Shown here in pieces: positions 1 through 64,000 of a DNA stretch of 64,000 nt (the first letter of the stretch is position 1; each line of letters opens with the position of its first letter). Origin of the DNA: Astrocystis sublimbata (lineage: Eukaryota > Ascomycota > Sordariomycetes > Xylariales > Xylariaceae); contig JAJNNY010000007.1 of NCBI GenBank assembly GCA_022453515.1, forward strand, positions 310,001-374,000, in the 5' to 3' direction. A program made the position numbers and the translations under genes. The notes under the pieces were generated by a model that saw nothing but the letters and a program-made list of their open reading frames with translations, did not search any database and had not been told where the DNA came from.

Positions 1-1558
1 CACCTGCTTCACTCCACCCCGGGCGTGTTCCGCCATCTTGATCTGACGCGCATCTCGACGGCGCAATTTGAGATTGATGGCATCGACCGTGGCGGCGAGG
101 TGTGGCGCAACGTCCAGGTCGACGAGAACCTCACCGAGGATGACTTCTATTCCGGCCCCCTGAGGGGCATCTTCACGAGCCTCCGACGGCGGGATATCCT
201 CCAACACGTCACCACCCTCGTCCTCGACGGGCTCTCCGTGACCTCTGAATTTCTCAACGACATCCTCGTTGACCCGGCCTCTCGCGTCCGCATCCTCTCC
301 ATCCGCGAGGTCAAGAACCTCAACGAGCGGAAGCTCATGCAGGCGCTGCGCTACGCTTGCCGGCCCTCGCGGGCAGACGACATGCCCCGACTGAAGGCGC
401 TGTACTATTTTGGTAAGCGCCACACCTCCACCTCCTTGTCAGAATCTGGCGAGGGCAAGGGTGAGGACGAGGACTGGTACAGTCAGAAGGGCCGCGTGAT
501 CAGCAAATCGATCGCCGACGGCTGGGCCGAGACGCTTCTCGACTGCCGCGAGGCCCTGCGCTTCGACACCGTCCTCTGCACCGGACCCCGCCACCACAAT
601 TCTCCCGCCTACGGCAAGACACATGTCACGCCGGCGGGCGGAAGCCCCTGGGGCGTGGCCTCCTTTGCCGTGGGCGGGTGCGCATCCTGCGGCTCTGCAC
701 CCGAGGGTTTCACCGTGTACGAAGGCTCGCCTGCCGAGGAGCTCCCTCTGCTCTCGCCCATTCCTCTACACTCCTCGAATGTCAAGTCCGCGATGCGCCC
801 GCACGGCGACGAGACCGGAAACGGCCATCGACAACCACGACACGAGTTCGTCCCGCGGTGCCTCGGATGCATCCGCGAGCGCTACTGCTTCAGTTGCAAC
901 CAGTGGTGGTGCGAGGCGTGCTACCAGGTGCCGAGCAACGAGGAGTTGGCGCAGGAGGTCCACGTCGTCAATTTCGACGAGAACGAGAACGGTCTCGAAG
1001 ATCACGAGAATGCTGCTTTCATGAGCCAGCACATGATGAAGGTATGTAAATGCCGTTGGCTCGATAGCTAGCGCTGCATAATGCGCAGAATAGGACACGA
1101 TTCCTCCGCCCCAACCACGAGTTCCATATGCATATCACTAGCACAGTTGAGAAAACATGTAGCTGACAACATCGCCGTGCTACAGAAACCAAAAATCTCC
1201 CGCAGCTGTTGGGAATGCGATCGCAACGTGAGACCTGTCTGGTTTGCATATGCAGTAAAGTTCCTCCTTAGCTAACGTGCCTGCAGTGTGTCGACTGTAT
1301 TGCCCAGACGCAGAAGCGCTGCACGGCGTGCGGTGGCGGGTACTGCATCATTCACCATGAGGGTTCAACTCAGAAACTGGTAAGTCTCAACCTTGTTCTC
1401 GCCTCCTCGACTTCTGTGTGATGGTGCGATAACTAACGTGTTGTGCAGTGCGACTGTATGGCCGACCTACCACCCTACCTTTTGAAGTGCTTTACTGACA
1501 ATTCTCTACAGGGTGCTCCTGTCGCCGAGGACGCAAGTGTACGGCGGAGCTCTATTGA
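1..1558 (+). CDS. F-box/LRR-like protein with Cys-rich C-terminus (5' partial)
   Basis: The reading frame is already open at base 1, so the gene begins upstream of the window. Exons seen: 1-1041, 1186-1227, 1287-1379, 1449-1455, 1512-1558 (stop TGA 1556-1558). All junctions are GT-AG with branch sites such as actaacg and tactgac. The N-terminal part (TRISTAQFEIDG, VTTLVLDGLSVTSEFL, VRILSIREVKNLNERKL) has the leucine spacing of fungal F-box/LRR proteins. The C-terminal part is rich in paired cysteines (CASCGS, CLGCIRERYCFSCNQWWCE, CWECDRN, CVDCIAQTQKRC, CDWCSC), suggesting zinc binding. F-box proteins are SCF ubiquitin-ligase adaptors, but the F-box itself lies outside the window, so the family call is inference. 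Downstream is a long gene-free stretch. The fourth exon is only 7 nt; without it the last Cys cluster is lost. Confidence 0.7.
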
Positions 1559-4463
1559 TTGCCAGAGGGCTGTACTAATTCTGCATTTCTTGCGAACTGG
1601 CATGATTCGAAATTTGTGGCGCTTATATTTAGGATATGGATATATATGTACGGGACAGATACTCTCTACTTCATCGAGCGGTTCACCATGAGGGAAATAA
1701 GCGAAAGCGAGGTCTTCACATGAACTGCGATGTGGGCGGTTCAATGCTTTAGATACCTTGTCGGATATTGGTTTGATGGTTGAAACACCATGTTTAGCAA
1801 TCTCTGCTCTAGGGAGGTGCTGGAGATATCTAGCACTTTACATTGTACGAGATGACGGGTTGACACAAGTGGGCAGAGCAATAAGGTCTAAAAATCTCAA
1901 GACAATACTAGTCTGGGCGGCATCTTGTTCGTTTGGGTCTTAGTTGGGGGACTTCCGATAGCTGTTCTGGAAATGAAAGCTGAAGAACAACAACTCAGAT
2001 CATCCGTTGCTGATTTACACGGTCGATCAACGAGCTCATCTCCTGACACCTCATGCCTGCCCGTGCTACCTATTTAGTGAAAGACACCGACAGTAGGTAG
2101 GCTACTAGGAGGAGAGCGCGGCCTGACCTCGGGCTATTTCACTTACTGCAAACGATTCGGGCACCCCCTCATCAGGACCCTGATCAGGACCCTCATGTCG
2201 GCCAAACAACTAGCGTCTGCCTACTAGACGGTAGCCCCTTTATTCCAAGGTGCGTTGACCAGGCGCTGCGTTTATTCTCAATATATGGTTTTGCAACTCA
2301 CTACTTAACCACCAATGCAGCTATCTCCGATCTGGGCTGCGTGCACAGACAGGCGTAGATTACTATTGGATCAGCAGCGCCAATCTACGTTCCTCTCATG
2401 CACGTGTATGCAGCATGGCTACAATCGTCTCATTTCAACAACCAGAAAATGCGCGGGTATCTCGGCTGTTTAGATGGCATGATCTAGATCTCTCCACATG
2501 AGGCTGACATGTTTTGTGCTTCTACACGCACTTTGGAACCTGACGCCGGTAATTGCGATGTTAGTGGTTGGTTGCGAGCAGCCAGCGGCCTTAGTCCTCT
2601 CTCACTAGAGCGAAGTGCTACAGCAGGTGACCACCACAGCGTTCTTGGCGTTCAAGCCCTGAACGTGGCACGGCGTATCGCATGGCAGCACGCAGTGCTC
2701 CGTAGATGATGGTTTGGTAGGTAGCACCGAGCTTTAACCAATCGAGAACACTAATATCAGCGCATTTAGGACTAAACGTATGATCTTTACTGAGTCGATG
2801 TGTAAATATTTTGTCTATCGAAACGCCGTGATGGGAAGTATCGAACGAGGGTGGAAACGCCGCAACGGCTCACCGCAAACTAAACTGATTAAGTGACGAT
2901 CTAATTACTATCCTTGCAATCTACATCCCCACGAGCATGCAAGCACTATAAACAGGAACAGGCACCTGATAACAAATACATGATCCTTCTTTACATTTCA
3001 GTCATCAACCAATAATCTCAATAGTCTTAGATAGAATGTCATCGGATGCCAATAAATATGCAGACTCGAACCCCCCTTTCAAGAGAGAGCAAACGGCTGC
3101 TGAAAGCTGTCCCATTCTGTAACGAACAATGCATATCTATGATAATAAAAACATAATCGCCAATGCGGGGGAAATTTATTACCAGTGAGAATTGTTTATT
3201 GTCACATGTCAAATGATGTAGTCACTCGAATAGCAGTGTCCATTATAAACCTGCCTGTCTCAACTGAAAGTGATCCCACTTCGTCTTGATTCGCAAATTT
3301 CGCCAGTCGGGCGTCCGCTAGCCATAACATTCAATGAATTTTTGGCACTCCCTACGTGGGAGGTATTATTCCCCTGCTGCCATGAAGCGCCTTCTCGTTG
3401 TGATAGCAGCGCCGTTGCCTTGGCTTCCTCCTCTATCGTGTCGCTTCCGTAATCCCGTTGTGCCCTCTCCCTGCCATGTTCATTTACACCAAGAATCTCT
3501 TAAAGTACAATATTAACCCCTTGTTCGATCTCATATCGCTCCCATCCTTTGTCTATGCATTGTATGAAGATAGCTTGTTTGGAACGAACATGCCTCACTA
3601 GGCTGACCCCTTGTTAGTACAGTGGATATTGCTAAGGTGTGAAACATTTGATAATAGAGATCGATGCACGGCTGCATTATTGTAACATCGGCATTTACAT
3701 GTCCAACATATTTCGAAAGGGTATCCCACACTTCACTTGAAGAGATTCTTTCAATGAAGTGATATTTATACAAGGGTGTCTTTGTTGTGCTGTTCCGCTG
3801 ATATACAAGCTAGTGTACCGATGACTTAGGTTATATGAATTGAAAGTTATGCGACTAAGAAATTCTGGTCTCTTTCAGCTTTTGAACTCTGGCGCTAATG
3901 CTGCTTCGAGTGTGAAACTTTACAGTCAGGGTATTCAACCTCTCACTCGAATCTTGAGAATCAGGGAGCATGGTACTCACAGAATATTGCCATTGAACAG
4001 ACACATCTGCTGGTTCCTGCTTGGGAAGGGTTGGAATGAGGCGGAACAACAGTCAATACAAAGAGCATCAAGACTGAAACCCTTACAAATCCAAAATGTG
4101 ACCATGCCTCAAGAACAATTAACAAAGCTCATAGTCTTACATAGCGAAACATACATATATATACAAAGGTAAATTAATATTCACGATTGTTCTGTGACTT
4201 TTGTCCTGTGTCTAGTATTTTCCTTGTATCCAAAGATTGTGCTGTTATTCAGATTTCTCTAGATTAAGAGCAGAGAGCTGCATTCTTTATGCTGCTATAA
4301 TCTTATTTATATCATGGTGATGAACAGATAGATCCTGCATGATAGTGATAGGTTGTTCCTGGTGAACTTTGACTTTAAATCATAAACCAACAGCCTTTAC
4401 TCAACAATACCCTCATCAGACTCAAAATCTCAGATACCCCTTCTAACAGACCACCGAAATACA
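1559..4463. other. intergenic, no gene supported
   Basis: About 2.9 kb holding only short, unrelated open frames on both strands, none with splice-compatible neighbours or a recognisable domain. Base composition varies, with AT-richer stretches near 2750-3250 and 4050-4400. The last few hundred bases presumably hold the promoter of the SET gene. Confidence 0.6.
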
Positions 4464-6138
4464 ATGTCAGACATATCAACATCACCAGATCTCAAGTTTC
4501 CATTCGAAGTGAAGACAGCCGGTGATTCGGGCTTTGGCTGTTTCGCAACGAAGGACATAACTCCGGGCGAGAGAATCCTTGTCGCCTTCACACCTATTGT
4601 GACACATGCAGCTACACGGGAAGACCTTTGTAGGGAGATAATCAAGCTTTATAAGGGCTTAAGCAAGGAGGATCAGCTCGAATGGCAGTCTTTAGCGCTT
4701 CATAAGAACGAACTCTGGAAAGCTTATCACTCCATCTACGAGCAGCAACGACCCGATGGAACGCAATTAGCAGGGGATGAAGGCCCCGACTTTTGGTGTG
4801 CTCGTCATATGCAGTTTGATTCTAACGCTTTTCACATAGACTATGAACCCAAATCTACTACTTCGGGTCTATGGTTAAGTGCCTCAAGATTTAATCATTC
4901 AGTGAGTTATTTTTCTTGATATTCCACTAAACTATTTAAACGCTCAACCTCTCCATTTATTTATGTCGAGATAATTCCCCCTAGCCCTCATGGACATTGT
5001 CTCGATTAACATATATATTTTTTCTTTTAGTGCGATCCCAATGTTTGGTACGAGAACGACACGGTCCTCGGCCGTTTTATTGCAAGAGCCAACCGACGAA
5101 TTGCTAAAGGGGAACAGTTGTTTATCTCCTACCTTGGCAGCCATCTACCCCTAGAACGCAGGCAAAGCAGACTCAATCGTCTGGTATGCAGTCCCTAAGT
5201 CACTATTCCCTGTTCTAGCAAGTCTCGGGGGAATAAAAAACCCTAACAGTTATCTATACTCCCGAGACACCTGCAAACTACTGTTTCACGAGCAATTCTT
5301 TCACTATTATATAAAAGGCAATTACTAACTCCAGTGCTTGCAGTGGAATTTTAACTGTGAATGCAACAAGTGCCAACAGAGAACCGATGTATACACAAAC
5401 TTCCTCGAGGGCAAACGCGATTTAGCAAGCGGCCCTAGAAGACCGGCATCGCAACATCAAAATGACAAACACGGCATGCAGGCACAGCTTTCTAGACGCG
5501 TCCAACTACTCAGAAAACCTCGTGACGTGCCAGCCCAAAAGGAGTTAATGTTTGCGTAAGCTGTCCCTGTCCCGTTTCTGATCAAACAAGTGTTAACATG
5601 GATTGTCACTCATAGGCTCTGGGATCTTTCATTGTACCATGAACAATACTACGCAATAGCGAGGCAGGCAGGCAACAAACCGGATTTCATAAGTCATTTG
5701 GAAAGCGCTACAAAAGTTATCGCAGAAGTGTGTGCACTGGCATTACGGTTCTGGCCAGAGACACATCATGGTAAGTTTTTCTACTTTTACTTTTTTGTTT
5801 CTTCCCACAATAGATTTTCTTGTTCTTAGTCTTGTCGATCTGGTCTAGTTATTTACTTTTTAATACTAACTTTATATGATTTAGTTGTTAAATTAGCCAA
5901 GAAAGATTGGGCTAGAGTATGTAATTCCTGGAGTTATTTATCCCCTCTTTAGCAGATTTTAGGAGCAAAAGTAACTCTAACAGGCATCTTTATTCCCGAG
6001 ATACCTATAAACCCCTGTTTTACAAGCAATTATTCTACTATAAAAGACAATTACTAACTCCAGCGGTTGCAGTGGCTATATGTGTGGGAAAACCGTCACA
6101 CGGCACCTTTCGGGATTCCAGATATTGAACTGGAGTAG
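4464..6138 (+). CDS. SET-domain protein lysine methyltransferase-like
   Basis: Six exons give a 351-residue protein: 4464-4901, 5031-5183, 5344-5555, 5616-5770, 5885-5916, 6073-6138. SET motifs are in order: GFGCFATKDITPGE at about residues 28-41 (start of SET), RFNHSCDPN spanning intron 1 (the NHSC AdoMet/pseudoknot motif), and GEQLFISYLG (the SET tyrosine motif). A post-SET-like cluster CECNKC follows. The C-terminal tail is helical and ends in IPDIELE. SET proteins of this fungal type methylate lysines, and the substrate cannot be told from sequence. The start ATG is well placed after the AT-rich 5' region and leaves a complete N-terminal SET motif. Introns 2 (5184-5343) and 5 (5917-6072) are clearly homologous to each other over their full length, although the flanking exons are not. 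No sign of damage. Confidence 0.85.
5184..5343 (+). repeat. introner-like intron, copy 1 (SET gene intron 2)
   Basis: A 160-nt GT-AG intron, from GTATGC to TTGCAG, that aligns along its whole length with the intron at 5917-6072. The 3' part is the clearest: both share a CTAACAG block, CCCGAGA.ACCT, CTGTTT.AC.AGCAATT, and the identical stretch CAATTACTAACTCCAG containing the branch site. Both are followed by a TGG codon. Confidence 0.8.
5917..6072 (+). repeat. introner-like intron, copy 2 (SET gene intron 5)
   Basis: A 156-nt intron, from GTATGT to TTGCAG, homologous to the intron at 5184-5343 by my hand alignment (roughly four fifths identical in the 3' two thirds, with a 4-nt indel in the TATTATATAAAA segment). 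The neighbouring exon sequences are unrelated, so the intron itself was copied, not a gene segment. Confidence 0.8.
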
Positions 6139-7109
6139 TTCAGAAAGCTCTCTCAAAGACTTTACTAGTAAGATAGGGATTTGCTGCAGACCATACTACC
6201 TAGCGCTCGATCTTCAATTATTCCTCAATCATAAATCTGTCCAACAAATCATGTTCCAGAAAGCGGGCGCCTTGGTATACCTATGTCATTTCTCAGAATA
6301 GTGAAATTCCTTCCAAAAGTGCCATTGATGCTAAGTAGTACTTGTAATTATCTGACAAACACTATGAGATGTTGATTCTAAAACAAGGAAAAATCAAACG
6401 CATTTGTCTGATCTGGCGAGTCTTGTGTAGTATAGTGCCTGAGATAGGCCCCCAAAAAGTGGTATAATGCAAACAAACAGTATTTAGTAAGTAAGATCTT
6501 GGTGGCTGGTGATCATCCTGCACGCAATAGTGGCTTTGAAGTATACCTGGGTATACTCTGCGCAGGTGCGTACATTGAAGACAGAAAGGGGGATTATCTG
6601 TCTCAAACTGATGATGGTATTGACCACACTGGCGCAATTGCCACTGCAGAATTTCCCATGATGAAGTTTTGGAGCAATGGACAATTTGGTTTTGTTTGCC
6701 TGACAGGGCTCTTGCTACCTAGGTACCTACCTGTGAGAAGACATAGGGGTGGTTCTTGGCATCAGTTTCCCTCATTGTGAAAGCTACCTGACTACTACCT
6801 AGGTAGGTACCTACTAATACTAGAATCCAGTGGAAGGCGGGGTTTTCAAATTCTCGATTGTGGCATACACAGCATAATGCGGTACTTACCTAATTAAGCG
6901 CATCGGGCCATGACCTCAGCAGGCAATCCCGCTTGGTGTAGGTAGGTACGTACCTAGGTAGTGGGTGTTCGTTCATTCATTCACCCCAAGAGACACTCTT
7001 TGAACTGCAATTCAAGAAAAATATATTCAACTTTTCAATCAATGTCCTGTGATCGAAACTCTATAAAGCAGATGTAATTGATTACCGTCTTACACCAGCT
7101 GGCCACGAA
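6139..7109. other. intergenic with AGGTACCT-type motifs
   Basis: No gene is supported; the open frames here lack domains and splice partners. The stretch contains several copies of the palindromic motif CCTAGGTACCTACC / GGTAGGTACC (near 6718-6732, 6796-6815 and 6942-6960). The right-hand 150 bases form the promoter and leader of the ARM-repeat gene. Confidence 0.6.
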
Positions 7110-9285
7110 ATGTCCGGCCCCATGAATCAGCTTCTCGACTCCATCACCAGCCATGCAGCTCACACCACCACAGTTCTGGAGCAGATAGCCAGCATAGTGC
7201 GCGACCTATGGACAACATCGCCCGCATCTCCAGATTTGGACTATGTCGCACAGCGAATTGGTGACCTGGCACGCGAGGAGTCGCACAGGATACCATTGGG
7301 CGAATCCGAATTGCTGGACTTTTTCTGCTCCGTCGTGTCTACACAGGGGGTGAGGGGGCCCCTGATCGTCCAGTGTCTGCGCATCATAGGCAACTCGTCG
7401 GCCGATACAGGTGAGCGAGGATTCTGTTTTCTTTCAGCATTGGAATTCGGAATCTGACAGCTGACCCCTCCGGTGCCTAGATCAGAACAGGGCACAAGTT
7501 GTTGCTTCGGGATGTCTGCCGAGTATTGTGTCTTTATTGAACGATGACTCTGTTTTGGCCTTCGTCGTGCCTGTTTTATTCAACATTTGCGTTGACTATG
7601 GTGAGCGCTGCCTCTGGATGGGGATTTGTGTGGTTGCTCAAGCTAACGCAGCAGTAGAGCCAGCACAGAAGGCTATTTACCAGGCTGGCTTGAATCCTGA
7701 GCTTGTCAGCCTGATATCTGGGCCTAGGTTAGAGGAAGCATACCCATTGTTGGATCACATCTACAAGCTACTTGGCTTCGTGGCCACTCAAGGTAAGGTT
7801 CATTGCCGGCCTGAACAGCAGCCAGATTGAAACTACGAGCAGCTAGCTAACACGGTCCTAGAACCCGAGGCAAATTTAGTGCATCCAGCTACTCCTTTCG
7901 TCTTGCTGAATCTAGCAGACGACCAGCCATCACCAGTCGATCCCAAGGATTTCCTTGGCCAAGCCTCCGTGGCACTGACCTATCTCTCGCAGGAACAATT
8001 CCAGAAATCGTTCCTCGAAACGCCCGGCTCCATCAGCCTCGTTCTACGGACCTTCTCAACAGCCTGTGCCCGGGAGCTCAACGCATCGCTGGAAGGTCCA
8101 GACGATGAAGCACAACTCAAACAAGTTCAGACAGTCTTTACAGCAACCCTAGCAGACCTATCTGCGCAACCCTCATTCGCCTCATCATGTTCGCTAGACG
8201 GGCCTGAGGTACAGACCCTGCGGCAATGGATCTCAACAGCGCACAACCCGCTGCAATCGGCCGCGTGTCTGGCGCTGGGCAACATTGCTCGCTCCGACGA
8301 AAAATGCAGTTATCTCGTGCAACAGCTGGAAATTCACACACCCCTCGTGGCAATCCTGGCCGACAAAGCCAATGTCGACGCGGGACTGCTGCATTCCGTG
8401 CTTGGCTTCCTCAAGAACCTAGCCATCCCTGCCCCAAACAAGCCGGTCCTTGGGAATTCCGGACTTTTTGAGGCTGAGGCACTCCCGCGTATCTGGGAGC
8501 TGGACACGCAGACGCAAGTTCAGTTCGATGCCGTCTCGCTGACTCGGCTGCTCCTCGTGGGATGTCCCGCCAACGTACACCGCATTTGCGCCCCAGTGAG
8601 CGACGATGATACATCGTCAAGATTGCAGGCTTTGATAGACCTGAACGCTCGGTCTGATCAAGAGCCGACGCAGATGGAGACAGCAAGAGCCATCACAACC
8701 GCATGCCGTGTGATTCACTCTACCCCGGCCGCAAATCACTCATCGCCGCCCCCGGATCTGGACACGTTCTATGCGAACCACAAGTCCATAACGGAGACCA
8801 TGCTCCGGCTAGGCCAGCAGAGCAAATATCCAGTTCTACGATCCGAGTTGCTCTTCGCGCTCGCACTGATGGCGCGCACGGCCGCTGGCGCGGCTGCCAT
8901 ATCCCAAGCCACCACAACAGAACACACTCACCTGACAACCTTAATCCCCTTTCTGACGGAGGTTATAACCGGCGAGAAAACAGACTCGTCATCAGAAACA
9001 ACAGCAAGCAACGCACCTTTACAACTGGTCGATGGAAAAGACTCATCCACCCAGTTAGTCTCTGGCCTTCCAAACCTTGAACCACAGGCCCCGATAGCGG
9101 GAACCCAGAAACCTACGACGATGGCGCGGAATGTTGACCGCGAGAACGCGCTTGTGCTTGTAGCGGAGTTACTGCAACGATGTGCTGATACGCTGCCCCT
9201 GGACGTGAAAAAACGGTTCGAGGAGCTCTTGAAGGAGGGCGGGGAACGGGTGATGCACGAGAGGGGTTTAGCCGAGCAACGGTAA
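7110..9285 (+). CDS. SmgGDS/Rid1-like ARM-repeat GTPase-binding protein
   Basis: Four exons (7110-7410, 7481-7600, 7658-7792, 7862-9285) encode 659 residues. The protein is a run of armadillo-type helices, for example VVASGCLPSIVSLLNDDSVL, VLFNICVDYEPAQ, LQSAACLALGNIARSDEKC and VLGFLKNLAIPAPNK. This is the pattern of fungal relatives of Rap1GDS1/SmgGDS (called GTPase binding protein Rid1 in some fungi). Such proteins bind small GTPases of the Ras/Rho class in the cytosol. There is no signal peptide or membrane segment. The acceptor of exon 3 is ambiguous between 7654 and 7657 (gcagtag), a one-residue difference. It lies alone, in the same direction as the SET gene. The family call rests on overall pattern and length, not a unique motif. 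Confidence 0.7.
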
Positions 9286-10165
9286 AGTGGTCAAATGGTG
9301 TGCAGAGACTAATGATGCTGGCGATGCTAGCTGAGCCACCTTTATGGTACACAGCGTTGCGCTGTCGACGCCGTCTATAGATGCGTAAAATTGATACCAG
9401 TACATATGCCACTTTTGAATTTCTCGTCAAGATGGTCAAGATGATTCTACATATTAGATTCAAAAGACGACGATTCGTGCTTCGAGACTGACTCGTGTCT
9501 TTAACACCTGGGATATTGTCCGTGTAGCTCCATCTTACCCAGTAGCAGCATTAAAGAGCATTCATTTCATGAAATGCGCCTGGGTATGCCGGAATCCATA
9601 TCCATATCCATGATGCTTACCTACCGTGGGGAGGTACGTACACAAGCATACAGATAGATCATGAACTTTCTGGCCGAACACTAGCGGCGCAATGCAACAA
9701 TTACGACTTCATGTCACTTCACAGCATTCGTGTAACATGGAAGCAGGCGCTGGGGCCTTCGGTCGAGTGTTTTGTTGCTTTCTTTTTTGTCCATTCATTT
9801 TACCATTGCGCATGACCTAAAGCAAACCGGGAGATGCAAAATATGCAGGCGCGGATCTAGTAGTCTCGTCTGGCCAGTTCCTCTACGGATGAAAAGTAAT
9901 TAATCATCCCATAGCTTTCTTTTGTATTGCGTGGTAATCATTGCACGCTCTCGTCCCTGACTGTTGGTGGTGCTACTGCCGATAGGAGGCAGAGAGAGAT
10001 GGGGAGAGAATAAGAACAGCCGACCGAACCATGAGCGAGACCATGACCATCCAGCAATCAACAACACGCAACCAACGAAAGCAGAAAAACCCGTTAAAGA
10101 ATGCCCGACCGTAGTACTCCCGTGCAGTCCTCCCTTTCGGATTCTCGTCTGTCGCGTCTCGTCGT
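9286..10165. other. intergenic between convergent genes
   Basis: No gene seen. The region must hold the 3' UTRs of the ARM-repeat gene (plus strand) and of eL13 (minus strand), which face each other. Confidence 0.6.
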
Positions 10166-11246
10166 CTATTTCTTGTTGGCCTCGGCCTCGGCCTTGTCCT
10201 TGGCACGCTTTTCCCGCCGACCGGCCAGTCTGGCGTCGCTTCTGGCCTTGCGCAGGGCAACGAAGGCACCGCCCTCGATGGGCTTGGGGAACTCGCTCTT
10301 CTTGATCTCGGAGACACCCTCGGCGACAGGGATAATGGGCAGAGAGGCGTTGACGTGGGCGACGGTCTGGGTGCTGCTGAGGTCGATGTCCTTGCTGTCG
10401 CCGGCCTTGGGGTGCTTGGCGCCCTTGCGGGGGAAGACGATCAGGCGCTCCTTGTAGGCCTTCAGGCGGGCAACGTTGATGGCGAGAGACTCCTCGCTGA
10501 GGTTCTGGCGGCGGAAGTCGACGGCGATACCGATGGTGGGGGCCACGAGACGGGGGACGCCGGCCTCCTACAGTAGCAGCGTGTCAGAGGACTGTTCATC
10601 CAGTGTTCAAGAAGCACGGGCTGGTGGTGGGTCAAGATACCTTCAGCTCAGTGAGGGTGAAGCCACGGCCGGACCGCACGCGGCGGTTGTACTTGGCGGT
10701 CGGGCATCGGACAACGGGCCGCAGCTTGTCGACAGGACGGGGAGCGAGGGCAGCAGCCTTAGCGGCGCGGGCCTTACGACGAGCGATCTTCTTGGTGGGC
10801 TGGTGCGCGGATTCGAGTTAGTGCTCTATTCCCCAGAACCATCCGACGACGACTGGCTCTTTATTCAATCCGCCTCATGGTTTCCGTGATGTTCTGCGTA
10901 CCTGGTCGAAGTGGCATCGCACCCGTCTTTGCCAATCCTTTCGGAAGTCTGAGCTCGGTGGTTAGTGAATCCGCGCGTAAGGTAGTTGCATGTCTCTCGA
11001 TTGTTCGATCGCTCGATCGCTCGCTCTATTTCGGATAGGCATATCGGATCGGGGAAGCATACGGTTCTTCTCTGTGGGTTTGTTAGCATGGCCTGACCGG
11101 AGGAAGGGGGGGTATCGGTGGTGGCAACGCACGAATCTGGTTGTTGTGCTTGATCGCCTAGATGCAGCAAGAATATAAATGTCAGCAATCCATCCCATTC
11201 GATGACCTCTCTCTCTCGAGGGGGACGGGTGTGTGCTACTCACCAT
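10166..11246 (-). CDS. RPL13: 60S ribosomal protein eL13
   Basis: Six coding exons on the minus strand: 11246-11244 (the ATG alone), 11157-11133, 11071-11063 (9 nt), 10948-10902, 10799-10641, 10567-10166; total 214 residues, the usual eL13 length. The assembled N-terminus begins [21 protein letters not shown], followed by [20 protein letters not shown] and [13 protein letters not shown]; the last exon has [20 protein letters not shown] and a Lys/Arg-rich tail ending EAEANKK. These are diagnostic of eL13, a component of the large ribosomal subunit. The 9-nt exon is demanded by the conserved residues and flanked by perfect signals (cccacag / gtatgc). The first intron directly after the ATG is GTGAGT...CTAG. 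High intron density near the 5' end is common in fungal ribosomal protein genes. Confidence 0.95.
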
Positions 11247-12007
11247 TGTGACTGACTGCGATCAAGATGGAGAATGGTTGTCGATGAACTTGTCGCGGGT
11301 CGTCAATGTCTCCAGACTGAAGCGCCAGAAATTCCCAGAGTGTAGGGTATGCGTAGTTGGTCCTTGCTACACCACAGACCCAGCCCGCACTTTCGGCAAA
11401 ATTTTTGGAAGGGCTAGAAAACCCTACTGCGCCTCACCCACATACCCCACATGAACTTGCTCCTGCAACGCTCCATGTGGCTGATGAGCACCATTTCCTC
11501 CTTCTTGCGCCACCACATCAGCCCCGCTTTCAACAAGGATAACTAGATACCGATCTAGGCATCGACCTACCGAGGTAGGTAGGCTAAGCATTGGCCCCAG
11601 CACATTCACATTCCCTTAGGTAGTCCATGCAGGTGGTTTGCACTGTAGCTGCTGAGGGGCAACGAGCCAGAGTCAACTTGAACCTAAGGTTACCAGAAGT
11701 CATTTCAATACATTTACATGTAAAAACATCCTGTTGACATATGGCAGGTGCCTACTTCAAATGCGGGGTCCCAAAACCTTCTTTATATTACAGTCAAAGG
11801 CTCTATTTGCCACATTTTGTTTCCCAGAAAGGCAGTGAGTGAGTGTATGGAGATTCAGCACAATCAATTCATCTCGATGGTACCTATGGAACTGCAATAA
11901 TCAGTGTGCAGTATGGAAGCATTCCATCATCTGCCACAGGTCCTGCCATGGCCAACACCTGATACCACAAACCCACAGCCGATTCATCCCCAATAGATTG
12001 TCCACTC
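11247..12007. other. intergenic, eL13 promoter side
   Basis: No gene seen. The left end is the eL13 promoter. One AGGTAGGTAGG run occurs near 11573-11583. Confidence 0.55.
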
Positions 12008-12358
12008 TCAATTACCACGAATGTCGAACTCGATATCCATGTGATCAACACTGCCTCGGGTTCGAACCAATGCGAGCTGACTGTAAATCTCATCACCATG
12101 CATGGTCAAAAGATCTCTTCCCAACCTGTCCCCTGCCCATATGATGGCGCAGCTGGATAGTGTAGACGTGTTCTCGTCCGAATAAATCGCGGTGTGGTGC
12201 CGTTCGAGTGCATGTTGGATGATGCCCAAAAGGATGGACGGCCGGTAGGCAGACGCGGTTTCGAAGACTTGTTTGAAATCAACCGCCTCGTACAGGCTGC
12301 GGGAGGAGACATAGCCATCCCAGCCACTGAACTTCACAAGTATATTGGTCTCTGTCAT
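12008..12358 (-). CDS. small conserved-looking protein, tandem copy A (intact)
   Basis: Single exon of 116 residues starting MTETNILVKFSGWDGYVSSR. I do not recognise a family. It is supported as a gene because a second region about 0.6 kb upstream on the same strand (12967-13351) encodes a related protein with the same order of features: a hydrophobic start (NILVKF / VFIVARF), a Tyr-x-Ala-x-x-Phe segment, an aliphatic helix followed by a His, a Trp about two thirds along (IIWAGDRLGRDLL / YYFVWKDKGRGGNLM), and an ending of type RGxxDxxxxEF/EY. No signal peptide, Cys pairs or membrane segments. Function unknown; it sits between eL13 and the oxidoreductase cluster. Confidence 0.5.
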   Translation of the reverse strand: MTETNILVKFSGWDGYVSSRSLYEAVDFKQVFETASAYRPSILLGIIQHALERHHTAIYSDENTSTLSSCAIIWAGDRLGRDLLTMHGDEIYSQLALVRTRGSVDHMDIEFDIRGN

Positions 12359-12966
12359 TGTGGTAGGCGTGGAGAATCAGAGCGGGCAGGTCGATTCTGA
12401 TCACACCGACGTGGTTGTGACTTAGGTGGTTGCCGCAGCAGTGGCCGACGAGAGGTTTGAGGGTTTCTTTTGTGGAGAGAACTTCGGAGGTGAAGGTTTC
12501 TGCATACAGCTTTTATACCATATCAGTACGTAGTTTGAAACTACGATAGGTAAGTTGCTCACCTCCAGGTAGCAGTTGAGTCACTGGCAAGCTGCTTCGG
12601 GGGCGTATGTAACTGGCGTAGGCAACAGCTGTGTTGGCAGACTCCAGTAAGCCAAAAGAAGCGTGAGCTTACTTGGGTGAATTAGTGGTGGCAGAACGCA
12701 GTGAAATACCGTTGAGCTACCGATTTGGCGATGGTGATGTGCCAATTGTTGAGGCGATGAGGCAGTTGCTGTGGTAGTAAATAAGCAAGCATTACGAAGG
12801 TAAGACGCGGAAGGAGCTTGGTAAAGAAAAGGCAGACTATCTGCTGTTTTCACATGAGACGACTTCTTCTTCGAGGACTACCCAGATGGTGCACATACTT
12901 GTAAGATGCCTGACGGTTTGCTGTGATACTCATGAGAATCCGCAGCAGTAAACCGGGAATCCAATT
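12359..12966. other. spacer between tandem small-protein copies
   Basis: No coding signal beyond chance open frames. It should hold the promoter of copy A (minus strand). Confidence 0.5.
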
Positions 12967-13351
12967 TCACAGTCGAGGGCATATCATTTGTCTCTGCTCG
13001 AGATGCAATCCGGGGGTAACGTACTCGACCTGAATGTCATCAATCCAGCCTCGAGCTTGAGCCAACTTGATCTGATCACAGACTTCCTCTTTGCTCCTGT
13101 GCATCAGATTTCCCCCCCTGCCTTTATCCTTCCACACGAAGTAGTAAGCGGCAACCTTTGACATCCCCCCATGGGAAAAATGCGTGCTTCGCTACAGCAA
13201 TGTCGATAGCATACTTCAGTGTTAGGTTGACATCAGTTCCAATGTCTGCGGCCGCAACAATGTCTTGGAAATAAAGCGCGTCGTAGGTTCGGCAGGCGTT
13301 ATCATGACAACCGTGATGGACAAAACGCGCTACTATGAACACGCCATCCAT
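12967..13351 (-). pseudogene. small protein, tandem copy B, frameshifted
   Basis: The frame starting at ATG 13351 (MDGVFIVARFVHHGCHDN...) runs in register with copy A until HAFFPWG. The homology then continues in another frame from MSKVAAYYFVWKDKGRGG to the stop at 12967. The switch falls on a run of six C (plus strand 13165-13170), so a one-base length change in this homopolymer explains it. No splice sites fit the switch. It is either a recent pseudogene or a sequencing/assembly slip. Related to 12008-12358; product unknown. Confidence 0.5.
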
Positions 13352-14041
13352 GTTGCCGGTAGTTGTAATATAAGGCAGAGCGTAGAGTGAAAGCAGATCG
13401 CTAGGATGGTTTGCTGTCAATTGTGGGAATTTTGATGATGCGCCAGTAGCTGCAAGAGAAGTTTCTCTTGCTGTAGCTATACCGCGCGAGTCTGGGAAGC
13501 AATTCGACGCAGAATAAGTTCGCCGTGTCAAGTCTTCTTATATAAGAAGGCCTATTAGACACAATGATGCACAGACTCAGCGCCCTGGCTACCTTGTGAC
13601 TAGGATGCTTCTCAGATTCGATATTCACTACGTACGCGTTTTATGCTCACCCAGTAACTTGAACCTTTTAGGTTACAGGTAGAGTTATTCACTTGAATGG
13701 TGCTTTCACTGCTGCATATAAGGTGCTAGTTGTTTTGTCTCCTTCCTTACACTTCTGATCTGAAGTCATCATCCCTTCTCCCCTGGTACTCGAGTATCGT
13801 AACATCGGTTAGATATCAATTCCTCGCCGCATATTGAATGCTGCTATGTTGTCATTTAGCACAAGTATAGGTCAGCATCTCAAAACATCGCATAATATTG
13901 GACTTCCCTGATCTTGCTGAAGCGGCATGTATATACTGACATTCTGCTTAGATAGGTAGTTATGGTATCCCCTGCTCTAAGGGGAAGGTGAAAGGCTGGG
14001 CAACACTTTGCAGGTAACAACATGTAGGATTTCAATCGCTA
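13352..14041. other. intergenic
   Basis: No gene supported. It carries the region upstream of copy B and the 3' side of the flavin monooxygenase gene. Confidence 0.5.
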
Positions 14042-16313
14042 TTATTCACCTTTCTGCTTCCGCATCCACTCGTCGTTGACATCCACGTAATCATCAGGGC
14101 CATACGGCTGCATGATCTCAGCGAGCCAGCCACTTTTGCGGTGTGGGTTGAGACCCAGGTCTCGCTGAAGCAGGTCGAGGTACGGCACAGCGTCAAATGT
14201 AAAAGCTGGCCTTCTGTTGCCCCAGTCCGTTGGGTAGCGCCACCGGCCCCAGCGGTTAAATAGCACCGTCTCGTAGCAGACGCTCCTCCTCTTTCCTCCT
14301 CGGTCGTCGCGCTCGCCATTACGCAGCAGCGAGGTCTTTGAAGTGCTGAGCTCCTCGTCGTCACCTTCAGCATTGATGTTCAGCTTCCCGGCGAAGTAGG
14401 CGCTGATCCAGAGCCCGCAGAGATGTGCGGTAACTGAGTTACTGAAGTTCGACATCATCCCCGTAAACGCGATATCCCGCGTCCGCAGGAGCCGCGCGGA
14501 AGCGGGGACCATGAAGCGATGCAGCATGAACGGCGTGAGAGGTGTATAAGGTGTTAGCTCGTTGGCGGCGCTGTCGATACCCTTCTGATCCGTCATCGGC
14601 TTGTAGTGCGCGTTCCATACTGGCTGGTCCCTAAGGCGAGGAAACCTCTGCAGGATCTCTCTATCAGCTGCCTCAATTAAGCTCTGCTGGTTTGCAATAT
14701 CCTGAGCTGGAGCGTGGGGCTGGGTTGTTGGTTGATGCGGTATGCCTAACTCGGCCTCGATGCCCTCAGGTAGAAACTTGATGCTCGGCACGTGTTTCCA
14801 GCCTGTAGTAGCCAGAAATACATCCGACTCGAAAGCTGTACCATCTGCAAGGTGCACCTTGCCGGCGCTCAGATGGTCAATCTCTCCGACATGAACATTT
14901 ACTAGATCACTTTTGATAATTGGAAAGATATCCTGCTCGTAGTTCAGCGTGCTGATACTATCGGCAGTGAACATGAAATCCGTCCACGGCTTCAGTTTTG
15001 CTGTATCAGGGTGAGCTTCGTAGTCGTTCTGTGTTAGTATATCCCCAGCTATAGTACTGTAGAGTTTGTTCACAAGAAACCTTCCAATAGCTGTGTTATG
15101 GAAAAAGCGCCGTATCCAGCCGTAGCCGCTGTAAGAGGAAGAGAATTAGAACCTGCCGTCTTAATATTATTTTTTTGATTTACGACAGATATCTCAAGCG
15201 CATGTATACCTACCTAGGTAGGTAATCATGCAGCATTTGAGAGTAGAATCTTTGCCGAATCAGGGAATCAAGGACTCAAGAATACTAACTCAGCGTCGCC
15301 CCATATACATGGGCTGAACCAGGTTATAAACCGCGTAGCTATGATTACCAGTCCAGTTAGCGGATGCTTAATCTTTATCAACAAAGAACGAGATACTCAC
15401 TGGCGAGCTTTTCTGCCCGCAGCTTCAATGGCGTTGCGTAAGGACTACATATCCAACATGGCCCGTGACCCTTAGCTATAAGTGCTGATTAGTGTCCAAG
15501 GAATTTTGGAAATAAGGCTCATTTACCAAAGGAGTGAGGGGAGCATACATCGAATAACCCAATTCACGGTTACACCAGCAGTAGCGTAGGCATAAACAGC
15601 ATCCCAGCCAGACTTAGTAGCACCGAAGACAGTGATTGCTTGCGCTGTTTCCATGGTCTTGCTGTTTTGTTTGAAATGTTTCCCGTGGAAGATCATCCCC
15701 CCAGCGCCTTTGAACTCTTCCTGGCCATCAAAATGGGGAAGGAAAGGTTCCGAAGTCATTCCGGTGGCAACGATCAGATGACGGGCAAAGGCCTTCTTTT
15801 CTCCTTTACGAGGCTCTGCGATGGTCAACACCCAGCCTCCATCGTGGGTATCTCGATGTTCCGCGGACAGTAGCTTGTGGTTAAAGCGGATAAGCTTCGC
15901 TATCCCTTTGTGCTCTGCATACGCCTTGAGGTATGAATTCAAGGCTGTGCCTTTCATATGTTCGCCGGCCTTCACATCAAACTTGTCACTGCTCATGGGA
16001 AACCCGGGGTATTCGTAGGTTCCAAGTAGGTTGTTACTCTTCAACATGGGATACAGGCGCTCCTCTGCCCATGTGCCGCCTATTGATGTTTGGGCATCGA
16101 GGATGACCAGCGACTTTTCGGGCTGCGTGCTGTGAAATTGTGAGGCAGCCGCCAGCCCGTACCATCCTGTTCCATAGGCAAGCTCAGCAACGCACATGCG
16201 ATCTTTGACCAACAAGGTCCCAAGCCATGATGAGCGTACAAGGACGGAATTCGAAGGGGAGTAATCGAGATAGTCCTACCAGCACCGACAACTACGCAGT
16301 CAAGCTCCTCCAT
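14042..16313 (-). CDS. FAD-dependent monooxygenase (FMO/BVMO-like)
   Basis: Five exons on the minus strand (16313-16280, 16166-15549, 15475-15401, 15338-15290, 15128-14042) give 620 residues. The start MEELDCVVVGAGWYGLAAAS holds the first GxGxxG FAD-binding motif, restored by splicing intron 1. IGGTWAEERLYP follows, then FxG...FHGKHFKQ, close to the FMO fingerprint. A second nucleotide-binding-like segment is ITVFGATKSGWDA. The C-terminal half has LATTGW (typical late FMO motif) and ends in EWMRKQKGE. Enzymes of this class use NADPH, FAD and O2 to oxidise soft nucleophiles or ketones, and several act in fungal secondary metabolism. The FMO lies about 1.5 kb from the tryptophan lyase-prenyltransferase fusion in the same orientation. 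It appears intact. An in-frame upstream ATG (16337) exists, but 16313 gives the normal short N-terminus before the Rossmann motif. Confidence 0.85.
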
Positions 16314-17770
16314 CTTCGTGAACAGCGCGAATCGCACTGCACTTTTGCTAGGCTGTTCAGGTATTATGTTGATAAGCGGATATAGGTACTCAACACCATC
16401 CGTGCCGGATCACATTGACTTTCGCGTTTGTTGGCTTTCGGCGAACTTGAATGTAGAGAGTGCAAGGAACGTTTAACTTACGTGCCGTGCCCAATGGAAC
16501 TGCGGGCAGCGAAAATTGGAACGACGAATAAAGTACCAATGGTATGCCTCATACGGCATATGGTGCCATGATATCACATCGACCCTGGTCATTAACAGCA
16601 GTGCTCGGCAGTGCTAAGCCCTCAGAGTTCTGCTTGGACATACAGTACGTAGTATGTACCCAAGCGTAAGCATGCCAAGGTGCCCCCATAGGGGTGTCTA
16701 TAGTGTGTCACTTACACGGATGTCGCATTGCCCAGGACGTGTTGTTAGCGATCTATATTATTAGCCTTCTCGTCAAAGGCATCAGGTGCGGCCTGTTCCT
16801 GGCATGCGTCCTTGCATCCATATCGGCATACAATCCCACGAGGGCCCATACTTTCTTCGGACCAAGGCAACCAAACGCCTTGATGCTTAACTTAGCGGCG
16901 AGCGGATTCCAGCTACATTCTGCTAAGCCCTGCTATTTCCACTCCTCTTTCGCAGCATCAGTAACCCATCGATCGATTCGAAACAACTTGGTGTGGTACT
17001 ATGCACGGTATCTCAGATTCAACTTGAACCCGTCCGAGCTACAGGTTTACTCGTACATGAGGTTGGACAGATCCCTCACACATTGCTGAGCACTCCCAAG
17101 ACTCCAGACCCACGAGCTACGTAGGCTTGTACGGGTATGTATCGATGCTGACCCGTTTCACTGCAAGGTTCTTCTCGCCTCACTGCATCTGCCAGTAGTG
17201 TGGCAGCAGTGCCGCTTAGCGTCCAGTATTTTTCGACTACTCGTACTGCTTTCCAAGTGTCATTAGTTTCATACGCCGCTACTACGTAGTATGTTGTACC
17301 GTAGGAGCGGATCATCGATCCCGCCTGGCAAATCATGGAATATCAAATCACGACTCAGAACGACAGATTCTATGCGCACCTTGGAGCAGGCGCTGGTTGA
17401 AAGATGTCAGCCCGCCAAGGCCAGCTCGGCCAGACTTTGAATGTGCGCACACTCCGTATGATGCAGTTGAAACAGGCAGCAACAAGCCATGAAACGCCGT
17501 TCTCCCATACTGCCACTTGTTTTGGCGTTGTTAGGCCAAGAGCTGAAAGGCTTTCTTTCCTTCGGCTTCGCGGATACATTTTCCACATTGGTCATAGCAT
17601 ACAGCATATTCATCCCGTCATGAAAAGATGCGCCGTCTATTTATGGTGACTGATCAATCAATTTCATACTGAGCTAATATCGACAAAGGCAATGCACATC
17701 ACCAACGCCGCCACCCACTCTCGATCCATGTCCTTGTACGGAAGGCCCTGCGCCTCCCCCTCTGGGTATT
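16314..17770. other. intergenic between FMO and fusion gene
   Basis: Longest open frame here is 131 codons on the plus strand (16694-17089), with no recognisable domain. I see the FMO promoter side and the fusion gene's 3' side only. Confidence 0.5.
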
Positions 17771-20696
17771 TCAAGCAGAAGAAAAGAGATCAGGAGAGAT
17801 ATAGAACGTATTTGAATGCTTGCCGCCGGCAGCTTGCTTCAGACTCACCCAGGCATGGATACCCTTGCCGCGATTCAGCGGCCGGCGCTGAACGGCGCTA
17901 ATCATCTTCCTGTAGCGCTTCCTGTACAGGGGCGATACCGACACGGCGTCCATGTACTGCTCGATGCGGGCCTGGATCTGCTCATCATTGTCGGCATACG
18001 CGCTAATGGGGAAGTGGACCGTCCCAATCGGCTGGGAAGGCGTCTTGCTTGTAAAGGCAAAGCACGAAAGCAAGGGTTTCCCACCGTAGGGTCCAAGGGA
18101 GCCGTCGCCTAGGATCTCACAGAAGCGTTGGATTTCGTACGTGTCCGCGTGCGGGCAGATGGAAGCGTGCTTCTCTGCAATAGTCGACGCCGAGGTTACT
18201 CCATGCGAAACATAGACTTTGGCACGAGCGTGATCCATGTCTGACGACAGATCTAGAGAGAAATACACAACTGACTCGTTGGGCGTCATGGTGCTTTCTA
18301 CGACGGCCCAAGACTCGGCTAGGCCGATCCGTTCGAAGGCCGTGCGGGTGGTGTATATGGCGTTATCGCGACCAGGTGTGCAGCTTGGATTGAGGTAGAT
18401 CTTCCACTCTGGGCCATCTTTGCCCGATGCGTAGCTATGCCAGGCGGCAAAGAATCCCTCGGGGTTGCTAGGCATAAAGATATCCCGGATAGTATTGAAG
18501 CGATTCAGAGAAACTCTCGTGTTGTATTCGTTCGCTATCCTGTCCGTTAAGTTCAACGCGGCCGACTGGAGCTGCGTCAAGATGCCCTCGCTTTCGGCTT
18601 CCTCTAGCGGCTGAGCTTCAATAAGAAAGCGCAGTTCTGCTTCCCCAGTCTTTTGGTCCAATACAACGGAGTACTCGAAGGGCGAGTGGTCGTTGCTAAC
18701 TTGGGGTACCCATCGCAACAAGTCAACGCCTTGAGGAATGGGTGAGTGTCCCCAGTCTACCGTCGAAGTTTCTAAGGCGCTGACCAAGTGATCACTCGGA
18801 CCCTGATCGAGTGCTCCCGACAGGTGGAATATCTGTCGTTTCGCTTCACTGAGGTATGTACCCCCCATAGCCCGGCTCACGGGTATAGGCTTCATCCCCG
18901 CGGAAAAGTGCCGAAGCCTCGAATTCTTACCCCTCGTGATCTCAACGTTAGGGATTAGGTGTCTCCGGTTGTGTAGTTCTTTGATAGCCGCAACCGTGTA
19001 GCTGATATGTTGGTCGGACAATACATGGCGTGGCACTGCAAATCGAACTAAGTTTGGTATCAAAGCTTGTAGCTTAGGGGTCTTCTTATCCCATTCCCAG
19101 CCAAATGGCCCGGCCTCAGCTGCACGGATACCATAGTCTTTAAGAAGCTCTAGTGTAAATCCTAGAGCGGGAAAATCACCGGGGTACCTATCGCAGCCGT
19201 AAAAGAAGTCGTCCATGTCAAGGTACACTGCGTGACCTCCGGGAGGAGAGAGGACTGCAACGCCGCGGCTCTGAAGCTTTTGAGCAAAGGACCGTACTTG
19301 GTTGATGCGGGTACGCAAATAGGGCTCCTTGGTGACCTCGTATAGGCCGACCACGGACGCCATCATGTCTCGTCCACTCACTAAAAGTCTCTAGGTTAGC
19401 GTCGAGGTTGTGCTCGGCCATCTCGTCATCTAATGTTGCTCAAAGGCATCAAGTCATGGAAACAAAGACTGCCACTCACTGCCTCCGTAAGAATCGTTGC
19501 CGTAGAATAGAATCTGACGCTCTTTTAGGCTTACGCCAATGCCCTCGTAACGCCGAGCGAACAAGCTGTCATCCTTAAAGCTTAAAATTCCTCCCATGTT
19601 CGATAGGCCGTCTTTCTTGAGACTGATTGTGAACCCGTCCACGTACGAAAACATTTCCTGGACGATCTCGGGAATAGTTTTGTTCGAATACCCAGACTCG
19701 AACTCTCGAATGAACCAGGCGTTTTCTGCGAAACGGCAGGCATCGAAGAAGAAAGGTATTGATTTTCGCCTTGCCAAATTCGCAGCTGCACGGATATTGC
19801 CCATTGACACCGGCTGTGCAGCAGCCCAGTTGTTGGTGATCGTCATAAGTATTAAGCATACTTCGGCGTGTTCATTTAGATAGGCCTCGGTTGCCGCTAC
19901 ATCGAGATTTCCCTTGAATGGGTTCTCTTTGCCAACGAGCTCCTCGGGGAATGGATCGGTCAGCCCAGGCTGAGTGAAGGTTTCCAAAGCAAACCCTGCA
20001 GCGGCGGCATTGGCTCCTGTCGTGTCAAAGAAGCCATTACTTATCACCACCCTTGGGGTTTGGGACACTTCTTGCTGTCGTTCTGCTATTGCGTCCTTCA
20101 GTGTAGAGAAAAGCAGGAACTCGGCACAGCGGCCCTGTGGGACAATGAAGAAGTTAGGCCTTTCCAGCTGGCAAGGGCCGCCATTGACAAATCCACCTTC
20201 ATATGGCTTGAGCAGCTTGCTTCGATAAAATTCAACGTCGGCTACGCCCGTGACAACCCCATGAGCCGCGTATTGTCGATCATTGCCGCGCTCAAAGATG
20301 TCTCGACATGCTTCGAGGAGGCAGTAATAACCCCAGTTGCGGCCATAGCTCTCGTCGCCCCGAAACACTAATATGTCGAGCTATTAGTTGCATGTACCAT
20401 GCGAACACAAGCACCTTATACAAATTGAAGAACAATGCCCCATTAAGGTTCATGCCACTGATCTTATATGAACTATGCGGGATCTTACACGCTGACCATT
20501 GCAAGTCTGTCATGGCTGATGTACCGGAATCAGACAAGTAGTCGCAGGCGACAAGGCCCGCGGGGAAAGCAAATATGTTGTATTCCACATCTTCCAGTAT
20601 TCTCTCGCGCTCCTCTGCCGTGGTATTCAAGAGGGATCTAACGACCAGCGCTTGGTGTGTGGGTGGGTGAAGGAGAGAATCAAGTAAAGACGACAT
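17771..20696 (-). CDS. tryptophan indole-lyase fused to DMATS-type aromatic prenyltransferase
   Basis: Three exons (20696-20489, 20367-19480, 19380-17771) give 901 residues in one frame. Residues 1 to about 525 are a PLP beta-eliminating lyase: SDSGTSAMTDLQW near the start, QGR ending at 149, SNGFFDTT with Asp184, NN..AAQPVSM (Asn249), FFFDACRFAEN (Asp278, Arg281), and the PLP lysine in SLKKDGLSNMGG (Lys320/321). Asp184 and His523 (RLRHFSA) match tryptophanase rather than tyrosine phenol-lyase. Residues about 535-901 are an ABBA-fold prenyltransferase: FEYS (Glu601, general base), LRF (Arg616), KIY (Lys692, Tyr694), RAKVY (Arg751, Lys753, Tyr755) and TFYISPDLF (Tyr892). The expected joint chemistry is Trp to indole plus pyruvate and ammonia, and dimethylallyl transfer to an indole ring. 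The order of steps is unknown. The prenyltransferase part, about 365 residues, is shorter than classical fungal DMATS. All key residues seem present. Confidence 0.88.
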
Positions 20697-22438
20697 CTTC
20701 GTTGTTACTCAAGTGCTATCAAGAATGATAGAATTAGAATCAGTGGGAAATGAAGATGGAAAGGAAACTTACGCCTCGTGTAATAACTTGATGCTGCCAC
20801 ATCTGATGGAATGAGGATATGTCAAGGCAACCGTATTTTAAATAACTCTCATCAACTTCTTAGCCTAGTGTTCTCGGGGGCCTATACTGATACCTGGCTG
20901 GCTTCGAAGTCATGAGGCGCAGGTGATATAATGTCTCGCAACCCGCAGTTCACTAAGCAACGACCATCTCGCCTATTCTTAGGTATCCCAGTAGAACATG
21001 ATCTAAGTGAGGAGGGTCTACATAGCCCCGGCAGTCCTAACGCCGTAGGATACCTGCTGCATTGCAGCATGGATCATGATGGAGTTCGGTACTGGTGTGT
21101 ACTATGCTGGTAGGGGTATGAGGTGAAGGCTAGCTCCTTGTCTAGTTCTATACACTAATTGTACTATGGGCTCATAGAGTTTCAAGCAACAGCTGGAGCC
21201 ATCAAATGATATTATTTCGGTGTGCATGAATGGTACACTACAGCCACACCGCACATCATTTGTTACCCTTCAAGAGCCGAGGTCTTCTCGACCCAAACGT
21301 TGCTCCTGGTGGCGGGGCTAGCGTGCCAAGTTTACTAAGACAACCTCAGTAGGTTGGCCCGCAGGTAGGGTTGATTCATTTATTCGGATTCAGCTTAGTT
21401 GAAGCCAAGTCTTGGCATCGTGAAATTCAACCTCTCGTTTAGAACTTGGCGGCAGGCCGACGGCAGCTCTGTTGGGCGAGAGGCCGGTCCCTACATATAG
21501 GGCACTATCTTAACACTAAGTCCTGGCCAGATGTGGGGACAGACAGAAACCACATGCATAGATTGTGAGAGTTTTCCTGGGGTCTGTGTGGTTTTCGTCT
21601 GCCGCAAGTCTTACATAATAAGGACATGCTTATATACTTGCTACTACCCTCACATCCGGCCCGAACCAAGCGGTGAGGCTGATCAATGCGACAGCAATAT
21701 CCGCTGCCTGCACATGCAGTAGATGAATAGCGAAAGGAGCATGAAGTTGGTCAATGTGTATATGTTGTACTCTAGGATGCCTACAGTACACCTTTATTGA
21801 TCCCAAATCGATGCTAGGAATTTCGAATAAGTTCGTAATGATAATCCTGGATCCACTCTGTTATCAGCTTACCAGCTAAGTACTTAAGTAAGTAGGTACG
21901 TAGGGAGCCTCGGGAGCCTCGGAGAGCAATGCCATGACGAGTTGAACAGAGAGGATCGAGCCCTACATAAGGAATGTCAATCAATGCAAAGGAACATGCG
22001 AATAAGACCGGCGGCCAAGCTTCTGCTATACTAAAAAAAAAAAGTGGTCACTTAAAATGCCGTGCGACAAGCCGGGCAATCAACAGCACTCACGAATCCT
22101 TATCTGTAGGTCTAGCACCACTGTGCCTAAACAGTAATCTTCGTGTCTATATCAATCGGATAGTTCCATCAGGTCTACATATGGGTTATCACTTTTGACG
22201 GAATATGCACTCGACACCTGAATTATGCTGCACGGTACCTTAGCATGGGCAAGGATCTCACTCCAATAGGACATCTTATAATAGAACGTGTCTGGACCTT
22301 TGTATAGGTGTATGGGATACCCTACTCAAATAAACAACGACAGTCGAAAGGCGGACTCCACTTGTACCGGCTCATCTACCCGTTCTGGGTTTTGGGTTCT
22401 GGGATGCCCGGGTCAAGAGTACCTAGCCCCCTAGGTAG
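20697..22438. other. intergenic between fusion gene and GMC gene
   Basis: No gene supported. A poly-A run (about 11 A) lies near 22034. The left end is the promoter of the fusion gene. Confidence 0.5.
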
Positions 22439-24061
22439 CTATGCAAGAATCATGCTGGCTAGTTGCTCGGCCACAGCGTAGAGAGAAGCCTGAGGATGAC
22501 CGCCTAGCGGCACAGGGATAATACTGGCATCTGCGACCCTAAGTCCTGTGACACCAAAAACCTTGCCCTCACCATCAACAACGCTGCCCATGGCGGCGGT
22601 ACCACCCGAGTGCTGGTGTTGCTCGCCGGTCCGCTGGAGTCTGTCCAGTATCACTTCATCGCTCGTCTCGGTAGTCAGGGGGGTAAGGTTTTCCAGCCCA
22701 TCCTTGACAGGAGGGGCTTCGCTCTCGACAATTCCTTTCATGTTTTCAGTTGCCGTTAGAACTTCGATAGTCCTGCGAGTAGCATGAACAAGAGCATCGC
22801 GGTCATGCTGAGTTGAAAGATAGTTCGGCTGCACACGAGGGAGATCTGCTGGTGAGCTTGATCGGATCGTGACCGTGCCTCGGGAAGTTGGAAGCAACAA
22901 CATAGTTGACGTGGAAATATGAGTGCCGTCAATAGGGATGCCAGGGATGCCAGGCACAACATACGCGGTCAGAACCTCGTAGACATTTCGTTCGTCCCAG
23001 TTGGGTCTGGTCTCATTCTTGTGCTTGGCGGCAATACTTCCAGGGAGGGTCTGGTTCGCGATCCAATCCCACGGAAGGCCCTTGAAGAAGGCAGGGTTCT
23101 GGAAACCCGCACTTCCGAAAGCGTATCCAAGTGAGGGGTCTCGCAGTCGATAGGCAAGGTGGATGGCGTAATGGTCATGGAGATTCTGACCAACATGGGG
23201 ACACTCGTGAACTAGCTGAACACCGTGTTCGGCCAGGTCGGCTTTCGGCCCAATACCCGACAGCATAAGGATCTTGGGGGTTTGGTAGGCGCCGGCGGAG
23301 ACGATAACCTCCTTTCGTGCAGTGACTTTGCGGCCGTCCACAAGCTCTACACCAGTCGCCTTCTTGGCGTTGTCGAATACCACTCTGTGTACAGGGGCAT
23401 TAATGAGGACATTGACCTTCTCGAGGGGGTAAACCACATTGGACGGCTGCCGCATGCCTTTGCTGTCTGCGTTTTCGTGCATCTCATTCAGACCAGCACT
23501 GGCACCATCCTTCCTGTCTACATTATGCGAAACACCGAGCTCGGCCCAGGCCTTCTTAACCGTGTCCCGCAGAGGATACTTGCGTTGGCCGTCGTCGCAA
23601 GCCGCAACGGAGGTGACGTACATAGGTCCGTCGAAGCCGTGTTCTTGGGGATCTGCTGCAGAGTCATAGAATTTCTCCGACTTGATGAACCAGGGCTTGA
23701 GGCCCTGGTAGCTCCAACGCTTGTCGCCTGCGAGCTCAGCCCACTCATCATAATCAGCGGCATCTCCTCGAAGCCAGCCACCGAAATTGATGACCGTGCC
23801 TCCTCCCAGCGCTTTTCCAGCGCTGAGATGATGCACGCGATCAGCGGTGGTTGTGACGGGCTCGCTGGGGTAGGCGTAGTCGAGCTCGCCGCCTTGAAGC
23901 GAGAGGCCAGTCATGAAGAAAGCAGTAGCGGTATTGCCAGCTGGGTCAGGCCCTGCTTCAACGAGGATGACGTCTTTACCGCCTTGACTGAGACGAGAGG
24001 CGACAACGCACCCAGCAAGGCCACCGCCGACCACAACGTATTCAGCGGTTAAGTCAGACAT
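22439..24061 (-). CDS. GMC-family FAD oxidoreductase
   Basis: Single exon, 540 residues from ATG 24061 (MSDLTAEYVVVGGGLAGC). The frame is open for 62 further codons upstream, but this ATG places the dinucleotide-binding motif VVGGGLAGCVVASRL at residues 10-24 as usual in the family. Other family marks: LSAGKALGGGTVINFGGWLRG (GMC signature 1), VSAGAYQTPKILMLSGIGP (signature 2), QHQHSGGTAAMG with the catalytic His, and HPQASLYAVAEQLA with the second catalytic position. GMC enzymes oxidise alcohols, sugars or pathway intermediates with FAD. No secretion signal is seen, so an intracellular pathway role is more likely than lignocellulose attack. It is transcribed in the same direction as the fusion and FMO genes and diverges from the 7TM gene at 26.6 kb. 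Confidence 0.9.
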   Translation of the reverse strand: MSDLTAEYVVVGGGLAGCVVASRLSQGGKDVILVEAGPDPAGNTATAFFMTGLSLQGGELDYAYPSEPVTTTADRVHHLSAGKALGGGTVINFGGWLRGDAADYDEWAELAGDKRWSYQGLKPWFIKSEKFYDSAADPQEHGFDGPMYVTSVAACDDGQRKYPLRDTVKKAWAELGVSHNVDRKDGASAGLNEMHENADSKGMRQPSNVVYPLEKVNVLINAPVHRVVFDNAKKATGVELVDGRKVTARKEVIVSAGAYQTPKILMLSGIGPKADLAEHGVQLVHECPHVGQNLHDHYAIHLAYRLRDPSLGYAFGSAGFQNPAFFKGLPWDWIANQTLPGSIAAKHKNETRPNWDERNVYEVLTAYVVPGIPGIPIDGTHISTSTMLLLPTSRGTVTIRSSSPADLPRVQPNYLSTQHDRDALVHATRRTIEVLTATENMKGIVESEAPPVKDGLENLTPLTTETSDEVILDRLQRTGEQHQHSGGTAAMGSVVDGEGKVFGVTGLRVADASIIPVPLGGHPQASLYAVAEQLASMILA

Positions 24062-26623
24062 TCTTGGGGAGGATTCCGAGCGAGGATAAACGAAGGCGTG
24101 AGTAGGTACTTTAGACGTGATGTAAGTGGTGATAGAATCCACTCGCGAGATGGTATGAATGTGAGCAAAACGTAAATAATGAGACAAATGGTTGAATTTG
24201 ATAATTACAGGCGTACCTAGGATGTTTATTAATTTCCCATGTGACAACTCACGTCATATGTCTGTTGAGAAGCCTGATGTTGCACGATTCATCGGATTCC
24301 TAGGCTATCTCGCCGGTCGGTGCGGGCATTAAGTTGTTGGGTGACATTTTGCCCATGCAGGACAAAGCAAGGCGAAACGGCCACCACTCCCGTTTGTGCA
24401 ACACAGCCTCGGAACAAGGTACTTCTGGTGTATAAGCACACACTCAATGTGGGCGCATTAGCATGTTTCTGATTGAACACTCGTAGAGCTGCAAGGACCA
24501 TTGGTCGTCTATGGATCAACGGTAGATGGCTGGCTCGGGTGGCATGCATATGGGTGATAAGATCCAAGTAAACAGTATACCACAGTAGTGTAACCTTGTA
24601 CCTGAAAGAAGCGCAACATATGCTGACAGACCCATGCCAGTGCAATCGTAAGCAACCAGTGAGTGGCAAGCCTCACTCGAGTATTCCAATGAGCCCTTTG
24701 GAAGGGAGTATGTGTTATGTCATGGGAGAATAACGAATTGCTTCCCATGTTTAAACCCATGTTTAAACATGTTAGTTCCTACATCTGCGTACCTACTCAA
24801 CTTACATAGGAGCAGTATTGGTTTCCGAGTGCGGGGTGGTCAAGGCTGTGCAGAGAGAGATAGCTCGATAGGGCTGTTTGTGGGCACCTTTTATGTCAAC
24901 AAGATCTCACACTTACCTACCATATAGGTACTTGCAATAGATATACATCATAGCATTGAATCAGAAGAACAGCCCTGATACTTTCTGCCCAGCATTGGAT
25001 TTCTCAGTATCGAAGAGGGCCATGATGTCATTGGCGGGCAATGAGTATGTCATACCAGGTATTTAGGAGGTACTTGTAGATAACCCCAGACGCTTATACT
25101 TATTCCATTTCCCCTAGCTACTTACATAGCTCAGGGAGGGTTCTTTTAGTTCCACGTACTCGTACATGCAAAACTTCAATAATTGGTTGGCCTATACTTC
25201 GTCAACAATACGGAGTATTCAGCATCATCTCAGATTTGCTCTCTCGTTTCAAACTATCACCACAGCAATACTAGTAGTCAGTACCCATCGGGAGTCCATA
25301 CCTTCGTCTACCCCCTCAAGCAGGACGGGTCACGATAGCCACACGGTGAATTCCAGTGCCCATCTTGGATGAGACCCGAAAATATTTATTCTTTTCCCCG
25401 CGGATGCCAAGCTGCATGCGAGCCTGGTCCACAGCATTGAGCCAAACTACTCCGTGGTACCTACAGCACATATAGTACCCTTGCCTAGTAAGTAGGCGAA
25501 GTAGGTATCTACCTAGTACCTAGGTACCAAGGCTATAGTATATTCTCTCTAATTTTAGCACTGCCGAAAATGTCCCGAATCCCTGCTCAGCCCATTGACA
25601 ACAATTGGCCAATCGTCCCCGCCATGTGCTGCCATTATAGTGGTTTCTGAGATATGGAATGGGTCTGACATGTCTGACATCAGCCCATGCTGACTGCGCC
25701 CTCGGCGCCTGGGCGGCCTGGCCTCTTCCTCCGCTGCACCACCGCAGCAATGTCACCCTCCAAGACAAGCCCAAGACAAGCCCCAGCCCGCTTCCGGTTA
25801 GCGATGCCTTCGAATGCCCGATAGTCGTGGGGATTGGACACTTAGTAAGCCCATTGTGGACACTGCCCGATTGCGCCGCTAAAGAAGATCCAGAAGGTCC
25901 AGTATGTAGGCGAGGTTGGCGAGGTAGGCGACGTTGCCGTGCAGCTCTCTACGCGATGTGCTCAGTTGTCACGCGGAACAATGCATGATTGATGGAATCC
26001 GGGTCGTGCTTCATCACATTTGATCGGGTGTTTCGCCTCGTGGCTTTTAACTATTGCCCTTGTCTATGGACTTGTGCCTGCATTCAGCCCAGGCAGAAAC
26101 CCTTGCCCCTAGATAGCCGGCATGTGCGTTGACTTGGTTCAATCTCAGCTATCGGTATTACGCCATGGCCCATGGGTAAGCACCCGACCCGGGATACGAT
26201 GCCGAGCGTTAAGACAGAAGGGGGATCTGGAGGGCTCCTAGTTTCCACTTACCTAGGTACATGCCTATTGTGAAGCAGGCACTTACGCGAGAACCGTAGA
26301 TGATGTATCACATTAGCCGTGTGTGGCAGCAAGACCCTGAACGAACCAAGGCAGAAGCCTCGGAAGCCCCCCTTATCCATGAGCATGAACTCGTCTTTCT
26401 AAATTTACAAGGGCTAGACTAGAACGTGATCTAAAGCTGCATGGTCCCAAAGTCTGGTCGTGCTCCAAACGCCTTAGCATCCTATAACATAGAAGCAAGT
26501 CGGTTCCGTAGGGCGTCGTGGGATACTTGCGACTTTTTTCTCTTTTCATGACTTCATGTGTATCCCCACCTTCCGTCTCACGCAACCCGACGCGCGGCGA
26601 TCCTGCTTGACAAAGTTGTCAAA
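24062..26623. other. divergent intergenic region, GMC / 7TM gene
   Basis: About 2.5 kb with no supportable gene. Contains a near-palindromic duplicate ATGTTTAAAC (24748-24772) and AGGTACC-type motifs near 25503-25530 and 26250-26260. It includes the promoters of both flanking genes. Confidence 0.5.
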
Positions 26624-27798
26624 ATGCTCGGACCATACAGCAAAGAGCTGATGATAGGCCTCGCCGTAGGCTCCATCGTCCTACCTACCATATTTTTCGG
26701 ACTTAGACTCTGGGCGAGGCGTTTGCGACGGACGGGTTTATCGACAGACGATTGGCTATGCTTCGCGGGGCTGCTTGTTGGATGGACATGTTGCGCCTTG
26801 CAACTCTACGCTGCCATCGACGGGCAATTAGGTCAGCATCAGATACTTGACGAAGACGGGAAACCTATTCTAGATGACCCGCGATTCTTGGTTTACGAAA
26901 GAGTGAGTAGAGAGGGTGTAGGCCGCACGATGATTATCATTCCAGACTGACGATGCATTCTCCAAGACCAAACTTGCTGTAAATGTCCTCAGTCCCATCG
27001 GATTCGGGCTCGTGAAGGCCTCGATTGTGGTTCTCTACGAAAGCATATTTCACCAAAACCGCCCGTTTCGCATTTGTGCATATGTCATGCTTGGGCTACT
27101 GGGCGGATGGGCGATCTCTTTCTTCTTCGCCAATTTGTTCATCTGTTATCCGGTTACAGCCCTTATAGAGCCCTTCTACGGGAAGAAATGCGTCGATCGA
27201 GCCGCCGTGTTTCTCTCGACGCTTGTCACTGATCTGATATTCGACATTCTCATCTTGCTGATGCCAATTCCGGTCGTACTGCGGCTACAATTACGATCGA
27301 AAGATAAACTTGGAGTGCTCGGGATGTTTCTGCTGGGAGCGACGCAAGTGTTTACCCTCCAACATTCCAAAAGACACGATATACTAACCAACCTTCAGCG
27401 TCGTCGCCGTCAGTATTGCTCGTCTTGTCCAGCTGTTGGAGGTAAACTCACAGTACTTATTATTTGCATTTGACCAAACTTGTACGTATTTACCGCAGTG
27501 AAGTATCGTGGCACTTGGGAACTAAATAATCCATGCAGACTACACCTCACCTGCTTTTTTCTGGGCCAACATCGAACTGGCTATCGCGGTGGTATCAGCT
27601 TGTCTTCCGACACTAAAACCTGTCATGGTCTACCTCTTTCCTTCACCGCCAAAGCCTCAATCGAGCCAAACAGACTATATCCAAATCAGCGAACGAAAAG
27701 CATCACGCTCACGCGAGTCGCGCGGCTCGGATGACATGTATTCTACAGAGCCAGGCAGAGGCTCAATACCACTTAATCACTACGGACCAGAGCCGTAG
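26624..27798 (+). CDS. rhodopsin-like (SAT4-type) integral membrane protein
   Basis: Four exons (26624-26902, 26946-27343, 27399-27481, 27539-27798) encode 339 residues with about seven hydrophobic segments. They begin with LMIGLAVGSIVLPTIFFGLRL and include LCFAGLLVGWTCCALQLYA, VVLYESIF, AYVMLGLLGGWAISFFFA and LVTDLIFDILILLMPIPVVL, and near the end FFWANIELAIAVVSACLPTL. The motif order (DDWL, KTKLAV, PIPV, ARL, W..IE..IA....CLPT) is that of the fungal rhodopsin-domain/SAT4 family, often found beside secondary-metabolite genes; function unproven. Intron 2 begins with GC (GCAAGT) rather than GT, which is the only donor keeping the conserved ARLVQLLE in frame. The tail is polar, with SQTDYIQISERK. 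Upstream in-frame Met at 26558 is a possible alternative start. Confidence 0.8.
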
Positions 27799-28916
27799 GA
27801 GCCAAGCTCCTTAGCAGATAAGGGGGAGAAACAAAAAAAAAAAAAAAGGAAGATCAAAAAAAGATAAAAGACAAGAGAAGAAGATAATAAATTCCAAAGC
27901 CGTTATTACAGACCATGACACTCTGCCCAGGCTGGGTTACAGAAAGAATTCGATACACCACTTGTATATTTGTGTCCGTCCACAGCTAGATTAGACCTGT
28001 ATATATGCAATAATTACATCGGCAATTTCAAGATCAATCTACCAATTACTAAGAAAGCAACCATGACATCTCGTTCAGATCTGGTGCGCAGGGTGCTGTT
28101 TGAGTCGGTCTGGCCCGATCGGAAAAGTGAGGAGCAGCAGGCAAGATTCGTGGCACCACGTCCCCCGACCCTAGGGGTATAACCGACTGTTTGCTATGCG
28201 CCGGGGTGGTAATTTCCTCTTTGCTTCAGCTTCTACTTTCAACAATGGGCTCAACTAGCTGGCTCGGCTGGTTCGATGGCTCGCGCCATTCATTCGGTAA
28301 ACAAGCTATCTGCGGAAGTGGCCGAGCTAACAAGTCGAAGCTGATCGATCGTACGTGAGGAGAAGCATGCGAGCCATGCAGCCATTTGCAACCAACCACT
28401 AATAACTATTACACTAAGCCGCTCGGCCGGTACGCTCGCCCAGAACTCACCTCCCACGTGGGCATGTCGTAGTAATACACGCATGCACACACACACATGC
28501 GGCCGAGTTGCATCGAATGGAAAGTTCTTAGGGTTGGTCACAATCATTGGGCAGTGAGTGGGTAGATCAAATCGGCTGCAGTGGCGGGCTGTTCGGATCG
28601 GCTTGATGCCGCTTGAACAAAGGAATTCTGTTCGCAATGTTGCTTGCAGGTGCCGAGCGCCCCGAAGGCCTTTGCTGCCTGTGCTGGTGAGACTGGTGAG
28701 AAAAGGAAGATATCCATCGAATGTGGCGGCCCCGTCCCGGCGTCCCCTGCAGCTTGTGCCGCCCCCTTCACGCCTGTGGGATCAATCATCCATGCATGAT
28801 CCATCCCATCCACGCCAAGTTCCGACAATAAAACCCTCGTGTGGAACGCTTCCCATTCCTCACGACGTAGCGTGGTATTTTGACGCCATCTCGAAATCCC
28901 TCTTCCCGTCCAAATC
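27799..28916. other. intergenic with poly-A tract
   Basis: No gene seen. An A-rich tract follows the 7TM gene at about 27830-27870. A short CA repeat lies near 28485-28497. The right end is the promoter of the FAD oxidase gene. Confidence 0.5.
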
Positions 28917-30536
28917 ATGAGGTTCATCCGCCAATTCCTGCGGGCTTTGGCCTGTTCAGGACTGGTTTACGCGACCGGCAACTGCACTTCACTCGTCCAG
29001 CGCTTGCAGACCGAGTTGTCACCAAAGCTGTCGCAAGTGAACCTGATATCTACGACGGCGCCGGCACGATGGAGTGATTTTGCGGCCCCGGATCCCGGCG
29101 TTGTGGTCAATGTCGCAACCGAACTGGATGTTGTAGCTACGGTAGGCTTATACGAGTCGCACGCGACGCCGACTCTGCTCGTCTGCCTCGGTCTTGCAGT
29201 ACTTTCGAAAAGAGTGGCGGCTAACATCGGCGTTGTATCACATCTAGGTCGAGTATTGCACAAAACGGCAAATTCCTTTTCTGGCTCAAAACGGAGGCAA
29301 TGGGTGGGCAACATTCCACCTCAAGAACAACGGTGTGCTCATCAACCTGGCTGCTCTAGACCAAGTCACATTCAATGCCGACAAGACTCAGGCTACCATT
29401 GGCGGAGGGTCCACCGTCAAAAACACCATCGACAAGGCCTATGCCGCGGGTGCTCTGGTGCTGACGGGTAATTGTAACTGTGTCGGCGCCCTTGGTGCTT
29501 CGCTCGGCGGTGGCTACGGTAACCTGATGGGAACATTCGGTTTCGCCGTGGATAACATCATCTCGCTCCGCGTCGTCACCGCCGACGGCGCCCTTCGCAC
29601 CGTCACCGCCGAGTCGGACCCGGATCTGTTCTGGGGTCTTCGGGGCGCGGCAGCCAATCTCGGTATTGTGACTTCTGCAACACTCAAATCAAGCCCTGCA
29701 TCCCCAGAAGACTTTCAGGCGTGGAGGGGTGAGTTGGTATTCACCGAGGACAAGCTGGAGGATGTCGTTCAAGCCATCCAGGATCTTGTCTTAGGCCCGG
29801 ACACGGTCATTTTCCTGTACCTTCTTGCAGATAGCACGGGCGCTCCGATGGTAGTTGCCTCTCCATTCATGCACAAAGGCAATGCGACCACGGGCCGGAT
29901 CGCGTACGAGAGTCTGTATGCCATCGGTCCTGTGGCAGATACCACAGCCGTCACCCCGTACAATATGTGGAATGTGGGATCCGACGCGTTATGTACGCGC
30001 GGCGGGTTCAAGCCTGGCTTCGCTGCTGGCTTCCAGGACATGGTTCCGTCCAAGTGGCGTCAGATCTGGGACGCCTACGTCGCTTTCCAGAAGCTCCCCG
30101 GCGCGGCTATGAGCGGTGTGCTTCTCGAGGTATATGATCTGACCAAGGCCAAGTCGGTACCTTCCAGCTCGTCAGCCTTCCCCTACCGCGACGTTCGATT
30201 CAACGCCTTTGCGATTCCCTGGTACGACGACTCGTCACTGGATGCCCAGGCCGCGGAATTCGGGAATACTGTGCGCGACTTGCTGAGAAGTTCGAGCAAC
30301 TCCCCTCGCCCTCAGACGTACGTTTACCATGTCACAAATCCATCTTATTTATCCCTCTCGCTCTATCCAACCTCTTCCCTTTGCCATGTGCTGACTTCAA
30401 CTATAGCTATGTCAACTTCGCCTATGGAGATGAGGCGCTCGATGTAATATATGGAGACAGCCTGCCTAAGCTTCGATCAGTCAAGAACCAATACGACCCG
30501 ACGAACGTGTTCAATCAATGGTTCAACATACGTTGA
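28917..30536 (+). CDS. FAD-linked oxidase (BBE/PCMH type), secreted
   Basis: Three exons (28917-29141, 29248-30317, 30407-30536) encode 474 residues. The N-terminus MRFIRQFLRALACSGLVYA is a likely signal peptide. The FAD_binding_4 (PCMH) domain is visible as DPGVVVNVATELDVVATV, IPFLAQNGGNGWATF, INLAALDQVTFNADKTQATIGGGST and NCVGALGASLGGGYGNLMG. The C-terminal BBE segment ends PKLRSVKNQYDPTNVFNQWFNIR. The usual R-x-GGH loop that carries the 8-alpha-histidyl FAD link reads QNGGNG here, so only the Cys in GNCNCVGA could bind FAD covalently. Such oxidases perform dehydrogenation or oxidative cyclisation in alkaloid and polyketide pathways. It lies downstream of the 7TM gene in the same direction. 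Confidence 0.88.
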
Positions 30537-33500
30537 GGCGCCGTATGATTCTATCTAGTACTGCGTATAACAACCTACTCTGTATAATGCATAATACTAT
30601 CATGAAGTCGTTGTACTACCTAGTAGGAACACCATCGTCACCAGGTATACGAGGGCACCCACTGCTACAATAACACTAATACGTACCTATCAAGCATGAG
30701 ATATGCTGCGTGGCTGCATGCAAGTTTGATAAGTCCACTGCAAGTACTGTCTTGATACGATTTATCAGCTCCGAGATTCCCGTGACTACAGTAGCTGCGC
30801 AGAAGACGATCGCTGCGCGAGGCGTATCAGATGCTGCCTCGCGGATGCTCCGGCGAACATCCATAGCGACATGGAAACAGGTTTCGCATCAGAATAAGTT
30901 GAAAACGTGCAAGTCGTGTATTGACCTCACGTTCGGTCCCCGACCTTCCACAAAGAACTATAATCTACATTGACCCACCGTTCGCCTGCTGCGCTATCAT
31001 AATGTGACGCCCGAATCCTTCATGCTTCAGATTCCCGCGTCGCGAGCGATGTTACTTACGGTCTGCGAGCAACAACTAGGTAGGTTGTTGTGTCTCAGCT
31101 AGCAGCAATACTCCTACCCACTGAATGCACATACATGTGATGAGTATCTCCTTTATTTCCTCGAGTGTGAGTAATTAGCTCAAATCAATGTAGCTAGCGA
31201 GAGCTAGCACTTCTCGTCCCATGACGCCTCTTCTCCTAGTACTGTATTAACCGCCCCACGAATCCATGCCATGCTTGTGTCGTATCCGGAAGACATTAAC
31301 CTGCATTGGATGACGCTAATGATTCCTTACATCAAGCTAATCGATACAAGATGGCTTACTGTGTCCATTAATTACAGTAAGCTCAGATCTACCGGCATAT
31401 TCCGTTCTAGACTTTCAGCTGGTAGTTAAGATACTTCAAAGAAGGTTGCTGAAGAACATTTTCAGGTCCGGTATTATGTATCAATAGTCACACATCACGC
31501 TGTGGCGTGGTAATTTCTACGAATTTCTACGAAACGCGTATCCATAGGTTGCAAACCGCGAGCAAGTTCGTGGGGGGTTGAGACTCGAAAAAAATCAAGG
31601 TGGACACTGTAGTTGGCAAGCCTAAGATACAACAGTCTGCGTCAGAACGTTATTTGCTAGAGGGTCCACCCCGGATGCGCCTTTCATCATGCTCTCGGTA
31701 TTGTAATCGCAGACACCAGCGGAGCGACGATGCAATCAAAAGATGCCTCGGATGTCAGGAAAGAGGCATCGTCACTAGCAGCTAGTCTAGTTCCTGGTCG
31801 AACTACGGTGGTGCTAAATCCGCGAGCTTACCCAATCTGTATGATAGTGTACGCAGTACTGGGATGCACTCGATATCTCTCGGCAGTTGAAAGCTTGATT
31901 GCTCGTTGAAATATGGTCGGAGACATTAGCACTCGGGTAAGTGAAATTGTTGAAGGCTCAACCCCATGATCCAGAAGGCCAATCAATGGTATGGGAAGAG
32001 GTCTCGAAAAATCATTCAAATCAGTTGTATCATCTTTTCCTTCACCAGTAGTGTTTACGGATTGTTTGTTGGATCAGGACAAAGGTTCACCTGAGCCGCT
32101 AATTTATAAAGGTATCTTCGTCAAATATCATTCCCAATGTAAGTTATACGTTGTCGCTACTATAACAAAAAGTACAACTACAGATATATGGATTTGTGTT
32201 AAACTATAAATATATAACAATGTGTTTAAATAATACAAGCATAGCGATATAAATATGATTGCTCTTGAGACAAGTTCGTAGTATTATGCTTAGCCACAAT
32301 CTCTGTAGGGAATCCTAACAAATTTAAGTATTAATTGCATTTCTTACCGCTATAATCTGAAAGTCATATATAGTAACCCCTTTAGAGATAACAAATGAAT
32401 ATGTTTTCTACTTATGCAAGCATAATAAACATTCACTAGGCGTCCGATTATGAGGACTATGACACATTGTTTAGTTTCCATGCTATATAATAGAACTCTA
32501 ATGAGCACCATATCCCAACTCTATTAAAAGATAGGTAGCTATCGAGCCGGAATTAACTATCTATGATGTGTTTAAATACGGAGCTAAAACATTTCGTTTC
32601 ACTCTTATGCTGGAATTGTAACTGTTAAGATATTATTAAAACTGAGAAGATATTAATAAAAGTAGACACAGGTCCATCTTTGGCAACCGATTTACTTTAG
32701 AGCTATGCTAATATTCCATAGGAAGTGTTTGTAAGAACCTTAAGGGTGTGTGGGTGCAAAGGTATTCAATTCAAAGTTAATTAGATTACCGTTCTAAACG
32801 AAAGCTTGCTTTGTTGGTTGACAATGACCATGTAGGAGGTTCCAAAACATCTGTGTCATAATTAGATAACAATTCATATGATATATTTATCGATGAGGTT
32901 TTTTTTTTACCCGCATAATTATAATAAAGAAGAGATGAACCCAAAATCAATGTTCCTACTAGAATTATACAAGGCATCAACGGCTCATCCTTATCGAATC
33001 CCTATAAGGATAGAGCCTAACACTTGGCCTTATGTCATCTTCTGATATGATATGTGTTTATACATCCACCATTCTAATAATATGCAAGGTGCCTCAACCT
33101 CCCTGCCTCAAAAAGTTGGGGAAACAAGCATATCTCAGGGCATGCCACTGAAAAAAAATCAAACCCAAAAATTCTTTGATTGTTGATAAATATTTAAGGC
33201 ATATAGCGCAATTCATTGACAACGGGTTGTGACATGGTGGAGTGATGCCGACTGGACACATCAGACAGCCCACAGATCAGCTAGCCACCGGCAGGTAAAA
33301 AGTCTATAGACCTCAAAGTCATATTGAAAACAATAGACTGATCCATGCGCTCAGTTGCAGTCAAATAGGTAGTGATGAGAGAATCATTGACCGCCAGAAG
33401 CTCGGAGTGAAAGGACAACAGATGCAAAAGCCGCAAGCAGAACAGTCCTGTGACATGCGATGTAATAATTATAGTTCAACCCTTTCAAGTTTCAAGTCTC

Positions 33501-34045
33501 AAGGAAAGAGACAGAATCTTGTTGTGCAGCAGAGTGCTCCCCATCTTCCGACGTCTGCTATTCTTAAACACACCTGGATTCTGATATAAACTGTACCTCA
33601 TTTGATGTTGCATCATACCAACACCGACACGTCTTGTGCAACAGGCAGCCCGACTTAGCACCCGCCCGTATCTTGTTACCCGGGATAAACAGAAACTATT
33701 ACGGTTGACTTCGCAGAACAAATCACAGCAACGACGTGTGTGCGCCATCCTATTCTTCCCAAGCGATAGCTTTGGAGGCTGGACACAAATGTCACGGAAA
33801 AGTGGATCTATACTATGTCCCTTAGGTAACCTGATCAGGTGACTAGTATTCCATACGCTCACATTTATAAATAGCTACTTTCTGTTCCTTTTGTACACTT
33901 AGAAACTTACCTTAGGGATCATCTGAATCTATGTCTATGAGCTCCCTACTAGAGACTGCACTGGCTTTACTTCCATGAGCTATCACGTGCCCTTATACGT
34001 GACAACAAATAACCCCGAATATGGACTTTCCTGGCCGTTTAGAAA
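30537..34045. other. gene-poor, partly AT-rich region
   Basis: About 3.5 kb without a supportable gene. From about 32120 to 33060 the DNA is visibly AT-rich with many stops in all frames, which looks like decayed repeat DNA. I cannot name an element. The two short open frames there (31991-32209 plus, 32786-32980 minus) have no clear domain. Confidence 0.5.
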
Positions 34046-34399
34046 ATGCAGAAAGCCCGGGACACTGCAACTTCCTCCGACCGACCACCTTTCATGAGGC
34101 ATCTTCTCCAAGGAACGCAAGCCACTCCGAGACGAGAACTGCTAACACTGGAGTTCAATATTGCAGTACACATCTTTACCATGGGCGAATGCTTTGAACT
34201 GCCGGACCTGAGCGCATCAGTGGTGACTGGGTTCCAGAACCATATGTTCGCTCTGGTTCCCTATCTCGAAATCGACAAAAAACCACGAGGCCCTAGCAGC
34301 ATCAACAACATAAACAACAAGGCAGATCGATGTGCATTCGACGCCTTCAGCCCAGTCATATGGAAGGTGCTGGGGGTCTGGATCTCAGACACTGGGTGA
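34046..34399 (+). CDS. possible hypothetical protein, BTB-like segment
   Basis: Open frame of 117 codons. Its middle (ELLTLEFNIAVHIFTMGECFELPDLSASVVTGF) resembles the helix after the BTB fold in fungal BTB/POZ proteins, where a residue pattern like vyxlaxkyxxpxL is common. No BTB core is seen, and I found no splice-linked upstream exon. It may be a fragment, a lineage-specific gene or chance. Confidence 0.25.
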   Translation: MQKARDTATSSDRPPFMRHLLQGTQATPRRELLTLEFNIAVHIFTMGECFELPDLSASVVTGFQNHMFALVPYLEIDKKPRGPSSINNINNKADRCAFDAFSPVIWKVLGVWISDTG

Positions 34400-35604
34400 T
34401 TGAGCTTCTCCAGGGTCGACAGTATATTGATCTCTAAGCTATCCATACCTATTGTACATGCTGCATATGTTACACAGTTACGAACGTGGATGTTACCTAC
34501 CAGTGTTAAGTACTTTTATGCTGTAAAACGGCTATGGTGATGCTGCAAAACAAGTCCGGACGGGATTTGATCCGCAAACAGAGGACGAATCAGGTTACTC
34601 TAGGTACGGGACGGTGGGCATCCCAGTACCTGACCTAGTACAGTATATTGTCACATATAAACCTTTTGGAGAAAGCCGGCAGTCCGGTAGGTAGATATGA
34701 TAAGCGTATGAACGAACATTTCACTCTCTATGCTGTGTTACTCAGCAAAGTCAGGGTGGTGATATTGAGGAGTGACGGTGGAAAATGAGGTGTGCTCAAC
34801 CCGAAGGGGAAATAAACGAAACAAAAAGGTTGTCTCTCACACCCACATGCATGCATGAGTGGTGTTTTAACCCCCACATCGAGCACAACGAAAGCCGTTC
34901 CTGTTCTTGGACCTGTTCCTGTTCCTGGGCTGTTGTTGATTAGCTGGTTGGAGAGGGAAGTCTGGCCATGTGACAGACTGGAGACCTGGTGGACTGAACC
35001 AGGTCAGTCCATAGCCAAACAACGTGAGGTCCTGGACAAAAGCTGAGGACCCCTACTCATTGATGAAGCATAACTGAAACAGAGTACTCTGGAGCGGGCC
35101 TGGCCGGGCTCATGAGGTCTTTCTTTGAGGTCTTTCTTAAACCGAGGTGAAGAACCAGAATGGCACCTCCATTCCATTTCTAAGTATTTCTATGTGATGC
35201 CGAGTTGACGAGGTGTTGCTCTGAGTCTGCGCATTGTTCTGCTCACAGGAGGAGGTAATTGGTGGTGGCTGGTGCAATGCACGGGCTGCTTGGGTGGGTT
35301 TCGGCATGATGGACGGTTTGGCAGCATCCAGCACCAGCCCGAGCAGACGTGAGCAGAGGGATTAGAGATGATTGCTCAGCAACGAGAGGCTAGGGCAGCA
35401 TAGCGAACATGACGTGTACAGTGGGCTGCAAAGGTGCCAACCTGTTTTATCCCGGGCTAGAATGGGAAAAACCACAAGCTTCTCGGGAATAGCTATATGC
35501 CGTATGATAGTAGTTAGTACCTATAGTATCAGGTAGACCGTAGGACGATGGCTTATCCTTCTCGACAATGTTACCAGTGCACAAATGGGTGAAGTTGTCG
35601 AGGT

Positions 35605-35628
35605 CTGAACCTGAACCTGAACCTGAAC
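35605..35628. repeat. CTGAAC hexamer, four tandem units
   Basis: Four perfect head-to-tail copies of CTGAAC, in non-coding DNA. Not a telomere-type repeat. Confidence 0.8.
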
Positions 35629-36096
35629 CACCCAGCTAGCTGGAGGCTCTTTTTCTTTTCCTCTCTTTTGGCTGGGGTCCCTTTGACAAATTGAACTCGC
35701 CTGGGTCCTGCTCGGGTGTGCCGAGGACCCTGGGGCAGGGTGGCAGGAGAGGTACTCAGAGATGGGAGCTTGGCATTAGCTTGTCGCAACCTTACCTGTC
35801 GCCCGTTACCAACCAAGGTACAGGCGGGGCCCTAGGCCCAAGGACGCTACGGTACGCTAAGGCTTAGGTAGGGCCTCAAGTATCTAGGTACCTCCTTAGC
35901 GGAAGGTTGGGGATGGTTCCAGTGGGACCTCTAGTCTGATCTACTACCTAAGTAACTTACAGCTACAGGTCCCCAGCACTCGCATTGTCCACTCCCGTCC
36001 CGACATCCCATCAAACAGGCAATTGCAATTGGCAGTGCGGTCACTGCGGTGCAACCAACACCTGACTTCGGATGTTCGTGACGTATGACTAAGGCG

Positions 36097-36112
36097 CTCT
36101 CTCTCTCTCTCT
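36097..36112. repeat. CT dinucleotide microsatellite
   Basis: Eight CT units in the pyrimidine-rich region upstream of the gene starting at 37036. Confidence 0.8.
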
Positions 36113-37035
36113 CGCTCACTCGTCCTGCCCCGTACTCGACGACACACACACCACACTCGTCTGCTGCTGCGAGTTGACATGTGCCTGCGTCTTCTTCGGA
36201 TTCCACCCTCTTCACCTCCACCTCCTCCACAACCAATAATCAGCCACGTACATACCTCCATCGTTTCTTTTGTCCCTGTGTGCCTCTCTTGTCTTTTCAC
36301 GGCGAGAGCTTAAAACATTTGGCTCGACTGTCTGTCTGTCGGTATTCTCTATTACGGTACCTTCTCAGCAAATAAGCGTTAATCCGCCGAGACTCGGCCC
36401 AAAGAAGTTATATCCAGTCTGCATTCCAGAAGAATCCGGGGACCTGGACGACGATCTCTCCTGGTCCCTTGCTGTCATCGTCACTGTCTCTCTCCCTCCC
36501 TCCTTCCCCTCTTGTTTCTTCTTTTAATTCCATTTACATTAATTGTCAGCGGTGTGCCCCTGCTCCCACGCCGCCGGTCTCTGCCTTCTCTGCTTCTCTG
36601 CTTCTTGCCCACCACTCTCTTGTCGAGAACCTGGCTCGCAATTGGAGACGGAACGAGCTTTGGAGAGCTTTGGAGTGCCGGCCTGGACTTGGGCACTTTG
36701 GCTGCTGGACCCCAGCCACGACCAATTCCCCCGCTCTCACTTGAGCTCTTGTTCGTCCGCTCGTCACTTTCTCTTATCTCGGCTCCCCCGCGAGGACCCA
36801 AGATTCGACTGGGCCTGTCGCTTGATCCTCCGGACCTCGTTTCCCATCCTCCCAGCAACTAATTATCAACCACACTGTGTATAGTCGTGGTGGTGGCACT
36901 ACGAGCACGCTCACCATAATCTTCTTATCATTAATTTTTTTTGACCATAACCACATCCCTGTCTGCATCGTCACCAAACAGCGCGGACCAATCGAGTCTT
37001 GCTTCTCTTCAAGTCGAACCGTCCAGCAAGACTTA

Positions 37036-38179
37036 ATGAGCGCGCTTTCACCGCTGTTTGCAAATATGTCGGACCAGCCATGGCCAGCGGGGCGCAAGCG
37101 CGAACGAACAGAGGAGGAGGACAAGGCTGCCAACGCTCGGCTCGGCTTCACTGAGCATCGCAACGTAAGTGTCGTGGTTTACCAATACCCTGGCGCAGTC
37201 CACGAGCCCTCGTCGGGTACAGCCTTTGCTCTTGACCGCCCAGTCTGGAAGTACAATGGAACACTACGGTAGCTTACATTGGTCCCAATAGAAACGCCTA
37301 CAGACTCTACCGCTGAGGACATCGCCGCGACAGAGACGATGGTCTGGACCTCTGGATTTTCCCCAAGACAACACCACTACCCCCTCGAATTTCGATTCCG
37401 ACCCCCATGATGCACGGAAATACCAGCCGTCCACCATTCCGCCAATGGACGTCGATCACGATGCCGACATGACAGTAGACAGCCCCTTCGCCACCAACTA
37501 TCCTCAGTCCGGCTACGCACAGCCCAGCACGAACGGTTCGACTTCCGTTGGCCGAATGCCCACACCCATACACTGCACGTTTGCAGCCCAGGTCCGAGGC
37601 AACAACTGGGGCTCCATGCCACCCGTGAACCAGGACTCCGGTGCCACGGTAATACAAGACGGTGATAGCCACGGCCACTCGATGACCACCGAAGCGTATA
37701 TGCAGCAAGACCCATCGGTTCCCCGGTCTCTCGACGGATCCACGGAATGGTCTCTGGTGCAGAATCGCCGCTTGCCGTCACCCATAAGCGAAAGCGGCTG
37801 CGAGGAGATGCCGGCCAGTCCCAGCATGGTGCTCGATAATTGCTCGCCCGTCATGGCTCAGCTGCAGCGCCCCATCCTGCCTCACATGCCGCACACGGCT
37901 AATCCCCATGCGCTGCCGCTCCATCCCAACATCCGCATGTCCCCGCAACCGGCAGACGCAGACGCTACCATGATGGATACCGACGGTGGCTCGCCCACTT
38001 CTGCGCCAGCCACACCTTCGCCCCGCGGGAAGTACGGGCACACGCGCAGCAAGCATACCCTTAATTCTTGGACAGTGCAACCGGGCATGAAGAAGAGTCT
38101 CAGTATAGGATACCGAGCCGACTGCGAGAAGTGTCGCATGAAAATCCCGGGGCACTTTAACCACATCATTCTATCGTAG
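37036..38179 (+). CDS. conserved fungal protein of unknown function
   Basis: Two exons (37036-37164, 37292-38179) encode 338 residues. The N-terminus has the basic stretch WPAGRKRERTEEEDKAA, and a long low-complexity Pro/Ser/Asp-rich middle includes MPTPIHCTF and RRLPSPISESG. A compact C-terminal block reads GKYGHTRSKHTLNSWT, then SIGYRADCEKCRMK and GHFNHIILS, with a CxxC pair. I recognise the architecture (short basic start, disordered centre, conserved C-terminal block) as that of a widely conserved filamentous-fungal family but know no function. No membrane segment or signal peptide. A second in-frame Met at 37066 (MSDQPWPAG) is an equally good start. Presumed nuclear from the basic N-terminus, which is only inference. 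Confidence 0.75.
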
Positions 38180-39627
38180 GTTTTGACACGGAGATCTGTG
38201 TCTCGAGTGTGTCGGCCTGGGAAGATGCCAGTTAGGGCTTGGACATTCAGGCTTCATCGGTTTTACTGCATCTCTTGCGGCCCCGGCTGCTTGATCGTGC
38301 TGTCTGGTTCTCCGGTTCCTGGCCCCTTAAGAACCTCTAATTGTTTGTACCGGGAAGCATTACACGGCACATAATACACTACATTATACATCCATTTCCT
38401 TCCATCCGCTGGTGCGGATGCAGATACGCACATTCTCTTATCTCTACACTCGCTTTCCAAGTCGTTGAGTTTGCTCTTCCTATACCTTCACTGCCACGTC
38501 ACGTTCATCATAGCATTTTCGGCTTTCGGTTTTTTGTGGTGCAGTCGATTCACACACACATTACATTGCATACAGCATCAAAGGGGGGAGGCATCACATC
38601 AGGTATCAGGCGGACACTGGGGGAAATGCCACATGATGAGGCCAGAATGCACATGGCACACCGCAATCGCACATATTGGGAGGGGAGGCCACCTGTCGCT
38701 TCCTATCTGATAACACCTTGAGGTGTGGTAATTTGGCGTTGTTTTATATGTATAGATACGGAATTTTGGCGTTTTGGTATGGGGCTGTCGAAAGACAAAT
38801 TGACACAAAACAAGCCCAGTTTAATCCTGGAGCGATCTTCCCGATTTTTCCTTAATTGTTTTGTTGGCGAGGTACGTCGTTTTAGGTTCGTATCTGGGTA
38901 CTTGATGCGTACAGCACACACAGACTGCTTGCTACCTTTTGTTACGGCTGCAGCTGCAGCAGGGATTATTGTCCCTCTTGATAGAAATCAATAATACATC
39001 AATCAATATTCGAGAGTAAAACTGCCACATCTTTATTTGTTCTCGAGATATTTGTGTATTGGAACTGGCTTCTATTTCCCGCCATGCCTTGATAGAAATG
39101 ATGTGGGATTCTGGAGTGTGCGACCCGGGATTCGAGCATCAGCTCCGATGTATCACAGCATATACCCACGTACGCACAACCAAAGGACATGGATGGCATA
39201 GTAAATAGGATTGTGGGATAATTTGCACACCTGACGCATGCATCAATACACTCAATACACTCACTGGCTGTTCAGTGTCCATATACAAGGGTGTTGTTGG
39301 TGTAATGCTAGTTATGGATACAAGAAAGGCTCGACTTCTCTTTTGGCGAGAAGCATGCAGATGCAGGTACCTGCACAGGTATGGTATATACGATATGGCT
39401 AAGGGTGGTTGGTGGTAGCTATGTGTCTGGTGCCAAACTGTACACCTCATGCACGCATCTCTTGGGATTCCACCACTTTAGAGCAGAGGCCAGATAGGTC
39501 CCGGGGTCGGCGGATGACCCCTGGCTGCTCCTTCTCGGTAGTATTGTGTCCAGGCACGCTTTCTTGTCATCCATGTACAGACAGCCCGAGCCCCCGACAA
39601 GCTGGGAAGGCGTCTCACGGACTGCCG
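38180..39627. other. intergenic between convergent genes
   Basis: No gene supported; contains the 3' UTRs of the 338-residue protein gene and of the Cox14-like gene. Confidence 0.5.
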
Positions 39628-40724
39628 CTACCAGAGCCATCCCTTCTTCTTTCCGCTGCTCTCCGTCTCTGTCGCCGTTGAAGCTGCAGCAGTCCCATCG
39701 AGGCCGACCTGGTCCAGCGGACCGCCCGTCCGCTGATGATCGCGCTCCGTGTCGAAGGCTTCCTTGGCCTTGGTGCGGAGCGCATCGCCGACTTGCTCAG
39801 TCATTGCCGACGCTGTGGTTGTTGTTGTTGATGATGATGTTGTCGTTGAGGTGTTGTGATTCCTCCATTGGTCCTCGGCAGTCTGCGCGTCGTCTTCCTT
39901 CCTAAGGCCACCGAACAACCACCCCGTAAGGCCACCCTTCTTCTCCTCCTCCTCCACCTCTGGCGCCCCCTGCCCCTGCCTTTTCGCAGCCAGGTCGCTG
40001 TCGGCATAGGCTTCCCTGCCGCCGGCGGGCGCGGCGGACTGGGGCCTGGAGAGGATGGAGGGGAGGGGGCGGCCGGACTTCTCGGCCTGGGCGGTGGCGT
40101 CCTCGACGAGGGCGATCTGGTCGTCGGTGGCGGTGCCGGTCATGTAGGCGAGGCGGGCGGCCTCGAGACTGTCTTCCCTGAGCTGCTTCTGCACGGCGAA
40201 GAACTCGTTGCGCCGCTTCCGGTTGAGCATCATCATGTCGACGGTGGCGTAGGCGGTCACCAGGAGGGCGATGCCTGGAAAGGGATTAGCCTCGGGGTTC
40301 CGAAGATGTGCGCGAGCAGGCCAGGGCCAGGGCCAAAGGCACAGAGACAGGACATGACAGCAAACATACCACTGAAGCCGATCAGGCCGACGACGGTGAA
40401 CTTGTGGGCGGCATCGAACAGGCGGCGCGAGCTGTCGATGACCTTGTCCATGCGGGAGACGCTGTGCTGCTTGGCGGCGAGGTGGGCGGCACGCAACCGG
40501 CGCACGCGCTCGTCCAAGGTCTCGTTCGGCACGGACCTCCGCGGCAGCTGCTGCGGTCTCTGGGGCGGCGGCGGCGGCGACTGCGGCTTTGTGTGTGGCT
40601 TCTGTGCGGCGGCGGCGGCTTTGACATTCGGACTGCTGGCGGATTTGGTGTTGGCGTGGGGCCGATTCGAGGTGAAGCGTGTGGCGTCGGCCACGCTGCG
40701 CGGACTACTCTTGCCGGCAGCCAT
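39628..40724 (-). CDS. Cox14-like cytochrome c oxidase assembly factor
   Basis: Two exons (40724-40370, 40274-39628) give 333 residues. The core RRLRAAHLAAKQHSVSRMDK, SSRRLFDAAHKFTVVGLIGF and then, across the intron, IALLVTAYATVDMMMLNRKR fits the fungal cytochrome oxidase assembly family (COX14, PF14880). A single membrane segment spans about residues 110-137 and is followed by the basic NRKRRNEFF. The N-terminus is basic, Pro/Ala-rich and consistent with mitochondrial import. After the core comes FAVQKQLREDSLEAARLAYM and a long acidic/Thr-rich tail ending GKKKGWLW. Cox14 acts in the mitochondrial inner membrane, coupling Cox1 synthesis to assembly. The family name comes from memory of the pattern; the tail is much longer than in yeast Cox14. 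Confidence 0.6.
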
Positions 40725-42235
40725 GGTCCTTTACTGGCTTCTTCTTGTCACTCTGATGTTGTGGCCCTTGTATTCCTCCTGCTTGCTGCCTAGGTAGCCG
40801 CGGATGCTTCGCTAATCCGAGAGATTTTATATGGTGCTGTGGTCGGCGGGGCCAACTCATGCGGGACGGACGGTGGTACGTTGTGAGGTAAGTAGATGGG
40901 TATTAATGATCTCGGTCTATTCGTAGGTAGTCAGGGCGCAGAGGCGTCGAAGCTGGAGAGTCGTTGAAATGGGGAAACCGGGGTGGTTTCTCACTTGGTA
41001 AGTACTGGAGGTACTAGTTCAATTAATTGGATTGAAGCTGAATTTTTTGGAGCTCGCCGGATTGGATTGACCAAAAATTGATGATGCTAGTCCCGAGTCG
41101 CCGCCGCAGCATCGGGCCACCATCTGCGTAGGTACGTACCTACCTAGGCACCTACCTAATCTAGGCTAGGCACTGCTCAGTGCTGGGCTCTTCGTCGGGC
41201 GGGCGGGTCTGCTTGACTCTGGATATGCATCTACCGCGCTCATCTCTATAGCGGGCGTCGGCCTGCGCTCGGGTCCAACAAGTGTCAAGAGCGAAGGATC
41301 TTGGCGGCAAATGTGACATCTACATACCTCTGTGGCCGCGTATTCAATATATTTACATAATCTCAGCAGTGCACGAAGTTGGTTTAGATGGTCCAAATGG
41401 TGTCGCCTCTCCTAATGTGCGATTTTATGTACTCAGTCTTCGGCATGCGACGACGACGATGGTGATGATGAATAGATCATGGAGAGAGACATTAAGGCTT
41501 CACGAGCTAGATACACTGATACATACAAGGCTGTTGCGGACTTCTCGAAATTTCGAATGTACTAGAGTCTCAGTGCCCACATGACTTTCTTTAGACAAGG
41601 TTGTGGCTAAATCCTTTGAAGCTTATGTTGTATGTTCTCCGACATCCACGGTGCAGCCGCCCAATAGCAATTGCAAACAGTCTTCAATCAGCCCTGCAGA
41701 ATCGCAAAGCAGATTCGAGACCTCGAACGCCCAGACTCTGCATAGGTAGTCAGACTAGGCGCCAGTCATACCAGAGCTCACATGATTTGTTGCGCAATTC
41801 AAGCTGCTATCTACAGGCAGCCGAAAGCCTCAAGTCAACGAGTCGAGAGGCGAAAGTTTACACTGCTACCCATGTTCACATTTCATACTGTTGAAAATCC
41901 GTTCATGATGTGCAGAGATTAGTGGTTAGGTAAAGAAAGCCCCATTCCTTGTGCTTGGTCTGACTATCTACGGCCTACAGCGCATTACGCAGAGGCGACA
42001 GCGAACCATCACAACAGAGCCTTCCCTCGTCGACAATTACCGCGCAGGTCCGATTCGATTGATCCGAGGACGAACATAACACATCTAGCCACTCCAATCC
42101 CTGAATGTTCTTGTTCACACCTCTACCCTGACCCTGAATCAAGCCCTCGCGCGAGTTGCGAGCTGAGAGCCACAGCACTGGAAGCCTTAGACTAATAGAC
42201 TGTTCCATAGGTTGGGCCTCTGCAGCAACTCATCA
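40725..42235. other. intergenic
   Basis: No gene supported. AGGTACGTACCTACCTAGG-type motifs occur at about 41130-41160. The left end is the promoter of the Cox14-like gene. Confidence 0.5.
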
Positions 42236-43213
42236 TTATACGGTACGGTAACGGGCCGGCGCCACCGAGGCGACGATTTTATTTTCGTACCAATGCCACT
42301 TGGCTGCATGGTTTATCCACGGTTGCTGCTGAGCCCTGCTCATTGATTCCCATGTCCGCTTCAGGGAAGAGACTTGATTATAGTCGAAGTCAGTACAGTT
42401 GATCTTTGTCAAGGTCCAAAACAATCAACGTAGTCACCGACTCACCTATCAGGGCTGTGCTGAGATCCGGACGGTCTTGCGCCAGGGGATAGAAATGAAA
42501 GCCAAAATAGACCCCGAGACCCAAATCTCGCCTGTATCTCTGCCTTTCCTCCTCCTGTTGGAGAGTTGGATTGGGAGGTTGGGCCAGCTCGGAGGCTTGT
42601 GCCACGTTGCCTTCTGGCATTGCAACAACATCAGCCATGGAAGGATCACTCGCAATGCAATCAGTTATGTGAGGCGGCCGACTTAGCACCGGTAAGTCTC
42701 GTGTCCCAGATCCCCCCACCGTTTTATCCACGGAATCCCTGATTCTGACAAAGTTACCCAGGTACACTCGGTTTGGGTTCACTGAGTCCCCGAAGAATGC
42801 AACCGGATCACCAGTTACCGATCTAGTCGAAGTCATCATAATCAGTTGAAAGCTTCCAAACCATTTGTCCAAATGCCGAGAAAGATGGGCAAGAGGAGAT
42901 GATGGTAGTCTACAACTGTGTTGAAAGAACTAGACTCTGTTGTCTACAGCGTGGAAGGAGACGAAGGTCCTGCCTGCAGCAACAGCAGTTGCAAATACAG
43001 CATAGAATTGTGCGAATGATCGGTTAAACAATGGGTTTGAAGAAAACAGAACGAAAAACAATTTGCTTACTTCGCGTAGTCTCGAGCGGCCTTTTTCTGT
43101 TCCTGGCTGAGAGCAGTGTACATCGCTTTCGAAATCTTGACGATAAGGGTGCTTCCGTCGAGCTGAGCAGAGATCTGCTCGTTGACCATAGCCAACAAGT
43201 TTGCTGACGACAT
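42236..43213 (-). CDS. hypothetical protein, weakly HMG-box-like C-terminus
   Basis: Three exons (43213-43071, 42915-42446, 42372-42236) join in frame to 249 residues starting MSSANLLAMVNEQISAQLDG. Splice signals are good: gtaagc/cacag, and gtgagt/tcaag with a tactgac branch site. The C-terminal stretch YPLAQDRPDLST, then SSLKRTWESMSRAQQQPWIN and HAAKWHWYENK has the spacing of the second half of an HMG box (W, then Ser, Trp/Tyr, Ala, Tyr). The first half is not convincing. No other domain is recognised. If the HMG resemblance is real, the protein would bind DNA, but that is weak inference. The flanks do not look like a mating-type locus (no APN2 or SLA2 seen). Confidence 0.5.
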
Positions 43214-45894
43214 ATTGTGTGCTCAGGGGGTCAAGGAATCCGAAATCGATGTGTCAATGCAGGAAGCTGCGAGTGAAATCTAGGAAACGAATCAAATCGA
43301 CGCGTGCGGTGGCGGTGGAAGACGTGGAATTGGTGGACGGCTCTGCAGTCGCCTTAAATGCCCGGGCGGTAGGCGAAGATACACTGTAGTGGATGATGTT
43401 GGGCGGCAACCGATGGATGGCAAAGGGATAGGGAACAACTCTAGAAACGACTGACGAAGACGTGAAGTACCTACATCCAGGGAAGATGGGCAAGGAGGCG
43501 TTGTACACACGCTACGCAGGCAGAGAGACTGGCTAGAATAGAGTGAATGCTCAAGCCAACGTGCATGCTCTCTCTCTCATGGCATGCCGCAGAAATTCTC
43601 CAGGCAAATCACTATAAGCGCCACTTGCTGCTATTTATTCCAAAAAACATCAAAGTGTTTTCCCTCCTGTTGGAATGATAGCTATGTTATCACTTGGTCA
43701 CCGGGTGGCCTTCCTCACCATGCATCTGTTTCCTACTAGAACTTGTTGTCTCTATACTTTTATATTTGACTTGAACACTGTAATTATATGACTCGTAGTG
43801 CATCCCCCCTACTTTACTTCTATAACTACTATGTTGAAAAATTATCTCGGCATCACCTTAGGGATCATAGGTTGATTGTAGGCTCGGTTCTACTGCGAAG
43901 GACAATTTTTTTTAGGTTGGTGTTATCTATTAAACAAACCTCATCGTTAACGTTATCAATACTAGACTCCAGTATGAGTCATAGGCTGAAGCAAACCTTC
44001 TACGTACCCTCGGGCCACCTTTTACGTAAATAGGCCCTCACACTTGGTCTGCAGTAGCTAGCTACTTCGCCCTTCTATCCATTGACAATACCAAGATAGT
44101 GACAACTACTGGAAGATTGATAACAACATGCAGGTTAGGTGTGTCCACTTTGACTGTACGCTTGTTATGTACTTACATGCATCGGCCTAAAGGTAGCCAG
44201 TCACTGGGAATACAGCTTCATCCCACGTATTTGTCAAGTGCTTTTGTACCGGAGTGAAGGAATATAGCAGTAGCCAAGTAGAATAGTAGGGGTCAGGTGT
44301 CAATTCTATTGATTCCTGGGCTCTCCCATTCAGTGGGAGCCGCCCAGCCCTTATATACACAGATCTAGTAGCCCAAACAGCCCATACATGGGAGCCCCTA
44401 GGTCATGGTGAGGCTTATGCTACCGTGACACCTGACAGTATTGCTGGGGCCAGTGCATCGGTGATAGATCGTAGTCCATATTCAAAAGGCCTCGATACTG
44501 TAGGTGTCTAAGTACATACTGCGCCAAATGGGTACGTAACCAGTTACCCCTGACTGTCAATTTCTGTAACTAGGTAACAACCATACCTGTGGCTTCATGT
44601 TTGACGCCTAGGGGAGCTTCTATAATTCGCAGTTGGTTAGTACACCGTGTTGACGTCTTGCCTCCCATAGAACATTCGTCATTTGAAACTTACGAGGCAA
44701 AGCTTCGGCGTTATCGGAACCATCAATTTTGTTTGTTTGTATCCTGAGACATTCCGTAGAATCATATCAAGCGGTGAACCGGGCGACTCGATACGCAATG
44801 ACCACCTAGGGTTTAGATGAAGACCAATTTTGTACACCAAACATTGCCATAGATAACTAGTTACCTAATTATTATGCATGTAGTATGAACCAGTGATCTG
44901 GATAACACTTGCGAAATCATGCACCCCTCTCACTATATTCAGTACTATTCCCTCCCTGATACAATGGCGTGTGATTAGCATAGAGCCTTCTGGAAATCCC
45001 TGTCCCGTCCCAACGTGACAGACTTGTCTAGGCGATAATTAACGTGCAATATTTGGGGCCACCCAAATGCTATCACACAGCCTTTCTCTTGATGTTTCAA
45101 GCCATGGTAGAGAGCTTGCTGAATCGAACACACCCCGGGAGGCAGACACGAAGTATTGTCTTGTTTTAGGTCTTACATCTCAAATCACCAGGAGTAATCG
45201 CTCCCGTAGCTTTATTAGGCCAGGATACAATTCAATACGAACGTTAAGGCCTGATAATTGGTTTCGAGAGTGAAACAGTGGAGGTGGGCTACGGTTTTCT
45301 GTTTGTATTTGCATCCTATCTAAATAAATACACATAGATGCATTAATCGGTACTTCCGGTAGGGATTTCAAAGAATTTGCAATCCGGGAGTTACATAACT
45401 AAGTTGAATTTAGTCGTCAACTCCACGGTTAGGTCATCTTAAGCTAGGATGCCAGTCGAATTTGGACGCCTCTCGGGTCTCAGGTTGCCGCAGCTACAGC
45501 TTGAGAACCACCTACCACCTTCGACATAAAGGAAATTACAAGGAGCTTAGTGTACCTTCTTGTCTTCTGAGAATTCAAGCGGGAAACGGAGTATCATCAT
45601 CCTTTGCCAATGCCGCCCTTTAACCAGGCAGGTAACAGAACCAAAAGGGGGGGGGAGGGCTGAAAAGGCACAACCATGAAAAAAGCACCCTATCATTGAT
45701 CACGAAGCGACCAAAGGTAGTAATGCATGCAGGGGGGTTGTTTTGTCAACTACGCTTTCTTGCCGGGCCCTCGGCCTCCGATACATGCCCCCACTTTGTG
45801 TTTGTAAGGGGTAGCAACATTCACATCCTCTCTGTGACCTTTCGATTCAATACTAGAGACTGTTCCAATTTTGAGTCTAATTCTCGATCTAGAC
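43214..45894. other. intergenic
   Basis: About 2.7 kb with only chance open frames. A run of nine or more G lies near 45650. The right end is the promoter of the FAD oxidase. Confidence 0.5.
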
Positions 45895-47713
45895 ATGCTG
45901 AGACTATCCGCCGTCGCAGTTGCGCTTATAGGAGGAGCCGCCACTCAGAATGCATCCCCCGTGAGTTTATTCCCCCGAGATTTTGAGCAGCTCTTGCGTT
46001 GTGTCTTTGCTTACTTTTCAAGTGTGAAATGTTGAGAGCTGCGGGTCTTGGGGATCGACTGGTCTTGCCTAACGATGCAGGTTATGACGCCGAAGTCGAT
46101 GCATCGTGGGCAAGTAATGCTCGCGAAAGAGCCGATTGTTTTGTTGTGCCTCGCACTAGCAGCGAAGTTGCCACTGCCTTGACAACCTTGATCAAGCAGT
46201 CCAATGTGAGCATTGCGGTGCGCAGCGGTGGCCATAGCTCAACCGGAGCTAGCAGCATCACCAATGGTGTTTCGATCGACCTGGCACGCCTCAACTCGAC
46301 GAGCTACGACGCTGAAAGCAACATCGCAAGCATTGGACCTGGCGGCCGCTGGGAGAACGTATACAAAGAGCTCGTTAAATACGACATCACTGTCACGGGT
46401 GGACGCGACGGCGAGTTAGTACATTTGAGTCTTTTCGTCCCCATACGGCAGAAGTTCTGCTCTTCAATGCCCCATGCTTGTGTACCCTCTCGAGACACTT
46501 GATTCGCCAGCCAACCCTCCTCAAAGACGATAGATAGTATCTAACTCCTTTTCTCCCACAGTGTTGGTGTGGGCGGTTTTCTCATCGGCGGTGGCAACTC
46601 CTACTACTCTGGGCGTGTGGGTTTTGGCTGTGACAGCGTCGTCAATTTCGAAGTTGTGCTCGCCAACGGGACCATCGTCAACGCGAACCAGACAGAAAAC
46701 TCGGACCTATGGCGGGCTCTCAAAGGCGGCAGTGGCAACTTTGGTATCGTCACTCGCTTCGACATGGAGGCTGTCCCGGCGCCAGACGTATTCAGGGACA
46801 CGCGTTACTTGACCTTCAACCACTCCGATGCCTTGGTAGATGCGGTTGTTGGATTTGCCGACTCCGATGAATCACTCGCAGATGATGCTTTCTTCACCTT
46901 TTTTACTCACACCACGGAGCTTAGTCAGGACATTGTCGCCGCCGGTGTACATGTCAATATTAAGGGCAACACCAACAATCCCACACCATTTGACGAGGTG
47001 AAAGCCTTGCCCTCATTTCTCAACCAAACGAAGGTGGAGACCATCGCAGATGCAGCCTTTGAATCTCAGGTTCAGGCCGGCGCGGAGTTAGTGACCTCAC
47101 TCGCTTGATTAACATGACGTCCAGCTAATGAGTCAAAAAGGAGTTATGGTCTGACGTTGACTTTCAATAACGATAAACGGATTGCGCAGCGCTGTGTTGA
47201 GCTGCATTCGGAGTTTGTCAATTCCCTCAAAACTTTGAGTTAGTATATTAGAGTTCTCGAGTCAACACTTCCCCAAAGACGGCAGATTCTAACTCTTTTT
47301 CTCTAACAGTGGCGCCCGAGGATTTCTTCACACAAATGTTTCTCCAGCCTCTTCCCGCGTACCGGTGGGCGTTTGGGAAACAACACGGCGGGAACGTGCT
47401 GGGACTCGACGACCTCAACAACAACGCCCTCCTCTACACAGCCGGTGTTGGACTTATCGCAGATGGCGCACCGGGTGATGAAGCACATGCCCTCCTCCAA
47501 GAGATGTTAGCCAAAGTCGCCGACTTTGCGAAATCAGTGCAAGGCGAGATGGAGTTTATCTACCTCAACTACGCGGATGCTGACCAAAATCCTCTGGGAA
47601 CCTATGGCGTTTCGAATATTGCATTGATGAAGGACGTCGCGGCTAAATATGACCCCACTGGAGTCTTCCAAACACGCATTCCAGGAGGCTTCAAGATTTC
47701 CCATGTCAATTGA
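45895..47713 (+). CDS. FAD-linked oxidoreductase (PCMH/BBE family), secreted
   Basis: Best model has five exons: 45895-45960, 46023-46414, 46562-47090, 47133-47238, 47310-47713, for 498 residues. The N-terminus MLRLSAVAVALIGGAATQ is a likely signal peptide. FAD_binding_4 marks: FVVPRTSSEVATAL, IAVRSGGHSSTGAS (the His of the 8-alpha-histidyl link), SIGPGGRWENVYKEL and DVGVGGFLIGGGNSYYSG. The second motif lacks the Cys found in bicovalent BBE enzymes. NSDLWRALKGGSGNFGIVT and the C-terminal YDPTGVFQTR complete the fold. Intron 3 is problematic: the donor GTTAGT used by introns 2 and 4 does not lead to an in-frame acceptor, so I used GTGACC at 47091, leaving a 42-nt intron. Introns 2 and 4 look homologous to each other. 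The transcription factor gene follows in the same direction. Confidence 0.8.
46415..46561 (+). repeat. homologous intron, copy 1 (FAD oxidase intron 2)
   Basis: A 147-nt intron, GTTAGT...CCACAG. Its first 16 bases and its last 40 bases match the intron at 47239-47309 closely (shared AAAGACG, TCTAACTC and TTTTCTC blocks), and TCTCGAG plus CACTT are shared in the middle. The other copy lacks about 70 internal bases. Confidence 0.6.
47239..47309 (+). repeat. homologous intron, copy 2 (FAD oxidase intron 4)
   Basis: A 71-nt intron, GTTAGT...TAACAG, which aligns to both ends and part of the middle of the intron at 46415-46561. Adjacent exons are unrelated. Confidence 0.6.
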
Positions 47714-48600
47714 GAGTAATAATTACATCCTCTGGCTCAGCTGCAGGCAGACATTATTCGAACTTGGAACAATTATTACCATTCACCACTTGTTAGCTTC
47801 ATTTACTTCATGTATTCTTAGGCTTAGACGCATTATAGACAAACAAACATTCCTTGCCATTTCCTACACGCAGATGGCCCACATCCACGTAGTGAGTGAT
47901 ATTACAACTGATGTAGCAGCACTACAATTTCCCAGTAGCCTTTTTATGTATAAGATTGTTTTGTTGTAACATGGGTCACCTGTGCCATAATTACTATTTG
48001 TGTATTTTGACTATACCCAGCGTTTCACTAATGTAATGCAAACGCGTCGGGCGACTATTTCTATGTTAGGGCATTGGAGACGACTCACATTAAAGTTAAA
48101 ATGGGTATAAGGCGTGGGTGCGCCGGTGCGGTCGCATCTTGAGTTCAGCATCTCTAGCTTCAATCGGAAGACTTGGGAATTGTAGGGGATCGTAAAGTGA
48201 AACCGAGTATCTTCCTGAAGCGAGTTAGACAAAATTATCTACTCTAGAGGTAGGTACCAGACCCATGCCCCATATATAATTGCGAGCTATCAGCCCTATA
48301 TCATTATCCAGCCCATACTTAGATACGTACTGTAACCTCAAGAGTCAATGGCGACCAAGACATTTTCCCCACTAATTGGGCTGCATGTGGATTCGCTTGG
48401 AGTGGTTTCGAGTGGTTGCCTGGTCGCGTCTCGACTGGGGTTGGCGGGTTACGTACGCCGCTGACATATGTACATGCCTGGAGCCCGAGGCATGCGACGT
48501 GGCTGTTGATCGACTTTCCCTTTGACGAGTACCATTATCTCAGCTCGGGTTCACGGCGACGCCAGAGGCCTCGCTTCCGACCTTACATAATTCAAGGACA
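47714..48600. other. intergenic, promoter of transcription factor gene
   Basis: No gene supported. Only short chance frames. Confidence 0.5.
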
Positions 48601-51187
48601 ATGAGTGAGGTGGAACATAGTGCCCCATTCGAGCGGAGACCGGCGGTGAGGATCTCCAGCCCCTGAGTTTCCTTCCCAACCTTAGCACTCATGTACCTTA
48701 AACCTTTTGGTACTAATGATACCTGAAATGGCAGTGTGACAATTGCAAAACCCGCAAGGTGAGAGATCCTTCGCGAAGCGTTCAGACTGCCATCGAGCTG
48801 TACGAAGTTTGACAGTCTTGTAGACCAAGTGCGATCGAAAGACCCCATGCTCGAGCTGTGTGACGCTCGATGTGGCATGCCGGACTACACACCGAGCCAG
48901 CGAGAAGCGGCAGCGAGTGCTGTTGTCGGCGAAGTATGAAGATGCCGTACAGGATGTGAATCGTCAACTTGCCGACGTCAAGGACATGCTGCAAGCGCTC
49001 CTATCGAACGGAGATGGAGGCTCGTCCGAAACACGGTCCAAGGAAGCCTCTCAGGAAGCGACGCCCTACACTCCTCGGTCGATGATTGATGAGAAAGTAC
49101 CTACCCTGGACGGCGTTCGGGAAGGATATCATGGGGATACTTCCTTCACGTCTCATGCGCATCAGATCACCACGACTTTAGCGGGAACACTTCTCCCTTC
49201 CGAGCTCGAGTTTCCCGTGGATGCATCTCTAGGGGGCACAAAAATTGACCAGAATAAATTTGATGAAAGCGGCCGCACGAGTGCTACTGCTCCTGAAATC
49301 GATCACAATGACGTTGGGCTCGGAAACATACCGCTGCCACCTAACGAGATCGTGCTCAAGCTCCTACGCCTCCTGAAAACAGAAGAGCAGCGGTTCTTTG
49401 TGGACCTCCCACTCTTCGACGAAGACGAGTTCATCGGCATGTGCCGGGACATCTACTTCGCGACAGAGCCGATATCTCTCTGGACGTGGATCTGTGTCAA
49501 TGTTGGCCTCTGCACCTTGTTTAGGGGGCTGAGTATCGCCAATTGCCAGCGTTTGGGATCATCCATAGAGCAGCTTCGCATGCATACCGAAGTTCTACGG
49601 TCTAACGCCAATTCCGCTCTGAGAAGTCTCCGTTTGTGCTCGGAGCCTTCAATGGAGTCGTGCCGCGCTCTTGCCGTCCTCGTAGGTTTTCCGTCTATGC
49701 GGCGGGTATGATGGAGAACCAATTGACAGCTCATGTTGACTGCGCTAGGCAAACTTCTATGTTAAGCAAGGTCACAGCACGATAGCGTGGCGTCTGATAA
49801 GCGGTGCCGCAAGAGCGGCCCTGGATCTAGGACTCCATCGGCTGCCGCCCGACCCGACCACTTCAGGCGTGCCGAAGGGAGTTTCACTGTTCTGGCACAT
49901 TTACACGTGGGAGAAGGCCCTCGCGATGTCCTGTGGGAAATCCCCCACAATCCGTCATTCTGATGTCACGAGTGGCCTCTACCTCCTAGCCACGCCTGAG
50001 AATCGCTCTGGTGTGCTGAATACGTGAGATTGCACATTCAATGTCTAAATGATTTTGAGGCTGACATGACGGGCGACAGTTTGTACTGCGCATACGTCGA
50101 CATGGCTGTGATCATGGGTGATATCCAGGAGTCCTTGTTCTCAGTCATAGCCCAACAGTCGTCACAGCAGGTTAGACTTGAACACGTCAAACGGCTCGCC
50201 AATCGTCTCCTGGAAATTCGGCATGCGGTAGAACAGGTATGAATCCTGATTCCCCACACTCGTCGCACGTTGCTGATTTGCCTCGACATAGGTCTCCCCA
50301 GACGAGCCCACATGGGACAGACTGGTATCAAGGTACGCATTCGCATGCTTCTCGCAGCAATGGGTGATACAAGACGAACTGACTTTCCTGCAGCAACCTG
50401 GGCGGGTTAAGCACATCGCTTCACATAATCCTGCATAGTCAACTTGCGATTGTGTACCGTTTCCTTCCACCAGAGTTTCCAAATTCGCAGTAAGTAGTGA
50501 CGCGAGCTAGTGATGGCTTCGAGACTTTCACATACTCTCCTGGGGATAACGTTGGGAGCCAAGTCCTCAATGCTCGCCAAGGTATCGACGATTGATATTC
50601 TGCGGGACAGTGACTAACGTATATCCATGGTTTAGCCCTTTACAGTGCTCGAACGAATGCGTCAAGGAGGCAAGGGCAACGCTGTCGATATTAGCGAACC
50701 TCGGCGAGACAGGCGTAGTGAAGCACATAGAAGGATGGAAATCTCTAATAAACACGTAAGTTCCAAGCCATTCTCGCTCCCGATATGGATTTCTTCCGGA
50801 CTCACATCTTGACACAGGATTCTCTGCCTCGTCCCATTGGTACCGTTCATCGTGCTGGCAGGGAACGCGATTGCGACGTCGTCAGGAGACGACCTACCGC
50901 TCCTCTCACGGATCATCTCGGTTTTGCAACCTGTGGTAGAGAGCTCGCCCCTGGTGCGGAAAGTGTCCGGGGCTTGCGAGATTCTCACCAAGATTGCGGA
51001 TCGCGTAGTATCGAGTACTAGTCCTCCCGCCGCATATGCGCAAGTAGGTCAGGATCAACAATTCGAGTCTTACGCTTTTCCGATGGGGCAACAAGACTGG
51101 GATAGTGTCATGGTGGGCTTCGAAGATTACGACTCGCGGGCGCTGGCGAATATCATCGAGCCCTGCTTTGCGAATACCTACTGGTGA
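48601..51187 (+). CDS. Zn2Cys6 fungal transcription factor
   Basis: Nine exons (48601-48645, 48735-48758, 48824-49681, 49749-50023, 50080-50236, 50292-50332, 50394-50489, 50636-50755, 50818-51187) join without a frame break to 661 residues. Splicing the first three exons yields a perfect binuclear zinc cluster at residues 16-42 (CDNCKTRKTKC, DRKTPC, SSC, VTLDVAC; spacing 2-6-5-2-6). It is followed by a basic linker (RASEKRQRV) and a coiled-coil heptad region (YEDAVQDVNRQLADVKDMLQ). The middle homology region of fungal-specific factors is visible as QGHSTIAWRLISGAARAALD and LGLHRLPP. Such proteins are nuclear DNA-binding regulators, often of the adjacent genes. The gene directly follows a FAD oxidase, so local regulation is plausible. 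The N-terminus before the zinc cluster is only 15 residues. Confidence 0.9.
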
Positions 51188-51721
51188 GGTGGTGGTGAGA
51201 TATGTCAGGCTATTGATGGGTGTGACTTGCTCCTTGTGTGACGAACGCATGCGACAACAGTGCGGTACGCGTCAGATGTTCAGACCGGAAATCTCTTTAT
51301 TTGAAGTTTGACCTATATTTTTTATGTCTCACGAATTCCACAAGATAATGTCATTTGCATGCACATGGTACTTCCAGGTTCACACTTGCAGTCAAGGACC
51401 AACTCAAGGTGGTTCCAGTACGTAGGTACATGTTAAGGATTGTAGTTAATCCTTTCCGCTATGCTTCAGCAACTTGATATTTCCAGATTGTCTGTTGAAT
51501 GAACAAAAGTGATAAAATCGTACTGCTTTGTCGAGTTTCTCGTGGGAGTGAAGGTAAGGTCGCGAAAGTAAAGACTCGACTCCTATCTCTTGCTATTAGG
51601 AAGAAAAGCTTTCCTCCTTATATCTGGAAAGTGTAAAATATTAAGCGGCAGCTTACTGGTCATTACAACTGCAAACAAAGTATGTATCGGCAGTACCGAT
51701 TTGTGCCTCTGAATGGTTTAT
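51188..51721. other. intergenic
   Basis: No gene seen; 3' ends of the transcription factor gene and the truncated gene face each other here. Confidence 0.5.
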
Positions 51722-52525
51722 TTAGACACTCATAGAAGGAATGAGCGCTGTAGCAACACGTTCGACTAAGAACTCGAACCAACGATTAGTGTGAGTAGCA
51801 GTGTTCTTAGCAACCCAGGTGATTTCCCTGTCCTCATCCTTATAGTTTACTGCGACCTTTAGTTTACTACGACCTTGATGTTCTTTAGGTACTGCTGAAC
51901 GTCGGGGTCGAATCGAGAGGGGTTGGCGGCCATGGCTTGGTAAGCGCGCTGATGAGCATCGATGGTGGCACAAAATGCCCCCAAGAGGTCTGCCTTCTGC
52001 CGATTGCTGAGTCTAGTGAACTGGACAGTATTCCTTGACATGACCTCTAAAGCTTGATCTAAGATTCTCGCAGCACCAGGTCCGGTCTGGTGAATGTCGA
52101 AACTATCCGGTGTCTGGATGCCAAAAAAAGAAGCCAGGCGTTCCATATCTAAATGGTTTGTTAGGATTTTCCAAACAAGCGATTAACCAAGGGCCAGGAA
52201 GCATATAAAGCATACCATCATGAGTATCCAAGTAGCTGAATAGTCGAGTCTCACGGGGCACGAACCGGATAATGTTCTTGGCACTATATGACCTACTAGA
52301 TCAGCAAGCACATATAACGAGATTGCAATTCAAGTGCAATAAAGTCAGTACAAACCGTAGGCATTCTTGCTGAACAATCTTCTAAATATGATCAGTGTAT
52401 AGGCAAGGCACCGAGACGACTGGTGCGTCTTGCTTGGCCACAATGTGGCCACAAGTCAGGCATCGAAGCCCAGCGGTTATGCTAATCTGGTCTTCAGCCG
52501 CCGCTCTGGCATTGTAGACGGGCAT
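51722..52525 (-). pseudogene. gene of unknown function truncated by a 17-bp tandem duplication
   Basis: Exons seen on the minus strand: 52525 to about 52421, 52381-52356, 52283-52216, 52148-51859. They begin MPVYNARAAAEDQISITAGL with a CLTCGH pair, then AKNIIRFVPRETRLFSYLDT and MERLASFFGIQTPDSF. The frame stops at 51859. Beyond the stop, another frame continues with NYKDEDREITWVAKNT to 51722, which reads as the original C-terminus. Between them the 17-base unit 51843-51859 is repeated at 51860-51876 with one difference; one copy alone would keep the frame open through 51722. The end of exon 1 is uncertain (donor at 52420 or 52411, giving an unusually short intron of 30-39 nt). I do not recognise the family. 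It lies in the same orientation as the nuclease-like gene upstream. Confidence 0.5.
51843..51876. repeat. 17-bp direct tandem duplication
   Basis: Two adjacent 17-base units (51843-51859 and 51860-51876) that differ at one base (TGCG versus TACG). The duplication creates the early stop in the gene on the minus strand. Confidence 0.85.
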
Positions 52526-52906
52526 CCCGGGAGACACGGCGAGTTATCGGTGGAGAGTTGGATGTAATAGGCAAGAATGTATGTGAGCCTTGGCTACAGA
52601 TCCTTATCCGATGGATCCCTGTTAAGAGGTGCGGGAGGCGGGTCCTGTGTGTGGGAAACACTCCTTACTGGGTGTTCCCTATGTGGGTGTGTCAGATATA
52701 AGGGATACGATTTTAACCAGAACATTGATTAATGGTGTCTAATGATAGAGCCATGTCAAGGATACGCTCCGCTCTCCCATACATTCTGCCTAGAGACGCG
52801 GTCACCGCGACCGGAGAGACACTATTGATAATTCGACTGATTTGTACTAAAGAGCTCCTAAAATAAATTGATAGAAAGTCTTGTTGGTTCCGCCTAAAAC
52901 ATAATA
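52526..52906. other. intergenic
   Basis: Short spacer between two minus-strand genes; nothing coding seen. Confidence 0.5.
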
Positions 52907-54460
52907 CTAACTATCTTTGGCCGGATCCTTCCTCCGTTTGGCGGGCCCGGGTTTGGAGCATGAAGTACCCGGAGTTGCTACCTGGCCAGCCTTGTTAGAC
53001 TTGGCATCCTCATCCACAACCACTAGTAGCGATGCGGAGTCAGCGTCCGACGCTGCTAGATTCCCCAGACTCTGGGAGAGACCTGTCGACGCAGAAAGCA
53101 CGGGAGTATTAAAATCCACCTTTAATGGCAACTGGTCGATAGCTGAGCAGATTCTCTTAAAGTGATCTGGCATCCAAGTGTCGTACACATTCTTAGCGAA
53201 CCGATAAGCGGTCCACTTCTCCTTTCCGTCAAGCGCCGTAAAATCGAACGTATGGATAGGGTGTCGGTAATATTTGGTTCCTTTCTTATCGATCACCGGA
53301 TAGTAGCCATAGATGCGCACCGATCGTTGGTCGTGCGAGATAGAGAACGAAAGGATCTGGCGGTGAACCTCCTCCTCGCGCTTAACAAGTCGAAAGAGCT
53401 CGACGATGGCTCGTGCCGCCATAGTCATACTGTGGGCGTTCTGGCGGTCGGCAACGTCCAGCGCTGAGGCGCCGCACTTTATCTCACAGGCCAGGAACGG
53501 AAAGTACATGTAGTACGTGCCCATGAAGAATGATAGGTCACCACCGAGGAACTCGCCAATAAACGGCGACAGCTTAATAAGCTGGTTATCCGTGAATGCA
53601 TCCCGCCGGAACCCAACAGAATAATCTGGCTGTGGGCGTGTTCCGGTTAGGGGAATTGAGTTATTCCAGCCTTCGTTGACACTCTCCGTCAGGCTCTCGA
53701 GGCGCTCAGCACCATATGTTGCAAGACTTTCGGCCGAAGGGACGATGAGCCGAGAAATATCTTGGATGACTCGGGCTTCGTTTCTATTTTGGATTTTCTG
53801 GCAGGTTGAGTCGAAAAGGTCGTCACGAAAGAGTGAGCTCTCGGGAAATGTTTGCTTGCTCTCAAGTAGATCTTTACAGAGGGTTTTGGTTCCACTAGTA
53901 ACGTCTAATTTTGATTTGACCATGAAGCTGCCCTTGGTGGTAAGCAGAGTCTCGTAACGCTGGTCTCGATACTGGGCACTCTTCTCCTCGCGCGGCTTCT
54001 GATCGCTTGGTGTTTGGGACGAGGCAGAGTTCGATCGCTTGCGTCCGAGAACGGACGACGACCGCTTTCGGGCTAGTAGGCGCTCCATCCCGGGCTCGAA
54101 GAGTTGACGCGGCCAACGTCCTTCCTTTCTCCAAAAATCGATTGGGTTATTAGGGTCAACGTTGTCTGCCGCGGTGTTGCCGAAAGCCCCATCGGCAGTA
54201 ATTAGTCTGATCTGCGCTCGCTTCGTAGAGGGTGTAGGAGTAAGGTCGTTTGTAGTTTTGATGGCTTGCTTTTGATTCTTGCCTTGGAAAGGGGGATTTT
54301 TCGACGACTTGTGACATGTTTTCCGACGTTGGCGTTTACGCGTTGGAGCATCGTGACCTGTATATTGTTAGTTATGACCTGTCGGCGCTTCGTAAAACAT
54401 ACCCTGATCCTCTAGATCGCGCCCCCTTTTGGCGGCTCCCTGGGCTCGGGTTTGCGCCAT
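52907..54460 (-). CDS. fungal DUF7924-like protein with PD-(D/E)XK-type motif
   Basis: Two exons (54460-54403, 54357-52907) give 502 residues starting MAQTRAQGAAKRGRDLEDQG. The conserved N-terminal motif PIDFWRKEGRWPRQLFEPGM lies upstream of the first long-frame Met, which is why the two-exon start is preferred. The domain core reads RPQPDYSVGFRRDAFT, then YFPFLACEIKCGASALDVAD, RQNAHSMTMAARAIVELFRL, and HDQRSVRIYGYYPVI. This is the family often labelled DUF7924, abundant and multi-copy in filamentous fungi and of unknown function. Asp264, Glu311 and Lys313 form a D...E-x-K pattern like PD-(D/E)XK nucleases, which is my inference. Both ends are basic and low in complexity, fitting a nuclear protein. 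It appears intact, unlike its neighbours on both sides. Confidence 0.8.
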
Positions 54461-55037
54461 AGCAGTGAAATTGAATTTGGAAGCGAGATAGATTTATGTG
54501 GCTGTCGTACGTCAGGAGGAGAGTTCAAGCTGTGTCAACGGACCCTGCGCGGTACGGAACAATCTATGTAAAGAGGTCGGCAGGGTACTGTTAGTGGGTA
54601 AACCTAAATTGTCGAAAGCCGTAAAAATGAACAAAGATAGATGAGCCGCATAGGGCAATACGTATATACTGTAGGCTGCGTGGGCTACTGGGCTGGCTGG
54701 CGGGCTGGCTTGCCTTCGACTTCAATTTAGGCATGGCCCTTTGATTTAGACATTCACATGGTCTCTAGGTTCGAGATTATTACTAGGCATTTGACCATTT
54801 CGGTCTTGAAATCCTGACTGGCACTATGTCCTAGACTTGACTTCATGTCGAAAATTCGACGTGGTCACTGACATGATCTCGAAACACCCCCTAGGGGCCT
54901 TAAGGTAGGTACCTACATATAGTTTACATCTCATCTTGCTAACCCAAGTACATAGCAGGTGCGAAATCAATCAACTACCCTACTGCTTCACTAGCGAAAC
55001 TTGGGAAACATTGTAGATGGAATCAACTCATGAGAAT
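54461..55037. other. intergenic
   Basis: No gene seen. A GGCTGGCTGGCGGGCTGGCT run lies near 54690 and an AGGTAGGTACCTACAT motif near 54904. Confidence 0.5.
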
Positions 55038-55540
55038 TCACACTGTATACCTCTCACACAATGCATCTAATACACTGTCATAAAAGCCCAGCTTCCCATT
55101 CCTATATGCCGTCATCACATAGGCCAATGCCAAGTTCTTCTCGTCGTTGAGACACCTCGAAAGTAGATGATCGTCAACTTCTGTCAACTCCACCGATTGC
55201 ACCATCTGTGCGTCGTCTTTCCGATCATTCCAGCACTGTCTTTGTTTGTCATCCAGCGGCACACCCTCTTCGTTGTAATCATTGGGCGAGCCAAACAAAG
55301 AAGGCATAGCGTTGAGAAAAGCCGGAAACGTCACAAGCTGCAAAGGCAAGGTACAAGGACCTTCCCAGTTTCATCAACAACTATGTTGCTAGGGAAGAAG
55401 TCGGCGTGGCAAAATGGAAACGGTCCATAATTGTCACAGGGCATTTGGTAGAGCACTGCCTTGAGTTGCGAAGGGAACTTCTCTCTGGCAGCAGCAAGGT
55501 GCGAAGATAAGAGAGAGGCCCCCGATATTGAGCTGCCGTC
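55038..55540 (-). pseudogene. APH-type phosphotransferase pseudogene (C-terminal part)
   Basis: On the minus strand a frame from about 55540 reads GASLLSSHLAAAREKFPSQL and then PFPFCHADFFPSNIVVDETG, the catalytic HxDxxxxN loop of the APH/choline-kinase-like family. The expected ViDWE motif is missing: the frame hits a stop just after GKVL. Homology resumes in another frame with TFPAFLNAMPSLFG, YNEEGVPLDDKQRQ and the C-terminal tail to 55038. So there is an internal deletion or frameshift and no N-terminus. The truncated upstream edge abuts sequence related to a hAT transposase. Substrate of the ancestral enzyme is unknown. Confidence 0.6.
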
Positions 55541-56010
55541 TAACTCCTATGGATTGGCGTATCGTTGAAGCCATTCAGAGAGTTCTTTCTCTTTTCAAGA
55601 TTGCCTCACTACAACTGCAAGGCAACGGCGACGTTGGTGATCGAGAGACATGTGGTAGATTCGATGAATACTTCCCTGTTATTGAGGATTTACTTGATCA
55701 CCTGGAGAATTGCGTCAACGGAAAGTATATCGAAGAGAGGAAGGACCCCGCGCCTGGAGAAGATACTCACGTCGTTCAAGGACTTGGATCGTAGCTCGCA
55801 GCACGTGCTGAAGGTCTTTATCCGGCTAGGCTGGTGGGAGCTCCACATCGATTACAACAAGATGGAGGAGTCCCTTGCCTAGGTACGCTGCTGCCGTAAT
55901 TCTACACCCTTGCCTTAAGGTAGCTAGCCTGGAAAGCCTCTGGGCTTCGATGACGTGCCGATAAAGAGATGGATGGAAAAACGACTATCTTGAACGGCTT
56001 CGGAAATGCT
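55541..56010 (+). mobile_element. hAT-family transposase relic
   Basis: Plus-strand frames encode a broken stretch resembling the hAT transposase middle region: LTPMDWRIVEAIQRVLSLFK, then LQGNGDVGD and EYFPVIEDLLDHLENCVNG. After a frame change comes HIDYNKMEESLA, and after an in-frame TAG and another frame YAAAVILHPCLKVASLESLW. Only part of the transposase is present. Terminal inverted repeats and target-site duplications could not be made out. It is old and inactive, and it adjoins the APH pseudogene. Confidence 0.6.
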
Positions 56011-56453
56011 AGAAAGAAGACTATAGAGGAACACGAAGTGCAGGCGCAATAGATCTGCTCTACTCTGGGTAGAACCTGTGGCTAAGTCGTGGCTTGCCAG
56101 CGTCTCCCGAGACTTCCAGGGGATGAGGGGCGAGTAGGGGAACAGGCTGGACAGGGGTTAAGGTTGAAGTGGATAGGTAGGTACCTAACGTACCTAGCCC
56201 GGCAGGTGGGGAATTGTACCTATCGCGCTGGGATGTGAACAGACAACGCGAATTGACCAAATCACCACCTGCAACCTGCAACCACCAGCCCGTGTGTGTG
56301 TCAGTGACCGTGGACGTCGCAAACGTCACAAATCCAACTGCTCACAACACAATACGAGAAACTACCTAGTTTTCATGCGCAAATTTTGCACCTCAACATC
56401 CATCCTATAACCACGAAACATAACCGTGTCAAGCACCTCCTCTGACCGGCAGC
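56011..56453. other. intergenic, DPM3 promoter
   Basis: No gene seen. AGGTAGGTACCTAACGTACC-type motif at about 56176-56197. Confidence 0.5.
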
Positions 56454-56898
56454 ATGACGCGCGCACAGCAAACCGTCTCCATCGGCCTTCTGGTCACCTC
56501 AGTATGCCTCCTTCTAAACCTTACATCTATCTGTATAGGTAATTCCACGCAAAGCTAACAAATGTGCGCTTCCAGCTCTACCTTGCTCTCTACCTACAAC
56601 TCGTCCCCCTACCGAAGCTAGTCCAGACGGAGATTGTCCCCGTGGTGCGCATCCCCAATCCTCATCTTCCAGACCGTATCCACCTCACTCGATAGAGAAG
56701 CCAAAATGGAAGACTAATGCACTTCGAAACAAACAGCTACCCTTCTGGGCCCTCATCTGCTTCGGCGCCTTCCTCCTCTTCAAGCTCGGCTGGAACGTCA
56801 TGACCTTCCACGACGTGCCCGAGGCCCACAAGGAACTCATGGGAGAGATCGAGCTCGCGAGGCAGGATCTGCGGAAGCTGGGCGTCGATGTCGATTGA
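56454..56898 (+). CDS. DPM3: dolichol-phosphate mannosyltransferase subunit 3
   Basis: Three exons (56454-56501, 56576-56644, 56737-56898) encode 92 residues, the normal size for this protein. It has two hydrophobic segments, VSIGLLVTSLYLALYLQLVPL and VLPFWALICFGAFLLFKLGW, followed by the conserved cytosolic tail with DVPEAHKELMGEIELARQDL. DPM3 anchors and stabilises the catalytic subunit DPM1 in the ER membrane, where dolichol-phosphate-mannose is made for N-glycans, GPI anchors and O-mannosylation. The gene is small and has no long single open frame, so it is easily missed. Reading frame is continuous through both introns. Confidence 0.92.
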
Positions 56899-57567
56899 AG
56901 TGCATGAATTCAATGGGAGCACGGGGCCGTGGGACTAGAAATGACATGAGAAAACAACAAGGAAGGAAGATCAAACAACCGACACGCAGCCGACAATCAC
57001 CAGGACACCGAAGATCTCTCAAATGAACTGCTTGTGCTTGGTCATGGCGTGCATAATAGAAGACAACCAGAGCCACGAACAGATAGGGCCAAATGGATCA
57101 GGGCACAAAGAGAACCAGAATACCAGCGAGGACGCATCAATCAAATTCGCATCTAATTCGCCCCGTGTGACCTTGAGTAGACAACGGTGGATCTTATTCC
57201 ATCCACGAGGGAATTAAGGCACTATGGCTAATGCTGTTGCTGCTAGCACTTCTCTTTGGAATATGGGATCTCTAGCCGTGACTTGAACGTACCTAGGTAG
57301 ACAATCGTTTCTACACATAGGTTAACTTGAAGGTTTGGTAGCGCTCAACCCCCAAAACATGCTCATCGTCCTCAAGACTCCATCAAACACCAAAATTGGA
57401 TATTTTCCAGGTTTCCACTAGAGCCCCTCTTCCAACACCATCCATAGTAGCCACAATCCTGTATACAGCACAATTCATGAATCGTAACATACGTACATTA
57501 ACCCATCCATTGACCTCACAAACCTAGCACGAACTCCGACTCCGGACTCTCGTTGCAACACAAGACT
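56899..57567. other. intergenic between convergent genes
   Basis: Nothing coding supported. Confidence 0.5.
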
Positions 57568-59903
57568 CTAAGCCTGCAACCCATCACCCACAACAAGCGC
57601 CACAACAATCTTGACCGCCTCAAGGGGATCCTTTCTCTCAGCTAGAAGCTTGTTGAACATGTCAGGTAGACCGGCCAGGGATTTCTTGTCGTCGCGAGCG
57701 TGCCCTGGTAGTCTTCGAGTCAGTCATTCAATTGGTCACGCAACATTCTCGACGCTTGTCTCGTAACTCTCCGTAAGGGTAACGGAGGCGGGGTGAAGCC
57801 AGTGGATGTGACAAACAGACGACATGTTAGGAAGAAGGGAAATAGAGAGGAGAAGCGAAGATCAGGACACTCACATTTCCCAGGCGCGCTCATGGCGAGT
57901 TCGATGCGACTCCTGGCCTCGCCCGTCCAGTCAAAATCGACTTTCCAAGTAATTCGTGCCGTCACCTCCTCTTCCCCTTCCCCTTCCCCATCTTCCTCTC
58001 CACCCGTAGGAAGTTCCAGGTCGAGACTCGTCCGCCCCATGAGCGCGATAACATCAGCTTTCGACGGTTCCTTCTTCTCGCTTTTGTCCGTACCATCTTC
58101 CAAGTCGGCCCCTCCCACGTCATCATACGGGACCCCTCTCCCCCTTTTCGTCCGTCTCCTCATCCCCTCTGCGCATCGGACCACTTGTTCCCTACTTCCC
58201 AGCTCTCGGGTGAGGGCGTGCCAGAACCGAGCCCTGCGTGTCGCGAGACGCACCCACTCGCCCATGGCCCAGGTGACGACGGTGATGTTTCTCTTAAGGG
58301 CGCTGTTTCTTGTCCTTCTCTCGCTGCTACCACCACTGCTACTATCACCACCTTGAAGTATGTTATCAATGAACGGCCCAAGCTCCGGGATAGCAGCTGG
58401 GTCGAGACGTGGCACAGCGAGCTCTGCAATCGAGAGGTTCTTCGTGTCTACCGTCATGTCAAGCGAAGCGGCGAATAAACCCAGCGGCACAGAGGCGACG
58501 GATATCGCGTGGTGCTGGAGTAATGGCTTCGCATCCGCCTCTGCCTCTTCGAATGTGTCGCTTTCTTGCTGCAGCGTCGTGACGGTGGATGTGAACGTGA
58601 GCGGTCTGAAGACCTGCAGATAGGGTAACTCTTCATCTTCCGCCATCGACACAGGATGATGGGAGACCGGTGGCTTCTCTTCTACTTTTTCTTGATCCTG
58701 CGCGTGTGGTACATTTGTGCCAGGCAGTGTCAGCGGAGGGGGGTTCGCACCGCTCCCAAACGGCAGAAACGCGATCGGGTTCATGGCCGCCTCAAGCCAG
58801 TTGAACATCGGATCTGGGGGCGGCTCCTCCTCGGGGGGGAGCACATGTCGTCGTAGAACGTCGAGCAAGCGGCTCTGCTCTCCCACGTCGGGGAGCGGAA
58901 AGTCAGCAGCGGTTCGTCTCCGGGATCTGTCTTCCTGCACGGCTGCCAGTCTCTCGTTCTCGCGTGTCGCGACTCGCAGATCATCCTGTAGCTGCTTGAC
59001 CTCAGCCAGCAGGGCGTCACGCAGGGCCTTCTCGGCGGCCAGGGGATCCAGCTCCTCTATTTTGCGCGCTGGGTGCGGCCCTCGTTTCCTCCGCTTGCGC
59101 CTGGGCTCTTCTCTCGGGGACGGCGACTCCCTTGGCAGGAGCAATTCCGGCGCCTCTCGCGCAAACTCGAGCGGGCGCAACGGCGGCTGTTTGAGAGGGG
59201 AGCTGTGCATCTTAGCAGCCAAGCCCATGCTTTTCCGGGGCTTCTTGGAGGGCGTGTTATGTATGCCGGTGGGTGAGGTGACGATAGAGGATGGGTCGGA
59301 AAGACCCTTCTGGGTCGGGGTGGGCGGCAGCTCTGGTTCTTCGGGGTCCATGTGTGGGAGAACACCCGGGGGCGGGGATCGTCGCAATCCCTTTCTCTTG
59401 AAGGGGTCGATGAGCTCCTCCTCGTCGGCAGACGGTGGTGGAAGGGGTCTCGGCGAGGGTTTGGTGGGTGTGCGTCTCGGTCGGATGGACAGGCCTCCAC
59501 CTGCTCTTCGAACAGGGCTGGCTGGTCGTGTTACCCTCGCCTTGGTGGCCTTCGCTGTGCCGCTCTCGGATTCAAGTGCCAACTGTGCTGAGGCTAGGTC
59601 GTCCTCAGTCCGCTCTTGGCTCGCAGGGCTGCCTGGTTCGGAGGCGGCCGGGAGTGAAAACTCGACGTCGTCGTCGTGCTCATTTGCTCTCGGCGAAGTG
59701 TGTTGGCCGAAGAGCTCGGAGTAGGAGCGGGGAAAAGTGACATTCCCTGGCGACGAAAAAGCCTGGGGATTCAGGCGCGCAGAGCGTCTGGTGGCACTGT
59801 TGGCGCTGTCGGACGAAGCGGGCTCGTGGGGTTCGTTCACATGCGCACTGGTGGTCGGTGATGTTTTGCGCCTCTTGGGCGCTGAAGTCTCTATCGTCTC
59901 CAT
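57568..59903 (-). CDS. conserved nuclear-type coiled-coil protein, function unassigned
   Basis: Two exons (59903-57875, 57704-57568) encode 721 residues. The first 280 residues are disordered and rich in Ser/Pro/Arg with many S/T-P sites (PKRRKTSPTT, RRTPTKPSPRP, LRRSPPPG). A basic stretch RRKRRKRGPHPARK, a likely nuclear signal, leads into a coiled coil (AEKALRDALLAEVKQLQDDL). The C-terminal half is ordered: LPYLQVFRPLTFTS, LAVPRLDPAAIPELGPFI, RNITVVTWAMGEW, and ARITWKVDFDWTGEARSRI. Splicing the last intron (GTGAGT...ACCAG) adds WHARDDKKSLAGLPDMFNKL and an end in VVALVVGDGLQA. The layout is reminiscent of kinetochore or chromatin scaffold proteins (an Mcm21/CENP-O relationship crossed my mind), but I cannot support a name. 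Antisense open frames here are shadows. Confidence 0.75.
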
Positions 59904-60658
59904 TGTCTGCGTACCTTCGTCGGCCCTCGCAGCTGCATATCGAGCCTTCGATTCAAATCGCGCTGGATGGCAGCGAACTATGCCAAGATGCTGTTGTTAA
60001 TTGCTTATTCTTCATGGGCGCATTCGGTAAGGGTGTATTTCGATAGGTTGATAAACAAATTGAACGGTTAATATGGAGCACGAATTGGTTCGAACCCTTG
60101 CGGACAGCCCGCAATGTAGGTTACGTAGAACTGTAGCGTCCTTCCAAACAATCATATGCGCAACCTTGTATAGGTAAGGAAAAGTAACCATGTGCCCAAG
60201 CAAGACGCGTCCTAATCGACGACCTGCTTCTGTATGTTGACACGCGAAGACCCCACCTACATACCCGCCCTGCATCTAGGTACATAAGTACCGCTCCTGG
60301 CTCCACCTTGCGGCAACACTTTACATAAGCCATCTTAGGCTTGCTGAGGTAAGCTCAAGTACCCAAGTAAGTACTGCAGATGACGTTGCTGCAGCAGTGT
60401 GGAGGACAGTGTGACGTGGCGGATCAACGGCGCAAAAACCTGGGGGAGGGCCGAGGGAGGCTTTTGTTGGAGCAATTCAACACCAACGCAATTGATGCAA
60501 CCTGCTCATCTGTGGACGCAGCCAGCTTCATTAATAAGTACTTGAGTTACATACGCAATCCTACTGATCAAATCAATCTTTATCAACCTATCCCAAGCAT
60601 CCATTCGATTCCAGTCACAAGCACACTCTCACAACGCTTCCTCTTCTTCTTCGTCAAG
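59904..60658. other. divergent promoter region
   Basis: Holds the promoters of two divergent genes. An AGGTACATAAGTACC near-palindrome lies at 60278-60292. The frame continues open upstream of the plus-strand gene but has no protein-like features before 60659. Confidence 0.5.
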
Positions 60659-61624
60659 ATGCCGCCTAACATGCGACCCCTCATGCGTGTCGCGCGCATC
60701 CAGTCCACCGCATCGCGCAACCCCCAATTCCAGCGCGCATTCGCAAGCAGCGGTGGCGGGCCTCTGCCCGGCGGCACCCCGGGGGAGTCGTCGGTGCAGG
60801 CGATGCCGATCGGACCGTACTACGAATCCATGCTCACCAAGCCCCAGCCCATTCCCAAGGTGAAGCCCGAGGAGCCGCCTGCGTCGTCGCCCAAGTCGCC
60901 CAAGGCCAAGAAAGCTCCTTCGGCAAAGGCAAACTCGCCTTCGTCATCAGGTACTACCACTACAGCACCATCCTCGCCCTCGTCCTCGTCTTCGTCCTCC
61001 TCATCTTCAACTCCTCAATCTGCCGCAAACACCCCAATAGAAGACACCGTCACTTCCGCGGTGCCGCCCCAGCCCACCTCGGAGCCGTCCACCGCGCAGG
61101 AGAAGGCGCGCATCATCTTCGGCTCCTCCCTCGCCGGCCCAGCAGAGCGCGCTGACCGCTTACAGCAGATCCGCGATCGTAGCGTGCGCGTCGCCGGCGT
61201 GCTCGTGCCCCCGCGCCCGGAGGAGCCCGACCACTGCTGCATGAGCGGCTGTGTCAACTGCGTGTGGGACCAGTACCGCGACGAGCTGGAGGACTGGGCC
61301 GCCAAGAAGGCCTCCGCCGACGAGGCCCTGGCCTCGCAACAAAAACAACAACAACGAGCCTCCAATATTGGTGGAGCACAAGAAACAAAATCTGTTGGAT
61401 TGTCGGATGTGGCGCCTGTGTCTAGCATGGATGAGGACGGGGGTGGCAGCGAGACAAATTGGCAACCAACCGACGACATGGCCAAGACGGATCGTCCCAA
61501 GATTGCAAAGGACCTCTGGGACGAAGACCTCTACAAAAATGTCCCTGTTGGCATCCGCGAATTCATGAAGCACGAAAAGAAACTCAAGAAAAAACATGAA
61601 GAAGAAGGCACATTTGGTGCCTGA
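60659..61624 (+). CDS. mitochondrial oxidoreductase-like protein
   Basis: Single exon of 321 residues from ATG 60659. The N-terminus MPPNMRPLMRVARIQSTASR is basic and amphipathic, a mitochondrial targeting pattern, which favours this ATG over the frame opened 279 bases upstream. A Pro/Ser/Lys linker containing a run of Ser follows. The domain VLVPPRPEEPDHCCMSGCVN and then CVWDQYRDELEDW is the short Cys-rich oxidoreductase-like motif (PF09791, shared with OXLD1-type proteins). The C-terminal region includes DEDLYKNVPVGIREFMKHEK and a Lys-rich end. The biochemical activity of this family is not established. It is divergent from the 721-residue protein gene. Confidence 0.85.
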   Translation: MPPNMRPLMRVARIQSTASRNPQFQRAFASSGGGPLPGGTPGESSVQAMPIGPYYESMLTKPQPIPKVKPEEPPASSPKSPKAKKAPSAKANSPSSSGTTTTAPSSPSSSSSSSSSSTPQSAANTPIEDTVTSAVPPQPTSEPSTAQEKARIIFGSSLAGPAERADRLQQIRDRSVRVAGVLVPPRPEEPDHCCMSGCVNCVWDQYRDELEDWAAKKASADEALASQQKQQQRASNIGGAQETKSVGLSDVAPVSSMDEDGGGSETNWQPTDDMAKTDRPKIAKDLWDEDLYKNVPVGIREFMKHEKKLKKKHEEEGTFGA

Positions 61625-62138
61625 TTAATCACAAATAATTGTAGGAAAGAAAATATCTAATCATACGAGGACCGTGGGCATTTCCTAGGCTTCGGCTGTG
61701 GTGCGAAATGGTCTGTGGCGGGATGAAACCCGAATCTACACAGCGAAAGCGAAAGCGACGAGACAAAACACCATACACAGCCAAGACATAGACAAGATGC
61801 ATATACGCCTTTTCACTTCATGTTGGCCTTGATACTTGAACTGCTTTGTGAAAATCTAGCTCTGTCTCTTCTAGTGTCGCAGCACACTTGGACACCTAGG
61901 CAGCATATACCCCCTGGCCAAATTCGGAGGTGTCTAGTGGCCATCTATCCATATAACCCCCAGCGTTTGCCAGGCGACTTATTCGGGGCCGTACTTCCTT
62001 CGGGAGTCCCAATCTACGGCTAACACAGCCCGGCCCTAATGCAGGTGCGAAAACTCATCATCATCTTTTGCGTGCACATGGGTTGATCGTTTGATTGATC
62101 ACTTCATCATCGTCATCATAATCATGGCGGTACCTTGC
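61625..62138. other. intergenic between convergent genes
   Basis: Nothing coding supported; 3' UTRs of the two flanking genes. Confidence 0.5.
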
Positions 62139-63203
62139 TCAGTTATTGGCCGTCTTGTTTTTCTGCTCCGCTGCCAGTCTATCGTGCTCATCGATATCTG
62201 TAGCCTCCCAGGGATAGCAGATCCAGATGTCCTTGACGGTTCGTGCAGCGATGTATCGAGACTCGTCTATCGCATCGGCTGGGAGGACGCCCTTCTTCTT
62301 CTTGTCCTTGTTCTGGTGCGCGACAAGATGTCAGTTTGCCAATCCAACCCGAGTCATCTGATGCAGGACAGCTTTTCGAAGCCAGAAGCGCATGTCCTGT
62401 AACCATAATTCCAAGTTCAATTCTGGGGGAGGGGGGATGGGGGGATGGGGAGGGAAACCAGGCAAGAAGAGCCACTCACATGTAAAACAAAGATGCTGAA
62501 TTCTGTTTTCTCGCTCTCTCTCCCCAGCTTCTTGCTCACTTCCTCGACATCCTTCTGGAGCTCCTTGACGGCATACTCTAGAGTCGTTCTTGTGTCGTCC
62601 ACCTCGTCAACGATCAGGATCCGCTTGCCCACCAGATTCTCCATGCCTCCCAGACTGGTGAAGTCGAGCCACTGGGTGCGTGTGACCTTGGTGCCGATCT
62701 GGTCTACGATGCCGCTGTCGATATCCTCGATAGGCAGCTGCTCGTACAGGGAGAGACCGATGGCCTGGATAGGGATATTGGGGCTGTCGGGCTGCTTGAG
62801 GAAGGATCGCAGAATGCGCGCGGGTACATATCCACCGCCGCCGATGGCAATCATCAGCTGCGGTTGCAGCGTCGCAAGCATGCGCAGTGCTGCCTCCTGG
62901 CAGAGCTTGTGGACCTGTTGATGCACATAGCGCGTTAACCAACTGCCGTATTTTCATTGCTTTCTCGTCTCGAGAGCCATTGGGTGTATGTTCTCCGGGT
63001 ATGTTTGCGACAGGTCTGGTGTGCAAGCAGTGCATGATTCTGTGCGACTGTGCACGCAAAAGTGCATGTCTGTGTCTGGTCTGGCCGAGCTCGCGGACAT
63101 TGGGGTGGGATGGATGACAGCGTCGCATGTGATGTAAGAGCATAAGAGCGGAATCGGATGGCTGACTTACATCATTATATGTGACATAAACCTTCTCCAC
63201 CAT
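62139..63203 (-). CDS. purine phosphoribosyltransferase (Xpt1/Hpt1 type)
   Basis: Three exons (63203-63171, 62914-62480, 62312-62139) encode 213 residues starting MVEKVYVTYND. The fold is clear: MIAIGGGGYVPARILRSFL (beta strand and loop of type I PRTases), LGLSLYEQLPIE-like strand, and the 13-residue PRPP-binding motif within KRILIVDEVDDTRTTLEYA. The C-terminal part has ESRYIAARTVKDIWICYPWE and ends EQKNKTANN. Enzymes of this fungal group salvage xanthine, hypoxanthine or guanine to nucleotides using PRPP in the cytosol. The choice between xanthine-specific Xpt1 and Hpt1 is not decided by what I see. The intron between exons 1 and 2 is 256 nt, long for this window. Confidence 0.88.
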
Positions 63204-64000
63204 CTTGACGACTGGTTGCGTGTGCAAGTCTGTACGGTCTGTGGATGTATATTGAAAAATTCAAAATTAAATGGGAGACAATCTAAGGTGGGAGGGAGTT
63301 GAAGGAGGTTAGAGCTGTTGGATGACAAAGTCAGATAAGCCAGGTAGTTACTTAAAGGAGGGAAGAGAGGAAAAGGCAGTGACTGGTCAAGGGTCAAGAA
63401 CCAGCGCTAGGTACCTAATTCACTATAGAAGCCTTCCAGATTGGAACTTGGAACCTGGAACACACATGTAGAGTTCGGGAGGAAAATATGTCAGAGTTGA
63501 ACCCTGAATCCCATGAGCCGGAAAAAAAAAAGGTCGAGTCAGACATGCATGCAGCAGCTTCGCAACTTTAGCGTGTTTTGGCGGGGTACAGCTGTGCCCA
63601 TTGGGCCCGTTTGGGCGGGCGCTGCGGGGTCAACCCAGGGAGGCGAGGAGGCTTTTGCTTAGCGTGGCATTTGGGGCGGCGTTCACCGATCTCTGCTACT
63701 GCTGGAGGCCACTCTTGGCTCTGTATGGCGGCCGTTTCCTGGTGGGCTGGAGACATGCAATTTGTGCAGCTTGCAGCTCTGCCAGGGGGACTCGGGGGCA
63801 GACAGCCAATCATGCATACACTACACTTGCCAGAACAGGCAACTCGTTATGGCAGCAGAGAGAAAAAAAAATTAAATTCCGTGGCCAACACAGCGTGAAA
63901 AACCCGTCAGGTATAATCCTTACAAGTTGTAAGTAGTACGGCCTGTCAAAAAGAGGCTCTGATTCCAATTCAATGCATTTTTGCCTGCCTTCATTCAATC
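63204..64000. other. intergenic to window end
   Basis: No gene supported. Promoter of the phosphoribosyltransferase at left; short A runs at about 63522-63531 and 63865-63874. Confidence 0.5.

Follow-up and report, generated by a model that had tools for sequence, protein, structure and literature searches.

A tryptophanase-type lyase fused to an ABBA/DMATS-type prenyltransferase in Astrocystis sublimbata and other Dikarya: a candidate route from tryptophan to prenylindole

Can one fungal polypeptide both release indole from tryptophan and prenylate the indole ring? The question is raised by a gene in a window of 64,000 nucleotides from Astrocystis sublimbata (contig JAJNNY010000007.1, positions 310,001 to 374,000), which an earlier note had read as a tryptophan indole-lyase joined to a DMATS-type prenyltransferase in a single frame of three exons. 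Re-splicing reproduced that frame, which runs on the minus strand from an ATG at 20696 to a TGA stop ending at 17771. The spliced product of 901 residues is identical (100%, full length) to the public protein P0001, whose record is titled 'pyridoxal phosphate-dependent transferase [Astrocystis sublimbata]'. Both introns have GT..AG ends. The parts of the gene are as follows.

20489..20696, minus strand: exon 1 (208 bp), lyase N-terminus, residues 1-69 and the first base of codon 70
20368..20488, minus strand: intron 1 (121 bp), GTAAGA..TTAG
19480..20367, minus strand: exon 2 (888 bp), lyase core with D184, N249, D278, R281, the PLP lysine K321 and Y363
19381..19479, minus strand: intron 2 (99 bp), GTGAGT..TTAG, interrupting codon 366 in YGG^MSGRD
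17771..19380, minus strand: exon 3 (1610 bp), a single open frame with the lyase C-terminus, the junction and the entire prenyltransferase half, ending in TGA
18878..20696, minus strand: lyase half, of tryptophanase (tryptophan indole-lyase) type, residues 1-533; the span takes in both introns
18857..18886, minus strand: junction, approximately residues 531-540
17774..18871, minus strand: ABBA/DMATS-type prenyltransferase half, residues 536-901, with E601, R616, K692, Y694, R751, K753, Y755 and Y892

Exon 3 is open from lyase residue 366 through the end of the prenyltransferase, with neither a stop nor an intron between the halves, and the confidence of the structure model across the junction is 85-94 in ten-residue blocks from 521 to 570. 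A domain search of the spliced protein returned two Pfam families above their cut-offs: PF01212 at residues 52-494 (E 1.4e-48, 166 bits, cut-off 27) and PF11991 at 587-855 (E 2.6e-8, 34.1 bits, cut-off 25). Profile and structure comparisons agree with Pfam that a tryptophanase-type PLP lyase and an ABBA/DMATS prenyltransferase share one chain, and all 15 residues that the earlier note had assigned to the two halves were found in place. We are as good as certain that the fusion and both folds are real.

Of 7996 candidates scored in a full-length protein search, 1505 passed E <= 1e-3, and the best 120 of the 1505 were classified. Both halves are covered by more than 70% in 77 of these 120. Another 23 are frames of 527-552 aa that start near the exon-3 boundary and cross the junction; two are NCBI models and 21 are known only from jgi, lgn or ena, sources that we take to be metagenomes. 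The remainder comprises 14 proteins with the lyase only and six partial ones. Judged by these two-domain proteins and junction-crossing frames among the relatives, the fusion is beyond chance or gene-model error. Its holders among the listed matches include many Xylariales, Podospora and relatives, Colletotrichum, Metarhizium, Stachybotrys and Diaporthe, the dothideomycetes Corynespora, Lentithecium and Massariosphaeria, and the basidiomycete Mycena pura, so that on this sampling it is a family spread through Dikarya and not an event in A. sublimbata alone. A liverwort, Riccia sorocarpa, also holds the fusion in its record (P0049, P0087: one fused protein and one separate lyase; longest contigs of the records 31.9 and 52.3 Mb). 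The two Riccia lyases are sisters (support 100, starred) inside the fungal clade. Transfer from a fungus to Riccia is plausible because the genes lie on chromosome-sized contigs, contamination being the alternative; an open-access literature search on the liverwort returned nothing on Riccia.

The lyase half scores 474.7 bits against the tryptophanase profile PRK13238 (cut-off 285). It stays below the cut-off of the tryptophanase equivalog TIGR02617 (290.9 versus 825.8 bits), and hence is not filed as that equivalog, and below that of the tyrosine phenol-lyase equivalog TIGR02618 (264 versus 720.7 bits). The PLP lysine and the Asp/His pair of tryptophanases are present (K321, D184, H523), D184 and H523 being aligned with the D and H of solved tryptophanases. 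We take D184, H523 and Y77 to be the counterparts of Asp-133, His-458 and Tyr-72 of the Proteus enzyme. According to the part of the Proteus study available, Asp-133 bridges the indole NH and His-458, Tyr-72 from the partner subunit protonates C3, and the Asp-133 to Ala mutant has no activity on tryptophan (PMC11301627). Ten lyase residues were compared in an alignment of 67 of the 77 fusions, from which 10 near-duplicate or shortened ones were excluded. K320, K321, N249, D278, R281 and R478 occur in all 67, D184 in 66 (one gap), Y363 in 66 and Y77 in 64 (three gaps). H523 is kept in 57 and replaced by Val in nine (P0060, P0062, P0064, P0066, P0070, P0071, P0083, P0084, P0088) and by Leu in one (P0075); eight of these ten are from Colletotrichum, and Asp184 is kept. 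All ten residues are conserved in 53 of the 67 fusions, and all apart from H523 in 62. From the replaced histidine, the lyase substrate may be different in these fusions.

The trees on which the following comparisons rest were built by a quick method without bootstrap; long branches were flagged for the canonical DMATS rows, L140, L132 and Fusobacterium, odd composition was flagged for the Streptomyces rows, and some AU groups (in the first prenyltransferase test and the last lyase tests) were defined after viewing the trees. Among the best 80 loci in a scan of genome contigs with the lyase half, 18 are of Lokiarchaeota type, with 52-56% identity across the half, and the other 62 reach 35-49%. 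Plasmid sequences contributed a Fusobacterium record at 45.7% along with two Streptomyces lyases, each paired with a DMATS gene, at approximately 32-33%. In the lyase tree (83 rows, sampled without protists) the fungal rows and those of Riccia fall into one clade (support 100, starred) joined to Asgard and Fusobacterium (99, starred), and the Streptomyces pair lyases lie far from it. In a reduced set the best tree joins the fungi to Asgard apart from Fusobacterium, at a support of 35 only, so that Asgard is at most a possible donor. Blastocystis is reported as sister in the part of PMC8537960 available. PF11991 was found in none of the 12 Asgard genomes searched. Grouping the fungi with the two Streptomyces pair lyases is rejected (AU p 0.0003), as is grouping them with four bacterial pair lyases, two from Streptomyces and two presumed myxobacterial (AU p 3e-24). 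The earlier note had entertained transfer of an adjacent actinomycete gene pair followed by fusion. That scenario fails for the lyase both on these groupings and on gene order, which in both Streptomyces pairs is opposite to that of the fusion, and we regard an actinomycete pair as a most improbable source of this half. Two stand-alone fungal-type lyases, Cladophialophora P0099 and the environmental P0108, are placed by the tree outside the fusions (support 81), a hint that the lyase was there first.

The C-terminal half forms, in a confident predicted model, a ten-stranded barrel of alpha-beta-beta-alpha repeats. Structure comparison, which the earlier note had named as a way to overturn the fusion reading, thus left it standing; the closest solved folds are indole prenyltransferases, mostly acting on tryptophan. 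The note's description of a short, bacterial-type domain is likewise upheld. With 87.3 bits against a curated cut-off of 163.85, the half is not filed in TIGR03429 (DMATS family aromatic prenyltransferase). The window protein has all eight residues of the catalytic Glu and diphosphate-binding Arg/Lys/Tyr set, which we take to correspond in position to TleC-type residues. For TleC a catalytic Glu, Arg/Lys diphosphate anchors and a tyrosine shield are described in the part of the paper available (PMC4786772). Across the 67 aligned fusions, E601 is present in 64, R616 in 61, K692 in 63, Y694 in 62, R751 in 53, K753 in 60, Y755 in 64 and Y892 in 62. At least seven of the eight are found in 56 fusions and five or fewer in seven (two of these through alignment gaps). 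On this residue count the second, prenyltransferase activity is not kept in every fusion.

In the prenyltransferase tree the fungal fusion halves and their stand-alone relatives are one clade (support 100, starred), apart from five canonical DMATS of the same genome (99, starred; long branches). When more bacterial rows are added, the sister of the fungal clade in the best tree, at an unstarred support of 92, is a clade of 27 environmental rows that includes the Polyangiaceae record P0182. At an AU p of 0.52 for grouping with Streptomyces enzymes, a link of this half to them is neither shown nor rejected by the tree. Stand-alone prenyltransferases of Penicillium and Aspergillus (nine rows including environmental ones, support 100, starred; P0129, P0133, P0141, P0144 and relatives) nest among the fusions; they keep the linker motif, and no lyase is recognisable in them. 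An AU test rejects a position for them outside 20 fusions (p 0.009; group chosen after viewing the tree). Because of this nesting, the retained linker motif and the rejected outside placement, they are apparently fission products of the fusion. A single clade of all fusions is rejected by AU for both halves, in part an effect of truncated gene models among the rows labelled 'solo': lyase remnants remain in P0165, P0125 and P0126, the first of them a truncated fusion counted as solo in the prenyltransferase tree, and P0089, labelled a 'solo' lyase, stops within the prenyltransferase region. Rows from Daldinia, which may be real or split models, were excluded from the AU test.

A second fusion, P0056, is encoded in the A. 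sublimbata genome at 628.4-631.4 kb of contig C146 (L011:3391-6402). It has the same layout as the window gene and is interrupted at the same site, 365/366; its prenyltransferase half has lost seven of the eight tested residues, keeping only E601, and its ten lyase residues are kept. The other PF01212 matches found in this genome (L007 and L008, with the regions L009, L010 and L012) were considered as relatives and rejected: tblastn with P0001, P0056 and P0095 matched none of them, and they therefore represent other PLP lyase families. The fusion gene of the window is flanked on the same strand by genes for two putative flavoenzymes.

14042..16409, minus strand: flavin monooxygenase-like gene (frames 16080-16409 and 15523-16275; PF00743 E 6.1e-10 on 15526-16275)
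22439..24253, minus strand: GMC oxidoreductase gene (PF00732 E 2.2e-37, PF05199 E 7.7e-33)

The frame 14042-15145, in which no Pfam family was found (14045-15145), is joined to the flavin monooxygenase-like frames by eye only. The two flanking genes are possible tailoring enzymes that oxidise the product; the case is weak because the paralog is flanked instead by recognised methyltransferase genes, and the frames examined beside it, part of which were run through Pfam, included no recognisable FMO or GMC gene. A conserved neighbour cluster is rejected on the same comparison of two loci in one genome. Farther along the window, at 26552-30536 and 45987-49711, are genes for a fungal rhodopsin-domain protein, two FAD_binding_4 (berberine-bridge-like) proteins and a Zn2Cys6 domain, which could be parts of a metabolite cluster. 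On the low-coordinate side a ribosomal protein L13e frame (10166-10567, minus strand; PF01294 E 5.5e-26) is a housekeeping border.

We favour, with some reserve, a bifunctional enzyme that carries out tryptophan to prenylindole chemistry, since the residues for both reactions are present and the Type A gene clusters of actinomycetes offer an analogy. In the N-terminal half, PLP on Lys321 would eliminate indole from L-tryptophan or ring-prenylated tryptophan, releasing pyruvate and ammonia, with Asp184 and His523 holding the indole NH and Tyr77 protonating C3. In the C-terminal ABBA barrel, the Arg/Lys/Tyr set would bind DMAPP and the indole ring would be prenylated with Glu601 at the indole NH. 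The net reaction would be L-Trp + DMAPP to prenylindole + pyruvate + NH3 + PPi, and the neighbouring flavoenzymes may further oxidise the product. By analogy with the IptA pathway, prenylation of tryptophan followed by cleavage is slightly the likelier order. We infer both activities, as well as step order, regiochemistry, a tetramer, any channelling and flavoenzyme oxidation.

The two activities need not act together, because stand-alone lyases and stand-alone prenyltransferases of the same clades exist. The lyase might supply indole or degrade tryptophan while the prenyltransferase serves a different acceptor, for instance free tryptophan or a larger indole alkaloid, the two being tied without a shared step. 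The Penicillium/Aspergillus enzymes, whose exclusion from the fusion clade is rejected, persist without a lyase, and the genome carries, at other loci, five or more canonical DMATS genes in single frames (C169, two on C185, C173 and C168; partial matches on C119 and C7), which attest to a wide indole-prenylation repertoire. Against this, bacteria pair the same activities with a different lyase lineage, which is best explained by a shared pathway, and the closest solved folds of the C-terminal half act mostly on tryptophan; we consider uncoupled roles unlikely, though they deserve weight. It is less probable again, a long shot in our estimate, that the lyase is the working part and the prenyltransferase half mainly a scaffold or a decaying remnant. 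The lyase half is better conserved (median identity to the window 69% versus 54% for the prenyltransferase half over 66 fusions) and prenyltransferase residues are lost in several fusions, P0056 among them, yet all eight are present in 49 of the 67 fusions, the window protein included. Tyrosine phenol-lyase activity of the N-terminal half is very improbable: its equivalog score is near that for tryptophanase with both far below cut-off, and solved tyrosine phenol-lyases have the same fold, but Asp184 and His523 align with the tryptophanase pair, the tryptophanase cut-off of PRK13238 is exceeded, and a solved 'F448H mutant' of tyrosine phenol-lyase implies that Phe is native at that position, which we take as the equivalent of His523. 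That gene prediction merged two adjacent genes is scarcely credible, given a junction within one exon, the 77 two-domain relatives among the best 120 of 1505, the 21 jgi, lgn and ena frames across the junction and the shared layout of P0056.

Returning to the bifunctional enzyme, we put forward a wider proposal, tentatively and in the knowledge that it may well be wrong: a one-polypeptide tryptophan to prenylindole family, widespread in eukaryotes, would have arisen in fungi when a Lokiarchaeota/Fusobacterium-type tryptophanase was joined to a bacterial-type DMATS. This union would have been independent of the gene pairs of bacteria, and the intermediate would be handed on between two active sites packed together. 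The family would have been passed to the liverwort and later broken up repeatedly, yielding the free Penicillium/Aspergillus prenyltransferases and paralogs with dead prenyltransferase halves. If the enzyme is bifunctional, it offers a one-enzyme route from tryptophan to prenylindole, and single-gene prenylindole-type products are predicted in the genomes of Xylariales, Colletotrichum, Metarhizium and Mycena. It would also be a natural experiment on whether consecutive enzymes gain from being joined, because the pairing arose in bacteria and in fungi with different lyases.

The sequences are already public; some records are named tryptophanase, and precomputed Pfam marks both domains. A description of the fusion was not found among the papers listed by searches of an open-access collection, nor in the available parts of PMC8537960, PMC8403587 and PMC13293291. 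Fungal tnaA genes of Colletotrichum, Podospora and Metarhizium are in print as horizontal transfers; in the available text a second domain is not mentioned, and the words 'prenyl' and 'fusion' occur 0 times (PMC8537960). A 2024 paper, as far as available, still calls tryptophanase a bacterial enzyme (PMC11301627). In the available part of a survey of Hypoxylaceae metabolites, DMATS were sought with a canonical template only, a search that would easily miss the fused lineage, and the word tryptophanase is absent; its four unassigned DMAT clusters with monooxygenases could include that lineage (PMC8403587).

Among known systems, the long-type tryptophanases (Butyricicoccus 8sl7, Lokiarchaeota, Fusobacterium) align, like the window protein, over the entire lyase half (44-46% identity to 8sl7, 45.7% to the Fusobacterium record and 52-56% to at least 18 Lokiarchaeota-type loci); the loci examined are without an attached prenyltransferase, unlike the fusion. 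The bacterial DMATS (S. coelicolor 5-DMATS 6zrz, Micromonospora 6-DMATS 6zrx, PriB, CymD and IptA) are 20-25% identical to the C-terminal half in structural alignments and are stand-alone enzymes. Canonical fungal DMATS (DMATS1 in the PDB and the five single-frame copies of this genome) have the ABBA fold and PF11991 in common with it, but give a lower structural Z (36.2) and fall in a separate clade (99, starred), whose exact placement is uncertain owing to long branches.

Bacteria also pair the two activities. Of 377 genomes taken from the phylum to which a Bradymonadales genome belongs, a phylum that we take to be Myxococcota (the order is filed under Deltaproteobacteria in NCBI taxonomy), 12 match PF11991, at 13 places, two of them on contigs under 6 kb. 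A tryptophanase gene is nearby at two of the 13: at L135:5318-8184 both genes are on the same strand, lyase first, 0.4-0.5 kb apart, and at L142:6814-10005 they are convergent. These two lyases share 63% identity and fall with the short bacterial lyases in the tree; by that grouping, bacteria have arrived at the pairing with another lyase lineage, once in the order of the fusion. In the stretches fetched, no lyase was seen near the prenyltransferase at the other 11 of the 13 presumed myxobacterial loci, at four of six actinomycete plasmid loci or at the one cyanobacterial locus, from Calothrix; the plasmid records H47, H48 and H49 (three of nine in one set) were left out of this gene-order survey. 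The Calothrix plasmid (L096:6800-11435) and a Streptomyces cadmiisoli plasmid (L144:3090-7202) have a DMATS gene with an FMO/FAD-oxidoreductase gene close by, an arrangement that recalls the Type B (DMATS + FMO) clusters of actinomycetes. On a plasmid of Amycolatopsis sp. AA4 (L148:1279-5353) a tryptophanase gene adjoins a tryptophan 2-C-methyltransferase gene (tsrT), possibly another pairing of tryptophan ring modification with side-chain removal.

The nearest parallel is the actinomycete Type A cluster (iptA + tryptophanase), with the same two activities, presumably the same substrate and, like the window protein, a short bacterial-type DMATS. Neighbouring actinomycete tryptophanase and DMATS genes, to which the earlier note had pointed, are borne out by two Streptomyces plasmids, on which the DMATS gene directly precedes the tryptophanase gene, and by the available part of PMC3617294, in which Type A clusters convert tryptophan through prenyl-tryptophan to 6-dimethylallylindole-3-carbaldehyde, with 6-prenylindole a likely intermediate. 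Type A is defined by separate adjacent genes of that lineage, prenyltransferase then lyase at the two loci, with a short lyase; the A. sublimbata gene falls outside it, encoding one polypeptide in the opposite order with a lyase of another lineage (AU p 0.0003).
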